From: Stachybotrys elegans
Lineage: Eukaryota; Ascomycota; Sordariomycetes; Hypocreales; Stachybotryaceae
Direction: 5' to 3'
Length of the DNA stretch: 64,000 nt
NCBI GenBank assembly: GCA_020746835.1
Contig: JAGPNK010000005.1
Location: forward strand, 1 to 64,000
Part shown: one piece after another, positions 1 to 64,000 of the stretch
Numbering within the stretch: the first letter of the stretch is position 1
Layout of the letters: every line of letters starts with the position of its first letter
Position numbers and translations under genes: made by a program
Notes under the pieces: model-generated
What the model saw: only the letters and a program-made list of their open reading frames with translations
The model's database searches: none
What the model was told of the DNA's origin: nothing

Positions 1-2
1 TG

Positions 3-3000
3 CCTCTCGTGCTTCGACAGCCATCAATCTCAGACCTTGCAAAAGGCGCCGTGTTAGGACCCAATGGCCTTCCGACGCCAGCATCAGAGAAGGATCATGA
101 TCCTTTGGCGGTGACGGTGGATTACGTCTCTATGCTCCCCAAGAGCTTCTTTGTCACGGGCGACATCAAGCTGTTTGGGTTCATTGATTCACGGATTTGC
201 ATCGCCCAGGGGCCAATGCTACCCGGTCATCCATACACGGAGCTCGTGATGCCAAAGGCCGATACCATCTCCCTCGGTGATGTTGTTCCCCGCCTTAAGG
301 GCAGCCCGGCCGACGCCATTCTACTCAAAACCACACGCTTTCGTTATTCGGAGCTGTCCTTTAGCCGTTTCGAGCGGGCAGGCCTCTACGTTGATACCGA
401 TGTCGTCTTCCAAGGAGCGCTGCAGCCAGTGGGCGACATTCTCCGTGACTTCTTCCACCAGGAGAATCCACAGCTTCACTTGAGCGCGTATTTGAACTCG
501 CAACGCAGTTGGCATCATCCGCTGCCGACATCCGAACTAGCCCTCCGTGGATCGCTGGAACACGTCTCTATCAGCGTATTTGACATTCTGACGTTCACCA
601 AGATCGGTGTCAGTATTGTGGCGTATCAGCGCCCGGACCCGAGGACAAACAAGCCGGCGTGGCACTTCGGATATGGCTTCTTTGGCGATATGAACCTCAC
701 TGTTCCTGGGTCTGCCATCCCGCTCCAGGTCACCTACGAGCTGAGCATCACACAGGGGCAGTACGCCATGTTCCTACTGCTCAAGGACGAGGAGTGGACT
801 GACATCTTTGGAGTCAAGGGGCTGAAGCTCAGAGACGTGCAAATGACGGCCTTTCTCCAGAACCTCGACCGCAGTGCAGAGCTGGATATCAAGGTGGAAG
901 CGGCATTGGAGTTGAGAGACACCTCCTTCTTTATCTCGGGATTTTACTCAAAGCGCTCGTACGGTCTAGAGGCCTACATCGGTAATCTGACGCTCCAGGA
1001 GCTAGGAGAGATCTTTACCGAGATAACAGGGGCCACGCTAGATGTTTTTGATCACGACGTCACCTTCAACTCGATCTATCTTCGCATCGCCTCTGATGGT
1101 CTTACCTTGGCCGGGGCTATCACCGTCAACGGCTACTCTACGGCGGAGGGCAGTATATCCATCTCAAAAGATGGCCTCAGCATATCTGGCGGTATCGGGC
1201 ACGTTGAGTTCGACCATTTCACCATCAACCATGCGGCCTTGGATGTTTTCATCGGCAGCACATGTGGCAAGACCTGCACTAGATCCACCAGATTTAGCAT
1301 CGCAGGGGACCTGAGCTTCGAGGGTATAGACCTCAAAGTTGGCCTCTACACAAACAAGGACCCTGATGGCGAATTGAAGTGGACTATCTTCGGTGCGGCT
1401 CAGGGTGAGCTGCGCACGACTGCCCTTTGCAGTGACCTTGCAAACACCTTTTTGGACATTTCTCTTCAGGGGCTGGCATTCATCGCTTCCAACGACGAGA
1501 ACCCCAGTGGAGACTTCAATGCCACGGGGTATCCCTTGACCAAGGGCGTCCAGTTCTGCGCCGTGCTCGATTCCATACCCGAACTCGAGTCTCTGATGAG
1601 AGGCAGCGTCAAGGGTGCCGTTCTACGTGCCGCTTATACCTCCGGCAAGTTCAGCCTGGGCATCATCCTACCCGGCGAGCGTACCATCTCATTTGGGGAG
1701 CACGTATACACTGGGCCGCTGGCACTAGAGATCCAGACTGGCACCGACCTAGCCCTGGTGCTCAAGGCCAACCTCAACGTTCGACTAGACACCCAGCCAG
1801 AACCCCTCATCTTCGTCATGAGCCTGAGAGCTAACACGATTGGAGCTTCTGCTGCCGCCAACATGATCACAGAGTGGACCAACCCTTGCAACGTGGGTAA
1901 GAACGTCAAGATCAGCAACTGTGCGCTCGAGTTCGGCATTGTCTACTCAACGTTCTTCTCCACCGGAACACCGGGCGTGATCGGTTTTGCCGGGCAGCTA
2001 AACATTGGCAAGAAGGAGGCCAAGGTGGCCATGAAGTTGAGCCAGAACCCCAAGGAGCAGCTCCTCGCAGCCAGCATCAAGGACCTAGGTGTCGTCGACC
2101 TGGTCAAGTTCGCCTCGGCGATTGCTGAACGGGAGTTTCCCGAACCTGACAACTTCCTCCACTTCAACAACCTCGATTTGTATCTTTCCACAGGCACTAC
2201 GATTGGCATCGTCGAGTATCCGGCTGGTGCCTCACTGAAAGGTGATATGCTCATCTTTGGCAAGCGCGCCAAGTTTGAGTGTACCGTGGGGTCGCTGATC
2301 AAGATTGCGGCAACCATAGAGCATTTCGACCTGGGCCCCCTGACAGTGAAGGGTGCCACCAAGCCCGATCCTGTCGTCGATATTGAGCTTTCAGCGTCCA
2401 AGCAATACGTCCTCATCGACGGGGCCGTCGAGCTCTGGGGCGGGGCGATCTCGGCCGCTTTGCACCTCGAGGCGAATATCTACCCCAAACCGACGTTTGA
2501 CTTCTGGGTCGACATGAGGTTATCCGATTTGTTCATGCTCAAGCTCCAGGCCAAGCTGACGGGCACCGACAAGGTCAACCTCAAGGACCTCAAGACCCTC
2601 GCCAACGCAGACTTTTCTGTGTCCGGTCTGATGGAGCAACATCTTGTCGACTATGTCATGGCCCAGCTCGAACAACAAGTTGAGTCCGCCCGGGCCGCCT
2701 CTAAAGAAGGCTTCGATTCTCTCAAGAAAACATTCGATGAACAAGAAGCGGCCTTCAAAGCGGGCTGCCAAAAGGCAATCGACGAGCTCGAGGTCGCTCG
2801 TGCGGTATGGCACCAAAAGCGTGACGCCGTGCATGCCGAGTTCGATCGTGTCAAAGCCAGCGTCGAGGAAAAGAGCCGCCAGCTTCAATCCTCTGTTGAC
2901 TCAGCCGAGGCATCATTCAAGCAGGCTATTGCAGATGCTACGCGCGCCCTTGAGGAGGCGAAAGCTACTGCTTCTGCTGAGATCCGCGCTGCGGAGCGGG

Positions 3001-4028
3001 ATGTCGAGGAGGCGCAGAGGGATAGCGACGAGGCTATCCGCGATGCACAGAATGCGGTCCATTCGGCTAGAGAGGCTTTCGAGAGGGAGTTTGGCAGCGC
3101 CGTGGGGGAGTTGGAGTCTGCGAGGCGGGATTTGGAGTCGAAAGAGCGGGATGTGGATAATCTGGACTGGGAGATCAACCGAGTCAATCGTGAGATCGAC
3201 GATACCGCCTGGTGGCGGTGCAGCGGGCTGTTTGCGGAGAGAACTGGTTACCAGGCCGCGCAGGTCACGGCCATGGGGGCGCTCAAGATCGCGCAGGCGG
3301 CCGTGTGGACGGCTGCGAGGGTCGTCGAGGGGACGGGGTTCGTTACTGCTGAGGCGGCCATCGGGACAGCGGAGAGGGTGCTCGAGACCACGAGGGAAGC
3401 CAAGAGCCTCGCCCTTGAGGGAGTCAAATTCACTCTCAGGGAGGTGCGAGAAGACCAGGAGGCGCTCGTCCAGGCGGCAGTGGATTTTCTAAATGGAGTG
3501 GAAAAGGGTAGCGAGGAGCTCAAGGTCTTCGAACGAGCCAAGGATGCGCTCAGGGCGGGCGAGGAGTTCGCCAAGGGGGCTGTGTCTGTCGCGCAGGAAG
3601 GGGTCGATAAACTGGCAGGCTGTATCGAGTTCGCAACGTTTGACGCGGCAGAGAAGACGCTCGAATTTGCCAAGAACAACACCTCGCAGCTTAACCTTGC
3701 CAGGCATGCTGTTGAGCTTGCAGAGGATGCGGTGGATCTTGGGTTGGATATCGGGAGCTGGATTGCCGGCCATGGAGGCAAGTTGATCAACCTGACCAAA
3801 GTTGAGTTTAGTGGTGCCGTGTCTAGTCTCGTGGGCGGGAAAGGAGCGCCGCCGCTGGTGGTCAACATCGAAGGGGCGGTGTTTGGGGAGAAGGTGGATG
3901 TGCACATCAACTGGAAGTCAGATTTTGACTTGGTGGCGTTCGTGAAGGCGCTGTTCACGGAGCTGTGGGAGCTGATCAAGAAGTTTGGCCAGGAGTTGTT
4001 TGATAATGTTACGCATGCACTTAAGTAA
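3..4028 (+). CDS. Giant beta-rich / coiled-coil protein, 5' partial
   Basis: I do not recognise a named family. The frame is open from base 3. The first start-like codon, at 9, is GTG, which fungi do not normally use, so the true start lies left of the window. About 1340 residues are visible with no intron. Roughly the first 880 alternate short hydrophobic and polar strands rich in Gly, Ser and Thr, as in large beta-sheet proteins. From about residue 885 to 1065 the sequence is strongly charged and helical (Glu/Lys/Arg/Ala heptads), a clear coiled coil. A second Ala-rich helical stretch follows to about 1240, and a short beta-type segment closes the protein. Such proteins occur in filamentous ascomycetes, usually annotated as hypothetical. 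A decayed copy of this gene's last codons and 3' flank lies at 7518-7590. The reading frame is certain; the function is unknown. Confidence 0.85.
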   Translation, partial: PLVLRQPSISDLAKGAVLGPNGLPTPASEKDHDPLAVTVDYVSMLPKSFFVTGDIKLFGFIDSRICIAQGPMLPGHPYTELVMPKADTISLGDVVPRLKGSPADAILLKTTRFRYSELSFSRFERAGLYVDTDVVFQGALQPVGDILRDFFHQENPQLHLSAYLNSQRSWHHPLPTSELALRGSLEHVSISVFDILTFTKIGVSIVAYQRPDPRTNKPAWHFGYGFFGDMNLTVPGSAIPLQVTYELSITQGQYAMFLLLKDEEWTDIFGVKGLKLRDVQMTAFLQNLDRSAELDIKVEAALELRDTSFFISGFYSKRSYGLEAYIGNLTLQELGEIFTEITGATLDVFDHDVTFNSIYLRIASDGLTLAGAITVNGYSTAEGSISISKDGLSISGGIGHVEFDHFTINHAALDVFIGSTCGKTCTRSTRFSIAGDLSFEGIDLKVGLYTNKDPDGELKWTIFGAAQGELRTTALCSDLANTFLDISLQGLAFIASNDENPSGDFNATGYPLTKGVQFCAVLDSIPELESLMRGSVKGAVLRAAYTSGKFSLGIILPGERTISFGEHVYTGPLALEIQTGTDLALVLKANLNVRLDTQPEPLIFVMSLRANTIGASAAANMITEWTNPCNVGKNVKISNCALEFGIVYSTFFSTGTPGVIGFAGQLNIGKKEAKVAMKLSQNPKEQLLAASIKDLGVVDLVKFASAIAEREFPEPDNFLHFNNLDLYLSTGTTIGIVEYPAGASLKGDMLIFGKRAKFECTVGSLIKIAATIEHFDLGPLTVKGATKPDPVVDIELSASKQYVLIDGAVELWGGAISAALHLEANIYPKPTFDFWVDMRLSDLFMLKLQAKLTGTDKVNLKDLKTLANADFSVSGLMEQHLVDYVMAQLEQQVESARAASKEGFDSLKKTFDEQEAAFKAGCQKAIDELEVARAVWHQKRDAVHAEFDRVKASVEEKSRQLQSSVDSAEASFKQAIADATRALEEAKATASAEIRAAERDVEEAQRDSDEAIRDAQNAVHSAREAFEREFGSAVGELESARRDLESKERDVDNLDWEINRVNREIDDTAWWRCSGLFAERTGYQAAQVTAMGALKIAQAAVWTAARVVEGTGFVTAEAAIGTAERVLETTREAKSLALEGVKFTLREVREDQEALVQAAVDFLNGVEKGSEELKVFERAKDALRAGEEFAKGAVSVAQEGVDKLAGCIEFATFDAAEKTLEFAKNNTSQLNLARHAVELAEDAVDLGLDIGSWIAGHGGKLINLTKVEFSGAVSSLVGGKGAPPLVVNIEGAVFGEKVDVHINWKSDFDLVAFVKALFTELWELIKKFGQELFDNVTHALK

Positions 4029-5768
4029 GTGGCACCAAGTATGGTAAGTTAACCATGAAAGGGTCAAGGGGCTGCCTCTCTAGCCTTGGCAGCGGCAGTG
4101 GATACATACTCTTATGTCCAGCGCCTTTTCGGTCCTCTTTGTCGCGTCCCGGTCCGTTATTTGTTGTTGTACTTTCTCCTTGGACCAAGATATTAACCTC
4201 TTTGCACGACTGAGGGATCGGTGAGTTCTGAGTTCCTCTTGACCACTGCGGGCTGCAGAGAAGAGATGGTGCCGATGGTGATTGTGGCCTCTAATGCCCG
4301 AGGGAGAATCAGCTGGAGCCAAGACGTTATCTCGGCAGACTCAGCCAGGGAGCTACCAAGGATGCCTTATGCTCTGACGAGGTTGGCCTAGGTTGCCCTC
4401 AGCACCTTCTTGAGCACCTCGTGTCTCTTTATTTCCGTTTCTAGCTGCTCTCATACACACTCTGCCTTCTTCTGTGTCTGTGCATGGTTGGTATCGCGGT
4501 AGTAGTCTGAGTTAACCCGGGAAAGAAAAAATGAGGATCAATGCCGCCTTTTCCACGAATGATTCCTAAGCCTAGGTCTGGACAAAGGCCCAAATTCAAA
4601 TCCGTGTCAATGCACGCGTCCATGCCTTCGTTGCATCCACCAGACTTGTACGCGTCTTTTCGGAAGGTCTCCATCAGAGCGCACGACGCTGCCGCCTTCG
4701 ACTTCGACTTCTCTTGTTCCATCTCGCCCTGACAACGGCGGGGCGAAGGGGGTTGCCACGCGTCTCTGGGGCTTCCTGTTGTGGGCTAAAAGCCTCCCGG
4801 AAAGGCACGATCTCCTCCTCGAACCATTTCTGACGACCTGGTATCTGTTTAAACGAAAGGCCAATGGCATAATAATTCAGAACACCTAGCTGGACTTGCC
4901 CTCCGCTGATGCTTCTATAGTATTTGGCAGGTTGGGTGTAATAAGGCATTGTGATGATAACGAGAGATATCGGCGGAAGAAACTCAAGTCACTTCCCTCT
5001 AATCTGGTCTTTGATGCAAAAAGCATTTCTCTCTCTTGACCTTTGTTTCTACTCGGAAACAAAACCTGCAGCTGGCCAGCGATCAACATGTCTAGCGTGG
5101 TGAAGATCTAGATCTCGTACACCGAAGATTCGAGACAGATTTTTCTAGTCCATCATGTCCAGTAGGACTACCTATCACAGTCGTGCGATTTCATACGCGT
5201 CCATCCAGTGAGAGGGATCTATTTTTGTAGCATCAGGACGCAGACATGCCCACCCCACTGGATCGCAGCTTACGTAGTCTCAGCCACCTCACGATGCTAG
5301 TAATTGACTTCCACCATAACCCAACCCACCGCACTAATATAGCATAATCCGTGCGGTGGCCCTGCTAGGGACGCGTGGCGAGCGTATCGTGGACCGAGTT
5401 GTTTAAATGAGAAAGAAGCCTCATTAGTGCTATGAGTGGATGTCTTTAGATTGGTTGTTCACATGTTGATCATCGACGATGGGATCCTCGTGAGAGGCTG
5501 GCATCCCAACCGCTTTGGGATGCTTCGGGGTTACTGCGGTAGGTGTTTCAGACTGGGAGATGAAATAGAAGATGACGAGGCCTTCAATTCTCCCGGCATT
5601 TATCTCTTGGCATTGAGCAGTCGAGGGGGTAGATAAATACCCAACAAACTTATGATGCTTTCCTCAACCACATCACTCTTTACTTCTACAATATTGACTT
5701 GGTTAGACCTGTGCCTACACCCCCTTCAGTCATAAAACTTTGTCTTTCGGCAGCCTTGATCACCCAAG
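4029..5768. other. Intergenic, no convincing gene
   Basis: About 1.7 kb with only short overlapping frames. The best is a minus-strand ATG frame at 4674-4949 (91 codons), starting M-P-Y-Y-T and rich in aromatic residues for its first 50 codons, then turning into low-complexity Arg/Ser. It could be a small gene or a relic; I cannot identify it. The last 200 bases are the probable promoter of the gene starting at 5769. Confidence 0.5.
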
Positions 5769-7066
5769 ATGCAGCTCTCCAAATTTCTTACTCTGGTTGC
5801 CTTGGTGGCTGGGCGCGTAGAAGCCCACCCCGGCCACGATCTCACCGAGGAGTTCATGGAGCGCCGTTCGTTCGTCAATTCGGTGAGCCAGGTATCCTTG
5901 TCCCACTGCGCGGATAAGCTCCGTGCTCGCGGCGTCGAGGACAGGAATGTCGCGCGCCGAGCCGCCGCACTTGAGGCCGCTCGTGCTCGCAGGGGGCTTT
6001 TGGAGAGAGATCTCGATTCTCTAGACAAATCTCACGACATGTCTGATCTCGGATATACCGAGGACACCTCTGCCTCCACGCTCTTCAGCAGCAACGGATC
6101 ATGCGTCCTGACCCCGGAGGTTACTCAGGGCCCCTACTGTAAGAGCAGCATACACTGATTTGCCGATCCACCAAAGCTAATGCTGGAACAACAGATGTTG
6201 GGGGTGAGTATGTTCGCAAGGATGTTACGGATGGCCAGGCTGGTCTGGATATTACCCTCGACTACCAGGTCATAGACGTTGACACATGTGAACCTGTTCC
6301 CGAAGTTTACCTGGAGATGTGGCACTGCAATGCTACTGGTGTCTATTCTGGCGTCGTATCTAGCGGCAACGGCGACACTTCAGACACGAGCAACCTGGAC
6401 AAAACCTTCCTTCGCGGCATCCAGCCAACAGATGAAGATGGCGTTGCCCAGTTCCAATCCATCTTTCCAGGGCACTATGTTGGACGCGCCACACATATTC
6501 ACATAATGGTTCATGCTAACGCCACCCTCCTTGCCAACAATACTCTTGGAAGCGATATCTAGTCAAGCCACGTCGGCCAGGCCTTCTTCGACCAGGACCT
6601 CATTGAAGCTGTGGACTCTCTTGAGCCTTACACCAGCAATACAGGAGAACTTACTACCAATGAAGAAGATAGCATCTTGAGTGAGGAGGCAGTGGACGTC
6701 GACCCCTTCTTTTACTACACCTATCTTGGAAACAGCCTCTCTGATGGTCTTTTTGCCTGGGTCGCTTTTGGCATTAACACTTCCTCGATCAGCCATGTAA
6801 CTCCTGCTTCGTTCCTCTACGAGTCTGGGGGTGTTGCCAACTCGGACTCGGGTATGGGGGGCGGTCCTGGTGGTCCTGGTGGTCCTGGTGACGCTCCATC
6901 TGGGGCTCCTCCCAACGGTATCAACGCAACGATGATTATTCCTTCGACTTCTTCGAGTGGATTACTTACTCCTACTCCTACTCCTACTCCTAACTCCGCC
7001 GGCTCCGTCAAGTCCGGAATCATCGGTGTTTTGGCTGCCGCTGCTGGTCTTGGAGGTCTCTTGTAA
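5769..7066 (+). pseudogene. Secreted intradiol ring-cleavage dioxygenase, interrupted by TAG
   Basis: The family opens catechol-type aromatic rings with non-haem Fe(III). Exon 1 (5769-6138) encodes a signal peptide (MQLSKFLTLVALVAG) and a charged propeptide-like stretch. A 56-nt intron (6139-6194, CTAAT branch point) joins to exon 2, completing the family motif TQGPYY. The candidate iron ligands are Tyr in GVYSG, Tyr in GHYVGR and both His of THIH, all in exon 2. An in-frame TAG at 6560-6562 then stops the frame at 245 residues. The same frame continues without further stops to 7066 and carries the expected VGQAFFDQDL segment, an N-glycosylation-prone tail, Gly-Pro-Gly and Thr-Pro microrepeats and a hydrophobic C-terminus resembling a GPI signal. 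No GT-AG intron removes the TAG. It is either a recent pseudogene, a truncated but possibly active enzyme, a readthrough case or a sequencing error. Confidence 0.85.
6139..6194 (+). other. Intron 1 of the intradiol dioxygenase gene
   Basis: GTAAGA donor, CTAAT branch point and ACAG acceptor. Removal joins the two halves of the conserved GPYY segment in frame. Confidence 0.9.
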
Positions 7067-7716
7067 GGAACTGCGGCCCTGGTTGTTCACTAGTTATGGC
7101 TTTCTATCCAAGAATTGCACCAGTCGTGCAATGATGCCTAATAGGAGAGCAAGGTTCCTTGCAGCTGATGTATAGTTAGATAGTTATATACCCAGCCCAT
7201 GGACTGACTGTATTGAAGTCTGTAGCATACTAGAATCTAAACCATTGCAACCAAGAAGTCGTCAAAGTCTGCGGCCCTTGAAATGTGATGTTTAGTCCAC
7301 CGTAGCTATTGTGCCCAAAAGGGAGGGAGGAAGGCCACACAATGCCACCGCAATAGCCGACTCTCGCTATAAGTCATGCCTCACTTAAACTATAAGGGAT
7401 TCAAGGAACTAGTGGCCAGATCGAGATACCATGCCGTAAAATACCAACTTCAGATTATAGACTTTTAGGCGTATTATTTTAATCTCAATACCCCTATGGT
7501 ATAACTATGTTGCTATTAGGACTTGTTTAGTAATGTTATGCATGCCTTTGAGGAAGTGGCACAAAGTATGGTGGGAGTTAACCATGTCAAAACGCCATGG
7601 GGTGGTCTTATCTGGATTAAGACGTTTGTATGTACCAAGAGGCGCATTTTGGGACTTGTCTTAGCTATTGGGTGTATCAAAAATGCAGTACATTTGCTCT
7701 CCTCAGCCAACCTTTC
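7067..7716. other. Convergent intergenic region with a gene relic
   Basis: The 650 bases between the dioxygenase and the convergent GST gene hold no coding frame I can support. Bases 7518-7590 match the 3' end of the first gene of the window (listed separately). Confidence 0.6.
7518..7590 (+). repeat. Decayed copy of the 3' end of the gene ending at 4028
   Basis: By eye, about 70 bases from 7518 align to about 3993-4060 with roughly eight mismatches and one short indel. Shared blocks include TAATGTTA(C/T)GCATGC, AAGTGGCAC(C/A)AAGTATGGT and AGTTAACCATG. The match crosses the stop codon of the first gene into its 3' flank, so it is copied DNA and not protein homology. Confidence 0.75.
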
Positions 7717-8671
7717 CTAGAGCTCCTGAGATCTTTTGATGCCTTTGGGCTTCCCATCCCAGTCAAGCCCCTGTTCGTCCATGAGTTCCGCTCGGAGTTC
7801 CATGGCCTTTACCCACGAAGGTCTCTGCGTCATGCGCTCGTGCCATTTCTTCACATGCGGGAATCCATCTAATTTCTCGTCATATGGAACGCCGAGGGCA
7901 GCGTCGAGGCGGTCATTCCAAGGGACAAAGGCCAGGTCTGCGAATGTCATGCGATCGCCCACCAACCATTGAGGCTCAGACTTGCTGGCGAGGACTCCCT
8001 CCAAAACCCCGAGCACACGCTTGATCTCGTTTGCGTAACGTTCGATAGCTGAAGGTAGCTTCTCATGATGGAGATAGGTAAACCTATCATGTCAGCGTTG
8101 TTTGATACTTGGCTGGTGTGGATATGAACCCACCATGTACACTGCCCATAGTAGGGGCCTTGGCCACTGACTTGGAATGTAAGCCACTGGTTGCAGAGAT
8201 TTTGCTGTTTGACGTCGCTGTATTGAAGCAGATTCTTCGTATCATACTGCTTGATAAGGTACTGGACAATGGCACCACTCTCCCAGAGGGCTAGGTCGGT
8301 GTTGGGATCCTGAATGGCTTAAAATACCGTTAGTGATGAAGTCACATCGTATCAAGGAGAGTGACCGACCTGGAACACGGCCATTGGGATTAATGTCGGT
8401 GAATGGTGCCTTCTTGAGGTCCTCAAAGCGGATGGATTTGACCTCGTAGGGCACACCCAGCTCTTCCAAAACTACAATGACCTGGGGATGTTTGTTTAGT
8501 GCTTGTCTTTGCAACGGCTCACTCGTACGTATGTCGAGCGAAGCGTACCTTCCAAGGATTCGGGCCAGGCGCTGAAAGTTTGATGTCAGTCAAACATTTA
8601 CTAGCGACATCGTGACACAAGAGAAACCCTGGCTACTTACGTGAGAGCCAAACAATAATGGGTTTCGACAT
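7717..8671 (-). CDS. Glutathione S-transferase, Ure2p/GST-N+C type, five exons
   Basis: A cytosolic GST conjugates glutathione to electrophiles. The minus-strand exons are 8671-8641, 8571-8549, 8481-8370, 8317-8134 and 8083-7717 (717 nt, 238 residues). Exons 1-3 build the thioredoxin-like N domain: MSKPIIVWLS, then GPNPWK, then VIVVLEELGVPYEVK and INPNGRVPA. The cis-Pro is in RVPA, and the glutathione-contacting E-S of LWESGAI lies in exon 4. Exon 5 is the all-helical C domain, with the family signature (V/I)GDRMTFADLAFVPW. All four introns have GT and AG ends. Length and motifs match fungal Ure2p-like GSTs used in xenobiotic and oxidative-stress defence. The substrate is unknown. I chose the ATG at 8671 because the fold begins there at once. 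Confidence 0.93.
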
Positions 8672-9715
8672 GATGAGCTATAAGAGTGGCAAAGGTTATG
8701 GTGGGACGGCGGTCAACGGAAGATTGGGGTAAGGCGACCTAGATCATGTCGATTTGGCTTCGTGAGGGGCTTCACAAAGGAGGCAGCGTGCACTTTTTAT
8801 AAGTACAAGCCAAGATTGAGGGACTTCCGACGGCCCTTCGGTTCGCCTTCCTAAGAATCGACTTTGGACCTTTGGTTGGCCAACATGTTAGTTGCAGACC
8901 TTCGTCCATTTACCCGGCTCCATAATGCAAGGTCAGAATTTCATTTTCAGGGATACTTGGCCCACTGTGTTGGTGACATCTCTCCAATCTGCACTTCACA
9001 GCGTGGCCATTACACCAACACGTCGGCAATTGCACCATGCCACAGCCCTGCAGCCTACGTGTCGTTGTTGGCCCATTCGGTCCTTTATCTGTTGCCTTGA
9101 TAATGTTGCGCTTGAATGATAAGCATCCATCTCCATCTCCACTGGTATCAGACTTATGGTTTTTCAGTTCCAACGGTGTCCCTATCTAGGGAGGCTACGC
9201 TATAATGGGCTGTAGGTTCAGCATCCAATAGCTGCTAGCATATAAACAGTATCTTCAGACTCCCTCTTCCATATATCGATCCGGCTTACCCTTGTTGTCC
9301 TTGTTGGGGTTGATTATGAGTGAGCCGCTGCAAACCCAGGCAAGCAACCCATTGCTAACTTGGCATTGTAGTGTAACAACGAATGAGCTATGGCGATATT
9401 TCTAGTTCTATCCAATATTGGGCTGTTTGACCACAAAGCTTGTCAGGAATACTAATGCCGGATTTGCGAAGTGCTTTCATGGACTGACCTGATGCTCGTG
9501 GATTCCAAGATGGAGGAAACTGGAAAGGATATGATAGTGAAATTGATACAGAAAGTCAAACTTGATAACTGAACGCATACAAGCCTTACCTTTATTTCCA
9601 TTCTATGTGCCCTTCATCCCTTGATCCAATAAGCACCATAAGATCAGATCTTGTCGACATTGACCTGCACTTCTAAACTATTTAAAACACAGTACCAATA
9701 CACAATTTGTCTAGC
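8672..9715. other. Intergenic, no gene seen
   Basis: About 1 kb between the GST start and the end of the thioesterase gene, both on the minus strand. Only short overlapping frames are present. It holds the GST promoter and the thioesterase 3' region. Confidence 0.6.
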
Positions 9716-11199
9716 CTACTCGGTGAGGTTCGTGTTCTCTACCACGTTGAGCTTCTCCTCGCCCGAACCGGCCTTGTCCTGTCGGTTCTGCATATCGCCA
9801 AGCCGAACTCTTCGCCGTGCGTCGACGTACATCATGTACTCCTGGTAGGTATCCGGCAATACCCGCACGCTCTTGGGCACGGAGAAGGTGTAGTTGAACT
9901 GGCCCGTCGGCCTGGCGTTGCCGTGCTCGACATCCCGCACCTTGCTATCCACGCGGACATGCACGCGAGTCATGGGATTCTCAGGGTCCGCCTGCTGCGG
10001 CTCGCTGCCATCCTCCTCGATCAGCGGGGGATCCGTGTAGGCCACAGTCGCCGTCAGGTAGAGCACGCTGCCGACAGGCACGGGATTGCGGAAAGTGCAG
10101 GGGTCGGCGCTGATGAAGGTGGGACGGGCGTGGGCAAAACTGGCGGCGCAGCAAAAGGCCAGCTCAAACGTCTGCTTCAAGTGGAAGCCGCCAAAGATCA
10201 TGGTCTGGTGCCTGTTGCGGTACTGGGGCTGCATGATGGAGGCGGTGTGCAGCCTCGTCCGGGCCATGGAGATGACGTTCTGGGGCTGGCGGAGGCTGTT
10301 GTTGGGGTCGTGGTACTCGACCTGGCGCAGCCACATCTTGTGGATGAGGGCCGATTCCGGGTCGTTGGGCTCCGTCTCGAGCAGGGAGCTCTTGGCGATG
10401 CTCTTCTTGGCCAGAGACTTTGCCTCGCCTGCCTTGAAGATGGCCTCTTCCTCTGGCGTCTCGCAGATGAGGGCAGGCATGTTGGCAGGCTTCTTGGTCA
10501 CGGGATCGAGGGCCACCATGGTGAAGGTACACGTCAGCAAGACGTCCTCGGGCTTGCTGGGTTCGCCCTCGGGTCGGGCACGTGCTACCTTGCAGGTAAT
10601 CTCGGCACTGCTTCTGCCCGAGGTGTATGTGACCTGACCGCTATACTCGAGGTCGCAGATCTCGGTGAGGGGATGGGCAATGGTGATGCGGTCTAGAGCT
10701 GCCGTGACGACGGTGACGCCGGGCCCGACGTGCTTGTAGACGATGATGCCCGACAGCGCGTCCAGGTCCATGAATATGGTCCCCAAGCTTTATTTTGGAA
10801 TCATTAGTAGACAGGCTTTTTAGAATGTGACTGTGCTTCTTACCGGATGTGGCCCGATGAGTTGATGTAGGTGTCGGACAGCCAAGGATCCTGGCCCAGC
10901 GGCAGGACAACGCGGTGGTAGCTGTCACTCATCTTGCGGGGGGACATGTCGCGCTCTTGGGGCTTGGCCTCGCTAGCCATGGTGTTCTTGTCCTGCTGCT
11001 GCTTGCGCCATGCCTCAATCCACGGAGTGGGCAGCCTGTCGTCGGTCAGACCCCTGAAGACGCCGTCGGTGCGACAGATGGACGTCTCGTGAATCGCCCG
11101 CACCGATGCCTTGGTGATGCTGCATGGGAGCTGCGAGACGCGCTTCGCACGGCATCCCTGAGCCAGCAAGGAAGGTAGCGACGAGCTTTTTCTCATCAT
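9716..11199 (-). CDS. Mitochondrial-type acyl-CoA thioesterase, double hotdog (ACOT9-like)
   Basis: The family hydrolyses acyl-CoA to free acid and CoA. Exon 1 is 11199-10844 and exon 2 is 10787-9716, joined across a 56-nt intron with donor GTAAGA (1428 nt, 475 residues). The ATG at 11199 gives an Arg/Ser-rich start without acidic residues (MMRKSSSLPSLLAQGCRAKR), a plausible mitochondrial presequence. An upstream in-frame ATG at 11325 would add 42 acidic residues and spoil it. Two hotdog domains follow. The first contains the GIIVYKHVG helix and a T-F-T-M-V-A-L-D strand. The second opens with IFGGFHLKQTFELAF, the signature of the ACOT9/BFIT type, followed by FRNPVPVGSVLYL. Substrate chain length cannot be read from the sequence. 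Confidence 0.9.
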
Positions 11200-11832
11200 T
11201 GTGAATGTTGCGTCTTTGTTCTTTGTTGTTTGCTTGTCGCCGGGCTGTTCCGGGAAGCAGTCCGGAGTAGCTGCGTTGTTATCGCTTATCTCATTGCCGC
11301 GGTATGAGTCCGACATATGCATCAATGCGATTTGTGACGCAAGTATGCATTATGCCTATATGCATCAACAAGGGACTTCTTGGCGGGGTTGTCAAAATTA
11401 CCACGGGGCACTAATTTGGTCCTGATCGTCCATGCGCATTATCCGATCACCCACTCCCTTTCTTGTAACTGCTGGCGGTCAATTGGGCCAACGTACTCCG
11501 TACATTGTGCGGAGTAGAGGTACCTAGTAGGGGACTTCTGGCTACTCAGTCGGGAGTATCCGTATCCATAGGCTATTAGTTCTGTTGGGTCTGTACCATA
11601 GCGACCACCGGGTTTCCCGGTAATTAACAACCTGTCGGGCCAATAATAATAGGCAGAAATTCGTATCACTGTCTACCCTGGTACGCCAGCAAAGTATGTT
11701 TCTGGCAACGCATAAGACAGGGGCAAGGCTTAGGTTTTTTTTTCCAGCGATTAGAATCCGAGTCCTTACCATCTCACAGCGACACCCACTGCTTCTCACT
11801 GCATCTCACTACAAGTCGTCTGTCTATTGGCC
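11200..11832. other. Divergent promoter region
   Basis: About 630 bases separate the thioesterase (minus) from the DUF4246 gene (plus), so this should carry both promoters. I see no coding frame worth reporting; the minus-strand frame continuing to 11325 is the 5' leader of the thioesterase. Confidence 0.5.
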
Positions 11833-14488
11833 ATGAAGTATCAGTGGCTCGATGAGGGGGACGAGCCCAGCAAGCATTATTGCGACTGGTGGAGTTATGA
11901 TACCCATCTCTGGCCTGTGCGCGAGCGCTTCATGGTGGCCTTCATGGACACCTTGACAGACATAGACGACTGGCACAACAAGATCGAGGACGACGACATC
12001 GTCCAGCAGTGGTGGGAGGAAGCCAGCCAGCGACCCGAGAAGCCGTTGTGGGACGCCATCCTCGAATGCTCTGGGTCACACATCGGGACGGGCTGGTCAA
12101 GTGAGATGGAGCAGGAATTCGGGCCCAGGGGCGACGGCAAAATCCCAATTCCACGAACCCGCATGCTCTCTTGGAAGGCTTTTGAATTCGCATGTGCCGC
12201 ATCTTCCTCCCACCATCTTCCCTTATGCTGACCTCTGGCTGGCAGTGCATCGACGAACTCCAACAAAAATGCAAATACTTTCGTCTCACCGGCCTAATAC
12301 CCACACTTGATATTGGCGGCAGCGGTGTCGTCAAATCCGACAAGCTTGTGGGCCAAGACCTCAGGGAGCGTCTGCGAGACGGCTTTGCCCAGCTGCGCGC
12401 TGATCAGGAGGCCAGCGGTCTCGACTGGCATCCTGGGACCGACGGCAAAGTCTTGAACCTGGTCCATCCATCCATGTACCCTTTCATCTTCGGTATGGCT
12501 CGCCTTCGTAGTCATCTGGCTCCCCCATCTCACAAATCTACTAGGCAAATCGCCCTTCATCCGGGATGAGGTCGTGGGCGTCACAGACGCTATTCACAAG
12601 TGGGCTGGCAAAGGCCAAACGAGTCCCGAGGGCGCGCCTCCTCTCAGTGATCCCACTACGCGCACAGAATACCAATGGCTTCCTGCCAATGTTGCATGGC
12701 AGGATTATTCGCGCGTCAGATTTTCCAGCTACATCAACAACCTTCATCCAAATAGATATCCCCACATCTATCAAGCCATTGAGGAGCTTCTCGGCCTCGT
12801 TATTCCGGCGTGGGACCAGGTCCTGTTCTCGAGAAGAACCAAGTATCGAGTGTTTCCGGAATGTACTCGTTTCCGACCCCCAGTTTCTCGTTTCTTACCC
12901 CCAGGTAAAGGATTTGAAGAATTTGCCACCCCGTAAGCCCCTGCCCCTCCTTCTTGTCGCTCTATGGCTCACTCTAATAGCCGTGATGTTTGGGAGAAAC
13001 CGAACGCAGACTTGATGGCAGCCACTCATTTCAAGCTTACCGAGCCTGAAATTCACTCCATTGTGCGCGAATCAGCGCGCTGTTCATCGATGCATGCTAT
13101 GTCATATACGGTCAGATCGGCAGCATCGTCAGAACCGCCAGCAACGCCAGATCCCGAGCCCTCGTCGCATTCGGATTATTCAGACCATCCGGAGCATACA
13201 GAGTGCCCTTGCCAACAGAAGTTCCGCGAAAACCCAGAAGCCTACCGCCATGAGACCAACAACTTCAAGTGGCAAAACATGCGAGACGCAAAGTTTATCG
13301 ACCCCGAGCCGAAGAAGATGCCTGTTTTCACTGATTATTTTCCATTGAATGGTCTTCGAGAGAGATTCGAGGATCTTAGGAGGAATGATTATAGGAATGG
13401 TCTCCAGGTCTATGTCAAGATGATACGCATTGAGTTGACCCCCGAGAAACCTGTTCTCCCCGCAGGGGCGTGGCATGTAAGTCTGCTGACATGCGGTGCC
13501 CCGAAGAGCGCCATGAACTGATGGAAGCAGTGGGAAGGCTTGTCGAACGAGGAAATCTGCGCGACTGCGCTCTTCTATGTGGACAGCGAGAACATCACGT
13601 CCAGCGGCATAGAATTTCGAACGCCTACAGATGTTCCCCGTGCGACACGGGAGACAATGGCTCAGACTGAATCTGGCTTATTCAACTGGTACGAGCGTGT
13701 CTACGGCGCCAACCTGAATGGCGGTTGCCCTAGGCAATACTATGGCCGAGTCCAGACGCCTCAAGGCCGGCTGCTTGCTTACCCCAACATATTGTGAGTC
13801 TGGCCCGGAGTATTTCCTACGCTCTGCTAATATCGTAGTCAACGCCGAGTCGGTGATTTCCATTTGACAGACCCCTCGAAACCAGGCCACTGTTCACTGA
13901 TTACGCTTTGGTAAGCTCCGGATCATATTGCCCTGGCCCAAAGAGACGGACTAAACAAGTACAAACCACAGGCTCGCGGAACCCATGGTGCGTCTTGTCT
14001 CGACAGCCAATGTTCCTCCTCAGCGGCTCGATTGGTGGGTCGATGCTACGTTCCCGGGCGACGCCGCCGGGGCCAACAAAGTGCCGCCCGAGATAGTCTT
14101 GATGATGCATGACCGCCCAGGGTGGAAGGAACACATGCCCGAGAAATTGTCTGCGCGTGCCCAGGGCTATAGGCTGTCTCAGGAGGTCTACAACATGGTG
14201 CGCGACGAATTTGCCACTACCAGCAATCTATGGACCCGCGCGGAAGCCGAGAAGCAGAGACGTCTGATAATGGGTGACCAAGCAGAGTTTCGTCAAATTC
14301 TTGCAACGAATGAGCATTACGGCCGCTATCATTTTCTCGATGAGTCCAGTGACTCGGAGGGAGAATCTGACGATGATCCAAGTGACTCGGAAGGGGGTTT
14401 TGCTGATGGTGCGAGTGAGGAGGAGGATATTCTAGGAGTCGATCAGTATTTTGGTGGTTTATCTGATCGGCAATACTGGTGGAGATAA
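11833..14488 (+). CDS. DUF4246 family protein, seven exons
   Basis: The exons are 11833-12189, 12246-12492, 12545-12932, 12981-13476, 13531-13793, 13839-13910 and 13972-14488 (2340 nt, 779 residues). DUF4246 is a large fungal family of unknown role. Conserved blocks are HPSMYPFIFG, EYQWLP, SYINNLHP, LTPEKP, the split GAWH/WEG block rebuilt across intron 4, and the late R-R-V-G-D-F-H-L-T-D-P then GHCSLITLWLAEP block. The H-x-E of WHWEG and the later Arg-bearing strand look like the metal-binding core of a 2OG-Fe(II) oxygenase fold; that is inference. The C-terminal 60 residues are acidic and Ser-rich (DSEGESDDD), as in nuclear proteins. Intron 1 (12190-12245) fits only with a GC donor. An optional 42-nt intron at 12863-12904 was not used. 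Confidence 0.88.
12190..12245 (+). other. Probable GC-AG intron in the DUF4246 gene
   Basis: The exon ends GAATTC and the intron reads GCATGT...GGCAG. Removal joins ..KAFEF to CIDELQQ.. in phase 0. The only GT nearby (at 12194) leads to an early stop in the next exon. GCATGT differs from the preferred fungal donor GTATGT only at position +2. Confidence 0.7.
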
Positions 14489-15607
14489 ATCGGCACTGGT
14501 GGGAAGAGGCAACCGGGAATGGCTAAAGTATGTAGTTCAGGTTATCAGTATAGCCCTCATGCTGTCCGCGACAGCGTTTCTTTCCTCCTTCTACCACCAC
14601 CATCCAGTTGCCTCCTTGGATGAGGCATGTAATGCTGCCAAGCGCATCGTTCCCACCCTTCCACGTCCTGGCCCCTGCAGACTCGTTCGGGCTTCCAATT
14701 TTGGCAATAGTAGCGTGGGTTTTAAGCATAAAGGCCAGATGTGCCCACCAATATCCCATGGTGGACAGAGATCTTCCGTTGATCCAAGCATCCGCTCCAA
14801 CAGGCCTTTGACCCTGGGCTGAGCACGAATTACGAAGACAACGCGAGGGCCTCTTACGGACAAGATGCCCCTCTAGGCGGCGACCTGCCTCTCCGAGACG
14901 ACGCATTCAACCCGACCATCCGCGAATCGCTCATTGACCTGGACGCCTCGCTTGATGGGAGTGATCTGTCTCGGTTTACGGATCTAGAAACAGATCGATG
15001 GCTTCAAGCTGTGGTAAAGTACTATCTTAGTACCTTAGTAGTACGGAGTAGTGCTAGGCAGTACCTACTAGGTACATATGCTCATAAATGTGGCTGAGTG
15101 GCTGGGCTGAGGCTGATTGGGTTTCCTATTTAGGCATGTTGGCCAAGGGTGGTGGCATCCCGCAGTGGGTAGTCCTGCACTACACTCCATCATAAATGCC
15201 TGTTTAGTACTAAGATTTCAACTTCACTTCACAACGTAGGGAGCTGGGAGCAGCCAGAGTATAGATAATGGGGAAGCTTCGCGGTTTCTTGTGGAAGCTT
15301 TCGCATCTCGGCAACCTTCTGGAAAAGCTTGACGGCAAGTCGGCCCTTTCGCGGAACATACCTTTCATTAAACGGCAATGATTGGAGGCGGGTATGATGA
15401 GAGGCTTTATGGCACATCCACTAGAGAGGATATCCCTAGAGACAGAGCGATTTCAGTTGATCAGGTGCCCATTGATGCGCAAGAGTGGAAAAGGTTATAT
15501 AGGTAGTGATAGAGTTCAGATGGCATATTTATAGCCCGCGTCCATCACGGCTCTCAACTTCTCAATCCTGCTCCCTCACAACCCCACTGCGCCATACCAT
15601 CGCCATC
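14489..15607. other. Intergenic with a coding-like relic
   Basis: From 14783 to 15097 one plus frame is open for 104 codons without an ATG. Its stretch from about 14820 to 15015 has protein-like composition (PLRDDAFNP, SLIDLDASLDGSDLS, LETDRWLQAV), which looks like an orphan exon or gene remnant. From 15016 to 15080 the DNA becomes a run of short palindromes built on GTAC and CTAGTA. A TATA-like TATTTATAG at 15526-15534 precedes the next gene. Confidence 0.4.
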
Positions 15608-16744
15608 ATGTTTGACCAAGACAGGGATCGCGAAAGTCTCCTGACCCTCGCTAGCAGAACTGCGAGTCTGCGGAGCACGATTAGGAGCATGATTGGCTCT
15701 TCTAAAAGCACCCTGGTCCCGTCTGCAAGCCACCTCTATCACGATGCCGCAGCTCAGACCGACAGCCAACAAGACCACACCCTGTCATGTGCTTCGCAAA
15801 TTGGCAAGGGACCAAAGCAGGCGGATGGCAGGGGAGAAGGGGAGGCAGAAACTCCAACGAACAACGGGAAAAAGAACAGCGAGGCCACAGCAAAAAGACA
15901 CGATTCCGATGTCGTATTCAGATCCAAATTCTCCCGTTTTTATCAGCGCTTGTCCGATCTTGCGTTCCCACCGTGGGAAAGGACATTAGTGCCCATGCAC
16001 GGGTTGATACCTTATCGTCTGTGCTGCGAGCAATTATACCACGCGCGCACCAGAACGGACAAGGCAGCAGGAAATATATTTCTTCGGGATGATTCATCTG
16101 CCGGCCACTTCGAAATGGATGACGGACAAGCTCAATGCTGGTGGAGAAACGACGTCTTTTACAGCGAGGGGTCATTTCTTTATAAGCAACACCTAGAGCT
16201 CCATCATCGCGGCCCTTCTAAGCCTGGACAATTCGAACTCAGACCCTGTTGTCATGAACGAATTAAGTTCAGTTACCCTTGGTTATCCGATGTGGAAGGG
16301 GAGGACACATATGCTTCCATGAATTATGAGCGGGTTATCGAAACATTTGAGCGCATGACAGCGACATCTGCGATACATCAGTTTCGAACCAGCTCTGACC
16401 CTAGGCAGAAATGGGGTCAATCGTTAGCATGTGAGAGGTGCCCCACGGATACGTATCTTGAGCTCTGGCTGTTTTCAGATAATGCCATAGTGTTCACTGC
16501 TATCAGCTGCAGCGACTTGGGTTCTGGCAAGAGCTACAAGGATCCCAAATGGCAAGCCATCTCGGACCCACTCACGTCAGCACGTCGTGTTTGCTATGGG
16601 ACTATGAACGGGACAAGAGTAGAGGGAGGGATGTCGTATCTAGTCGAGAGAGTTTTTCGTGTATCCGGACGTCTTCAATGGCCGGATTGTGTATCCGGCC
16701 GTACTCGTAGGCCGGATTACTTGCGTCTTGATCGTCTACGATAG
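15608..16744 (+). CDS. Unknown Cys-rich protein
   Basis: Not recognised. The single-exon frame from the ATG at 15608 gives 378 residues; an upstream non-ATG extension was ignored. Residues 1-120 are low-complexity, Ser/Thr/Gln/Lys-rich and probably disordered. Residues about 125-340 are globular, with Trp/Tyr-rich blocks (FPPWERTLVPMHGLIPYR) and paired cysteines (LCCEQL, RPCCHERIKFSYPW, ACERCPTDTYLELWLF) that could bind zinc. The last 30 codons, from about 16660, run through a G/C-rich repeated motif (CCGGATTGTGTATCCGGCC, then GGCCGGATTA), so the natural C-terminus may have been replaced by repeat sequence. No intron is evident. A function cannot be proposed. Confidence 0.65.
   Translation: MFDQDRDRESLLTLASRTASLRSTIRSMIGSSKSTLVPSASHLYHDAAAQTDSQQDHTLSCASQIGKGPKQADGRGEGEAETPTNNGKKNSEATAKRHDSDVVFRSKFSRFYQRLSDLAFPPWERTLVPMHGLIPYRLCCEQLYHARTRTDKAAGNIFLRDDSSAGHFEMDDGQAQCWWRNDVFYSEGSFLYKQHLELHHRGPSKPGQFELRPCCHERIKFSYPWLSDVEGEDTYASMNYERVIETFERMTATSAIHQFRTSSDPRQKWGQSLACERCPTDTYLELWLFSDNAIVFTAISCSDLGSGKSYKDPKWQAISDPLTSARRVCYGTMNGTRVEGGMSYLVERVFRVSGRLQWPDCVSGRTRRPDYLRLDRLR
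16655..16725 (+). repeat. Short CCGGA direct and inverted repeats at the 3' end of the preceding gene
   Basis: TATCCGGACG, GGCCGGATTGTGTATCCGGCCG and GGCCGGATTAC form overlapping direct and inverted copies of TATCCGG/CCGGATA within about 70 bases and could fold into hairpins. Confidence 0.55.
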
Positions 16745-17150
16745 AAATAACTACCTGTCAGATGTTGAATCTTTTTCAGCCTATGAGACGCGAAGCCTGT
16801 GGCTGCCGCTGACGAACGTCTCGTGTCCTAGCTGTGGAAGAAGGCTGCCGCTGCTGCTGCTGCTGCCGGCGATGGTTAGGATCAGGGCTACTAGCAAGTC
16901 TACGATATTATTAGAAGGAACGTTTCCAAGGGCCTTAAGCCAATCAATTGCTAGCGCTGAGCTCTTGACCAGTTGGCTTTTTGTGCTAAGATTTAGTTTA
17001 TGATGAGGAGCTGATTAATAAAGCTCAATCTGGAAGGCACTAAATACGTTAATGCGAACCTTCTAGCTTCGCTTAATTATACAGCCTGGCATAGAGCGCA
17101 CCTGCTTGCCCACATCTAACAATATGGAAAGAACAAGGAAGGGGTTCCAG

Positions 17151-17318
17151 TCAAGGGCGGGCGAGGGAGAGGACGAACTGGTAGAAGTCGCTCCGCGCAA
17201 ACTTCCAGAGCCCCCAAACGGCAGCGAAGAAGCCGGCGTAGCCCAGCAAGGCCCCGGCCAAGAGGTAATGGGCATTAAGCCACTCTACGCTCCCTAGGTA
17301 TAGGAGCACCAAACGCAT
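17151..17318 (-). CDS. Possible small hydrophobic protein, 55 residues
   Basis: The ATG at 17318 and TGA at 17151 give 55 residues. After MRLVLLYLGSVEW the centre (LLAGALLGYAGFFAAVW) is an excellent membrane helix, followed by a basic/aromatic tail (KFARSDFYQFVLSLARP). Composition and ending look like a real membrane protein or the last exon of one. Upstream on this strand the sequence is a triplet repeat, so a longer minus-strand gene would have to splice across it. I do not recognise the family. Confidence 0.35.
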   Translation of the reverse strand: MRLVLLYLGSVEWLNAHYLLAGALLGYAGFFAAVWGLWKFARSDFYQFVLSLARP

Positions 17319-17337
17319 TCTCTGACTGTATCATCGC

Positions 17338-17510
17338 AGTCACGGTCGCTGTCGTCGTCGTCGCCACTGTCTTCGTCGTCGCCACTGTCTTCGTCGTCGC
17401 CACTGTCCTCGTCACGGTCACCACTACTGTCGTCATCGTCATTGTCATCGTCGGTGTTGTCGTTGCTGTTGTTGTTGTTCTCGTTGTTGGGGTTGTCGTC
17501 GACGATGAGG
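17338..17510. repeat. GTC/GTT triplet-repeat tract with 18-bp tandem unit
   Basis: Nearly every third base boundary reads GTC, GTT, ATC or CTC. Within it the unit GCCACTGTCTTCGTCGTC occurs at 17363, 17381 and, diverged, at 17399. The minus strand would read as poly-Asp/Ser and the plus strand as poly-Val; both frames are open because of the repeat. Confidence 0.85.
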
Positions 17511-17682
17511 CTGGTGAGAGTAAGAGTATCGGAATCCCCCTTCATCCATCAACTCAGCCAAGTCTCTACAACCTACTCCTCTGCCTCTTCGACCTCCTCC
17601 GCCACCTCATCCGCGCCCGCCGCGCCCGCCCCTTGGAGCTCGGCTCCGACTTCAACTACCGCTCCTCTCCCTCCCCGGTGTG

Positions 17683-17775
17683 AGCAGCAGCAGCAGAAGC
17701 AGCAGAAGAAGAAGCAGAAGCAGCAGAAGCAGCAATATCATCAACAACAATATCGATAGCAGCAGCATCAACGAG
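17683..17775. repeat. CAG/AAG/CAA microsatellite
   Basis: Imperfect runs of AGCAGC and AGAAGC, then ATCAACAAC, cover about 90 bases. The Gln/Lys-rich frame across it has no other support. Confidence 0.85.
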
Positions 17776-17995
17776 AGGTGTTCGCTGACCTCGACTGGCT
17801 TCGGCTGGTCGGGGCCTGAACCAAGGAGACTGTGGGTCAGACGCTCAGGACAACTCAACTCAACTCATCCAAACCACCAATCCAGCGTACCCGTTCAGGT
17901 CTAGTAGGCATCATCAAAGCCGAAGCTAAAGCAGCTCCATCACCTTGCATCAAGTCAAACGCAGGTGAAAAGGCGACACCTTACTCCAACACCAA

Positions 17996-18142
17996 CCAAA
18001 GTCTGCTCGACAACCAAAGTCTGCTCGACAACCGATATCTGCTCGACAATGCGTAAGCCTGCTCCACAACACATAAGTCTGCTCGACAACGCATAAGTCT
18101 GCTCGGAAACCAAAGTCTGCTTCACAACGTGTAAGTCTGCTC
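17996..18142 (+). repeat. Minisatellite, about eight 18-20 bp units
   Basis: The core TCTGCTCGACAAC recurs with spacers CAAAG, CGATA or CATAAG. The first two units are identical (CAAAGTCTGCTCGACAAC), and later units vary by one to four bases and by one or two bases in length. The units are contiguous, without spacer/repeat alternation, so this is a tandem repeat and not a CRISPR array. Confidence 0.9.
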
Positions 18143-19115
18143 ACCAGTGGTATGAGCCCCGAGTATCCCAGCGCTGACAATCAATCGAAGACCACCGGCC
18201 CACCCACTTGATCCTTCAACCACAACTGGCTCGACGAAAGGAGATCTTCGCACATCACCACACGGACAAGGAAACCTTTACCGCCTTTGGAACGAACGGA
18301 TCAAGCTTCAGGCAGCATGCCCATGTCTACATACGGCGCCACGAGGCTAGATACCAGCCGCCTTTGTGGCACAAACTCGATGTCCACGTGGATCCATTTG
18401 CCAATGGGATTTCGGACTGTTGGCGTTTGGCCATCTCACCGTTACGGTCAGCATGAGGGTAAGGATCCCAGATTGCTGATGAAAGACGTCGAACACTAAC
18501 CTCAATAGCCCAAACAAGGAGACGAGAGAATACAGAGGTGTCTGGAATCATGGTATTGAAACGCGATTATCAGCACCCGCCCATGTGGAGGCAAAAGACG
18601 TCCGAGGAAGCTGCCAAGAGCGCGTACGAACAGCAACCATCGCGGTCACAGGGAACGTTGAAGAGCACGGCTGCACGGCTGTGTGAATCCAACACTTGGG
18701 TCATGGCGAAATCACCTCGGCATAATGCATCGCCCATCTACCGTGCTTGGACGGATCCAGCGTGACTCTGCATGGACAAAGTGAGGGAGGTAAGTACCAA
18801 TGCCTACTTTACCTTTGTCCAATCCATACATCATCCTACCTTGTCCCCAGTCGCGTGTGCTAGTACCGTTAAATCTGACCGACAGAAATACCTACCAGTC
18901 CTACCAGTCCTACCACAGCGTTTTTGGGTCTCGACAAACTCTTTTGGACCATATGATGTTCAACGAGGCCTGTCCTTACGTGGACACCAATCGCCGACTC
19001 CAACAAACGCCCACCACTAGAGCCCCATGGTCACCTGTCCGCCTCTTCGACCGCCGTACGCAGCGTTCCATTTCCTCGCCCTCCTTCCCATCCTCACTTT
19101 GTCCGTATTCCTCTC

Positions 19116-19490
19116 TTAAGGGTGGCATCCCTCGGTCAGTGCTGGTCTTTCCCGCGAGCCGGTATCACGCGCAAATCCATGATACCTGTGCCAAATTCGA
19201 CACTCCCCCCTTTCCGTGTCTCCAGGGATTCTAGCAAACTCAAGAAGTTGCCGATGCCAGCTATTGGAGCCCAATAGGTACGTCCAACTACACAGAAAAG
19301 AAGAGGTTCCAGTCCCCTGATCGAATTCACAGGCATATGTTCCAATACTACCACTCTGGCCAGCCTTCCGAGCAGCAACAACACCAGCGGCTAGAGCGGC
19401 AACAACCACCACAGTAGCGACGAGGACACCGAAGACGGAGACGATATGGATGAGAACCGGAACCCCTAGAGCTCTAACTAGGTTCGACAT
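19116..19490 (-). CDS. Possible single-pass membrane protein
   Basis: The ATG at 19490 opens 124 codons. Residues 1-45 contain a long hydrophobic helix (VLIHIVSVFGVLVATVVVVAA) ending in ARKAGQ, followed by a part with few cysteines and no known domain. The frame overlaps the upstream side of the beta-helix gene on the other strand, and the last 60 codons may be non-coding (an intron could begin near 19350). The helix is convincing; the gene is not proven. Confidence 0.3.
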   Translation of the reverse strand: MSNLVRALGVPVLIHIVSVFGVLVATVVVVAALAAGVVAARKAGQSGSIGTYACEFDQGTGTSSFLCSWTYLLGSNSWHRQLLEFARIPGDTERGECRIWHRYHGFARDTGSRERPALTEGCHP

Positions 19491-19541
19491 CGTTATGCGC
19501 CGTCCGGGATATCTGGGGACTGGCCCGTTTTCGCTACCGGT

Positions 19542-20729
19542 GTGTTTGTGAGTGGGATCTTTTGGGCCCGCGTGTCTACTCTTGCAGTGTCTCCCTCCGC
19601 CGCGTCTACCTTCGTCACCTTCATCGTATCCGCCGCTCCCGCATCCCCCTCCCTGTTCAGCGTCTGCCACTGCCATCTCCGCCACCTCACCCCGGGCGTA
19701 AACAGAAGCAGCGAAAGGCACCCCTTGATCCCCCAGAGTGTGGTCACCGGCTCCGGCACCTTCACCGCCACCGTCAACAGCGGCAACGTCTACACCGGTT
19801 CCGACTACCGCCTCGCCATCCAGACAGCGCTCGACCGCATCGGCGCCAGCACCATGGCCGTGACGAGCGGCAAGATCTTCGAGGTCTGCGGCACCGTGAA
19901 CACCGTCTTCCGCGACGGCCGCGGCGCCATTGAGATCATCAACCAGAACGACGTCAGCATCCCGTACCTCACCATGACGGGCAACCCGTATTTTGGTCTG
20001 CGCATCCCGGGAACGCGCAACTTAAACCTCGGCGAGATCACCATGAACCTCAGCGGCGGCCTGGGAATCCGCTTCGATGGCGATGCTGCGCAGAACTACA
20101 ACGTCCGCATGGGTGCCATTCGTGTCACTAGCGCTGGTTCTCATGCCGTCGAGACCTGGAACATCGATGGTCTGACGATTGGCTCCGGCATCGCCCGCAG
20201 TGTGGGTGAGTCAGGCCTCCTCATGCAGAGAACCATCAACACCCGCGTGGGTTACGTCGAGGGCAACAACGTCGGTGTCGGCACTGGGTACGCCATGCTG
20301 CGATTCGCCAACAACAATCGCCAGCTGTCCAACGGACAGTGTACGACGACCAACACCTTCATTGATTGCGTCTACTCTCGCGGTGGTGGTCGTGGAATCT
20401 TCTGCGTGTCCATGTCGGGCGCAGCCGAGATCCGATGGATCGACCTGGCCAACAACGGCAACAATGCTGTGCTCATCGAGAACTGCTACAACCTCGCCAT
20501 CCGCGACGGTGTCATCAACGGTGGAGGAGAAGTCCGAGTGGCTGCACCATCGGAATTCCCCAACACGAGCGGCATCTTCTTCGAGGTCCAAGATGACAGT
20601 AGGTCACAACACTGCAATATTATTTTGAGCGCATAACTAACTTCCAGAGACACTTCTGTTCGCGAGTCCCCCTGCGCCGAGAACATTTACTGGGGCCTCA
20701 CCTGCAACGACAGGAGGAACGTTTGCTAA
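19542..20729 (+). CDS. Right-handed beta-helix (pectin-lyase-fold) protein, 5' end unresolved
   Basis: The protein-like part begins near 19738 (VVTGSGTFTATVNSGNVYTGSDYRLA) and runs to 20598. A 51-nt intron (20599-20649) uses the second AG of an AGAG acceptor. The last exon encodes NTSVRESPCAENIYWGLTC and ends at 20729. Between 19860 and 20580 the text is a series of short strands with Asn/Gly turns (MNLSGGLGIRFDG, IDLANNGNNAVLIENC), the periodicity of parallel beta-helix proteins such as polysaccharide lyases and fungal hypothetical secreted proteins. No ATG precedes the conserved start in frame: the frame at 19542 begins with GTG. A signal-peptide exon is therefore missing from my model, or the gene has lost it. 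The CCCCCAG at 19729-19735 could be the acceptor. Catalytic residues and substrate are not identifiable. Confidence 0.75.
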
Positions 20730-20862
20730 ACGGAGGCATCTTGTTGGCGGTGTGCCTGGTGAGGGTTGTTGGCTTTCTTGGGGACTTGAACACTCCGCCA
20801 AGTATTTATCATAGATTGTTATGTAGCCTGGGAAAGTGAACAAATTTGCACACGTACCCGCC

Positions 20863-21897
20863 TCACTCAATGCCAAAAGAGCAGACCAAGGCGTGATGAT
20901 CGCTCCATGACAGATTACTTTCAGACAAACTAAGACTCTGTGACTCCTCCGGTCCGTCACCGAGTTGTTCTGCTGGAACGATGCGGATGGCATGTGCGCG
21001 CAGCCCGGTCAGGGCTACCTTGTCGAGCCTGCAAGCTGGAAATGGCTGTTTACCGTCTGTTCCCCAGGTATGGCCTGGCTGGTCGGGATTGAGGGTAGTC
21101 CATGCATCGTCCAGATGATTGTCCTGGACAAGAGTGTCATCCTCTTCCATGACTGGATTGAAGTCGCCAGCAACTATGCCCCGCCTCGCACTGCGAAGAA
21201 ACGAAGACGCGATTGATAGCTGCTGGGGCCGGCGAGAGGGTTTGATAGGGAGTGAGTCCAAATGTACATTGATGAGCCGTATGCGTACGAGCGAAGACGG
21301 AGGCTTGGTCGAAGGAACCAGTATGTCGCAACACAAGGCATCGCGTGAGTAGCGGCTTGGGTATTTTACTCGCCAGACGGAGCCCAGAACCGCCATGCCA
21401 GTTGGCGACTTTGCATCAGCAGGTCCTGATGCAAAACGCGTCTTGCTTAGCAAGGTCAGGGTAGCAAATGACTGTGCGCCAAACGAAGTGTCGTCATGTT
21501 CGCTTGAGAACCAGGATTCCTGTACTTCTCTGCTCTCCAGTATTTGCCGTAGAGCTGGTCGCGAGACTTCTTGGAAAAAGATGATGTCGACGGCAGGTTG
21601 TAGCTGAACAATGCAGTCAATGATGCCATTGACACGCTCCTCTACACGGGCCGAAGCTGCGTCAATGTTCCATGTCAGCAGCGTCAACGGGGACAGAACC
21701 TGGTCGCGGGATGCCTCGTCGTAAGTCTGATTGATTGAGCCCCCCGAGGCCAGAGGCACCAGAGGCACCCATCCGTGGCCACTCTCGAAATGGTGCCAGC
21801 TCTGGAATGCAATCGAGGTTCCAGGTTCGTAGGCTGGCAGAGGTGTGTCATTTTTCCATGAAAGCACATGTCTGCTTAAGCGATTGGGTAGATGCAT
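20863..21897 (-). CDS. Endonuclease/exonuclease/phosphatase family protein, TDP2-like
   Basis: A single exon of 344 residues. The order of motifs is that of the Mg-dependent EEP fold: LLTWNIDAAS (Asn metal ligand), IIFFQEVSR (Glu metal ligand), LINVHLDSLP (His), IVAGDFNPV (Asp/Asn pair), CRLDKVAL, and the closing SWSDHHALV (Asp-His). TWN-I-D, QEV and SDH are typical of tyrosyl-DNA phosphodiesterase 2-like proteins, which remove topoisomerase II tyrosyl adducts from 5' DNA ends. A role in DNA repair is inferred from family resemblance; other EEP enzymes act on RNA or phospholipids. An N-terminal 60-residue extension precedes the domain. The gene lies tail-to-tail with the beta-helix gene, about 130 bases apart. 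Confidence 0.85.
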   Translation of the reverse strand: MHLPNRLSRHVLSWKNDTPLPAYEPGTSIAFQSWHHFESGHGWVPLVPLASGGSINQTYDEASRDQVLSPLTLLTWNIDAASARVEERVNGIIDCIVQLQPAVDIIFFQEVSRPALRQILESREVQESWFSSEHDDTSFGAQSFATLTLLSKTRFASGPADAKSPTGMAVLGSVWRVKYPSRYSRDALCCDILVPSTKPPSSLVRIRLINVHLDSLPIKPSRRPQQLSIASSFLRSARRGIVAGDFNPVMEEDDTLVQDNHLDDAWTTLNPDQPGHTWGTDGKQPFPACRLDKVALTGLRAHAIRIVPAEQLGDGPEESQSLSLSESNLSWSDHHALVCSFGIE

Positions 21898-22263
21898 GTT
21901 CGCGTTGTATTGGTGTTCTGGTGTCGATGTGGATGGAGGCCAACCGCGTGTGTGTTCAGAAGTGGAAAACGTTCCAAATCTGGCGTTTGGAAACGAGGCG
22001 GAGCACGAACCAGGAGACCTACCCTACAGGCAGCAGTTGGAAATCTCCTATTAGCCGTTGGTACCTTCAACTCTATATTAAGATGCTCAAACACACGGGC
22101 GAATTAACACATGGCTGGACAGTGGTGAGCGTAAATGCACCCGTGAACGTGCGTGACATTAAATCAGATCATGTCTCAAGCTACACCTTCTCGGGATCTG
22201 CTACCCAAAACAAGTTCTGTCCCCCGATGCAGCAAATGCAATCCTCACACCCGCATCCTTTCT
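21898..22263. other. Intergenic, no gene seen
   Basis: This holds the promoter of the TDP2-like gene and the 3' end of the zinc-finger gene, both minus strand. Only short frames are present. Confidence 0.5.
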
Positions 22264-22961
22264 TCATTTCGCTTTCGACCCCCTCTTAATGTTGCGGTGC
22301 TTCTCTTCATAATGCCTCTTGCAATTGTCCCTGCGTTTGAACTCCTCCCCACACAGAGAACAGACCGCATCCTGCCTGGGAATTCCGTTGGCTGGGTCCA
22401 TTGCAAATGGCTTGTGATGCGCCCAGACGTGACGGTACATGTTCTTCCTTTCTCCAAAGGCCTTGTCACAATCTGCAGCACCCTTTTCACCCGCTTTACA
22501 GCGTATGTGGGGAAGGTGCTTTGATTGGATGTGCTTCCTGTTGCAGACATTAATCTTCTTCCTAGCAATACAACGAGGGCACTCGCTATAATAGGAGCTA
22601 CCTACTTGAGTCGTGATGGCTGGGGATATTCGGCGCCGCAGTGTGGGCATTTGCTTGGTCCTTTGGATCGGCGGGGGGCTCTACCACCTGTCTTACTTGA
22701 TCTCTGGGTGCCTGTCGGATTAGGTTGCTCGTCTTGTTTACCTTGGCTCGAATTTCCTGGCTCATTTCCTTTTTCTGGCATGTTGAGGAAATCTGAAAAG
22801 TCAGATATGGAACTTGGGGAGCAGGGGACTCCGGGTGAATCATCAGAGGGACTGTCATGATGCGAGGATTGAGAGGCGTAATCCCCATTATATGCGTGCG
22901 CGATAGGTGAGCCATTCAGCTCATGGGCTTCCAACTCTGGCGCAAGACCATCAGAGTGAGC
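22264..22961 (-). CDS. C2H2 zinc-finger protein, 5' exons unresolved
   Basis: Two supported exons are 22961-22606 and 22561-22264, joined by a 44-nt intron; the first begins after a CTCTTAG acceptor, so more exons lie upstream. The first exon is Ser/Pro/Gly-rich, with a basic stretch (GGRAPRRSKGPS) before CPHCGAEYPQPSRLK. The second holds the rest of that finger, a variant finger (CKAGEKGAADCDKAF..RHVWAHH) and a textbook finger, C-SL-C followed by H-YEEK-H. This suggests a DNA-binding regulator. Minus-strand frames between 22962 and 23564 look protein-like (for example AEDPFCGYSDGDNDLYNE and HDHRVVQEQIFVTPS) and probably belong to the same gene, but I could not fix their joins. The target genes are unknown. 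Confidence 0.7.
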
Positions 22962-24572
22962 CTAAGAGCTTCCTCCTTGGGCAGGGCTAAAGTTGTCAGC
23001 CACATCGGCTGTGGCATGGCCTTCAGGGGTGCACAAAGTTCCGAGTATATCTGGAGGCCACCCTCCAAAGGGCTCCTCGGAGACACCCCTGGATGAACCG
23101 CTCAGCTGGCTAGGAGTAACGAAAATTTGCTCCTGCACTACCCGATGATCATGGCCAATCAAAGCCTGTGGGGGGTTCTTTGGAAGCGTAAGCCCTCGAA
23201 AGAAACTTGGAGCATGCAGGGCCACTTGCCTCGTTGTACAAATCGTTGTCTCCATCGGAGTAACCACAGAATGGATCTTCTGCGCCGCTTCGAAAGTGCT
23301 GCATCTCGCACAAGTCGAAAACAGCGCTAGAGGGTGACACCGCTGCTACGATCGTCAGCTCACCTCCGGACGGCGTGACACGCTTTGCATGAACTGCAGG
23401 GGCCATTGAACCACGTAGACCGGGATGTCATCCCGCTCTGGCGCTGTGTAGGACATTGGCAACTCCATAAAAGAGTGGCCTTGCGATTGACTTACATCAA
23501 TGTGTAGCAGGTCCGGTGTGGAAAGGTGAAACGGCTCAGAAGAGTGCTTCTGTCGTGATCTCATATAACGACTGCCTTGTAAAACAACATCCGATGCACA
23601 ATGAAGAACTCTGTTACCGCAATTCTACTAGCACAGTCAGAATTATGCGTTCAGAAAGGCAAGAATAATGGTGGTGGTGTCGCGGATGAGACTCCCATCA
23701 TCAGTCGCTACGGCCTCGGGTCTATCTATTAAATGAGGCACGGCCCGCGCACCAGGGTAAGGCTCCAAATACCAAGTCGCAGGCGACTCATGAGCGCCCA
23801 ATATCACCCTCCATATTCTCCCCATTCTCTCTTTCTATTTGCTGACTGGCAGGTACAACCAGCCCAAGTCCACAGACGACTGCATGGGCTAGATGACCGC
23901 ATTCACACATCCACTATTTGTTGGTCCTGGCGTACGCTTTGGGACAATCGGGCTGTGGCTTATGCACGATGATACGTGAAAGTGCAGAAATGCATCAGGC
24001 GTTTTATGTTGAATACATCGAACGTTCTCGCAACGCCCGCTTATCTTCCCCCTCACGGTACGAGAGGGCCTCCAGCAGATCTTGGCCCACTGGCAATTGT
24101 CAGTTTTGACATGGTTCGGCCTCCCGCATTGCAGCTTTCTCCGCAGCCTTTATGATCCCTGTAAATCGTGTTCTGTTGGCATTGGCTGCTTCAGATACTT
24201 CTTATCAATGTACTTGGCATCTGGGGGTGGGGGGGGTAATATCTAGTCGGCCTCCAAGTCTCACCAACCGTTTGCCGGCCACGAAGATGCCAAATGCTAT
24301 GAGCAGAGTGAGTCAGGTGAATATGGCTTTGAAATTGGAAGAAAGCGCAATGCTGCCAGTTTGTCTATATAAAGCCTCGTTTGTCGCCTTCTTGTGCTTT
24401 CTTTCAGCTCACCAAGCATCCGAAACCTGCAGAAATCAATATTCGACAAGCTATCTACCAAAGTGTACGCCTGAAGATTTTTTTACTCAATAGTTTACCC
24501 TAATCCTGAGCCCTCTGTCGTTGTATACTGATCTTGCAATTCCAGGACTTCACTGCGTGTACCTCTTGCACC
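22962..24572. other. Probable upstream exons of the zinc-finger gene, then intergenic
   Basis: Bases 22962-23564 (minus) contain three open, protein-like segments in different frames, likely exons of the zinc-finger gene. From 23600 to 24572 I see no gene on either strand; a G-run (GGGGGTGGGGGGGG) lies at about 24224-24237, and the last 200 bases precede the deaminase-like gene. Confidence 0.4.
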
Positions 24573-26329
24573 ATGTCTTCTACCTCAAGCACACCTTCGC
24601 CATCATCGGGAAGCTCGACCCCGACTGGCGACTACCAGTTCTCCGCACTCGGCTGTGTCATTGAGGCGATCAACGAATCGTGCAAGCAAATCAACAACGC
24701 GCACTATGATATAGAGGGGACTGGGTCGCTGTCCGAGTTCGAAGTATTCCTCTGTAAGCTGGCGTTGGTTTGTCAGACCCAGAGATCTCCAGATACTATT
24801 ACCTCGCTCGTTTGCCTGAAGACGGCCACAGGAGGAGCCGAGTTCCTCTTCACCTCAAACGACAGGGCTGCGCCAGAGCTGGAAAAGACGAGGAGGTTTC
24901 TTGAAAAACTCTTGGCATTTGTGTCAACCAATCCAGAGAACCTGAACCCCAAGCCTTTGCAAAAACAGGTCTTGTGGCGCATCCTTGAGGCCAACTTTGA
25001 TAAACTGGTTGGCTATTTGAACTCTCTCAATTCTTCATTGGCCCTTTGCCTGGAACAGGTCGAGGCCATCACTGACCTACTCGGTAAGCAAAGGCTGTTA
25101 TTCCAAACACCCTGTGGGTGCATTGAAATATAAACTGATCCTCCCCAGATGAGGCAGCAGCAGATCAGTTGGAGCGTTTGGCAACGCGCGCTCAGTTCCC
25201 ACTGGACATGTTCTCTACAGCAAATTCGCGACAGACATGTAAGACAGCCTCCTCCATTCATTGCCCACTGTGACCTTCCCTGCTTCAAAGAATTTGCTAA
25301 CCTTTTCTCCCAGTTCTTTCTAATTGCGAAACACTCATCAAGGCCATAGAAGGGACCAAGACGACAACCATCCGGAGAGGCACCTCACTGGAATCGCACA
25401 TTGAAGCCCTCTCCCGAACGAACCCTCCCCAGGATTCTCATCATGATCCTACCCCATGGCATACGTTGCGTCACTGCCTGGGTCGAATTCATTCCTATCG
25501 AAATGCTGCAATTGTCATCACGAAGTCACCGGGGAAGTGGCCGAATCTATACAGGAACTTCCACGTGTCATATACTTCATCGTCTTCTGAGATGCGCTTG
25601 TGTCTTCCTCCCTCTAACTGGGGTTCGGATAATGTTATTCGTGCCGCCTTCCCCGGCCTCAACCTCAGTGACATCGACGAGGACATTGCTCAAGTACGAC
25701 AACTTGGGTTTGATCAGCTTCTTCAGAGTCGAATCAAGAAAATGAAGAGTGAGAAGGTCCGCGTGCACTGCGAGGTCAATCTTCACGACTATCTCGTGCA
25801 AAATGAAAGAACACGCTGCTCCGACTATTGGGACAATGCCCTCTTCATCGCAACTAGCAAGCCGCCCTGTCGGTTCTGCCATTACTACTTTCGCAGCTCG
25901 ACAAACGACTTTCGAGTACAGCCCCCGCACATGAACACCTACGTGAGATGGCGCCTCCCCGACTCCTGTGACAAGAGAATGGAGGAAGATATTGTCGAAC
26001 AGCTGCAGAGTGATATTTTGCAAATGCTTCGCAAGAAAATACCTCTATTCAGGCGAAATGACTCGAGGACCGATTCCCGTGGGGGCATCGACTCCCGCAT
26101 ATCAGGATTCCTTTCGACTGTATCTCAGGAGGTTGATGGCTTCGAAGTTGTTTCCCGGCCGGGTTCTCGGGTCACCGACGGGAGACCCTCAGCTGGGATG
26201 TATAGCCAGGTTGGGCCGCCACGTGACGAATTGGTTTACAACAACGTTGCGCCACTTGTCCACGAGAGAGGCCATTTCGGGAGCGTAGGGGATGGTCGCC
26301 CTTTTCCTGACATTGGTCGGGCACACTAA
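24573..26329 (+). CDS. OTT_1508-type deaminase-like protein, three exons
   Basis: The exons are 24573-25083, 25149-25238 and 25314-26329 (1617 nt, 538 residues). The N-terminal 175 residues are helical and unassigned. The C-terminal half carries the hallmarks of the nucleic-acid/nucleotide deaminase superfamily as seen in the fungal OTT_1508-like branch: VRVHCEVNLHDYL (His-Cys-Glu, metal ligand and proton shuttle), then about 35 residues later SKPPCRFCHYYF (Pro-Cys-x2-Cys), followed by the usual YVRWRLP strand. All three zinc-ligand positions and the Glu are present, so an active deaminase is possible. The substrate is unknown. Related fungal proteins are numerous and uncharacterised, and bacterial relatives include toxin domains. 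The last 100 residues are Arg/Ser/Asp/Gly-rich and probably disordered. The assignment comes from motif memory, not a search. Confidence 0.75.
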
Positions 26330-27260
26330 GATTGATGTTATCATGCTTGGCTTTGGATTGCAATCGTACTGAATTTCAGATAGGCACAGTGAGAGGTATA
26401 ACCAGAGTGAACGCATGGAGTGATGTGTCAGTCATGTCCCATGCCTCTCGTCTATATAGCTTGATTTATGCATCTTCAATATATTTCTTTTTGTTGCACA
26501 CTTCGTACATACAATGACATTGCCGAGTTTCCTCGTTTGTCGTGTTCCTTTCCGCGTCACACGTTCGTCTTGCGTTAGAACACACAGAATAAGTGTGCCA
26601 GTGCGGGATGCATTTGTACTATCTCCTTCTTTCGCAGGTCTATGACCACATCATGATGACTTGTGTCCCTCGTGGGGCTTGAGATTAGTCCTTTGGTGAT
26701 TCCATGTTACCCTGGGATAGGAGTTCTCAGGATCCATCATTTTCAAGAATCCTTTCCTTGGAAAGCCATAATGGCGCGAGTCATAATGACCAATGTTGGA
26801 CTGTCACATGTCTGTGCTGTCCGTCAAGTGGCTCGTGCACATGACAGCCAAAAGTGTGCGACAAGCCCAAAGGTCAGTGCTCGTTCTTTCATGATCCCAA
26901 CCAGCCTGACTTGTTCGTAAGTTGCCTGAACTAATTTCCCGCAACCTGATGGGCCAGTTGGATAACCCTCTTCACCGCCGCGATGGCTTACGAGGATGAT
27001 CCTTGAAGCCTCACCCACGAAACTAGTCTAGAATAGACTAGGAACGTAGACAATTTACCAGGCTCCATCATGCGGATCTAAATGGAACTACCCAGAATCC
27101 GTAAAGATGTACGTCATTGGGATCGGGCTTGAGATATGGATACCCAAACGCCATTGTTTTTCTCGACCTGTCACTTTCACACAACAATGTTCTGGGTCAA
27201 TGTTGCATCAAAGTGCAGACTGTGAAGCACGTAGTCACGGCCGTTCGCTTAAACACCAAG
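26330..27260. other. Intergenic, no gene seen
   Basis: About 930 bases between two plus-strand genes, with only short frames. It contains the 3' flank of the deaminase-like gene and the promoter of the next gene. Confidence 0.6.
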
Positions 27261-28378
27261 ATGAATTATGTACATTTGATTGAGGAGAAGCCCCTAAAGG
27301 TAGGTGTCAAACCCGCAGGAAGTGCGGTAATTGTGTCCCGCTGATCCGTTCCGTGTCTTGGCTGCAGAAAGCCTTTGTCGTGGCAACACTATGCTCAACG
27401 CTCGTTGGTACCTTTACCTCCTCAATCGCCCTCTGGGAGCGCATTAAGAGCTCCCGGAAGCAGGGAGCTCGAGACCGTGAGCAGGATCAGGAAATTCAGA
27501 AGCTTAAAGCCCAGATCGAAGAAGCCACAAAGAAGAGCGGCGCCGGACTAGCACACGACCAACTAGGCGGCTCTTTTGAGCGCTCTGGAAAGCTGATCAG
27601 TCGAGCGTTTGATGATGGCTACGAGCGACTTGGCCAGAGATTTGCAATTGGCGACACCATTACGGAGAACAAGCTGCAAGCGCAAATCATTTCACTGCAA
27701 CAAACTGTCATCAATGTCTTGCAAGATGCGCTGGTTCAAGGACGCCAACTCGACCGCATCGACATGGCCAAGCTGATAGCTGCAGCGAATGCAGCACGCG
27801 ACAACTCTCTAGATGCCCTACAGCAGCAGAAGCAACGGCAAATGATGGAGGCTCCCCCTCCTCAGCCGCCACTCTCCCCGCGGTCAAGCTTCGGTCCTCC
27901 GCGGCGAGCACCAACCATAGTATCGAATCCTTCCATTAACGCAAACGGTCTTTTCTGCAAATATAGTGTCGAGCTTCAGAGCGGACGGAGGCGGCCCTTG
28001 GCTTCTTCATTTTCGCCACGGGGAGACGGCCGATGCCCCGCATGCAATGTTCTTCTCGACGTCGGGCCAGACGACTGCTGGGGCATCGAGAAGACGCTTC
28101 GCGCACGGATAAGGGAGGGAGGTCGCGACAAGGACGTACTGGAAGAGCGCGAGTTCAAGTTTGGACAACGCCTGATGATCAAGTGCCACATGCCGGATGG
28201 AAGATTTGCTTGTGTGCTGTGCAGCAAACTCAGGGATCGAGATATTGTTTGCTCTACGGTGGACGCGCTTATCGAGCATATGTCGAGAGATCATGACGCG
28301 GATGAGTTGGAGTGCGAAGAGGATTTTGAGATTAGCTCACGGCTGCGGCCTTTGCCGAGGGCATTGCCCCCGATTTGA
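27261..28378 (+). CDS. Membrane-anchored coiled-coil protein with C-terminal zinc-finger-like motif
   Basis: Exon 1 is 27261-27299 (MNYVHLIEEKPLK) and exon 2 is 27368-28378; the 68-nt intron has GTAGGT and TGCAG ends, and the product has 349 residues. Residues 14-35 form a membrane helix (AFVVATLCSTLVGTFTSSIALW). Residues 38-65 are a charged coiled coil (REQDQEIQKLKAQIEEATKK), followed by helices with Gln-rich heptads up to about 170 and a Pro-rich linker. The C-terminal 130 residues contain CPAC...DDCW and a likely C2H2-type finger, FACVLCSKL...LIEHMSRDH. This architecture recurs in ascomycetes without an assigned function. The zinc-binding role is inferred from spacing. It lies between the deaminase-like gene and the kinase-ankyrin gene, whose 3' end faces it. 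Confidence 0.75.
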
Positions 28379-28577
28379 GGGTGGACAGGTGTTATGAGAT
28401 GAGACTGATAGATAGACTGCAGCCACATTTAAAGCATAGCGTGACAATGATTTATTAACAAGCTGCTATTGTGTCGTGATATCGTTTCCAATGTCCGAAT
28501 CCGCGCATTATCGCTGCCAGCATGAGCTTTTTTCTAGTCACACTTCAACACTGTGAGGACTGTGTGGTTACCAAAGT

Positions 28578-31500
28578 CTAGGCCGCCTCTTCTATTCCCA
28601 GTAGTTCCCTCATCTTGAATTCTGGGGAACCATGTTGGTGGCGGAGGACAATCAGCATTACAGTAATAAGTATGTGCAGCGATAGGTTGGAGCTGAGTAC
28701 CCCCAACCTAAAGTCAATGACCGATGATTGGGCAGGGTTCCTAATATGAAGCCGTGCCAAGCGATCACCAATAGCGATCCTCGCAGCTTCCGACCCACTG
28801 CCTTCGGGAAGTGCTTGGGGTGCGGAGAGAGCAAACAGGTCATATCTCAGGACGGGTGGCTTCTGGTCATGGTCGTTTTTGTCTTGAGATTGTCTCCACT
28901 CGTGATCTTCCAGCTCTTGCCACGGCCTGTTGTTGGCTTCGGAAAGTCCTCCCCTCAGCGAAAACCGGAACCAGACAGTCCTTTCGGAATCGACTCCTGC
29001 TCGCAGCACCTTGACAGGAAGTTTTTCTTCATCATTCTCCTCTGGCCCAACAACTTGAAACAAGCTATTGAGGCTCGTATGCGCGTGGAGTCCAGCAGCT
29101 AATAGGACAAACTCCCCTGGGCCAGTATAAACCCCGATCTGGACGCGTTGGTCTTCAAAGTTAATCATCATCTGAAAACCCAGCCCTCTTGACATGAGCC
29201 CTATGTGTTGTTGCAGCGAGCCCGACCCTCGCAGGTTATAGTAAGACCCGATATCCTCGGGGATTCTGAAAGGTGGCATGCCGGCATGAAGGGTTGACGC
29301 AATCAGGCGGTTCGTAGGGTCGCCAGCAATGTCGTATGATTGCACATCGTTCAAAAATCTTGCAAAGTCCGGCTGCTTGCGTGATCTTGCCGTGTACAAA
29401 AAAAGCGGAAAAAATTCGTGTCGTGTGCTCGTCGATGTTTTATCGAAGATGCTGAGGAATATTGGCATCTTGCCATGGCGGATCGCTGCGTCAAGACCCG
29501 AGTATTTGTGGGATTCCAGTAGTATATCGCCTTTGAAGTTCAAGAGACAATCTACAACCGTCTGGTTCTCCTCAATCACAGCCAGCCACAATGGAGTCAT
29601 TCTGGATTTTGTTTGAGCGTTAATGTTGGCTCCGTTCAAGAGCAATGTCTCGACGCACTCCTGATAGCCGAATAATATCGCGGTGTGTAAAGGTGTGTGT
29701 CCCTGACTATCGATTGCCTCAATTTTTGCTCCTTTTTGAATGAGCAATTGCGCAATCTTGGCGTGCCCCGTTTCTGCTGCGTTATGGAGAGCTGTCTGCT
29801 TGTATTCATCAAACGCCTCAGTGTCGCAGCCGGCATCAAGAAGAAGTTGCACCGTGGCCTCATGCCCTTCTCGTATTTCTGCATGGAGAGGTGTCCTCCC
29901 AAGAGGACCAACGGGATCAATAGCGCAACCGGCATTGAGAAGAAGGTGCACCATTGCTTTATTATCTTTTCCTGCTGCCAGATGGAGAGGTGTTCGTTTC
30001 TGGTCATCAGGAACGTCAATGTTGCAACCGGCATTAAGAAGAAGGCGTACTATTGCTTTGTTATCTTTTCCTATTGCCAGATGAAGAGGTGTTTGTTTAT
30101 GGTAATCAGGAACGTCCATATTGCAACCAGCATCAGCAAGAAGCTGAACTATGACTTCGGACGCTTTTAATGCTGCGTCATGGAGAGGCGTCTGGCCCCA
30201 CTTATCAGGAGGATTAATATCGCAATGGGCATCAATAAGAAGTTGCACCATAGTTTGATGCTCTCTGTCTGCTGCTTGATGGAGTGCTGTCTGTCCGAGA
30301 TTGTTGCGTACTTCGAGATCTAGCCCTTGATCAATGTACTGCTTCACTGTATCAAGATCTCCCCGCCATGCTGCAGAGAGGTAGGTTTCTGCATCGATTA
30401 AGTGGTTGGCGGGTCTTGTAGGGCTGGTAGGAATGCTTGGTGCGGTGGGCGGGTTTATCCCCACTGTTCCAGAGGTTTGATTAGTCTGCATTTCCTCTCC
30501 GATGGGTCGAAAAATCGTTGATCCTCGAGAGTGCTCCCCAATCTTTGTTGGCGAACTGTGGTCCTGGAATCCATTATCCGGATCTGGGTTGTGCGTATCG
30601 ACAGCAAAGGTTTCCGTTGGGATAGTTGCTAGAGAAGTCATCTCTCTAACTTCTGATTGCAAGTCGGATAAAGACGAAAGCGAGGAGGAGGGAGTTAATG
30701 TCCTGCACGTCTGGTGTCAGCCACTCCTCGCAACCGTTAGTTTATGATTACTGACCTAGCATTAGGAACAAAGCTTTTGACTTGGGTCGTGAAACGCTCT
30801 ACCCAAGTGTGATGAATGGCACGACTCCAATGTAATCTCGCTAGAGGATCAAGCAATAGTGTTTCTCGAAGGAATTCGCGACCGCCGGAACTGATATTAG
30901 CCGGTAACTGTTTGATCAAAGATATCATGTCCTCATCGGAACCTCTATTCAGATGGTCTCGCAATTTTGTCATGAGATAGAAAGCGGTGGCGCCAACAGA
31001 CCAGATATCCGCGCATCGAGAATCCACTCTGGCCGATTTTTCGTAAGAAGCTAGAAGCTCTGGAGCCATGTATGCAAGTGTACCAAGTACCTTACTTCCC
31101 TGGGTCACTGTCTTGTTGATATCAACGCTTATACCGAAGTCGGCCAGCTTGATCCACCAAGAGCCGGGACTGGTCGAGGTCGGGCAACGCTGGATCAAGA
31201 TATTCTACGCCAAAGTCAGTTGGGCCTATGCGCTCGCCTATGCAAGATGACATACCTGCGGCTTGATGTCGCGATGGGCAAATCCTGCATCGTGCATCAT
31301 TGATAGCCCTTGCAGAACCTGACTGATGACCTGTTGTGATTCTCCTTCGTCGAGAGCCGGTCGGTCTCGTAGAAAAGTATATAAATCGCCCTGGGGAAGA
31401 TATTCCATAACTAGGCATACGGTCTTGCCAAATGGATACCAGGCAATCATTCGGACGAATAGCTTCGAATACTGCTGAAATGCATTAGCAATTGAAGCAG

Positions 31501-31831
31501 CTAGCAGCAAGGAAAGAAGAACCTTCTCGTGGGAAAAGCGAATCATGGTCTCCAGCTCACGGAGATATTGTTGTCTCCCCCTGTCCTCCTCATGTCGTAC
31601 CATCTTCACCGCTCGACAATTGCCGGTCGCGGCACATTTCTGCAGGAAAACTTTCCCTTGGCCTCCTGACCCGATAGGATCCTTCATCCTTTCCCATGTT
31701 TCGAGTCGAGGAGGATCGAAAGGAGAGGCTTCGGCATCGTAAACGGCATGTGTAACTGTTCGGCGACTGACCCCATGTATCGGGAGCTTGAAGTCAAGGA
31801 CGGTGCTGGGCAACGAATCCATACCTGTCAT
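28578..31831 (-). CDS. Ser/Thr protein kinase fused to ankyrin repeats (RIPK4-like layout)
   Basis: Two large open frames form one gene once three introns are removed. The exons are 31831-31523, 31474-31256, 31204-30756 and 30702-28578 (3102 nt, 1033 residues; an ATG at 31927 would add 32). The kinase domain covers about residues 35-330 and looks catalytically complete: IGSGGQGKVF, Lys in RAVKMV, Glu in LRELE, HRDIKPQN, KLADFG and YMAPE. A Ser/Thr-rich linker leads to about ten ankyrin repeats (TPLHLA and TALHNA cores) at about 425-745, two of them nearly identical. The C-terminal 250 residues are of unknown type, with a hydrophobic helix near the end. The key join is NAR/TLTPSS over the intron 30703-30755, with a CTAAC branch point. 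It diverges from the HeLo-like/pseudokinase gene; a shared pathway is inferred. Confidence 0.87.
29941..30138 (-). repeat. Two nearly identical ankyrin units (99 bp each)
   Basis: Two adjacent 99-bp units encode versions of KDNKA(I/M)V(R/H)LLLNAGC differing at few positions. The flanking ankyrin units are much more diverged, so this pair is a recent duplication or has been homogenised. Confidence 0.7.
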
Positions 31832-32130
31832 CGAGTATGCGCAAGAGAGATGCGGAACCGTGTTCCGAGCAGACGCGGGAGGCGGGCACACAACCCTTAC
31901 GTTGGCCAGACTCAGGGGCCCGCGCATACCCTTGGCAGGCCGACAGCCAACTGCATGATGCTGGCGAATGAGCAGCCTGGGGCCACGATATTATGTGGGG
32001 GGAGGGGGGCGGGGGACCATAACGCGTATATTTACCTCGGACCCCCAAATGACTGTGTGGTGACAATTACTAACTTCCAACAGCAGGGCTGTCTTCACCT
32101 GTAGCACCTGGGAAAAGAAACAAAAGAAAA
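31832..32130. promoter_or_regulatory. Shared bidirectional promoter of the kinase-ankyrin and HeLo-like genes
   Basis: Only 299 bases separate the two divergent ATGs at 31831 (minus) and 32131 (plus). A G-rich run (GGGGGGAGGGGGGCGGGGG) lies at 31996-32014. Co-regulation is inferred from the layout; if the kinase gene starts at 31927 the space is about 200 bases. Confidence 0.6.
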
Positions 32131-33630
32131 ATGGCTGAGCTGGCCATGGGGATCATAGGCCTTACTGGCGCAGCTGAGCTATGTATCAAGTAAGTGCGAG
32201 AAATCATAAAGCGACCCTGATTAACTTGAGCCAGAGGTGGCAAGGCATTAGCCAAAGCATCGCAGGATTATCGCCACGCCGACGCCAAGCTTGACGAGTT
32301 ATGTGCGAGGATCGAGGTTTGCTGGTTGCGCACTTCATCCCAGCTGGAGGTAGCTCAGGCCCTCGAGGCTACCATGACAGAGGACCAGAGAAACATCCAA
32401 CAGCAGATTCTTCGTATCTTGTATTCCAAATTGGAGACTGCCATCATGGCACTTTCGCAGATTGACAAGCACTTCAAAAACGGGAAGCAGAAAAGGCTGT
32501 ACTTCGTTGCTTTGAAAGACAAGCTTGAAGAAGCAGTGGGAGAGCTTGAATCCTGGCATAAGAGATTTGAACCAAGTTGGTTCGAGCTGATCAAAACTGC
32601 TCCCCCCACAGTTGCCGGTGCACTCCAGCGCATCACCGTATCGGCACCCAAAGAAGCTGCAGAGCCAAGCCGAGACGCCTTGAAGTTTCGACGAGCCTTT
32701 GAACCCATCAGAATGCAAAGCTCCGTGCTGATCGCAAGAAAAGTCCTCGAAGGCTTGGAGATATCTGCTCTCCCCCACAGCATGGTGCATGTAGCCAGAG
32801 ATCCCGAGGACGGAAAATGCCATATTGTGGACACGGTTTCTACGGAAGCTGTCACGATGCAGGATGCCAAGGCCCTGGCTAATCGACTACGCGAGTCCAA
32901 CCCTGGGACATTCGGAACCATGAGATGCAAGGGTATCATCCGGTATCCTGAATCTTCGGCCATGGCCTTTGTATTTCGTATCCCCGACGGATATGATGCA
33001 GTCCGCAGTCTTCGACATCTTCTTACCGGAGAAGTACCAGAGTCGCTGACTATTCGACTGGAAATAGCTCGCCAGCTTGTGAATGCGGTCTACTACATAC
33101 ACCTATACGAGTTTGTGCACAAGAATATCTGCCCAGAGACAATACTCTGCCTGGGCTCGACCAAGGACAGTAATGTGGCTGGCGGATTAATGTGTTGCCT
33201 CATCGGTTTCCAGGTACTTCGCCATATAGACGGAAGAACGAATACAGGAAAACTAGGCGACAAATTTGACCTGTACCAACATCCGACAAGGCGAGGGTCA
33301 GACAAGTCTCCGTTCGTGATGCAGCATGACATTTATAGTCTTGGTGTGTGTCTTCTCGAAGTCGGTCTCTGGAAGTCGCTGCTGCAATTTGATCAAGGAA
33401 CATGCAGCCCAGAGCAACTGCAGCAACAGATGGTCAGCTTAAGTCGGGGGAAGCTGAGAGCGGAAATGGGTGATAAATACAGCAAGGTCGTTGAGACTTG
33501 CCTCACTTGTCTCGATTCAGATAATGTTGACTTTGGGGATCCTGAAGATTTTACAGATGGTGAAGGGGTCGAGGTTGGATCAAGATATGTTGAGAAGGTA
33601 ATTAGCATCATCAGCACCATCTCTTTGTAG
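32131..33630 (+). CDS. HeLo-like domain plus pseudokinase (MLKL-like layout)
   Basis: Exon 1 (32131-32189) encodes MAELAMGIIGLTGAAELCIK and joins over a 45-nt intron (32190-32234) to exon 2 (32235-33630): 1455 nt, 484 residues. The first 130 residues are all helical, starting with a Gly/Ala-rich hydrophobic helix and containing VCWLRTSSQLE, as in the HeLo/HeLo-like N-domains of fungal cell-death proteins; these act by inserting an N-terminal helix into membranes. Residues about 190-480 follow a kinase C-lobe without its catalytic residues: the HRDxxxxN loop reads HKNICPET, DFG is replaced by LIGF, and HDIYSLGVCLLEVGLW matches helix F. It is therefore a pseudokinase. The same order of domains occurs in animal MLKL. 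Its neighbour across 299 bases is an apparently active kinase-ankyrin protein. Function is inferred. Confidence 0.8.
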
Positions 33631-33772
33631 TCAAAAGCAAGTCCTTTTTACACGGTGCTATGCCCAGTACATCTTCTTTAACCATGGGCAGGGGATAGCG
33701 AAGAGAGGCAGGCTACCCCTCATTAATAACGAGGTGAAATAAGAGAGCGGAGATGATTTGAGAATCACGTGT

Positions 33773-34809
33773 ATGACATGGAGGCAGAAGATTTTCCCTT
33801 TTCATCTGCTGGGCCACATTGTTGTGCTGCTACAATCTCTCACGGTCGATTCAATGACTCTCTCCAACTTTACTTGGTCTTTTACGCCGCTGGTGCAGCC
33901 CTTTCCGCCGACAGTGTTTCCCAACGTTGCTCTCTGGAATGTCTCGAATGGAATCGACCTCGAATACCAAGTCAAGGTATCGTGGCCATTGACCTGGCAA
34001 TCAGCGGCCGCTGCCAACTCCACGGTTCAGACAATGTCGGTCAATGGAGTTAACCGCTACCATGCATTACTGACACATCGTCTAGGTACGTGCTTGATGG
34101 AAATGCTCTGGGCATGACAGCCACAGAGGCCTGGTTTCGACGATTACCCGTGGAATCTACGCAACCAGACAGCATTGTTGTCAGTATCGGGTATCCCGTC
34201 ACAGACTCGGTGTATAGTCCGCAGCGATCAATCGACTTTCAACCCGTCACACCGGGGGAAGATCCACCAGCGCAACCTGGTGTCCGCCAAGGCGCCGACG
34301 ACTTCATTGCCTTCATCGATAAGACCCTGCGACCCTTTATCCGCAAAGAGTTTCCCAATGTCAAGTTCGATCGTGATGCCTTGCACGGACATTCATGGGG
34401 TGGAATATTTGTCATCTACGCTCTTTTGCGACGACCTGACCTGTTCGACACGTTCCTGGCGGCAAGCCCAGCTCTGTTTTGGAATGACCGTTACATGCTA
34501 AACCATACGCACTGGCTTGACGAAGCGACACTGCCGGAGAATGCAACCAAGCCGGCTTTTAGGCTGGCATATGGAAGCCTGGAGCAGTATCCTGTAAGAC
34601 GACGCACGGAGACGGATGAGCAGTACCAGTTCCGGCTTGATCTTTTCGCGACGTTTGCTATGACGGACAACTGCAACGCTTTTTACGGCCTGATCAAGGA
34701 TAATGAGAAGCTGAGGCATGCGGAGTTGAAGGAATACGTTGGCTCTGACCATGCGTCTGTCGGGGCTGTGTCATTGACTGACGGGATTGACTACTTTCTC
34801 GACTGGTAA
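33773..34809 (+). CDS. Secreted alpha/beta-hydrolase esterase (PF00756/IroE-like)
   Basis: Exons 33773-34035 and 34086-34809 (987 nt, 328 residues) are joined by a 50-nt intron, rebuilding M-Y-V-L-D-G-N. The ATG at 33773 gives a signal-peptide-like start (FHLLGHIVVLLQSLTV). YVLDGNALG, the nucleophile elbow HGHSWGG (G-x-S-x-G), AASPALFWND and a late Asp/His pair (VGSDHASV) match the esterase D/ferri-siderophore-hydrolase group, which cleaves esters including tri-catecholate or hydroxamate siderophores. In fungi many members are generic esterases. The substrate is unknown. Confidence 0.85.
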
Positions 34810-34955
34810 GCCCCGTGGCTCTTACTCTTGAGTAACCATCCATTCAGTCAAGTATCCAAATACATCGAGCTCTGAGCGTGGAAGTTGTTCATCTGCTTGT
34901 ATTTACAATACTCGACGCCAGCCTAGGTAGGGGAATATCATGGAGAATTTATTCA

Positions 34956-35744
34956 TCAATAATAGCCCTCAAAGGTGTCCTCTTGCTTATCTGCCACCTG
35001 CGATACCGCGTCTTCGACAGTTGGGCTACCCAATGTGGGTCCGAGAATGTCAAAGGCAAGCCCAAAAGTGCCAGAGTTATGAATGGCGGCATTGATGACC
35101 TTGGCAACATCCTCTCGAGGAATCATGCCGATGACGCCCACCTTGCCTGCCCGGATCCTGCCAACGTTGGGCAGTTCGGTCAATCCACCCGGCCTTACAA
35201 TGGTGTAATGGAGCTTCCGAGCGGCATTGCCGACCCTCAGCTCCGTGTCGGCGGCGAGTTTTGCTCGCATGATGGGACCAATGACTCCCCACATGCGGTC
35301 GCTGAGTTTCTCGTCTGCCGCGGTGTACCAGTCAGGGAGAGGCTTTTTCTCTCGGTCGCGCACATCCAGAGCGCTGATGACAATGTAGCGCTTCATCGGG
35401 ATGGCAGCCTTGGACAGGGCATCCATGGCGCGGATGGCACCGTCGCGGTCGACGGCCTCGGCCGACTGGGCGTCCTTGCCACCAGCGGCCCAGACGACGA
35501 CGCTTGGGCGCGTGCGCTCAATGATGTCGATGAAGTCGGTCTCGGTGGCGGTGACGATATCCTGGACAATGGGATTTGCGCCGAGGGCCTCAAGGTCGGG
35601 AATCTGATCAGGATTGCGGATGACGCTGTAGACTCTGTGCGGGGATTCAAGATTGCGGAGAATCGTGGTCAGATGACGGGCCGTCTTGCCATTGCCCCCG
35701 AAGATGAGGGCGGTAGACATGTCGAGAAGAGATGCGTCGCCCAT
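34956..35744 (-). CDS. NAD(P)-binding atypical SDR (SDR_a5-like)
   Basis: A single exon of 262 residues; MSTALIFGGNGKTARHL, eight codons in (35720), is the likelier start because the Rossmann strand begins there. GGNGKTA is the NAD(P)-binding Gly motif, VVVWAAGG is the beta-4 Ala-Ala-Gly turn and YIVISALDVRDR follows. TIVRPGGLTELP is the typical RPG of atypical SDRs related to NmrA and flavin reductases. The fold is clear; substrate and pathway are not. The gene is convergent with the secreted esterase. Confidence 0.85.
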   Translation of the reverse strand: MGDASLLDMSTALIFGGNGKTARHLTTILRNLESPHRVYSVIRNPDQIPDLEALGANPIVQDIVTATETDFIDIIERTRPSVVVWAAGGKDAQSAEAVDRDGAIRAMDALSKAAIPMKRYIVISALDVRDREKKPLPDWYTAADEKLSDRMWGVIGPIMRAKLAADTELRVGNAARKLHYTIVRPGGLTELPNVGRIRAGKVGVIGMIPREDVAKVINAAIHNSGTFGLAFDILGPTLGSPTVEDAVSQVADKQEDTFEGYY

Positions 35745-36397
35745 GGCCGTTGGATGTGTGTCAGGAATGATTTTTGGATAAAGTTAAGTGTCCGAAAGCG
35801 TGCGGTCAATCATGTCACAGACCGTGTTCGTCGTGAGCTCAATCTCCACAAAATAACGCCTGTCTCCATCATCCGTCAGCACGCCAGGCGGCGCCAGCCG
35901 GGACGCCCCGAGGCACCAAGCCATTTCTTTTCTGGGATGTAATCACTTGTACTGAAAGAAGGTTTGGCATGCAAACTGTTGGTTCGAGGGCATGAACTAA
36001 ATAAGGCACAGCCCAGAGGGGCGGGCAGGGGTTAATCGACTTTCGACGGCCGGGCGGTTAGAGAGGAATGTTGGTTGGTGAAATGGGATTCGAGTTGAAA
36101 CAGCAGCAAACAAGCTGAAAACAAATGCCGATTGCGGGAGCTCAGCGGCTGCCTGGCACATACAAATCAAGGGCGGGGCCTCTTCCCGCCTTCTGGTATA
36201 TCACTTCTTTGTCACTTCTTCATCACCTCACCTCACCTCATATCACCTCACCACTTCTTGTCGTGGGCAACTATTTGCTATTTGACCGCTATATTATATT
36301 TGGGTTGCCTTCATCTGACTTTACCCTTGTTAAGCTCCGGCAAACACGTTTATCGCGCCCAAGCAAATGCCTTGGTGATTGCCCTCAGTGCTTCATC
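35745..36397. other. Divergent promoter region with TCACC pentamer repeat
   Basis: This lies between the SDR gene (minus) and the sacsin/DUF3883 gene (plus). TCACC/TCACCTCA repeats at 36223-36252 and a TATATTATATT at 36292-36302 lie upstream of the ATG at 36398. No coding frame is convincing. Confidence 0.55.
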
Positions 36398-39300
36398 ATG
36401 GCGACCGAGGAGGCGGCCAAGCAGGCCGTCGCGCGCATCGCCAGGAAGTACGGCTGCCTGTCCGAAGAAATGATGGAATCCATCGGCCAGTGGAATCCCA
36501 ACTATCGAAGAGAAATCGAGGAAAACTGGCTCGCCATCGAGTCCATGGCAGCGCACTCCATCAAGACGTACGTATCACTCCCGCTTGAGCATTGCCATCG
36601 CTAACCATGGCTGGCCCTCTGTAGTCTTGCGAAGCAGATCTACGGCAGCGGCGCAAGGTTCGTCTTCGAACTCCTCCAGAACGCAGACGACAACAAGTTC
36701 ACACGTGCCGTCGCACAAAACGACCCGCCCTACATTTCGTTTGCCGTGTTTCACGATCGCGTCGTCGTCGAATGCAACGAGGATGGCTTCAGCGAGCAGG
36801 ATCTCGAGGCCATCTGCGCCGTCGGACAGAGCACCAAGTCCTCGTCCAATGGCTTCATTGGTGCCAAGGGCATTGGCTTCAAGTCAGTCTTTATCGCAGC
36901 CTCCCGAGTCGATATACAGTCCGGTCACTTCTCCTTCTACTTTCGACATGAGAAGGGAGACTCTGGTCTTGGAATGGTCATTCCCAGATGGCAGAAGCCG
37001 CAGCATACCCTCAGCGGCCCTCTCACGCGCATAACTCTACATCTACATGCCAAGGGTAATCCAGTCGTGGTGGACCACCTGCGCCATACTATCCTTCAGC
37101 AGTTCAACGATCTTCAGGAAACGTCTCTCCTATTCCTCAATAATCTGCGACAAATTCGTGTCGCCATACACGATGCCGACGACGGTCTGATTGAATCCAA
37201 GGAGTTCAAGGTTGCCCAGCTTGAGAGATATCGATACTCCCTCAGCACCACCGTCTCAAGCCCGACTGGAGAACAGAAGGAAAGCAGCAAATACTACCAT
37301 GTCACAAAGTACAGGGCAACAGGACTAGCACTCAGCGAGAACCGCGACCCTCCGAAAAATGAAGAGGCGAGGCGAGTTGCTTCGACGGCTCAGATTGTTC
37401 TCGCATTTCCTCTTACACATGATTCCAAGCCCGTCATTGAGAAGCAGCATTTGTTTGCATTCCTTCCAGTGCGAGAGTCTGACTTCAAGGCGAGTATTCT
37501 ACGACCTGTGCCTTTCTGATACAAGCTAATCTCGTGTTCTAGTTTGTCGTGCACTCGGATTTCGATACAACTGCCCACCGGCAGGATATTCTCACCACGT
37601 CGAAAAGAAACATGGATATACGATCTAGCATCGCATCAGTATTTATTCAAAGCGTAATCAAACTATGCGAACACCCTGAGCTTTGCTACTCATGGCCAAG
37701 CTTCCTGCCTTTGCCTCATGAAGGCACAAGTCCGTTCTGGACCAGTCTTGTCCTAGATATCAAGGCGCGCGTCTTTGCCGCTTCTTTATTCAAGTCTCGA
37801 AATCGCACCGGCTTGCGGCCTCTTGCTGAGCTGTACCGCCTCACTTCCGACTCGATGGATGAGAACAAAGAACCCTTACTCAATGACCCGAGCACCGACC
37901 CATACCTCTCCAAGAACTACACCGCCGCGAATGAACAGGTCCTGTTGAGTTTTGGCCTCCGAAACATTTCAGGTGAAGTCTTCTTCGGCATGATGCGGTC
38001 CGACTTGAACAGCCCCACGTCCAAGATGAAAGAAAAGACGACCACCCAGCAATGGCATTCGGCAACCGCCAAGCTCTGCCTTCGGGGGTTGCAGGCGAAG
38101 AAGGCTGTCGTAAACATGATCAAAGAGATGCCGCTCCTCCCCTTCAGAGATGGCACATGGCATAGCCCCAAGGCTCCGATAATATTTTTACCAACGTACA
38201 ACGGCCACGCTATACCGCTTGGCACAAGCCTTCCTCTTCTTGACCCTGTTGCTGTCGCCAATTCTGACCGACTTGGGCTATTTCTCGCTCTGGGAGCCAA
38301 GGAACCACCTCTGCGGACCGTCAGAGATGCCATATTGAGCTCCATCAGTAGTGGACGGGACATTGCCGTCGAAGAAGCGAAGGCTTTTCTACATTTCTTG
38401 TATCTGACTCATGGCGATGAGCTCAGTCCGTCTACAGACCCTGGTAGCTTCAGTTTCACTCTCGATCCCAAGCCGAATCGTTTCTCGTTTAAATGGGGGC
38501 AGACAACCAAGTTTGTGGTCCATGGTAATGATGGTAGCGTTGTCGATCCAAAAGGAATCGATGTCTATCTTGAAACTGGGTCAGAATACGGCCCAGATAC
38601 TTTACTCAAGGCCGTCGACGGAGCTCCTGGCTTCAACGCAATTTTCCTGCACCCCGAGTATTCTCGAGATGTGCCAAAGAAGCCTCAACATGATTATCCA
38701 TCTTGGGAAGAGTGGTTAACAGAAATGGTTGGCATTCGCTCACATATCAGGCTCGTATCTCCGGATGAAACCGACCTGTCGGAAGCTCTCAAGTATGTCG
38801 CGGCTCACCGGCCCAAAGCGCTCCTCGGCCTTTTGGAGCACCTTTGGCGGATGCCGGATATATTTCCGCTCACAAATTCCCGCCTTAAAGCTTTGATAGC
38901 AGAGCTGCCTGTGAGCAAACTTGGTGGCACGTCCGATACCGACACTCTTGGAAACATGTGGCTACCTCTCCCATACCTCCGGAAACAGGTAGAGAAGTAC
39001 TTGGAGATTCCCACCGCTTTCCCGTTCTTGGATATGCAAGTAGAAGACCCCATGCAGTTTGCAGCCAAGTGGGGCTTTCTCAACACCTTCTTTGGGGTCA
39101 AATTCAAAGACGACATATCTTTTCTGTTTGCTGTACTCGCCTCAGTTCAGGGCTCGTCTCTGTCAGATAAAGGAATGAGGGATCTTTGCAGTGTGTATGT
39201 TGCAATCGATCTGAAGCACAGTCTTTCAAGATACTCACAAGCTTCCGAAGACCTAATCCGGCAAGTCCGTCTCTGCCTATCCATTCATTGCAACGCTAAC

Positions 39301-41830
39301 CGGGGTGCAGCGACCATTTTCAAGAGACATGTGCCATCATGTTTCTTGACGATGGGGAGGGGATATGGGCTAATAGTCAAGATTGCATCTGGAAAGGCCC
39401 GCCAAACATGCTGAGCAAGTACTCACTGCGGCACTTCTACAAGGAGATAACAGACAGCGCGCAATTTCCACTCCTTGCGCACTTTTTCCAATCCAGTTTG
39501 GCCATTCCAGACGCCACATGGCGCGACATCGTCGACGAGTTGCTGTTTGTCAAGGAATGCAAGATTGACGATTATGATTACATCAAGACGCTCTATCAGT
39601 ACCTCGACGATACACTGATCAAAGACAATCACTCTGATCTGAGGTTCGTCCACACTAGCCATGCTCTCATCAACTATATGTTGTTTGCTCGTTCCCTGAA
39701 GACACTTGTCGGCCTTGTATTAACATAACCATTTCTTTAGTGATGCTTTTGAGCAAAATGAGATCATCTTTGCTATACAAAATGGCAAACCGGGATGGTA
39801 TAAAGCGTCTGCCTGCTTGTGGTCCAGCACGACGGATATTCGTGGCAAGGCAACCATCAACGACCATTACGAGGGCTTGGAGTCGTTCTTTGTGGGAATA
39901 CTGGGTGTAAGATCGCTGACACTCCAGATGGTATACGACGAGCTCCTCGAAGGTAGCCGCAAGTCTATCGAGGAGATCAAGAGTGCCCTGCGGTCCTTTT
40001 CTTCTCTGCTCCGGTCCGACCCAACGCATCTCGATCGAGCGCCTCTTTTGAAGGCAAGCGTATTTCCTATCAAATATCCCGATGGCAGCACCAAACTGCA
40101 AAGCGCAGACACAAGTTTTGCAATAGTTGATCGCCAGGACCTGGGTAGCAAATTCGCCAGCAAGATTAAGCTTCTTGACTTCAGCCTGGAAGAGGTTCGC
40201 TATTTGAAACCTTTCTTTAAATGGTTGAACATGGAAGGACGCTGCCTTTCCAACTGCGTGAGACAGATAACGTCTGTCTGGGGTGGGAATCAACGTCCGA
40301 TCACAGTGCCGCAGCGAGACCTCAAACGCAAGGCGCATGCACTTCTCCGGTAAGACGGAATACTCTTGATTGTCTCCCTTTGCTGACTTACTGATTAGCA
40401 TCTCCGCTACATTCGGCATGCCCAGATACAAAGCGGATCCCACTGCTTTTTATCAGCTTCTGAAGAGTGTCAATGTCATAGAAACAGACGACATTTCCAC
40501 AACATGGATTGTCTCCCAGGACGGTCATTCTATTGAAGTACCGGAGAAGGCTGGCAACCAGCACATTGCTGAAACCTCTTCTGGGGTTTCTGTGTATGTG
40601 CCCAGAAGCAAGGGAAAGCAAGCCCTATGTTTCTCGTCCACACTGCCCGAGGCGCTTCTTGACTGGCTTATGCGAGACCCCGTCACCTTTATTCGTGATG
40701 ATCAGCTGCCCGATGATGCCATCAAAGCTCTGGCCGCCATTTTAACTATCGACGTACTGGATAAAGCCGTTCTGCATCAAGTGCTTGTACAGCACGGTAT
40801 TGGCGATGTTGACATAGCCAATGAAGATGACAGCGACGACGAAAGTGATGCAGAGTCAGAGCAAGAATCCGGTCCAACAACACCGTCCCAAGCCGGGCCC
40901 TGCAAGCGAACACCAAGCCAGAACAACTCACCTAACTACCAAGGCCACTCGCTCAAGCCTCGCAGTGGGAAAGAATCACTTGACGTTGAATCCCTACACA
41001 GCACCTCTCGTCGACATGTGAAGTCTGATGAAGACAGGGCGTACCTCGAAATACTTATCAGTATCGTTAAGCATGCTCGATCTGCCGATTTTCCGTTCCT
41101 GGAGGGCTTCAATCTAGGCTCACTTGCTGATGCTCTGCCAGACATTGGTTCTGCAAGCCATAGTCGTAATGATCTGGCAAGCAAGGCTTGGCCTCGCAAC
41201 CAACCGGATCGGCAGATGAGAATTGGTGCTGCGGGCGAGCTATACGTGAGTCAACTCTGCCCATTATCTTCAATGCTACTGACTGACATACTTTGCAGGT
41301 CTTTGTCTTGCTTGAAACCCTTGGAGTTGGCATTGATGTTGCTGATTGGAAGAGCACATTGCGACACTACGCCTCCATCCATCCAGAGTTTACTCACCTG
41401 ACGCAATGGTCTGGAAGAGAGACTGCGGACTTTGTGTTTGAGGATTCTGGTGGCGCCTTGACATCGAGGCTAGTAATGAACGGCTACCTGAACTCAGAGG
41501 AATGGGCAGGGCGCCAGCCGAGGTATTTCATCGAAGTCAAAACCACCCCTGGACCGCGCGACACTCCTTTCTATGTGAGCAAGAGCCAATGGTGTCTAGT
41601 AAGTGGTTATCCTAGATTGTTTGATGCCTACTTACATCTTCTAGATGAGAGAAAAGTGCAACGACAACCATTACGATGAGATATACATGATCCTGCGGGT
41701 GTACTGGGCGGGCAGCGAGCGTGTCTCTATGGAGGCCTACGTCGACCCCTGCTTTCTCCGAGCGGAAGGGAAACTACAATTTGCTGAAGAGTCATGGTCT
41801 GTTACGCGGAGCACCAAGATTGGGAAATGA
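36398..41830 (+). CDS. Sacsin/NO VEIN-type Hsp90-like ATPase with C-terminal DUF3883 domain
   Basis: The eight exons are 36398-36567, 36625-37489, 37543-39260, 39311-39643, 39741-40349, 40399-41245, 41299-41598 and 41645-41830 (5028 nt, 1675 residues). The N-terminal GHKL ATPase module is visible as FELLQNADDN (Mg-binding Asn), NEDGF and GAKGIGFKSVF (G-boxes), as in sacsin and plant NO VEIN. The middle 1100 residues are unassigned, with an acidic Ser/Asp linker near 1310-1400. The C-terminus (from IGAAGELYV through RYFIEVKTT to FYVSKSQW) matches DUF3883, a domain resembling PD-(D/E)xK nucleases; the E-V-K is kept. Introns 2 and 3 (37490-37542 and 39261-39310) must use GC donors to keep frame. 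The function in fungi is unknown; chaperone-like or nucleic-acid-linked roles are guesses. Confidence 0.9.
37490..37542 (+). other. GC-AG intron 2 of the sacsin/DUF3883 gene
   Basis: The exon ends ..GACTTCAAG and the intron is GCGAGT...GTTCTAG with a GCTAAT branch point. It joins VRESDFK to FVVHSDFD in phase 0. The GT four bases later gives the wrong frame. Confidence 0.8.
39261..39310 (+). other. GC-AG intron 3 of the sacsin/DUF3883 gene
   Basis: The donor GCAAGT is the consensus GC donor; the intron has a CGCTAAC branch point and ends GTGCAG. It joins EDLIR to DHFQETC in frame. Using the GT four bases downstream leads to a stop about 12 codons later. Confidence 0.82.
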
Positions 41831-41992
41831 GTAGTATCACTTTGGTCATATCAGGTCGAAATTGATAGATGCCTGCCCTCAAGTGCTGAGGGAGGGTTTG
41901 TCTCTTATTTGAAGATGAAATCCTGCTATGAAATGGTCCCGCGTCATGTTCTCCTGAACATGTTCGAGCCCAGATAACCATGGGGTGTACAT
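41831..41992. other. Short convergent spacer
   Basis: About 160 bases between the stops of the DUF3883 gene and the MFS gene; both 3' regions must lie here. Confidence 0.6.
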
Positions 41993-43835
41993 CTACTCGT
42001 CGTCGTTGACGTCGACATTGGTCTTAGTCCACTGGCGTGCAGGAACCTTGCGCTTGAAGAGAATATCGATTTCACGGTAGGATCGGCCCTTCATCTCAGG
42101 CAGATAGAAGAAGGCAACAACGAAGCAAAAGAAGCCAGTGCCGGCCCAAACGTAACCACATCGGGCGCCAAGGTTTCCACCCTGTCGTCATGTTAGCAGT
42201 TAACGGTCTTGGTGGAGAGGGGCAGCTTACGGTAGGGTTGAGCATGTAGCTGGAAAGGAAGATACAGGGGATGTTGACGGCGTAGTAAGCACCACGGCCG
42301 ACACCAGTGGTGAGAGGCCTGAGACGGATAGCAGAGGTCTCTCCGATGATGACCCAGGAGGCAGGGGCAGGTCCCAGAGTGAAGAGGACGGAGACGATGA
42401 GACCGAGCGAGGCCTGGGCGAGGGAGGCGGAAGTCGAATCACCGACGGAACCAGCAATACCGACGGCAACGAGGAAAGCGACGTTGATGAGAGAACCCCA
42501 GACGTAGATGGTGCGGCGGCCGAGGTAGGTGGTCAGGATCCAAGAAAGCATAACGAAGATCATCTGCAGAGCCGAGGTAATGAGACCCAGGGCGAAAGCA
42601 GTGTCGACCTCCATGCCAGCGCCTGCGAATAATATTTAGCATGTGGCGAAAAAAAACCGCACAATTTCGGGAGGAGAGGACGGCTTACGCTCGAAGAAGT
42701 AGACAGCCTGGTTGGCAATCAGGTTGCCAGTCAAGTTCTGGGCAGCATAGACACCGCACACGATGAGGGTACGGTAGAGGTCGGTGCCGCGGAACAGCTC
42801 GAGCAGATTGGGCTCCTTCTCCGTCTTCTCGAGCTCAATGGTACGGCGCATCATGGCAACCTGCTCGTCGATGTTCAAGAGGGACTTTCGACCCAGACGG
42901 CCAACGGCCTTGGCGGCCTCCTCGAGGCGGCCCTTGCGGACGAGCCACCAGGGAGACTCGGGGGCGATGAAGATGAGAATGGCGAGGGGCGTGGGGAACA
43001 GCCACTGGAGCGCAATGGGGATGCTGAGGAGACTTGGGTGAGCGGCTGAGCAGTGCGGCAACGTGAGGGAGACTTACCGGTACGCCCTGCTATGCATGTC
43101 GTTACTGTAGTGGTAGGTGACACCGCCAACGATCATGCTGCCAATGGCCCAGAACATCTGGAGCATCTGGGTGGCGGGAGCACGGAGACGGAGGGGCACA
43201 ATCTCACTGCAGTAGGCCGGGGCGTTGGCAATGAAGATGCCCCAGGGCACACCCTCGAGGAGCTGGGCGACGAACATGACGGCGAGCGAGTCGGCAAAGT
43301 AGAAGATGAAGATGAAGGCATTGAGAAACATGAGGCCGGTGATGGTTGCCCATCGGTATCCGATCCTGCTGGTGATGGGACCGGCGAGGAAGACGCCGAT
43401 AAAGGCTCCGACAGGGCCGCCCATCTGGAGCGCCGACTGCCAGCTGGTGACGATGTGCCATCTATCCTCTTCGCCGGGATTCGGGTATCCGTACTCTCGT
43501 TGGAATGCAGGCAGAGCGATGAAACTGCCCGCAAGGAAGACACAGTACGACTCCATGATCTGCAGAGCCCGCAATTAGCATCAAATAATGGTGTGGCCCG
43601 AGAGTAAATGGCAACTCACGATGGTGCAGGACATGACAAAGGCCCAGAGCGTAGCCATGGGGTACGCCTTGACAGCCTCGATCACACCCATGTTGTGCTC
43701 GGCGTTCTCAGCCTCAATGGCACCCGCCTTGTCAACGCCCTTCTTCTCATCGTAGACGGAGACATGGTCGGCCGTGGTGATGCCCTCCTCGGCCGTGACC
43801 GTGGCCTTGGCGTCGCCAACCGGACTGGTGCTCAT
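41993..43835 (-). CDS. MFS sugar porter, alpha-glucoside/maltose permease type
   Basis: The exons are 43835-43620, 43559-43078, 43023-42689, 42622-42231 and 42181-41993 (1614 nt, 537 residues). This is a twelve-helix plasma-membrane H+ symporter. Sugar-porter marks are GxFLAGPITSRIGYRWATI (loop 2-3), PESPWWLVRKGR (PESPRxL motif), the A-A-Q-N-L-T-G-N of helix 7, LGRRTIYVWG and the late PEMKGRSYREID (PETKGxxxEEID). A 70-residue acidic N-terminal tail is typical of fungal alpha-glucoside permeases. This subgroup carries maltose, trehalose, turanose or cellodextrins; the exact sugar is not readable. All four introns have normal GT-AG ends, and the summed length is in frame. Confidence 0.93.
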
Positions 43836-45603
43836 GTTGGAGGATGTTTTTGCTGCTTCTGGACCCTAGGGTTGTTGGACAAGAGCGTGAGGGCTGGAGA
43901 TGGGGAGGAGAGGAGGGGGACCGGGAAAAGACAAAGGAATGCAGCGGGAGAATGGGAGCTCTTGTAGTCTGTCAGTCCGTGGCCGTTACACATGCATGCA
44001 TGCCTGCGCATGGCTGGCAGCGAATCCGGTTGCGGATGGGGAGCCCACTCGCACGAGCAAATCCAACGCTCCCGCATCCTTCAAGGTCGTCCCAACACCC
44101 CCGGAAAACCGACTTCTTGCTTTATACGCACCAATAACAGGCCGCCGACGAGGAGCAAGGCTGAACCCACTCGCTGCCCCGGACCCCAGCTTCGAGCTTC
44201 GCTTAAGACAGAAATTCTCCCGTCCATTAGGACCACTTGTGTAGCATCCTGTCTTAGAAGGGGGAGGGGGGAGGAATCTGGGGGTGGCCTGCTCCCCCAT
44301 CCCCCCCCCCTTCTCCAGCTTTTTCCCCAACCTCAAAAAACCTTTCCCCTCTCGCGCCAGTGATACACCGAGGAGGGAGGGATGGGGCCCCGCCCACGCG
44401 GGGACAATCTCCTTCCCCCTTTGGATTCATGGGCTCAAGGATCGCCACCCTGGCTCGGCGCCTGGAGAAAAACACGAGGGGGACAAGACGGACAAGAAAT
44501 GACAAGCTCAGGGCCAAGCCGTCCCGTCCCTCTCCAGATTCACCAAGCCAAGACAAGGAGGCTGAGGCTGAGAAACGTCCAACGAGCTTCCATCTCAGAA
44601 TCCCCTCACCTTCTCTGTCTCACCCACGACTCGTGTTTGTCTGTTTGTCTCATGTCATTCGATGGTGGGTCACACGACCATCAAAATCGGCCCGGCCAGG
44701 GGCTACCTAGACCAAGAGAGGCCATGGACGTGCAGGCCGTTGCCAAGCTTGTCTGCTTGCTCATTACTCAGGCCACGGTACAAACAGGGCCCGGGTATAT
44801 TAGGTACCATCCCATGCTGCCCTTGACCGATTGGACACGCGCCGGACCAGCAGACCCCCTAGTGCCCAGGCCCGAGCCAACAGTCGTCCGCCATTGAGCC
44901 TCCTTCGCTGCTCTGCTCTGCTCTTGATCCTGACCTGCGCATATCGGCTATTCGGCTCAACCCAGAGGTCGTGCGCCTGGCCGTGGAAGGATTCCCGAGC
45001 GCCCCGGGGGAGTATACCAGGTTGTATGTAGCTTGCTTCTCCGCACCGGTCGCCAGCGCGTCATCTCGTCGCCTTCCATTGCTGCCAACGGTAAGTTGGC
45101 CGTGCTAATTACTCCGCAATCTTACTTAGTAAAACATCCTTTACCAATGTCCCGGGGCTAGTCAACAGCCGGTCCAATACGTGGAGAGCGCATGCTCCAA
45201 ATCGTGAAGCGAGAAAGGGTCAGCCCAGCGTCACTCGCGCGGTAATAAAAAGAATCGTCTCATGTTCAGGATTCGCAGGATCGAGGTGGTCTACCGGTAT
45301 GCAGAAATCCCCATCTTCGAAATTGACCCCCGTGGGATTCTTCGTGTCATGCGACGCCAGCGAACCATGGTTGGCGACCCCAGATTTCCTCCAATTTACT
45401 CCGTGTCTCGCCAGCAAAAAGTCTGGAGATGCAAGGCGGGGCCCCTGTTTGTTTGTGGAGAATTGATCGCGTGTTTGCGTCGCAACGAAGCCCTCGCCAA
45501 GACGCAGTATCCCAACTCTGGGGGTTGCATACATACATGCCTCTCCGCGACCTCCTGTTTCGTCTTCTCCAACTCAACGGCGAACCGTGGCCCTGGGAAC
45601 CTA
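43836..45603. other. GC-rich intergenic region, no gene seen
   Basis: Upstream of the MFS gene; it contains C-runs (CCCCCCCCCC near 44304) and many overlapping low-complexity frames on both strands. None has motifs or a plausible exon structure. The promoter of the permease lies in the first part and the oxygenase 3' end in the last. Confidence 0.55.
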
Positions 45604-47498
45604 TCACAGTGACTTTGTCCGTTCTTCGTGAGGGGGTACCGAGATGATGAAGGCTAGGCTCGTATACACGTACTCCATGGAGGCATCGTTGCCGTGCTGC
45701 ATCAAACCCTGGTTAGAGAAGATGGTAGAGTCACAGGACACTTACTGCAATATAATCCAATGACAACTCTGACGATTCGGGCTCATTCAGCCACTGCACG
45801 TCCCTCAGCCGTTGAAGAGGCCAGCTCCTTTGGAACATTTCCTCCACCTCACTCGCCGAGTTCACGCATATGTCGATACACTCTTTCCACGGTTGCAGCT
45901 GCACCCCTGCAAGATCGATGTGAGATATCACAGGCTCGTACCATTGCCACCTCGATTCTTTGTTACTCTCAGGACCCTGAACTTGTCCAAACATCTTGTC
46001 GCGAAGGTGCTTGAAGCTGCCGTCGCGCCACGGCTTGCCAGCTGGAGTCTCATCCCTCCGAATCTTCATCTGAAAGCCCCTGTCGATGTCCTTTCCGAGA
46101 ATGGGGAGCAGACGTACCGAGAGTCCTGGAATTGCCATCAAGCTTCGATAGATGGCGGCATCTCCACCCTTGAGCATGAACGGCACCTTTACGTATTCGG
46201 TCGGGTGGGCATGTGGGTAGCTGTGAGAGCAATAGATGCCCAGCAGGCCCCCTGGGTTTCTGTCAGCAAGCAGGGACGGCTTTGCGACTATGGGGTGCAG
46301 GTGGAACGGGTACCCTCTTTCAGAAAGACCGGTAGCTGCATGATATTGCGCATGGTCTGGTAGAACGGGGTCTTGGTACCATCGATGGGCAGGGGCACGG
46401 CAGGCCACGACCGGTTAACCGACTTGTAGTATAGGTTGTAAGTCAGCGTAACTCGATGGCCCTGAGTAACGCTCATGACTTCGTGCTCGCAGTCGCTGTA
46501 GAAGGCAGCCCATTGGATGTCCCCAGAGTGCGAGGAGTTGGTGGACCAATCAAACTCGGCGACTTTACCATCATGTCGAACCTCGAGTACACCACCTGGT
46601 TTGCAGTGAATTCGGATTAGTTGTAGGGTAGGATACAAAATGTATAAGATATGGGGTGTAGGAGTACACACCTGAGTGTTGGAAAGGGAGACAGACAACG
46701 AGCGAACCGAATTGTTTCTCGCCTCGAGGTGTATCCACGTGAGATTTAAACTTTCCCTCGGGACCAGAATACACCTTTAATCTGTTAGAGATGATGTGTG
46801 TAGTTTAAAAAGGAGGGGCAGTTTACATTTAATTTGTAGAGCTGTGCTCTCACACCCAACATTACTTCGCCATCCAGCGAGTCTGTCATCAGCATCGCAG
46901 TAATCGCATCAACGATGCCCGTATCGTAAGGGCAGAAGTTGGTTGAGAATTGCGACGGTTCCAACTTCCCAGCTTTCCTGTATGTTTCATCGAGGACGTC
47001 TTCCTGGCCGCGCCCGAAGGTAGCCGGCTGGCAGTCCAACACAAGCTTCTCGACCATGCGGACATCGGCTTCATCCTGCGTGAACACAGCTTTGAACACG
47101 GTAGGCCCTTCGCCGCTCCGAGATGGAGACGTTTGAGTCTTGTCATCCCAGCGAACAACGACGGGGGGTGTTGATCGCGGAGAACTGCTTGAGTCGTCAG
47201 CGGCATCTGTGCTGGCTACAGTAACACTGCCTCCGCAGGCAAAGTTGGCCCGACGGTTGGATGACTGAAGAGACTTCAGGAGCTCCATGAGCAATGGCTT
47301 GCCCGCTGGGTGGTCATCAGGGGCAAAGAAGATGTCGTCAGGCCGAGCAGGAGGGGGGCCTGGGATGCTGTTCCGATCATACTCATACTCGGCATGGTAA
47401 TCGTATGTGGGACTTTCTGTTTGTGTGTCCGAAGGGGATGCATCATAGTAATCGTATGCCATAATGTCAGGCTCAGACCTCGGGAAATCCGATTGCAT
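45604..47498 (-). CDS. 2OG-Fe(II) oxygenase, prolyl-4-hydroxylase-like, five exons
   Basis: The exons are 47498-46827, 46774-46672, 46595-46314, 46251-45746 and 45708-45604 (1668 nt, 555 residues). Such enzymes hydroxylate substrates using Fe(II), O2 and 2-oxoglutarate. The metal motif is H236-V-D238 in exon 2 (KSHVDTPRG), followed by FGSLVVCLPFQHSGG. The distal His is in YSDCEHEV and the 2OG-binding Arg in GHRVTLTY, in exon 3. Exon 4 continues with GGLLGIYCSHSYPH and exon 5 ends the fold with YGNDAS-like GNDASMEYVYTSLAFIISV. The first 90 residues are acidic and disordered (YDYYDASPSDTQTE). The gene family is widespread in ascomycetes, substrate unknown. Both ends of each intron are GT-AG. 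Confidence 0.85.
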
Positions 47499-50424
47499 GG
47501 TTATGGTTTACGTAAATGGGATCTTGGTTGGGACTGCTGCAGCGAGGATGAAGAAGAGTGGTCTTTTCTACCATTCTTTTTGCCTGAGCTTGAAGTGTTA
47601 TATACCATTCCCTATGAATCATCCCGGTCATTATGAGTTTTGGGCAGATACGCCGAGTTTCAGCAAGCCACTACACCGTGAAGTTTTTCACGAATGCTGG
47701 TTGTTGGTAGTATCTGTTCTAACGTCTCCCAAGCATCACGCTTCACACCCCACATCACCAGGCAGCAGTGGAATTTCGGGAGGACTGCATTCCACACCGC
47801 CTTGCGCCCCTGGCCTCTTGCGGCATTGTGAACACCAAGGCGGGAACTACCGATCCTGAGCCCGGGACGAAGATTTACAACTCTAACATGGCCCTCTGAT
47901 GACAGTAGAAAAATACAGTAGGTTGAAAAAAAGCATGAGGCTGTGGCTGGGATCATGGAAACTTTTATAGCTGCATCCTATGATTGGCCAGGAGCTGTCA
48001 TAGCAAGGGTGGCGTCAAGATAGCATGGTGAATGAGGCTAACCGGGCGCCGCATTACTACTGCCCCTGCTTGCTTTCCTAAGAGTCTCAAAGAACATAAT
48101 ATTTCTCTATCATTGAATTGTCACCATGTCTCACAAGTCTTGAGCTGATCCAGACGCTCTATCACCTTTGTGGCGACCGCGAAGGGGCATTCTTTGTACA
48201 CCCATTCAAGAATAAGAGGATAGGCAGTCACTTGGAAGAAACGACCTGATGGTTGCCCCTCCGCTTTGTTCTCTTTGTTCTCTGGCGTGGATGCGACGGA
48301 GGAAAGAGAAAACAAAGAACTCCCACGAAAGATGTAAATCAGATGAATAGCTGCTGCTAGTTACAGCCGCCCTCGCAAGCACGGACGTGTCAACTCCTAC
48401 TTAAGCTTGCCTCTTTTCTTCTCTGGTCAACGCCAAGATCTTCTCGCTTACTACGGCCATCGGTCTCACCATCTTGGATCTCTTCCACAAATACCCAGCA
48501 GCCGCACCTACTTCCTTGCCTCCTTACAAGCGTCTGTAAGTCTTGAAAGTACAACCCCAATGCGTTAATTGGCGACTAACATCTCGGAGACGCGCCCTGG
48601 ACATACACGATGCACCGGCAATTAGAGTCCCTATCATTTCTCATGAGCGCACTCCCCATTATAATTCTGACGTTCATTTGGAATTTCCTCCAAGGCACCG
48701 CCATCCTTGCCTTCACCATCATCGCTATCCTTTTCAGTGCTATCTCGGAAATCTTCTTTTCCATTATCAGGCGTTTGAGAGAAATCTTTGAATCAGTTAT
48801 TGCACTTTACTTCGTCTTGTACGGCGTAATAGTCTTCGCTATTTTGCGACAATGAGGACATACTGCTTTTGCTAATCAAGCTCAGCATGGCTTCCCAGAC
48901 TCTTCAGCCATGAGACAAAGACTAGAGATAATGTTTCCTACACAAAGTCACTATATAGAGGGGCAGAAAGGGAACAGATAGCAGGTAGACTCAATGATAA
49001 ATTTTACTCAAGCTTTTGGCCGGTTTGGCAACCACTCTCCCCATTATCGCAAGACTCAAATCAGAGATCAGGCGCATCAGTGCGCACACGCCCTGACACC
49101 CACCCTGCCCTTTCCCGCTACCAGCTCTACACTTGCTATCTAGGCCAGCGAAGGGACAGCAATATTGATCAGAGTGCGATGAAATGGCTTGCTTTGGCCA
49201 CAGATAGTATACAAGGCATACAAACGGCGCTGGAACTAGCTGCAGACAGGAAAGAGTGCCTTATCATACCATGGAATGAGATGATCTATGTTATGGACAT
49301 TATGGATGGGATAAGAGTAAGGAAGAACCGCTCATTCAGTGGATAAAGCATAGGCAAGTATGCATCATTCGTACAGATAAAATTGGACTGCAAAGGCCAT
49401 AGTGATGAAACAGTCAATGCCATGACAACAAACACTGAGTTCTCTACCTTCCACTAGTTACTCCTCCACCCAATCACTTTCGAAATGTTCTACAACCAGA
49501 AGTATTAGAGCTTGTGATGGCCGCACATCGCGTGGCCTTCAGCAGCTTAGCGTCCATAATTATGTCCCATTAAATTTTCTCGTATTTCCATCGTCATGAT
49601 GTTGATCATTGCTGCTATAACTAGTAGGTCACACCTTACAGTCAACGCACCCTTGTCGCTGACAATGGCCGTGATCAATTGGGAGGGTATGTATGCCATC
49701 TCGGTCGATACAGTCAGCAAGCCACAGGGACAGGCGGCACTCGCATGGCTCTAGCTCGATATCAAAACCTGCACTAACCTCAACTCCGATTCCATGGCGC
49801 CAATAGTTATTAGGACATTCCCTAGAACTTCGACGGGTCGTGTAAAAGGATGAGTCTAGTGAAATTATCCCGTATCGTCAATCAAACATCAAGATCATTA
49901 TCATGATCAGAGCATCAAGCATTTGTTCCACCCACAATTACTGTGGGCACAATGTGGAATTTCCCGTTCGTGTGCCCCAATGGGATACGGCCACAATTAG
50001 TAGAGCCTGCTTAAACACTGAAGTGCCGCAATCGTTACCAAGTTGAACGGCTCAGCTCGGTAACTCCACAACAATCCCTGATAGCATGCGAGTCATGAGA
50101 GTCCGAGCCTGTCAGACCCAACAAGGTACTAAAACAAGTACTTGGTCATAGATTCTGGAAGACTGCTAGACTAGGAATAATCCACGAGACCCGTAAGAAG
50201 TGGCCCATATGACGTCGAAAGGAAAAAGCCAACAAGGAATAATTACGGAATAGAGACTCGGGCTTGTCGTAATGTATATTGTGTCCAGGAGTATAAGAAC
50301 TAGTTGCTTCTCTGTCACACTATGGTTCTCGCTCATCTGCAAGACGCAACTTCATTTCAAGCCTGTTTACTCGTCCTGGTATCTGAGCATCGCCAAAGCA
50401 CCAAACTATCCAACCAGAGTCCTC
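47499..50424. other. Long intergenic region with one possible small gene
   Basis: About 2.9 kb. The strongest frame is the two-helix ORF at 48610-48855, listed separately. A minus frame at 48121-48315 (64 codons, FFQVTAYPLILEWVYKECPF in its C-terminal half) looks partly protein-like but has no partner exons I can join. Bases 48860-50270 show no gene. The final 150 bases are the promoter of the CE1-type esterase. Confidence 0.45.
48610..48855 (+). CDS. Possible small two-helix membrane protein
   Basis: The ATG at 48610 gives 81 residues. Two long hydrophobic segments (LPIIILTFIWNFLQGTAILAF with its extension, and VIALYFVLYGVIVFAIL) flank an amphipathic basic helix (SIIRRLREIFES). It has no known motif, and the AT-rich composition could produce hydrophobic residues by chance. 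Confidence 0.3.
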   Translation: MHRQLESLSFLMSALPIIILTFIWNFLQGTAILAFTIIAILFSAISEIFFSIIRRLREIFESVIALYFVLYGVIVFAILRQ

Positions 50425-51452
50425 ATGTTTAGACTCTTTGTTCTGGCACTTGGTGCCACCCTTGCCTTTGCGCAAAGCCCATCCTCCGGCTGTGGAAAAT
50501 CCCTCCCAGAGGGTCAGGAGCTTGGAGGGTTCTACAACGCTACGGTCAACAATCGCCGCTTCGTCATCTTCATACCACCGGATTATACTATTTCTGAGCC
50601 TGCGCCTCTGATTGTATCTTACCATGGAGGGTCACGAAGCCCGGAGAACCAGATTGATTTAGACCTGTTCACGGACTCAAAGTACAACACCGACAAGATG
50701 GTGGTCTACCCAGAGGGTACCTCCCTGAGTAATTGTCAAGCGAGCAATACCTGCGCTGAAGTGGGTGTTTCCCGCAATGGAAGATTGGCATCAAAGCACT
50801 GACCGTGTTGTAGCGTTACTGGTCTGTTGATCCGAGGATCACAGCCGATGATGTGGCATTTACGCAGTCCATTCTCGACATAGTTCAGGATACATACTGC
50901 CTTGATACGAATCGCTTCTATGCGTCCGGAAAATCGCAGGGCGGTGGTGTTATCGGCAGTATTTTTGCTTGCACCCCGGCTCTATCCAACGCCTTTGCAG
51001 CTTTTGCGCCTGTCTCTGGGGCCTTTTATACGCCAAACGTCTCTCCATGCGAATCTCCGTTCATGTTCCCCATACCGTGCAATCCGGGAAGAACCAACAT
51101 CCCCATTATTGAGTTTCATGGTGGTCAGGACGACGTAATCAGCTACAATGGTTCGGCGAGGAGAACTGGCGCGTGTTTGCCAAACATTCCTTGGTGGGTA
51201 GAAAGCTGGGCCGTAAGGGATGGGCTCGGTATGACAGGAGAGACAAGGCAACTTGCTGACGACACGCCTAACACAACAATCACCCAATATGGAGTTCAAC
51301 AACAGAAGGGCCTTGTAACCCATGTGTTTGACGCTGTCATCAAGCATGTCTGGCCTTCTAAGTCAACCAACAGCGACAATAACGGAGTGGTTGCTGAATT
51401 TGATGCCACGCCTATTATCATTGACTTTTTCGACGCTCACACTCTAGCTTGA
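50425..51452 (+). CDS. Secreted CE1-type esterase (feruloyl esterase/PHB depolymerase-like)
   Basis: Exons 50425-50760 and 50814-51452 (975 nt, 324 residues) are joined by a 53-nt intron. The ATG at 50425 starts a clear signal peptide (MFRLFVLALGATLAFAQ). SSGCGKSLP and LIVSYHGGSRS (oxyanion loop) are typical of the LpqC/feruloyl esterase B group. The nucleophile is in ASGKSQGGG (G-x-S-x-G), the Asp in EFHGGQDDVI and the His late in VTHVFDAVIKHVW. These enzymes release ferulic or acetyl groups from plant xylan. The linker after the first exon is shorter than in relatives I recall, so a small part may be missing from the model. No carbohydrate-binding module is present. Confidence 0.85.
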
Positions 51453-52301
51453 CAAGTTATTTATTGGTTGTTTGGAAGTACTTCCCATGACACCATAAAG
51501 AGTCGAGCAGGTGGGCGACTGAGGAGTTCTCTCTAGATTGATGGATATAAAGTCACCAAGTTGGGGTTATTGTGCTGTTTCAATTCGAGTCAAGAAGGGC
51601 TTCAGATACTTTCAAGGTCTCTTGGCTAATCACTGAAACACTATTCTTAACCTTTTGGGATAACAGGCTACACCTTGACTGTACGCGCCAGAGAAGTGCT
51701 GCATCTCGTTTCTGTGGGTATGGAGGTCGAATATTTAAGCGCTTTGTACATAGGTAAAACATTATTTGGGTTATTCTGTTGGGTATCGACTTGCTCATAT
51801 ATGGAGCAACTATACGTAATATTCTCATCCATCTATATGGCTAACGCTGCCAGCAGCACGTCTTTTGGCTCGAGCACGTCTTTCGAATATGTACCTGATC
51901 GCAGCAAGGACCAACGCCAAAGCTAAGAGCCCAGAGTTCAACCCAAAGGCCAGCGGTAAAGAGGCTTGTCATCTTGCTGAAATAGTTGAGCGCCTTAGTT
52001 CCACTGCAATTGAGTTTGTTTCTCGAAAACTTGTATCCAATAGCTGCCACTGCTTCAACAGGTGAAGCGGCTATATAGATGGGGCTCTTAGAATCACGTC
52101 ATCCGCACCCTGTATGAAGCAATGCAACAGCGTCCATAGCTTCGGATTATTGGGCGAGCTGCAATGGAGTTCATTGGCTACGGGTCATATGGGACAAACA
52201 TCCTTCTCCTAGAGCGTATTGGGTGCACTTAACACTACCAAACTGTGCTTCCAAGTCAAGCAATATTGTTTCTACCCTCCATTGCCTGGCAAACAACCAC
52301 C
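51453..52301. other. Intergenic, no gene seen
   Basis: About 850 AT-rich bases with short unrelated frames; 3' flank of the esterase and promoter of the next gene. Confidence 0.6.
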
Positions 52302-54764
52302 ATGAAAACCCTATCAGACCAACAGCTCAAGTCTCTGGCTGGAGAGTATTTTGCGCCAGAGGGTCTCTATCAGTTCACCAAAGCCCTGCCCTTCCTCGGC
52401 ACCCTGGAATGCAACACTTCAGAATTAATCGCTGGCCAGTGGACTGAGGTCGTGGTCGACTACACTGTCGGTGCAAGCGGCCTGGCCGACGGAGCCTGGA
52501 TCAAGGGTACTTTTAAGTTTTACTCTGATTGGGCGCTCTTCCAGACCTCGGACCCTCGCCAGGACAACTACATCTCGGCGGAGTATGTCCCAGGGCCCTT
52601 GCATCCCAACCAAAGGCCCGCTACGGTGCAATCTCTGGCTGTGCGCTTTGACCAGAAAGGCCATGAGAGGCCCTTCCAAAAAGCCATCATCATTGATATC
52701 GTTGATGGCTACATGAACCCCGGTGATCGAATCGTTGTTCGTATCGGTGACCGCAGATGGGGTGCTCGAGGCACCCGTGTGCAGACCTTTGTGGAAGAGA
52801 GTTTCAAGATGAGATGGTACATCGACCCGGTTGGAACCTCGAGGTTTGCGCCCATCAAGCCAGACATCGAGTTTCCAATCTTCCCAGGGCCGGCTGCGAA
52901 AGTGAAGGTCATCGCGCCGCGGGTAGTAAGGCCTGACGTGTCGATACCAATCCACATTCATCTCGAGGACGTCTGGGGAAACGCGACGGCAAATACCGAA
53001 GGATTAATCGCACATGTTTCCATAAGCAAACATAAGTCCGCGGAGAGTGTTTGGGAACAGGAGCTTCCTTTCCCGACGCAAGGTTGGACCGTCATAAGTA
53101 CCGAGGCCACCATCGGTGACGAAGCCGATTTTAAGATCGTCGTGGATGTTCGCCGACAAGGAGAGACCTCCATTATTCTGAGTTCTACTGAGAACATCAC
53201 CACTTCCACTTCAATCCCCGTCTCTCGTCCGTTATTTGCCGATCTTCACGTACACTCGGACGATACCGTTGGGACCAACTCGACGACCTACAACTTCTCA
53301 TACGCCCAGCAGATCGCAGGGTTGGACGTGGTTGGCTACACAGCAAACGACTTCAATGTAACCAAGAAACGTTGGGACACAACTCTTGGTATTATCCGAA
53401 AAGTCAATGCCGACGGGAAATTCGTCGTCTTTCCAGGAACCGAATGGTGCGGCAACTCTGCGGCTGGAGGCGACCACAACGTTGTCTTCCTCGACGATCC
53501 TGCCAAGACGGACAAAGCGGAGCACGCACCCGAGTTTCCCTTCGATAAGAGTGGCAACGTGGCACGGAGCTTCGAGTGGAACGAAGATGGGCCTGCTGAG
53601 CTTGTGCCCGGAGCATGGCCACTTGATGAAGTATATGCGACATATGCACACTCGCCGGAGAATCATCTTCTGATCCCCCATGTTGGAGGACGGCGAGCCA
53701 ACTTAGCGTGGCATCACCCTCGATTAGAGCGTCTGATTGAGATTGGCAGTGCCTGGGGACATTTTGAGTGGTTCTTGCGAGATGCTATCGAGCGTGGCTG
53801 GAAGCTTGGCGTCAGTGCCAATTCGGATGAGCATCGGGGGCGTTGCGGTGGCGGCGTGCCGGGTACCGCGGTGTTTGGTACAAAGGGCGGATTAACCGGT
53901 GTTTGGGCAGACGAGCTGAGCTGGAAGACGGTCGGAAAAGCCTTGCGAGCTCGGCGAACGTTCGCTACAACGGGAGAAAGACTCGTCGGACTGCTTACTA
54001 CGGCAAATGGAGAGTTCATTCAGGGTGACGAGATGAACGTCGAAGCTGGAACGATCGTCACCTTGGCGTATAAACTCTATGGCACAACGTCGGGTTTCTG
54101 CTCGGTAGAAGCCTGGGATGCGACGGGCCGTATTCTTGACCGCAATATCCAGCAAGAAACAGAGAACGCAGCCTCCAGTCCTGCACGAAAGAAGGTCCGG
54201 GTCAAATGGGGAGGTGCTCGTCTCTACGATCGATACCGCGAAGCTGCATGGCAAGGCTCTATTCTGCTTGATGGGGCTGAGATTGACAGCATCAAGCCTA
54301 TTGGGGGTGTAATCGACAACCCTGAGGATGTAGTTCGAAAGGTCTCCTCCACCCAGATCATCTTCAACACCCGTACAAGCGGAGACTTCGACGGTGTGGA
54401 TATCTACTTCAATTCTAGACGCGATGCTTTTTCCTCTGTAAGTGTCACAGGAACGCTGGGAGGATACGTCAAGGTTGGGGACGCTCTTGCTGGAAACCCG
54501 CACAAGGCACAGCCCGAGTTCAGCTTGGTTGTTAGTCGTGACGATCTCAGCACAGGTCAACAGCAGCTGGTCAATATCAAGGGTGGCGCAGAGCTGGTGG
54601 TTTCAGTGGAAGGCCTGCTGGATGTAGAACTACCCTCCAGGGTTGAAGGTGAGTTGGCCATTGCTGGGGGGCTTTCTGGTGGGCAGAAAGCAGTTTACAT
54701 TGTTGGGAGGGATGACAGCGGTGCTAAAGTAATCACAAGCCCGATCTTTATTCAGTATTTGTAA
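52302..54764 (+). CDS. DUF3604/PHP-like metal-dependent hydrolase, intronless
   Basis: The ATG at 52302 gives 820 residues without introns. The N-terminal 300 residues are beta-rich and include GYMNPGDRIVVRIGDRRWGARGTRVQTF, a block characteristic of DUF3604 proteins. The PHP-type core follows: FADLHVHSDDTVG (H-x-H metal pair), GLDVVGYTAND, FPGTEWCG, GGDHNVVF, HVGGRRANL, and SDEHRGRCGGGVPG near the end. The domain superfamily binds two or three metals and hydrolyses phosphoesters or related bonds. Most DUF3604 proteins I know are bacterial; a single long exon among multi-exon neighbours fits acquisition from bacteria, but that is inference. No signal peptide is seen. The substrate is unknown. 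Confidence 0.82.
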   Translation: MKTLSDQQLKSLAGEYFAPEGLYQFTKALPFLGTLECNTSELIAGQWTEVVVDYTVGASGLADGAWIKGTFKFYSDWALFQTSDPRQDNYISAEYVPGPLHPNQRPATVQSLAVRFDQKGHERPFQKAIIIDIVDGYMNPGDRIVVRIGDRRWGARGTRVQTFVEESFKMRWYIDPVGTSRFAPIKPDIEFPIFPGPAAKVKVIAPRVVRPDVSIPIHIHLEDVWGNATANTEGLIAHVSISKHKSAESVWEQELPFPTQGWTVISTEATIGDEADFKIVVDVRRQGETSIILSSTENITTSTSIPVSRPLFADLHVHSDDTVGTNSTTYNFSYAQQIAGLDVVGYTANDFNVTKKRWDTTLGIIRKVNADGKFVVFPGTEWCGNSAAGGDHNVVFLDDPAKTDKAEHAPEFPFDKSGNVARSFEWNEDGPAELVPGAWPLDEVYATYAHSPENHLLIPHVGGRRANLAWHHPRLERLIEIGSAWGHFEWFLRDAIERGWKLGVSANSDEHRGRCGGGVPGTAVFGTKGGLTGVWADELSWKTVGKALRARRTFATTGERLVGLLTTANGEFIQGDEMNVEAGTIVTLAYKLYGTTSGFCSVEAWDATGRILDRNIQQETENAASSPARKKVRVKWGGARLYDRYREAAWQGSILLDGAEIDSIKPIGGVIDNPEDVVRKVSSTQIIFNTRTSGDFDGVDIYFNSRRDAFSSVSVTGTLGGYVKVGDALAGNPHKAQPEFSLVVSRDDLSTGQQQLVNIKGGAELVVSVEGLLDVELPSRVEGELAIAGGLSGGQKAVYIVGRDDSGAKVITSPIFIQYL

Positions 54765-55726
54765 CTTAGTTGTTGGATATTGTTCTTATCGTTACTCATC
54801 CCTTTCTTCTCTCTTACGACGGCTTCGCCTGGTAATGTCTGGTGAGCGACTATCTACCGAGAGGCCAAAGATTGACTCCACTGAAATTCCCTATTGGGGC
54901 CGAGACATTGCATGTGGCCAACGGTGCGTTGCTTCTTCTCGACTCTCGGAAGTGGTGTGTCAGCTCGCCCAAGGTGCGGAGGTAATCCTTCACCAGGTTT
55001 GCTGTCCACGTCGGCAGATAACGAGATTAAACAATCATACTTTGACGTTTGCTACAATATGAATTTATATAGGGGGCTCACATAAGCCAATGCTCTGCGG
55101 GCGCTCACGCTGAACTGGCGAATCGAGCTTGTACCTCTAACTTATGTGACGCTTCGATAAGCGCTTGCGAGATCTATCTCGATGGCTGAATGTGTATTGT
55201 GGCTTACATACATGGATGGAGGGGCTGCCACATGCATCTCAAGCCAATATATGTGCGGCTAAGGTTTATTGCATCGCAGAATATACCCCAAAGCATACAA
55301 CCTGCAGCTGGGCTGATTTGCAACGTCACATACCGAGAAGCATGTAACTTGCGGCTGGGGAGGTCTATCTTGTGACTCCTCAGGCTTGGAACCAAGTCAA
55401 CCACTGGATTATTTATACGGTCCTGAGTGTTCTTATCGATGCTCGATGGATATATATTGGATCACCCATCACCGTGTCGGAGGGCCATTTCACCAGCACT
55501 CTCGATGTTGTCCATCTCAAGAAAACCAAGCGCATTTCTCCTCTTATTTTTAACACTTCATCTTGACCGGCATTATGGTATTCACACTTAGTTGCAACGG
55601 AGGCAGCCTCTTCAGCCTCATAACTTCGGCAAGTTCCGGCGCGTCCCCTCTATGACCAGAACGACAATCTTGTGTTTTCCCTGGGTCCTGGACAGTTAGT
55701 CCCCGATGTTTCTTTCGCGGTAACAC
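54765..55726. other. Intergenic, no gene seen
   Basis: About 960 bases with short frames only. The sequences CTGCAGCTGGG (near 55303) and TTGCGGCTGGG (near 55350) are weak direct repeats. Confidence 0.55.
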
Positions 55727-56924
55727 ATGAAACTCTTCCAATCTCCAGACGTTCCTCAGTGGAACTTTCCGCAAGACATCAGCATCAACCCTGGTGATGC
55801 GCTTCTCTTTGTAGGAGATCTCGGCCAGACAAAGGCAACTGTCTTCATGAGCGGCCAAGACAACTACACCTTTGACCTTGTCCGCAACCTCCCCGCCAAT
55901 ACCCCCTTAGAGAGCGCCGGCTTGGCAGCCCATTCCGACGATTACCTTCCCCGGATGCTTGCGCTTGCCCATGAGCACGCCCTTATGGGAAGCACGAAAG
56001 AGCAGTTCCACAAAGCATTGGCCGAGAGCGACATCAAGAATACTGCGAATCTGCAGAAGCTCACCAATGGGCAGTTCAAGGCTGTCAATGCTGCCAATGC
56101 CACGGTGCAGCTCCAGGGCGATCAATCTGTGGCTGAAGACCAGAGTCAGTTTGACGAGGCTGCGATGCTGGCTTGTTCATTCAACACTAGGCTTGCTGCA
56201 ATGGCCAATGCCCAGGACCCCAATTCCTATGACATCAGTACCCCGGAAGGACAATTGGATATAATAAACAACGTCGCCCTCAAACTCTTCAACTGGTATC
56301 ATGTCAATATGGGTCCATATCTCACCACAGTCAAAATGTCTTGGAATGGTTTCAAGAATAATTACAGCACGGCAACTATCCAGCACGATGCTATGAGCGA
56401 TGTATTTCAGTCTCTCGCGCTCCCTGAGTCGGCTTTGACGCAGCTGCTCGGGGCAGCCAACTCATTCGTGGCACAAATGCGAGGCATTTCGTCCAAGATT
56501 GGGGACAAAACACGCGCGAACGCCAAACTCGTCAAATTTTTTAGCATCCAGCCGCCTCTGGGTAGTCTCAATCTGCCTCATGTGACCAAGATGAGGATGA
56601 TATACTGCCAATTTAATGATGCCACGTCGGCGTGGACCTCTGGCTGCGCGTCTGGGCCAAACTATACGCTCAGCATCAATGCATTTGCCCTTGACTGTGA
56701 GCTCAATTCACAGATTGTCCATTTGGTCTACGACAAATGGTGAGCTCAATTCACAGACTGTCCATTTGGTCTACGACAAATGCAAGAATCACATCCTACA
56801 AGCGGCTGAGACAAGCCTGGCAGAGATTGGTGCTTCCGGGCTAAACGAGGACACGAGCCCAATCAGTGTCCCTGGGCCTACCCCTATTGGAGTATTACCA
56901 GGCCCTTTCCGCAATGTCATATGA
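55727..56924 (+). pseudogene. Unknown protein frameshifted by a 43-bp tandem duplication
   Basis: Not recognised. The frame from the ATG at 55727 reads 338 codons to a TGA at 56741. That stop lies at the start of the second of two 43-bp copies (56697-56739 and 56740-56782, one mismatch). Because 43 is not a multiple of three, the frame shifts; the other frame reads on to 56924 for about 50 further sensible codons (KNHILQAAETSLAEIGASG). The gene's ancestor was thus probably longer. The protein has a PQWNFPQDISINPGDALLFVGDL opening, then mostly helical Asn/Gln/Ala-rich sequence with no transmembrane helix or catalytic motif. The truncated form may still be made. A 40-nt GT-AG intron inside the duplication could in theory restore the frame, but it is very short. 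Confidence 0.65.
56697..56782 (+). repeat. 43-bp tandem direct duplication
   Basis: Each copy starts GTGAGCTCAATTCACAGA and ends TCTACGACAAATG. The copies are adjacent with a single T/C difference at position 19, so the event is recent. Confidence 0.97.
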
Positions 56925-57504
56925 ACCAACAGTCAGAGCAGATTCAGAAGGAATTTTTATCTATTGGTTGCGAGCTCATGCGAATAGCAAGGGTACTCGC
57001 CATTCCCTTGTTGCCACCTATGCAAAGGACTGACTACCCGTTTTCCCTATGTGGTGAGACGAATTTGGTATTGTTCTGGACTTCTAGGTTAAAGCGTTAG
57101 TAAATCATCTTGCACTAATCAATACGGTTTTCTGGGCTAATCGAACAGAACTAACATATGACGAGTAGTCAAGTCCTAAAACATTTCATTTTACTTATCT
57201 GGCTCTCCCTCTTTTTTTTTCTTTCTTTTTTTTTCTCAGTCTGTGATGCAGTACTTGGTTGATCTAGGAAGAGCTGCATGAGAATCAAGGGACTCGTGGG
57301 TCTGCATCCAGTGACGCTTCTTTATTGTTGGCCACCAACTTTGCACAGAGGTGCCGAGAGAATAAGAAGAAAGAGGAAGACAGCCAAGAGCTTATTGTGT
57401 TTTTATTTTTTTCCATTTTTATTTTATTTTGTCAATCGGATAATGAGGTACTAAGTCCGCAATGCAGGACTAATCATCAAGGTACTTGACTTGCGCTAAT
57501 AACA
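56925..57504. other. Intergenic with poly-T tracts
   Basis: T-rich runs at 57207-57237 (CTTTTTTTTTTCTTTC type) and 57395-57431 are the main feature and may be nucleosome-depleting promoter elements of the PARG gene. No coding frame. Confidence 0.6.
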
Positions 57505-58659
57505 ATGGCCAATCCCGATCGCAGCAAACGTCATCTTGCACACCTTCACAAATACACTGGGCAAAAGTCCAACTGCATCCCGCCTTCGCTCTCTCAAATT
57601 TATCTTATACATCTAGAAATAATGGGACGGACTGAGCCGTCAACGAGGCCACCGCCCGCCGCTGCTCGGCGCGATGCCCGAGCCAAAAGGGCCAAGGCCA
57701 CCATTAACCAGGTCATCCCGTCTCTCCTCACCACCCACCCTCGTGCCAAAAACGGCATCGACGCAGCGAGGCTAATTGTCGATATCCCTCCGAATAATTC
57801 GAGCTCTGGTTCGAAGGGTACGCCTGGCGGTCAAGACAGCGCTCGGCGCAATAGGCTCATGGTCGCCGACACGCTGACCGCTGCTCGCCGTGCGATGGCC
57901 TCATCCGAAGCACCTGGCCAGGATGTACCCAAGACTGCCATTTTGAACATGGCATCGCCGCTATCGCCCGGTGGCGGCTTCTTGAATGGCGCAAGCAGTC
58001 AGGAGGAATCCCTCTGCATGCGCACGACGCTATTGCCCTCGCTGAAGGACGAGTACTATCGGCTCCCAGAGCTCGGGGCCATATTCAGTCCCGACATCAT
58101 GGTGTTTCGAGATGAAGACTCGTACGAAATATTACCAAAGGGAGAGCGATGGTTCGTGCACTGCATCAGCGCTGCTATGCTACGGAACCCCGAGCTGGAT
58201 CACGACGATATGGGGAGGGCTACGTACGCCAATGACCAGGATCGTCATGTAGCGATGCAGAAAATGAGGATGGTGATGCGCATATGCGAGGCTCAGGAAA
58301 TCAAGAAGGTGGTATTGGGGGCATGGGGCTGCGGCGCATACGGGAACCCCATCAATGAGATTGCAGCGGCCTGGAAGAAAGTTCTCATGCCCCGTCGGGA
58401 CCCCAAGGGCAAGGCAAAAAAGGAGACATGGCCAGGAGTCGAGGAGGTCATTTTTGCCATCAAGGATCCCGGCATGGCGAGTGCATTTGCAGTAGCATTT
58501 GGGGATGGGCTGGAAGAGGCGGAGGAGGAGGATGGGGAGGAGCAGGAAGCGGGTTCAGTCGATGAGGAAGAGCTTGGGGTGGACGATCAGGAGAGTGAAC
58601 ATGCAAAAGTGCTGGCGCGAATTGAAGAAATGCGGCAGCGACTTGCGAGGACCGCATGA
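57505..58659 (+). CDS. Poly(ADP-ribose) glycohydrolase, microbial-type PARG catalytic domain
   Basis: A single exon of 384 residues from the ATG at 57505; the ATG at 57622 (MGRTEPS) would give 345 and begins closer to the conserved domain. The PARG signature GGG-x8-QEE is present exactly as GGGFLNGASSQEE, with both catalytic Glu. It is preceded by AILNMASPLSPGG and followed by LCMRTTLLPSL and the macrodomain-like LGAWGCGAYGNP (diphosphate loop). It removes ADP-ribose chains from proteins or hydrolyses related ADP-ribosyl bonds. A basic Arg/Lys/Ala-rich N-terminus (DARAKRAKA) may direct it to the nucleus. The C-terminal 60 residues are acidic (EEAEEEDGEEQEAG) and end in a short helix. Confidence 0.9.
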   Translation: MANPDRSKRHLAHLHKYTGQKSNCIPPSLSQIYLIHLEIMGRTEPSTRPPPAAARRDARAKRAKATINQVIPSLLTTHPRAKNGIDAARLIVDIPPNNSSSGSKGTPGGQDSARRNRLMVADTLTAARRAMASSEAPGQDVPKTAILNMASPLSPGGGFLNGASSQEESLCMRTTLLPSLKDEYYRLPELGAIFSPDIMVFRDEDSYEILPKGERWFVHCISAAMLRNPELDHDDMGRATYANDQDRHVAMQKMRMVMRICEAQEIKKVVLGAWGCGAYGNPINEIAAAWKKVLMPRRDPKGKAKKETWPGVEEVIFAIKDPGMASAFAVAFGDGLEEAEEEDGEEQEAGSVDEEELGVDDQESEHAKVLARIEEMRQRLARTA

Positions 58660-59486
58660 AGGGGTCCATATGGTGGAGCCTGAATTGGGACGGCAGCAGA
58701 GCGTATGACTGAGGGTTAAAAATAACGACACTCAGCGCAACCAGCCAAGGATGAAAGAAGTCGGTAAAGATGGAAGAAGGGCAATTTTGGTTGAGTGGTG
58801 GGTTGGTGAAGGGATGGAAGATGGGGGCCAGTGTAAATAATCACGCACCCATCTGGTGCAGATACACCAAATTATTATATAAAGCATCAAGGGATTTCGC
58901 CGGCGGAAGGGAGTATTTGTACCGGGTCCGGTTGGGGGCCATTTCTGTTGATGCTTTGAGGTGCTTTTATCATACCTGATTGATAGGCTCTAGGGTAAGA
59001 CTGAGTGGATAAGGTTAAGGTGCTGGAAGGATTGCTGCGCCCGCAAGGATTATGCATGACGCCGTCGAAAAGGGCAACAACTCAGCCTGCATAATGAAAA
59101 GTCCAACACGTAAGTGCCGCGTGTCTTGGGACGCCAAACGCCGGCGGGAATCGTCTGACGTCTGACAGGCTTGGCCGAGGTAGAAAAGTGACGACTTTGG
59201 CTTGGCGTCAATACTGCTTGTTGGTTGTTGGTAGGGCCCGGGCCTATCGATAAGGTGCCGCGCCCAAAATCTGGAAGTGGCTTGGCTGGCCTGTTCTTTC
59301 CCTGTGCCGCTCAGCCCATCCCATTCACAAAAGAGAGGCCATTTCCCCTGCCGCCGCCTCCTGTCGCTCTCCTCTGTCAAACACACGCCGCACACATCAT
59401 TGTCTGTCCCCTTTCACCATCGTCGACCTTCTTCCTCCGTAGGCCTCCCAGACATCGCACGTGTCAACCCCCCGTCGCGCGGCAGC
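58660..59486. other. Intergenic, no gene seen
   Basis: About 830 bases between the PARG and acyl-CoA synthetase genes. Only frames in the 5' leader of the latter are present. A pyrimidine-rich stretch at 59340-59450 precedes the ATG. Confidence 0.55.
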
Positions 59487-61733
59487 ATGGCGCAACCATC
59501 ATCTTGGGCATCCGGCCCTCTGCCCACGTACCTGGTGAACAAGCCGCCTTTCAGCGTCCCTGTGCCGGGATACGATCCTGTCCCCGGCGAGACGGTGCCC
59601 CGGCGCCACCCGTCTGCCGTTGATGGCCTCCTCACGCGACCAGCCGAGGATGTCCACACTGTGTTTGACATTGTGCGACGCGCCGCGCGGCTCGAGCCCA
59701 ACAGGAATGCCGTTGGTTGGCGCCGCAGAATCAAGCTGCACCGGGAGACCAAGAAGATCAAGGCCAACGTGGGTGGAGAGGTCAAAGAGGTCGGCAAGGA
59801 GTGGCAGTACTTTGAACTGTCGGGCTTTCAGTTCCTCACTTACAAGGAGTATGAGACTCAGGCCTATCGCATAGGATCAGGCTTGCGCCACTTGGGACTG
59901 ACCGACAAGTCCAAGCTGCATCTCTTTGCCAGCACAAGGTCAGTAACGCCTCCAGCTGCTACAGCCTCATCACTCTTCTCACCTGCCGCAGCGCACAATG
60001 GATCGCCATGTCCCACGGCTGCGCCACGCAGAACATCCCCATCGTCACTGCATACGACTCCCTCGGCGAAGCAGGCGTCGAGCACACGCTGTTGCAGTCG
60101 CAATGTACGGCCATGTACGTTGACCCCCATCTGCTCAAGACAGCAGCCGGGCCGCTTCGCAAGTCCAGCGTCAAGACAGTCATTGTCAACGAAGATTCGG
60201 TGTTTGCAGATGGACACGAAATCGCAGCCTTCAAGGCGGAAAACCCACAGTTTAACGTCATCAGCTTTGCCGAGCTGGTGAGACTTGGCGCCGAGAACAT
60301 GGTGGAGCCCGCCCAGGTGAAGCCCAGCGACTTATACTGCATCATGTACACCTCTGGCTCTTCAGGAATGCCGAAAGGAGCCTGCATAACCAACGAATCC
60401 ATCGTAGCCGCTGGTAAGTTATGCCTATCCTGTAAGAACAAGTTCTCACTGACATGGTGCAAGTTGCTGGCGCATACGCCTGCGTCGGAAGTTGCGTCAG
60501 TCCCGACGACGTCCTCCTTTCCTACCTTCCGTTAGCACATATTCTCGAAATGGTCCTCGAGTACTTAGGCATGTTCGTCTGCGGCACCATCGGCTATGGA
60601 AATCCAAAGACCCTGGCCGACGTTTCTGTGCGCAACTGCGCCGGCGACATGCGCGAGCTACGTCCTACTATCATGGTCGGAGTACCACAGGTCTGGGAGA
60701 CGGTGAAGAAGGGCATCATCACCAAGGTTAATGCCTCTGGTCCCTTGGTAAGCAATGTCTTCTGGGCCGCCTACAAGTTCAAGGACTTTACGAGCCGCTG
60801 GGGGTTGCCAGGTGCCGCCCTTGTCGACAGTCTCGTGTTCAACCAAGTGCGCAAGCAAGCCGGCGGACGCCTCCGTATCACCATGAACGGAGGGAGTGGC
60901 ATAGCCCCCGAGACCAGGAACTTCATCTCGCTCGTCATGGCCCCTATGCTTCTGGGCTACGGCCTCACTGAGACGTGCGCCATGGCTTCTCTCGGTTCAC
61001 CGCTTGAGTTTACCGACTCCATTGGCCCGCCGCCTCCGTCGGTCGAGGTCAAGCTCGTTTCAGTACCTGAGCTGGGGTATTTCACTGACCAAACACCACC
61101 ACAAGGTGAAGTCTGGGTTCGAGGGCTTCCGGTCATCAAGAGCTACTACAATGACCCCGAGGAAACGAACAACGCTATCACGCGCGATGGATGGTTCAAA
61201 ACGGGCGACGTGGGAGAGTGGGACAGCAATGGGCACCTGCGCTTGATTGATCGCGTCAAGAATCTGATCAAGATGCAAGGCGGCGAGTACATTGCCTTGG
61301 AAAAGCTTGAATCTGTCTATCGCGGCGCCCAAACAATAGCCAACGTCATGATCTATGCCGACGAGCGACTCACGCGACCCATTGCGCTCGTTTGGCTAAA
61401 TGAGAGAACGATGCCTGGCTTTGCAAAGGAAATGGGCATTCCGGAGCACGACATGACCACGAGCAAGGATATTCGCAAGTTTGTTCTCGCGGATCTACAG
61501 GCCACGGGTAGGGCGGCAGGTCTGGCCCCCATGGAGATTGTTACTGGCGTTGTCGTCACTGATGTTGACTGGCTGCCTCCAAGCGTAAGTACTTACCCTT
61601 ACCCTTTTGGAAGACAATAGGTGCTGACTGAGCGTTGCAGGGTCTTGTCACGGCAACAATGAAGCTGAACCGTAGGGCCATCAAAGAGAGGTTTCACGAC
61701 AAGATAGAAGAGACAATTAAGACGGTTTCTTGA
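59487..61733 (+). CDS. Long-chain fatty acid-CoA ligase (Faa-like acyl-CoA synthetase)
   Basis: Exons 59487-59938, 59992-60413, 60464-61584 and 61641-61733 (2088 nt, 695 residues). It activates fatty acids to acyl-CoA with ATP through an acyl-adenylate. Visible motifs are the P-loop-like YTSGSSGMPKG (A3), LLSYLPLAHILE (A4), LLGYGLTETC (A5 region), DGWFKTGDVGEW and RLIDRVKNLIKMQGGEYIALEKLE (A7/A8, the FACS signature of long-chain enzymes), and a catalytic Lys near the end (TATMKLNRRAIKE, A10). The ATG at 59487 starts the well-conserved N-terminal extension. The length fits yeast Faa1/Faa4-type enzymes (about 700). The C-terminus (KTVS) is not a PTS1, so a cytosolic, ER or lipid-droplet location is more likely than peroxisomal. 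Confidence 0.94.
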
Positions 61734-62186
61734 ATGGGGTGGGTTGGATGTTGAGACTATGCGGCCAGGTTTAGATTACATTGTACAAGTATTTATACTG
61801 ACGGAAATGGGGGATGAGGTATTTATGGGCAATGACACGCAGAGGAATTTGATTATAATACGAACATCTTGTTGCCCACATCGGGAACCTACTCCGCAGC
61901 ATATATCACCACATGCCGTGATCGACAGGCAGCGGGGAGCTTGGTTTGTAAGAATCCATTCTCCTATTACTTTTACCCACTGCTTACGCCAAGACGTGCA
62001 TGAGCGGAGCATGGGACCTGATCTGGAATACGACTTGGAATACGACGACATAAGTTGCTATCTCGTCATGATAGCATGTATGATAGTATGGGGCGCTCGC
62101 CAGACTACAAAATGCTCGTGACCCCAAATCTGATAGGACTATCTGACAACCGCTCAACCCTTCACACTTCATTCTAATCTTGCAGC
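61734..62186. other. Intergenic, no gene seen
   Basis: About 450 bases between two plus-strand genes with no supported feature; CTTGCAGC just before 62187 lies in the leader of the next gene. Confidence 0.6.
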
Positions 62187-62687
62187 ATGTCTCACGTATC
62201 GCCCGAGGTCGCTCTGGCCATTACACGCCAAAAGGCTCGCTACGCCCGGTACGCAGACACAAAGCAGTGGGATAAATGGGCTGACCTCGCCCTCCCGGAC
62301 GCCACAATGGCCTACCTCCTCACCGACGGCAAACCCCTAGCCATGGGGCCCCAGCTCACCGTCTGGGACAGCAGCAAGGCCTCGGCGGCATTTTTCGAGA
62401 AATTCTTCCGGAGCATGGAGTCGCTGCACAACATTGCGCCTGGAGATTTCGAGGCCGTCGCGCCGGACGAGGTCAAGGCCATTTTCGGCTTCGAGGACCA
62501 GGTCTTGTCGGCGCATCTGCCGTGGTTGCTGGAGATCAGGGGTGGCGGGTATTACTATGAGACGTGGAAGCTGGTGGATGGGGAGTGGTATATAAAGGAG
62601 TTGAGGATGAGGCGCACGTATCAGAAGGAGTCGCTGTTGGTTCAGGTTGGGGTTTGGGTGGCGAAGTTGCTTGACATTAGCATCTAA
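62187..62687 (+). CDS. SnoaL-like (NTF2-fold) protein
   Basis: A single exon of 166 residues. The pattern ITRQKARYARYADTKQWDKWADLALPDATMAYL is the standard opening of SnoaL_4-type domains (a helix with R-Y-x-x-x-x-D, then W-x-x-x-x-x-L). The curved sheet follows: AIFGFEDQVL, RGGGYYYETWKLVDGEWYIKELRMRRT. The family includes polyketide cyclases, dehydratases such as scytalone dehydratase, and many proteins of unknown role. There is no biosynthetic neighbour that would tell the substrate. The C-terminal LVQVGVWVAKLLDISI is a hydrophobic tail. Confidence 0.85.
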   Translation: MSHVSPEVALAITRQKARYARYADTKQWDKWADLALPDATMAYLLTDGKPLAMGPQLTVWDSSKASAAFFEKFFRSMESLHNIAPGDFEAVAPDEVKAIFGFEDQVLSAHLPWLLEIRGGGYYYETWKLVDGEWYIKELRMRRTYQKESLLVQVGVWVAKLLDISI

Positions 62688-62879
62688 GATGGGAGACAAG
62701 AAGAGAAGTATGGAATAGTGGCATGAGAAGTTAACTAGGAGCTATACCTGGACTACATTACACAGACAAAAGAAAAGGGTGATAACCAAACCAGATTTGG
62801 CCCTCAAAGAACGTTGGGCCTGATGAAAAATACAACTACTCCACTCGTACGTAGAATTGCCTCGGAAATAGGCACGCGA

Positions 62880-64000
62880 CTAGGAAATCTCATTGATAGG
62901 CAAGCTCCAGTCCTCAGGGAGCTTCCACTGTGTCTCCTTCTCACCACTTAGAGATGAAATATCTTCCAACTCGGACTGATTAGGACCATCATAGCCACCC
63001 AAGGAACCAGTGGCCTTTTGCAACAGCGATTTGTAAAAGGATTCCTCCTTGTCACCGTCGCCATTTTGGTGATTGTGATATGCCCACTTGAGCCTTCTGG
63101 CCTGGTCGTCCACAAGGCCACTCAAATGCTCCTGATCGTGCATGGAGTCGTTGCGGTCAATCTTTCCAACCTGCTCTAGCAAGTGGACATGGATATCTCT
63201 GGCTGCCCTATGGTTGCCGCAGGTATTATGGAAGCTTGCTCGCAGAGTCTCACATTCGACTGTCAGGCGATGGACCGAGCCGTAGACGTCGCGCAAGTTA
63301 TAGCAGATGCTCTCGAGCAGAACCAGAGCCGATGTCTGGTGACCAGCCGCGAACTTGACTTCGCAAAGACGACGGCCTGTGGCGACAGTGGTGGCGCCGG
63401 ACCAGTTGAGGCTCATACGTGTATCCCAGAGGCACTGGAGAATGCGCTCCAGCATGGTGAAGTTCTTCTGCTGACCCAAAAGACGAATGATGGCATTGAG
63501 TTGGTTAAATGGGATGGTGCTAAAGTCCATGTCCAAGTGACCGACCTTGAGAACCTCGACGAGAATCTCCGACGAGACAGTTTGAAGTTCAATGAAGATG
63601 ACATCCGTCACACCCTGGCGCCGTGAGAAGCATTCCGAAATTCGGAAAGCCAAAGTCACGGCTTTAGAGTGCTCCGTCTTTGTGAATTGGGTGAAGTATA
63701 TCTGAGACCACCGAAGGAATTGAAGAGTTACTCCGTAGTCTCGGGCCTTGGTGAAGACAGCGAGGCCAACATCCACCAAGCGTTCAAGTAGGGTAATGGA
63801 AACAGTCTTCTTGTGAATATTGGCGAGCGAGAGCTCGAACAGCTGCCACAAAGACTCGGTGCTGATAGAAGCTGGGACAAAGTCTTTGAATATCTCCCAG
63901 ATATCATTTCTCAACTGCCGCATTTCCGTATGTCGGCCCTTTTGATCGAGGTAGGCAACCAGTCGAGCACCAGCAGCGAGACGGACGTGGATGTCGCGCT
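62880..64000 (-). CDS. Helical-repeat protein, 5' part beyond the window
   Basis: The minus frame ends at 62880 and stays open to the right edge: codons before the ATG at 63923 also read as protein (RDIHVRLAAGARLVAYLDQKGRHTEMRQL). At least 370 residues are visible. It is almost wholly helical with TPR-like hairpins (for example ASFHNTCGNHRAARDIHVHLLEQVGK, and LWQLFELSLANIHKK). The phrase RDIHV(H/R)L recurs about 260 residues apart, which suggests internal repeats. The C-terminal 60 residues are acidic and polar. I do not recognise the family; a scaffold or TPR-type protein is likely. Confidence 0.75.
   Translation of the reverse strand, partial: RDIHVRLAAGARLVAYLDQKGRHTEMRQLRNDIWEIFKDFVPASISTESLWQLFELSLANIHKKTVSITLLERLVDVGLAVFTKARDYGVTLQFLRWSQIYFTQFTKTEHSKAVTLAFRISECFSRRQGVTDVIFIELQTVSSEILVEVLKVGHLDMDFSTIPFNQLNAIIRLLGQQKNFTMLERILQCLWDTRMSLNWSGATTVATGRRLCEVKFAAGHQTSALVLLESICYNLRDVYGSVHRLTVECETLRASFHNTCGNHRAARDIHVHLLEQVGKIDRNDSMHDQEHLSGLVDDQARRLKWAYHNHQNGDGDKEESFYKSLLQKATGSLGGYDGPNQSELEDISSLSGEKETQWKLPEDWSLPINEIS

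What the first reader, a model, noticed from the sequence alone, without database searches (positions are those of the whole stretch)
28578..33630. Divergent kinase-ankyrin and HeLo/pseudokinase pair resembling a RIPK-MLKL necroptosis module
Seen: an apparently active kinase (AVK, HRDIKPQN, DFG, APE present) fused to about ten ankyrin repeats diverges, over 299 bases, from a protein with a HeLo-like N-terminal helical domain and a kinase-like domain lacking catalytic residues (HKN for HRD, LIGF for DFG). Known: the MLKL four-helix bundle is related in structure to fungal HeLo domains; MLKL has a pseudokinase switched by a RIP kinase; RIPK4 is kinase plus ankyrin repeats. Inference: the pair may be a sensor kinase and membrane-lytic executioner in fungal cell death or non-self recognition. 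I know of no described fungal system with this pairing.
Basis: partly seen in the sequence, partly recalled or inferred. Interest (0 to 1): 0.9.

Follow-up and report, generated by a model that had tools for sequence, protein, structure and literature searches.

The report
Fungal kinase and HeLo-pseudokinase gene pair
In this mould a gene for a working-looking kinase with a sensor-like tail sits head to head with a gene for a dead kinase carrying a membrane-attack-like domain, and such pairs recur in its genome and appear linked in some other fungi, so fungi may have their own version of the switch that kills animal cells in necroptosis.

Summary
In the window (Stachybotrys elegans) a kinase-ankyrin gene (31822 to 28578) and a HeLo-like-pseudokinase gene (32131 to 33630) diverge from a 308-base gap. 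The pseudokinase family has lost the HRD Asp (91 of 92) and DFG Asp (91 of 91); the kinase keeps its catalytic motifs. AlphaFold2 gives four long helices, two short ones and a kinase fold (pLDDT 86), the MLKL plan. In this genome 5 of 11 related loci have a divergent kinase within 2.6 kb, one of them a decayed relic (chance 3e-8 to 6e-6). Elsewhere, five partner proteins share a contig length, two with consecutive locus tags (Trichoderma atroviride, Diaporthe australafricana); 8 of 13 species in both lists do not match. Kinase and HeLo-pseudokinase diverge in step; the kinase's tail diverges faster. Best reading: a two-gene sensor-kinase/executioner death module, RIPK-MLKL-like in design. Phosphorylation, lysis and death are untested. 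The HeLo link of this clade rests on helix 1; a fold search with a truncated N-domain found no MLKL or HET-S among the rows shown.

The parts
32131..32189 (+). HeLo-pseudokinase gene, exon 1 (first 19 codons and two bases; putative membrane helix)
   Evidence: identical to P0001
32235..33630 (+). HeLo-pseudokinase gene, exon 2 with stop
32131..32595 (+). HeLo-like helical bundle, residues 1-140 (intron inside)
   Evidence: helices 11-30, 37-66, 69-99, 103-140 in AF2 model; profile match to HeLo domains, carried by helix 1
32608..32694 (+). two brace-like helices, residues 145-173
   Evidence: AF2 model
32743..33627 (+). pseudokinase domain, residues about 190-484
33118..33126 (+). HKN in place of HRD (residues 315-317)
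   Evidence: catalytic Asp lost in 91 of 92 homologues aligned
33205..33210 (+). GF in place of DF of DFG (residues 344-345)
   Evidence: G in 91 of 91 ungapped homologues
33238..33240 (+). Thr355 in the activation-loop position, candidate phospho-switch
   Evidence: T or S in 91 of 91 ungapped homologues; role inferred
28578..31822 (-). kinase-ankyrin gene (introns 31522-31475, 31255-31205, 30755-30703)
30756..31690 (-). catalytically complete protein kinase domain (approximate, introns inside)
   Evidence: PF00069 hit 30800-31684; motifs
29439..30365 (-). ankyrin repeats (approximate span)
28578..29438 (-). C-terminal region without Pfam match, partly alignable to the Sarocladium orthologue
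31823..32130 (.). 308-base gap between the two start codons, possible shared promoter
   Evidence: sharing inferred

Best explanation
The two genes are a sensor-kinase/executioner module of fungal immune-type cell death. Shown: a catalytically complete kinase with a repeat tail is encoded head to head with a protein made of a HeLo-like helical bundle, brace-like helices and a dead kinase; such divergent pairs recur in this genome, the partners are linked in five other species (orientation there unknown), and the two partners diverge in step. Inferred: the tail recognises a non-self or damage cue; the kinase then phosphorylates the activation loop of the pseudokinase (best candidate Thr355); this releases the HeLo-like bundle, whose N-terminal hydrophobic helix inserts in the plasma membrane and kills the hyphal compartment. 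It would work like RIPK3-MLKL, with a direct kinase-to-pseudokinase relay where described fungal systems use an NLR and an amyloid.
Confidence: 0.55

Rival explanations
1. Guard or antitoxin model: the kinase holds the HeLo-pseudokinase inactive, and loss or inhibition of the kinase (by a pathogen, or by nuclear mismatch after fusion) frees the killer.
For: Tight divergent linkage and co-divergence fit a killer/inhibitor pair equally well; at the relic locus both partners look decayed.
Against: A pure inhibitor would not need a fast-diverging tail; 6 of 11 related loci in this genome have no divergent kinase, hard to square with an obligatory inhibitor unless it acts from elsewhere.
Confidence: 0.17
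2. Decoy model: the pseudokinase is bait for pathogen factors that attack kinases, and the neighbouring kinase is a co-receptor and not the direct trigger.
For: A dead kinase domain beside a catalytically complete kinase; plant pseudokinase decoys are a known precedent (recalled, no call).
Against: The HeLo-pseudokinase is 37-61% identical to 22 aligned homologues from several genera and keeps pace with the kinase domain, unlike an arms race at a bait surface.
Confidence: 0.1
3. The pair is a signalling complex unrelated to death: the helical domain is a membrane or scaffold anchor and the pseudokinase is an allosteric partner of the kinase.
For: No Pfam HeLo call for this clade and no structural match of the truncated N-domain; many pseudokinases are allosteric partners (recalled).
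Against: The pairs at C5 and C1 have HeLo domains over the Pfam cut-off at the same place (56 and 73 bits, cut-off 23.2); in Podospora two HeLo proteins with a 'Pkc-like' domain are induced in incompatibility (PMC3689799 passages).
Confidence: 0.13
4. Linkage is incidental: shared promoter or local duplication without a shared function.
For: One HeLo-DUF7580 locus (C12) lies beside an unrelated kinase, so chance neighbours occur; most species in both lists show no shared contig.
Against: Chance of 4 or more of 10 further divergent pairs is 3e-8 to 6e-6; five matches in other species against 0.004 expected; partner-specific groups in both trees.
Confidence: 0.05

Closest known systems
Mammalian necroptosis module RIPK3-MLKL
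   Same: Complete kinase plus a protein with helical bundle, brace and dead kinase; conserved Thr in the activation-loop position of the dead kinase
   Different: Kinase carries ankyrin or other tails and no RHIM core by pattern; genes are head to head; phospho-relay and lysis untested
Plant MLKL proteins (6ka4, AtMLKL3)
   Same: N-terminal helical bundle fused to a pseudokinase; in the Foldseek list of the full model at rank 26
   Different: That alignment has rmsd 17.1, so it does not prove a shared arrangement; no linked sensor kinase known to me
HET-S/NWD2 and HELLP/PNT1 fungal amyloid-NLR gene pairs
   Same: Adjacent sensor and HeLo-type executioner genes (PMC12881547 passages)
   Different: Sensor is a kinase without NACHT or NB-ARC match; executioner ends in a pseudokinase
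Fungal gasdermin/protease two-gene clusters
   Same: Enzyme fused to WD40/ANK/TPR tail next to a membrane executioner gene (PMC12881547 passages)
   Different: Kinase in place of protease, HeLo-pseudokinase in place of gasdermin
RIPK4/ANKK1
   Same: Kinase followed by ankyrin repeats (recalled)
   Different: Orthology not tested; tails differ among fungal relatives
HeLo-DUF7580 and HeLo 'Pkc-like' fungal proteins
   Same: Same executioner architecture; HeLo with kinase-like domain already in print (PMC3689799, PMC12881547)
   Different: A linked active kinase is not described in the passages and listings seen

Membership tests
RIPK3-MLKL necroptosis module | Executioner with helical bundle, brace and pseudokinase in that order | tested here: met
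   AF2 model, pLDDT 86.2: domain order only; homology of the bundle is a separate row
RIPK3-MLKL necroptosis module | Bundle homologous to the MLKL 4HB | tested here: inconclusive
   Truncated N-domain: no MLKL among rows shown; link only through HeLo profile
RIPK3-MLKL necroptosis module | Catalytically complete kinase tied to the executioner (here: by gene linkage) | tested here: met
   linkage only, no functional tie shown
RIPK3-MLKL necroptosis module | RHIM in the kinase | tested here: not met
   Pattern scan (pattern recalled) for the RHIM core: 0 of 14 proteins; a tetrad at 843 of the window kinase is not in the orthologue
RIPK3-MLKL necroptosis module | Kinase phosphorylates the activation loop and triggers membrane lysis | not testable with these tools
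   Thr355 conserved; needs biochemistry
HeLo domain family (PF14479) | Profile score over the Pfam cut-off | tested here: not met
   No hit for the window protein; paralogues at C5, C1, C12 and C34 meet it
HeLo domain family (PF14479) | Profile-profile similarity beyond controls | tested here: inconclusive
   P 6.5e-8 but carried by helix 1
HET-S/NWD2-type amyloid pair | NLR sensor with NACHT or NB-ARC | tested here: not met
   Pfam scan of the partner shows kinase and ankyrin, no NACHT or NB-ARC
Gasdermin/protease cluster | Gasdermin executioner and protease sensor | tested here: not met
   No such Pfam match in either gene
RIPK4/ANKK1 | Orthology of the kinase domain | not tested
   Only domain order compared
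Pseudokinase | Loss of beta-3 Lys, HRD Asp and DFG Asp | tested here: met
   HRD Asp lost in 91 of 92, DFG Asp in 91 of 91 ungapped, no conserved Lys in the predicted strand 215-222

The most novel reading that the evidence does not exclude
Filamentous fungi carry a multicopy, modular RIPK-MLKL-type axis: a kinase with exchangeable sensor tails (ankyrin, WD40-like, FYVE, perhaps Ras-like and TPR) directly phosphorylates the pseudokinase of a linked HeLo executioner to kill the cell, a third fungal cell-death cluster type beside NLR/amyloid/HeLo and protease/gasdermin.
Probability: 0.45. Interest if true: 0.93.

Novelty: new variant of a known kind. Interest (0 to 1): 0.83.

Why it matters
The 4HB/HeLo killer domain is known to be shared by animals, plants and fungi (PMC12881547), but the kinase-to-pseudokinase switch is, as far as I know, an animal feature, and the fungal HeLo systems described there are fired by amyloids or by a built-in NLR. 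A linked kinase and HeLo-pseudokinase that diverge in step makes it directly testable whether phospho-triggered necroptosis is older than animals or arose twice, in organisms that are easy to manipulate. The differing tails also give a new, NLR-free family of candidate non-self sensors.
Full report
What is in the window. The window is the first 64 kb of a 2.46-Mb contig of a 43.4-Mb fungal genome. The HeLo-pseudokinase protein is identical to a deposited Stachybotrys elegans protein (Hypocreales). On the plus strand exons 32131-32189 and 32235-33630 give 484 residues. On the minus strand a four-exon gene from 31822 to 28578 gives 1030 residues: kinase, linker, ankyrin repeats and a C-terminal region without Pfam match. 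The start codons are 308 bases apart. The Sarocladium strictum orthologue (kinase plus ankyrin, 901 aa) aligns from the first residue, with 52% identity over the kinase and 26% over most of the rest, which supports the fused gene model.

Is the N-domain HeLo? Directly, Pfam says no. Profile against profile, 89 N-domains match 15 HeLo domains of the same genome with P 6.5e-8 and score 52, against 11-22 for shuffled, block-shuffled and reversed controls; but the signal sits in the first 28 residues, the putative membrane helix, and is lost without about the first 35. A fold search with a truncated domain gave no significant match. The better argument is kinship: loci at C5, C1, C12 and C34 share a related pseudokinase half and have PF14479 over its cut-off in front of it. 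I therefore call the domain HeLo-like, not a proven HeLo.

The partner kinase. It keeps VAIK, HRDIKPQN, DFG and APE, as do 10 of the 11 relatives scanned in the same call (in P0254 the lysine pattern was not found).

Pairing in the same genome. Searching the genome with the HeLo-pseudokinase gives 13 matches at 11 loci. Four have a kinase on the divergent side within 2.6 kb: this window; C61:0.91 Mb (HeLo-pseudokinase 554 aa; kinase followed by a tail with WD40-like matches below their cut-offs; start codons 488 bases apart; by eye, kinase introns at the same places); C5 (HeLo 56 bits; kinase 93 bits, then ankyrin; start codons about 1.05 kb apart) and C1 (HeLo 73 bits; kinase 92 bits, then ankyrin; about 250 bases apart). 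A fifth, C61:2.05 Mb, was seen only with the C5 kinase as query; both genes there look decayed. C34 has a kinase-ankyrin gene about 5 kb off in tandem, and C12 an unrelated kinase in tandem. The remaining loci (C4, C1:3.97 Mb, C16, C2) show none. The chance of four or more of the ten other loci having such a neighbour is 3e-8, or 6e-6 with four times as many kinases as detected; the 2.6-kb limit was set after seeing the distances. From, none of 11 other HeLo loci and none of 18 other DUF7580 loci has a listed kinase within 2.6 kb (nearest 7.4 kb, a HeLo locus on C7). In reverse, of 10 further matches to the C5 kinase three, including the best two (C1, C34), lie near a HeLo-pseudokinase (chance 3e-6 within 6 kb).

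Pairing in other species. With no fungal genome collection at hand I used contig length and locus tags from protein listings. Consecutive tags point to neighbours; the other three show linkage only, and orientation is unknown in all five. Against: by eye 13 species names are in both lists and 8 do not match, among them Fusarium lateritium within one assembly.

Co-evolution. In trees of 21 kinases and 13 HeLo-pseudokinases the same groups appear: window with Sarocladium, Fusarium together, C61 with Diaporthe and Trichoderma; the C5, C1 and C34 kinases form their own group (98/96), while on the HeLo side the corresponding loci fall together with C12 and L035 without resolution (long branches, so deep joins are unsure). 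Identities of kinase and HeLo-pseudokinase keep step: 85/84 (CBMAI-0020 against T. asperellum), 59/60 (CBMAI-0020 against Diaporthe), 61/59 (T. asperellum against Diaporthe), 53/57.5 (Sarocladium against window). The tail drops to 63, 32, 24 and 26; between F. phyllophilum and F. graminearum or F. lateritium it is 37 and 31 against 60 and 55 for the kinase. The two T. asperellum proteins come from different assemblies, and the Trichoderma and Diaporthe tails are not clearly homologous. Tails in kinases linked to a HeLo-pseudokinase are ankyrin, WD40-like (weak), FYVE (37 bits) and Ras-like (69 bits, possibly a fused gene model); TPR and true WD40 occur in relatives whose pairing I could not test. 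This is the pattern expected of a fixed signalling pair with a changing sensor.

Mechanism. My best reading is a sensor kinase that phosphorylates its linked pseudokinase and so frees a membrane-active bundle. The pair, its recurrence, the dead and complete active sites and the domain order are shown. Sensing, phosphorylation of Thr355, membrane insertion and death are inferred.

What is known. The 2025 review PMC12881547 (section 18 and passages) says that some HELL domains belong to proteins with a kinase or pseudokinase domain, that plants have MLKL homologues, and that fungal death pathways are often two- or three-gene clusters, with gasdermins beside proteases that carry WD40, ANK or TPR. 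PMC3689799 (passages) lists two Podospora HeLo proteins with a 'Pkc-like' domain, with maximum fold changes 6.55 and 4.31 in incompatibility. I saw passages only of PMC10197012, PMC12258605, PMC9815663, PMC4835503, PMC7849911 and PMC5485727. Neither these passages nor the listings describe a linked active kinase; the library holds open-licence papers only and no preprints, so this is not proof of absence. I rate it a new variant of a known kind.

Noticed in passing
L040 (C61:2048500-2058400): A divergent kinase/HeLo-pseudokinase pair in which both genes look decayed, with an ankyrin reading frame nearby; joint decay would fit mutual dependence.
   Followed up: partly
L032:2965-7815 (C61:0.91 Mb): Second intact-looking divergent pair, with the kinase followed by a weak beta-propeller-like tail.
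   Followed up: yes
L034:7692-8522: HET domain (PF06985, 95 bits) reading frame near a HeLo-pseudokinase paralogue on C4.
   Followed up: partly
window 25466-26329: Reading frame with an OTT_1508-like deaminase match (58 bits).
   Followed up: no
window 57505-58659: Microbial-type PARG catalytic domain (69 bits).
   Followed up: no
window 27353-28378: 341-aa reading frame without Pfam match over its cut-off, convergent with the 3' end of the kinase-ankyrin gene.
   Followed up: no
C7, C46, C19 and others: 30 matches to PF17111 (PigL_N) across the genome, 25 over the cut-off, several clustered at C7:618-624 kb.
   Followed up: no
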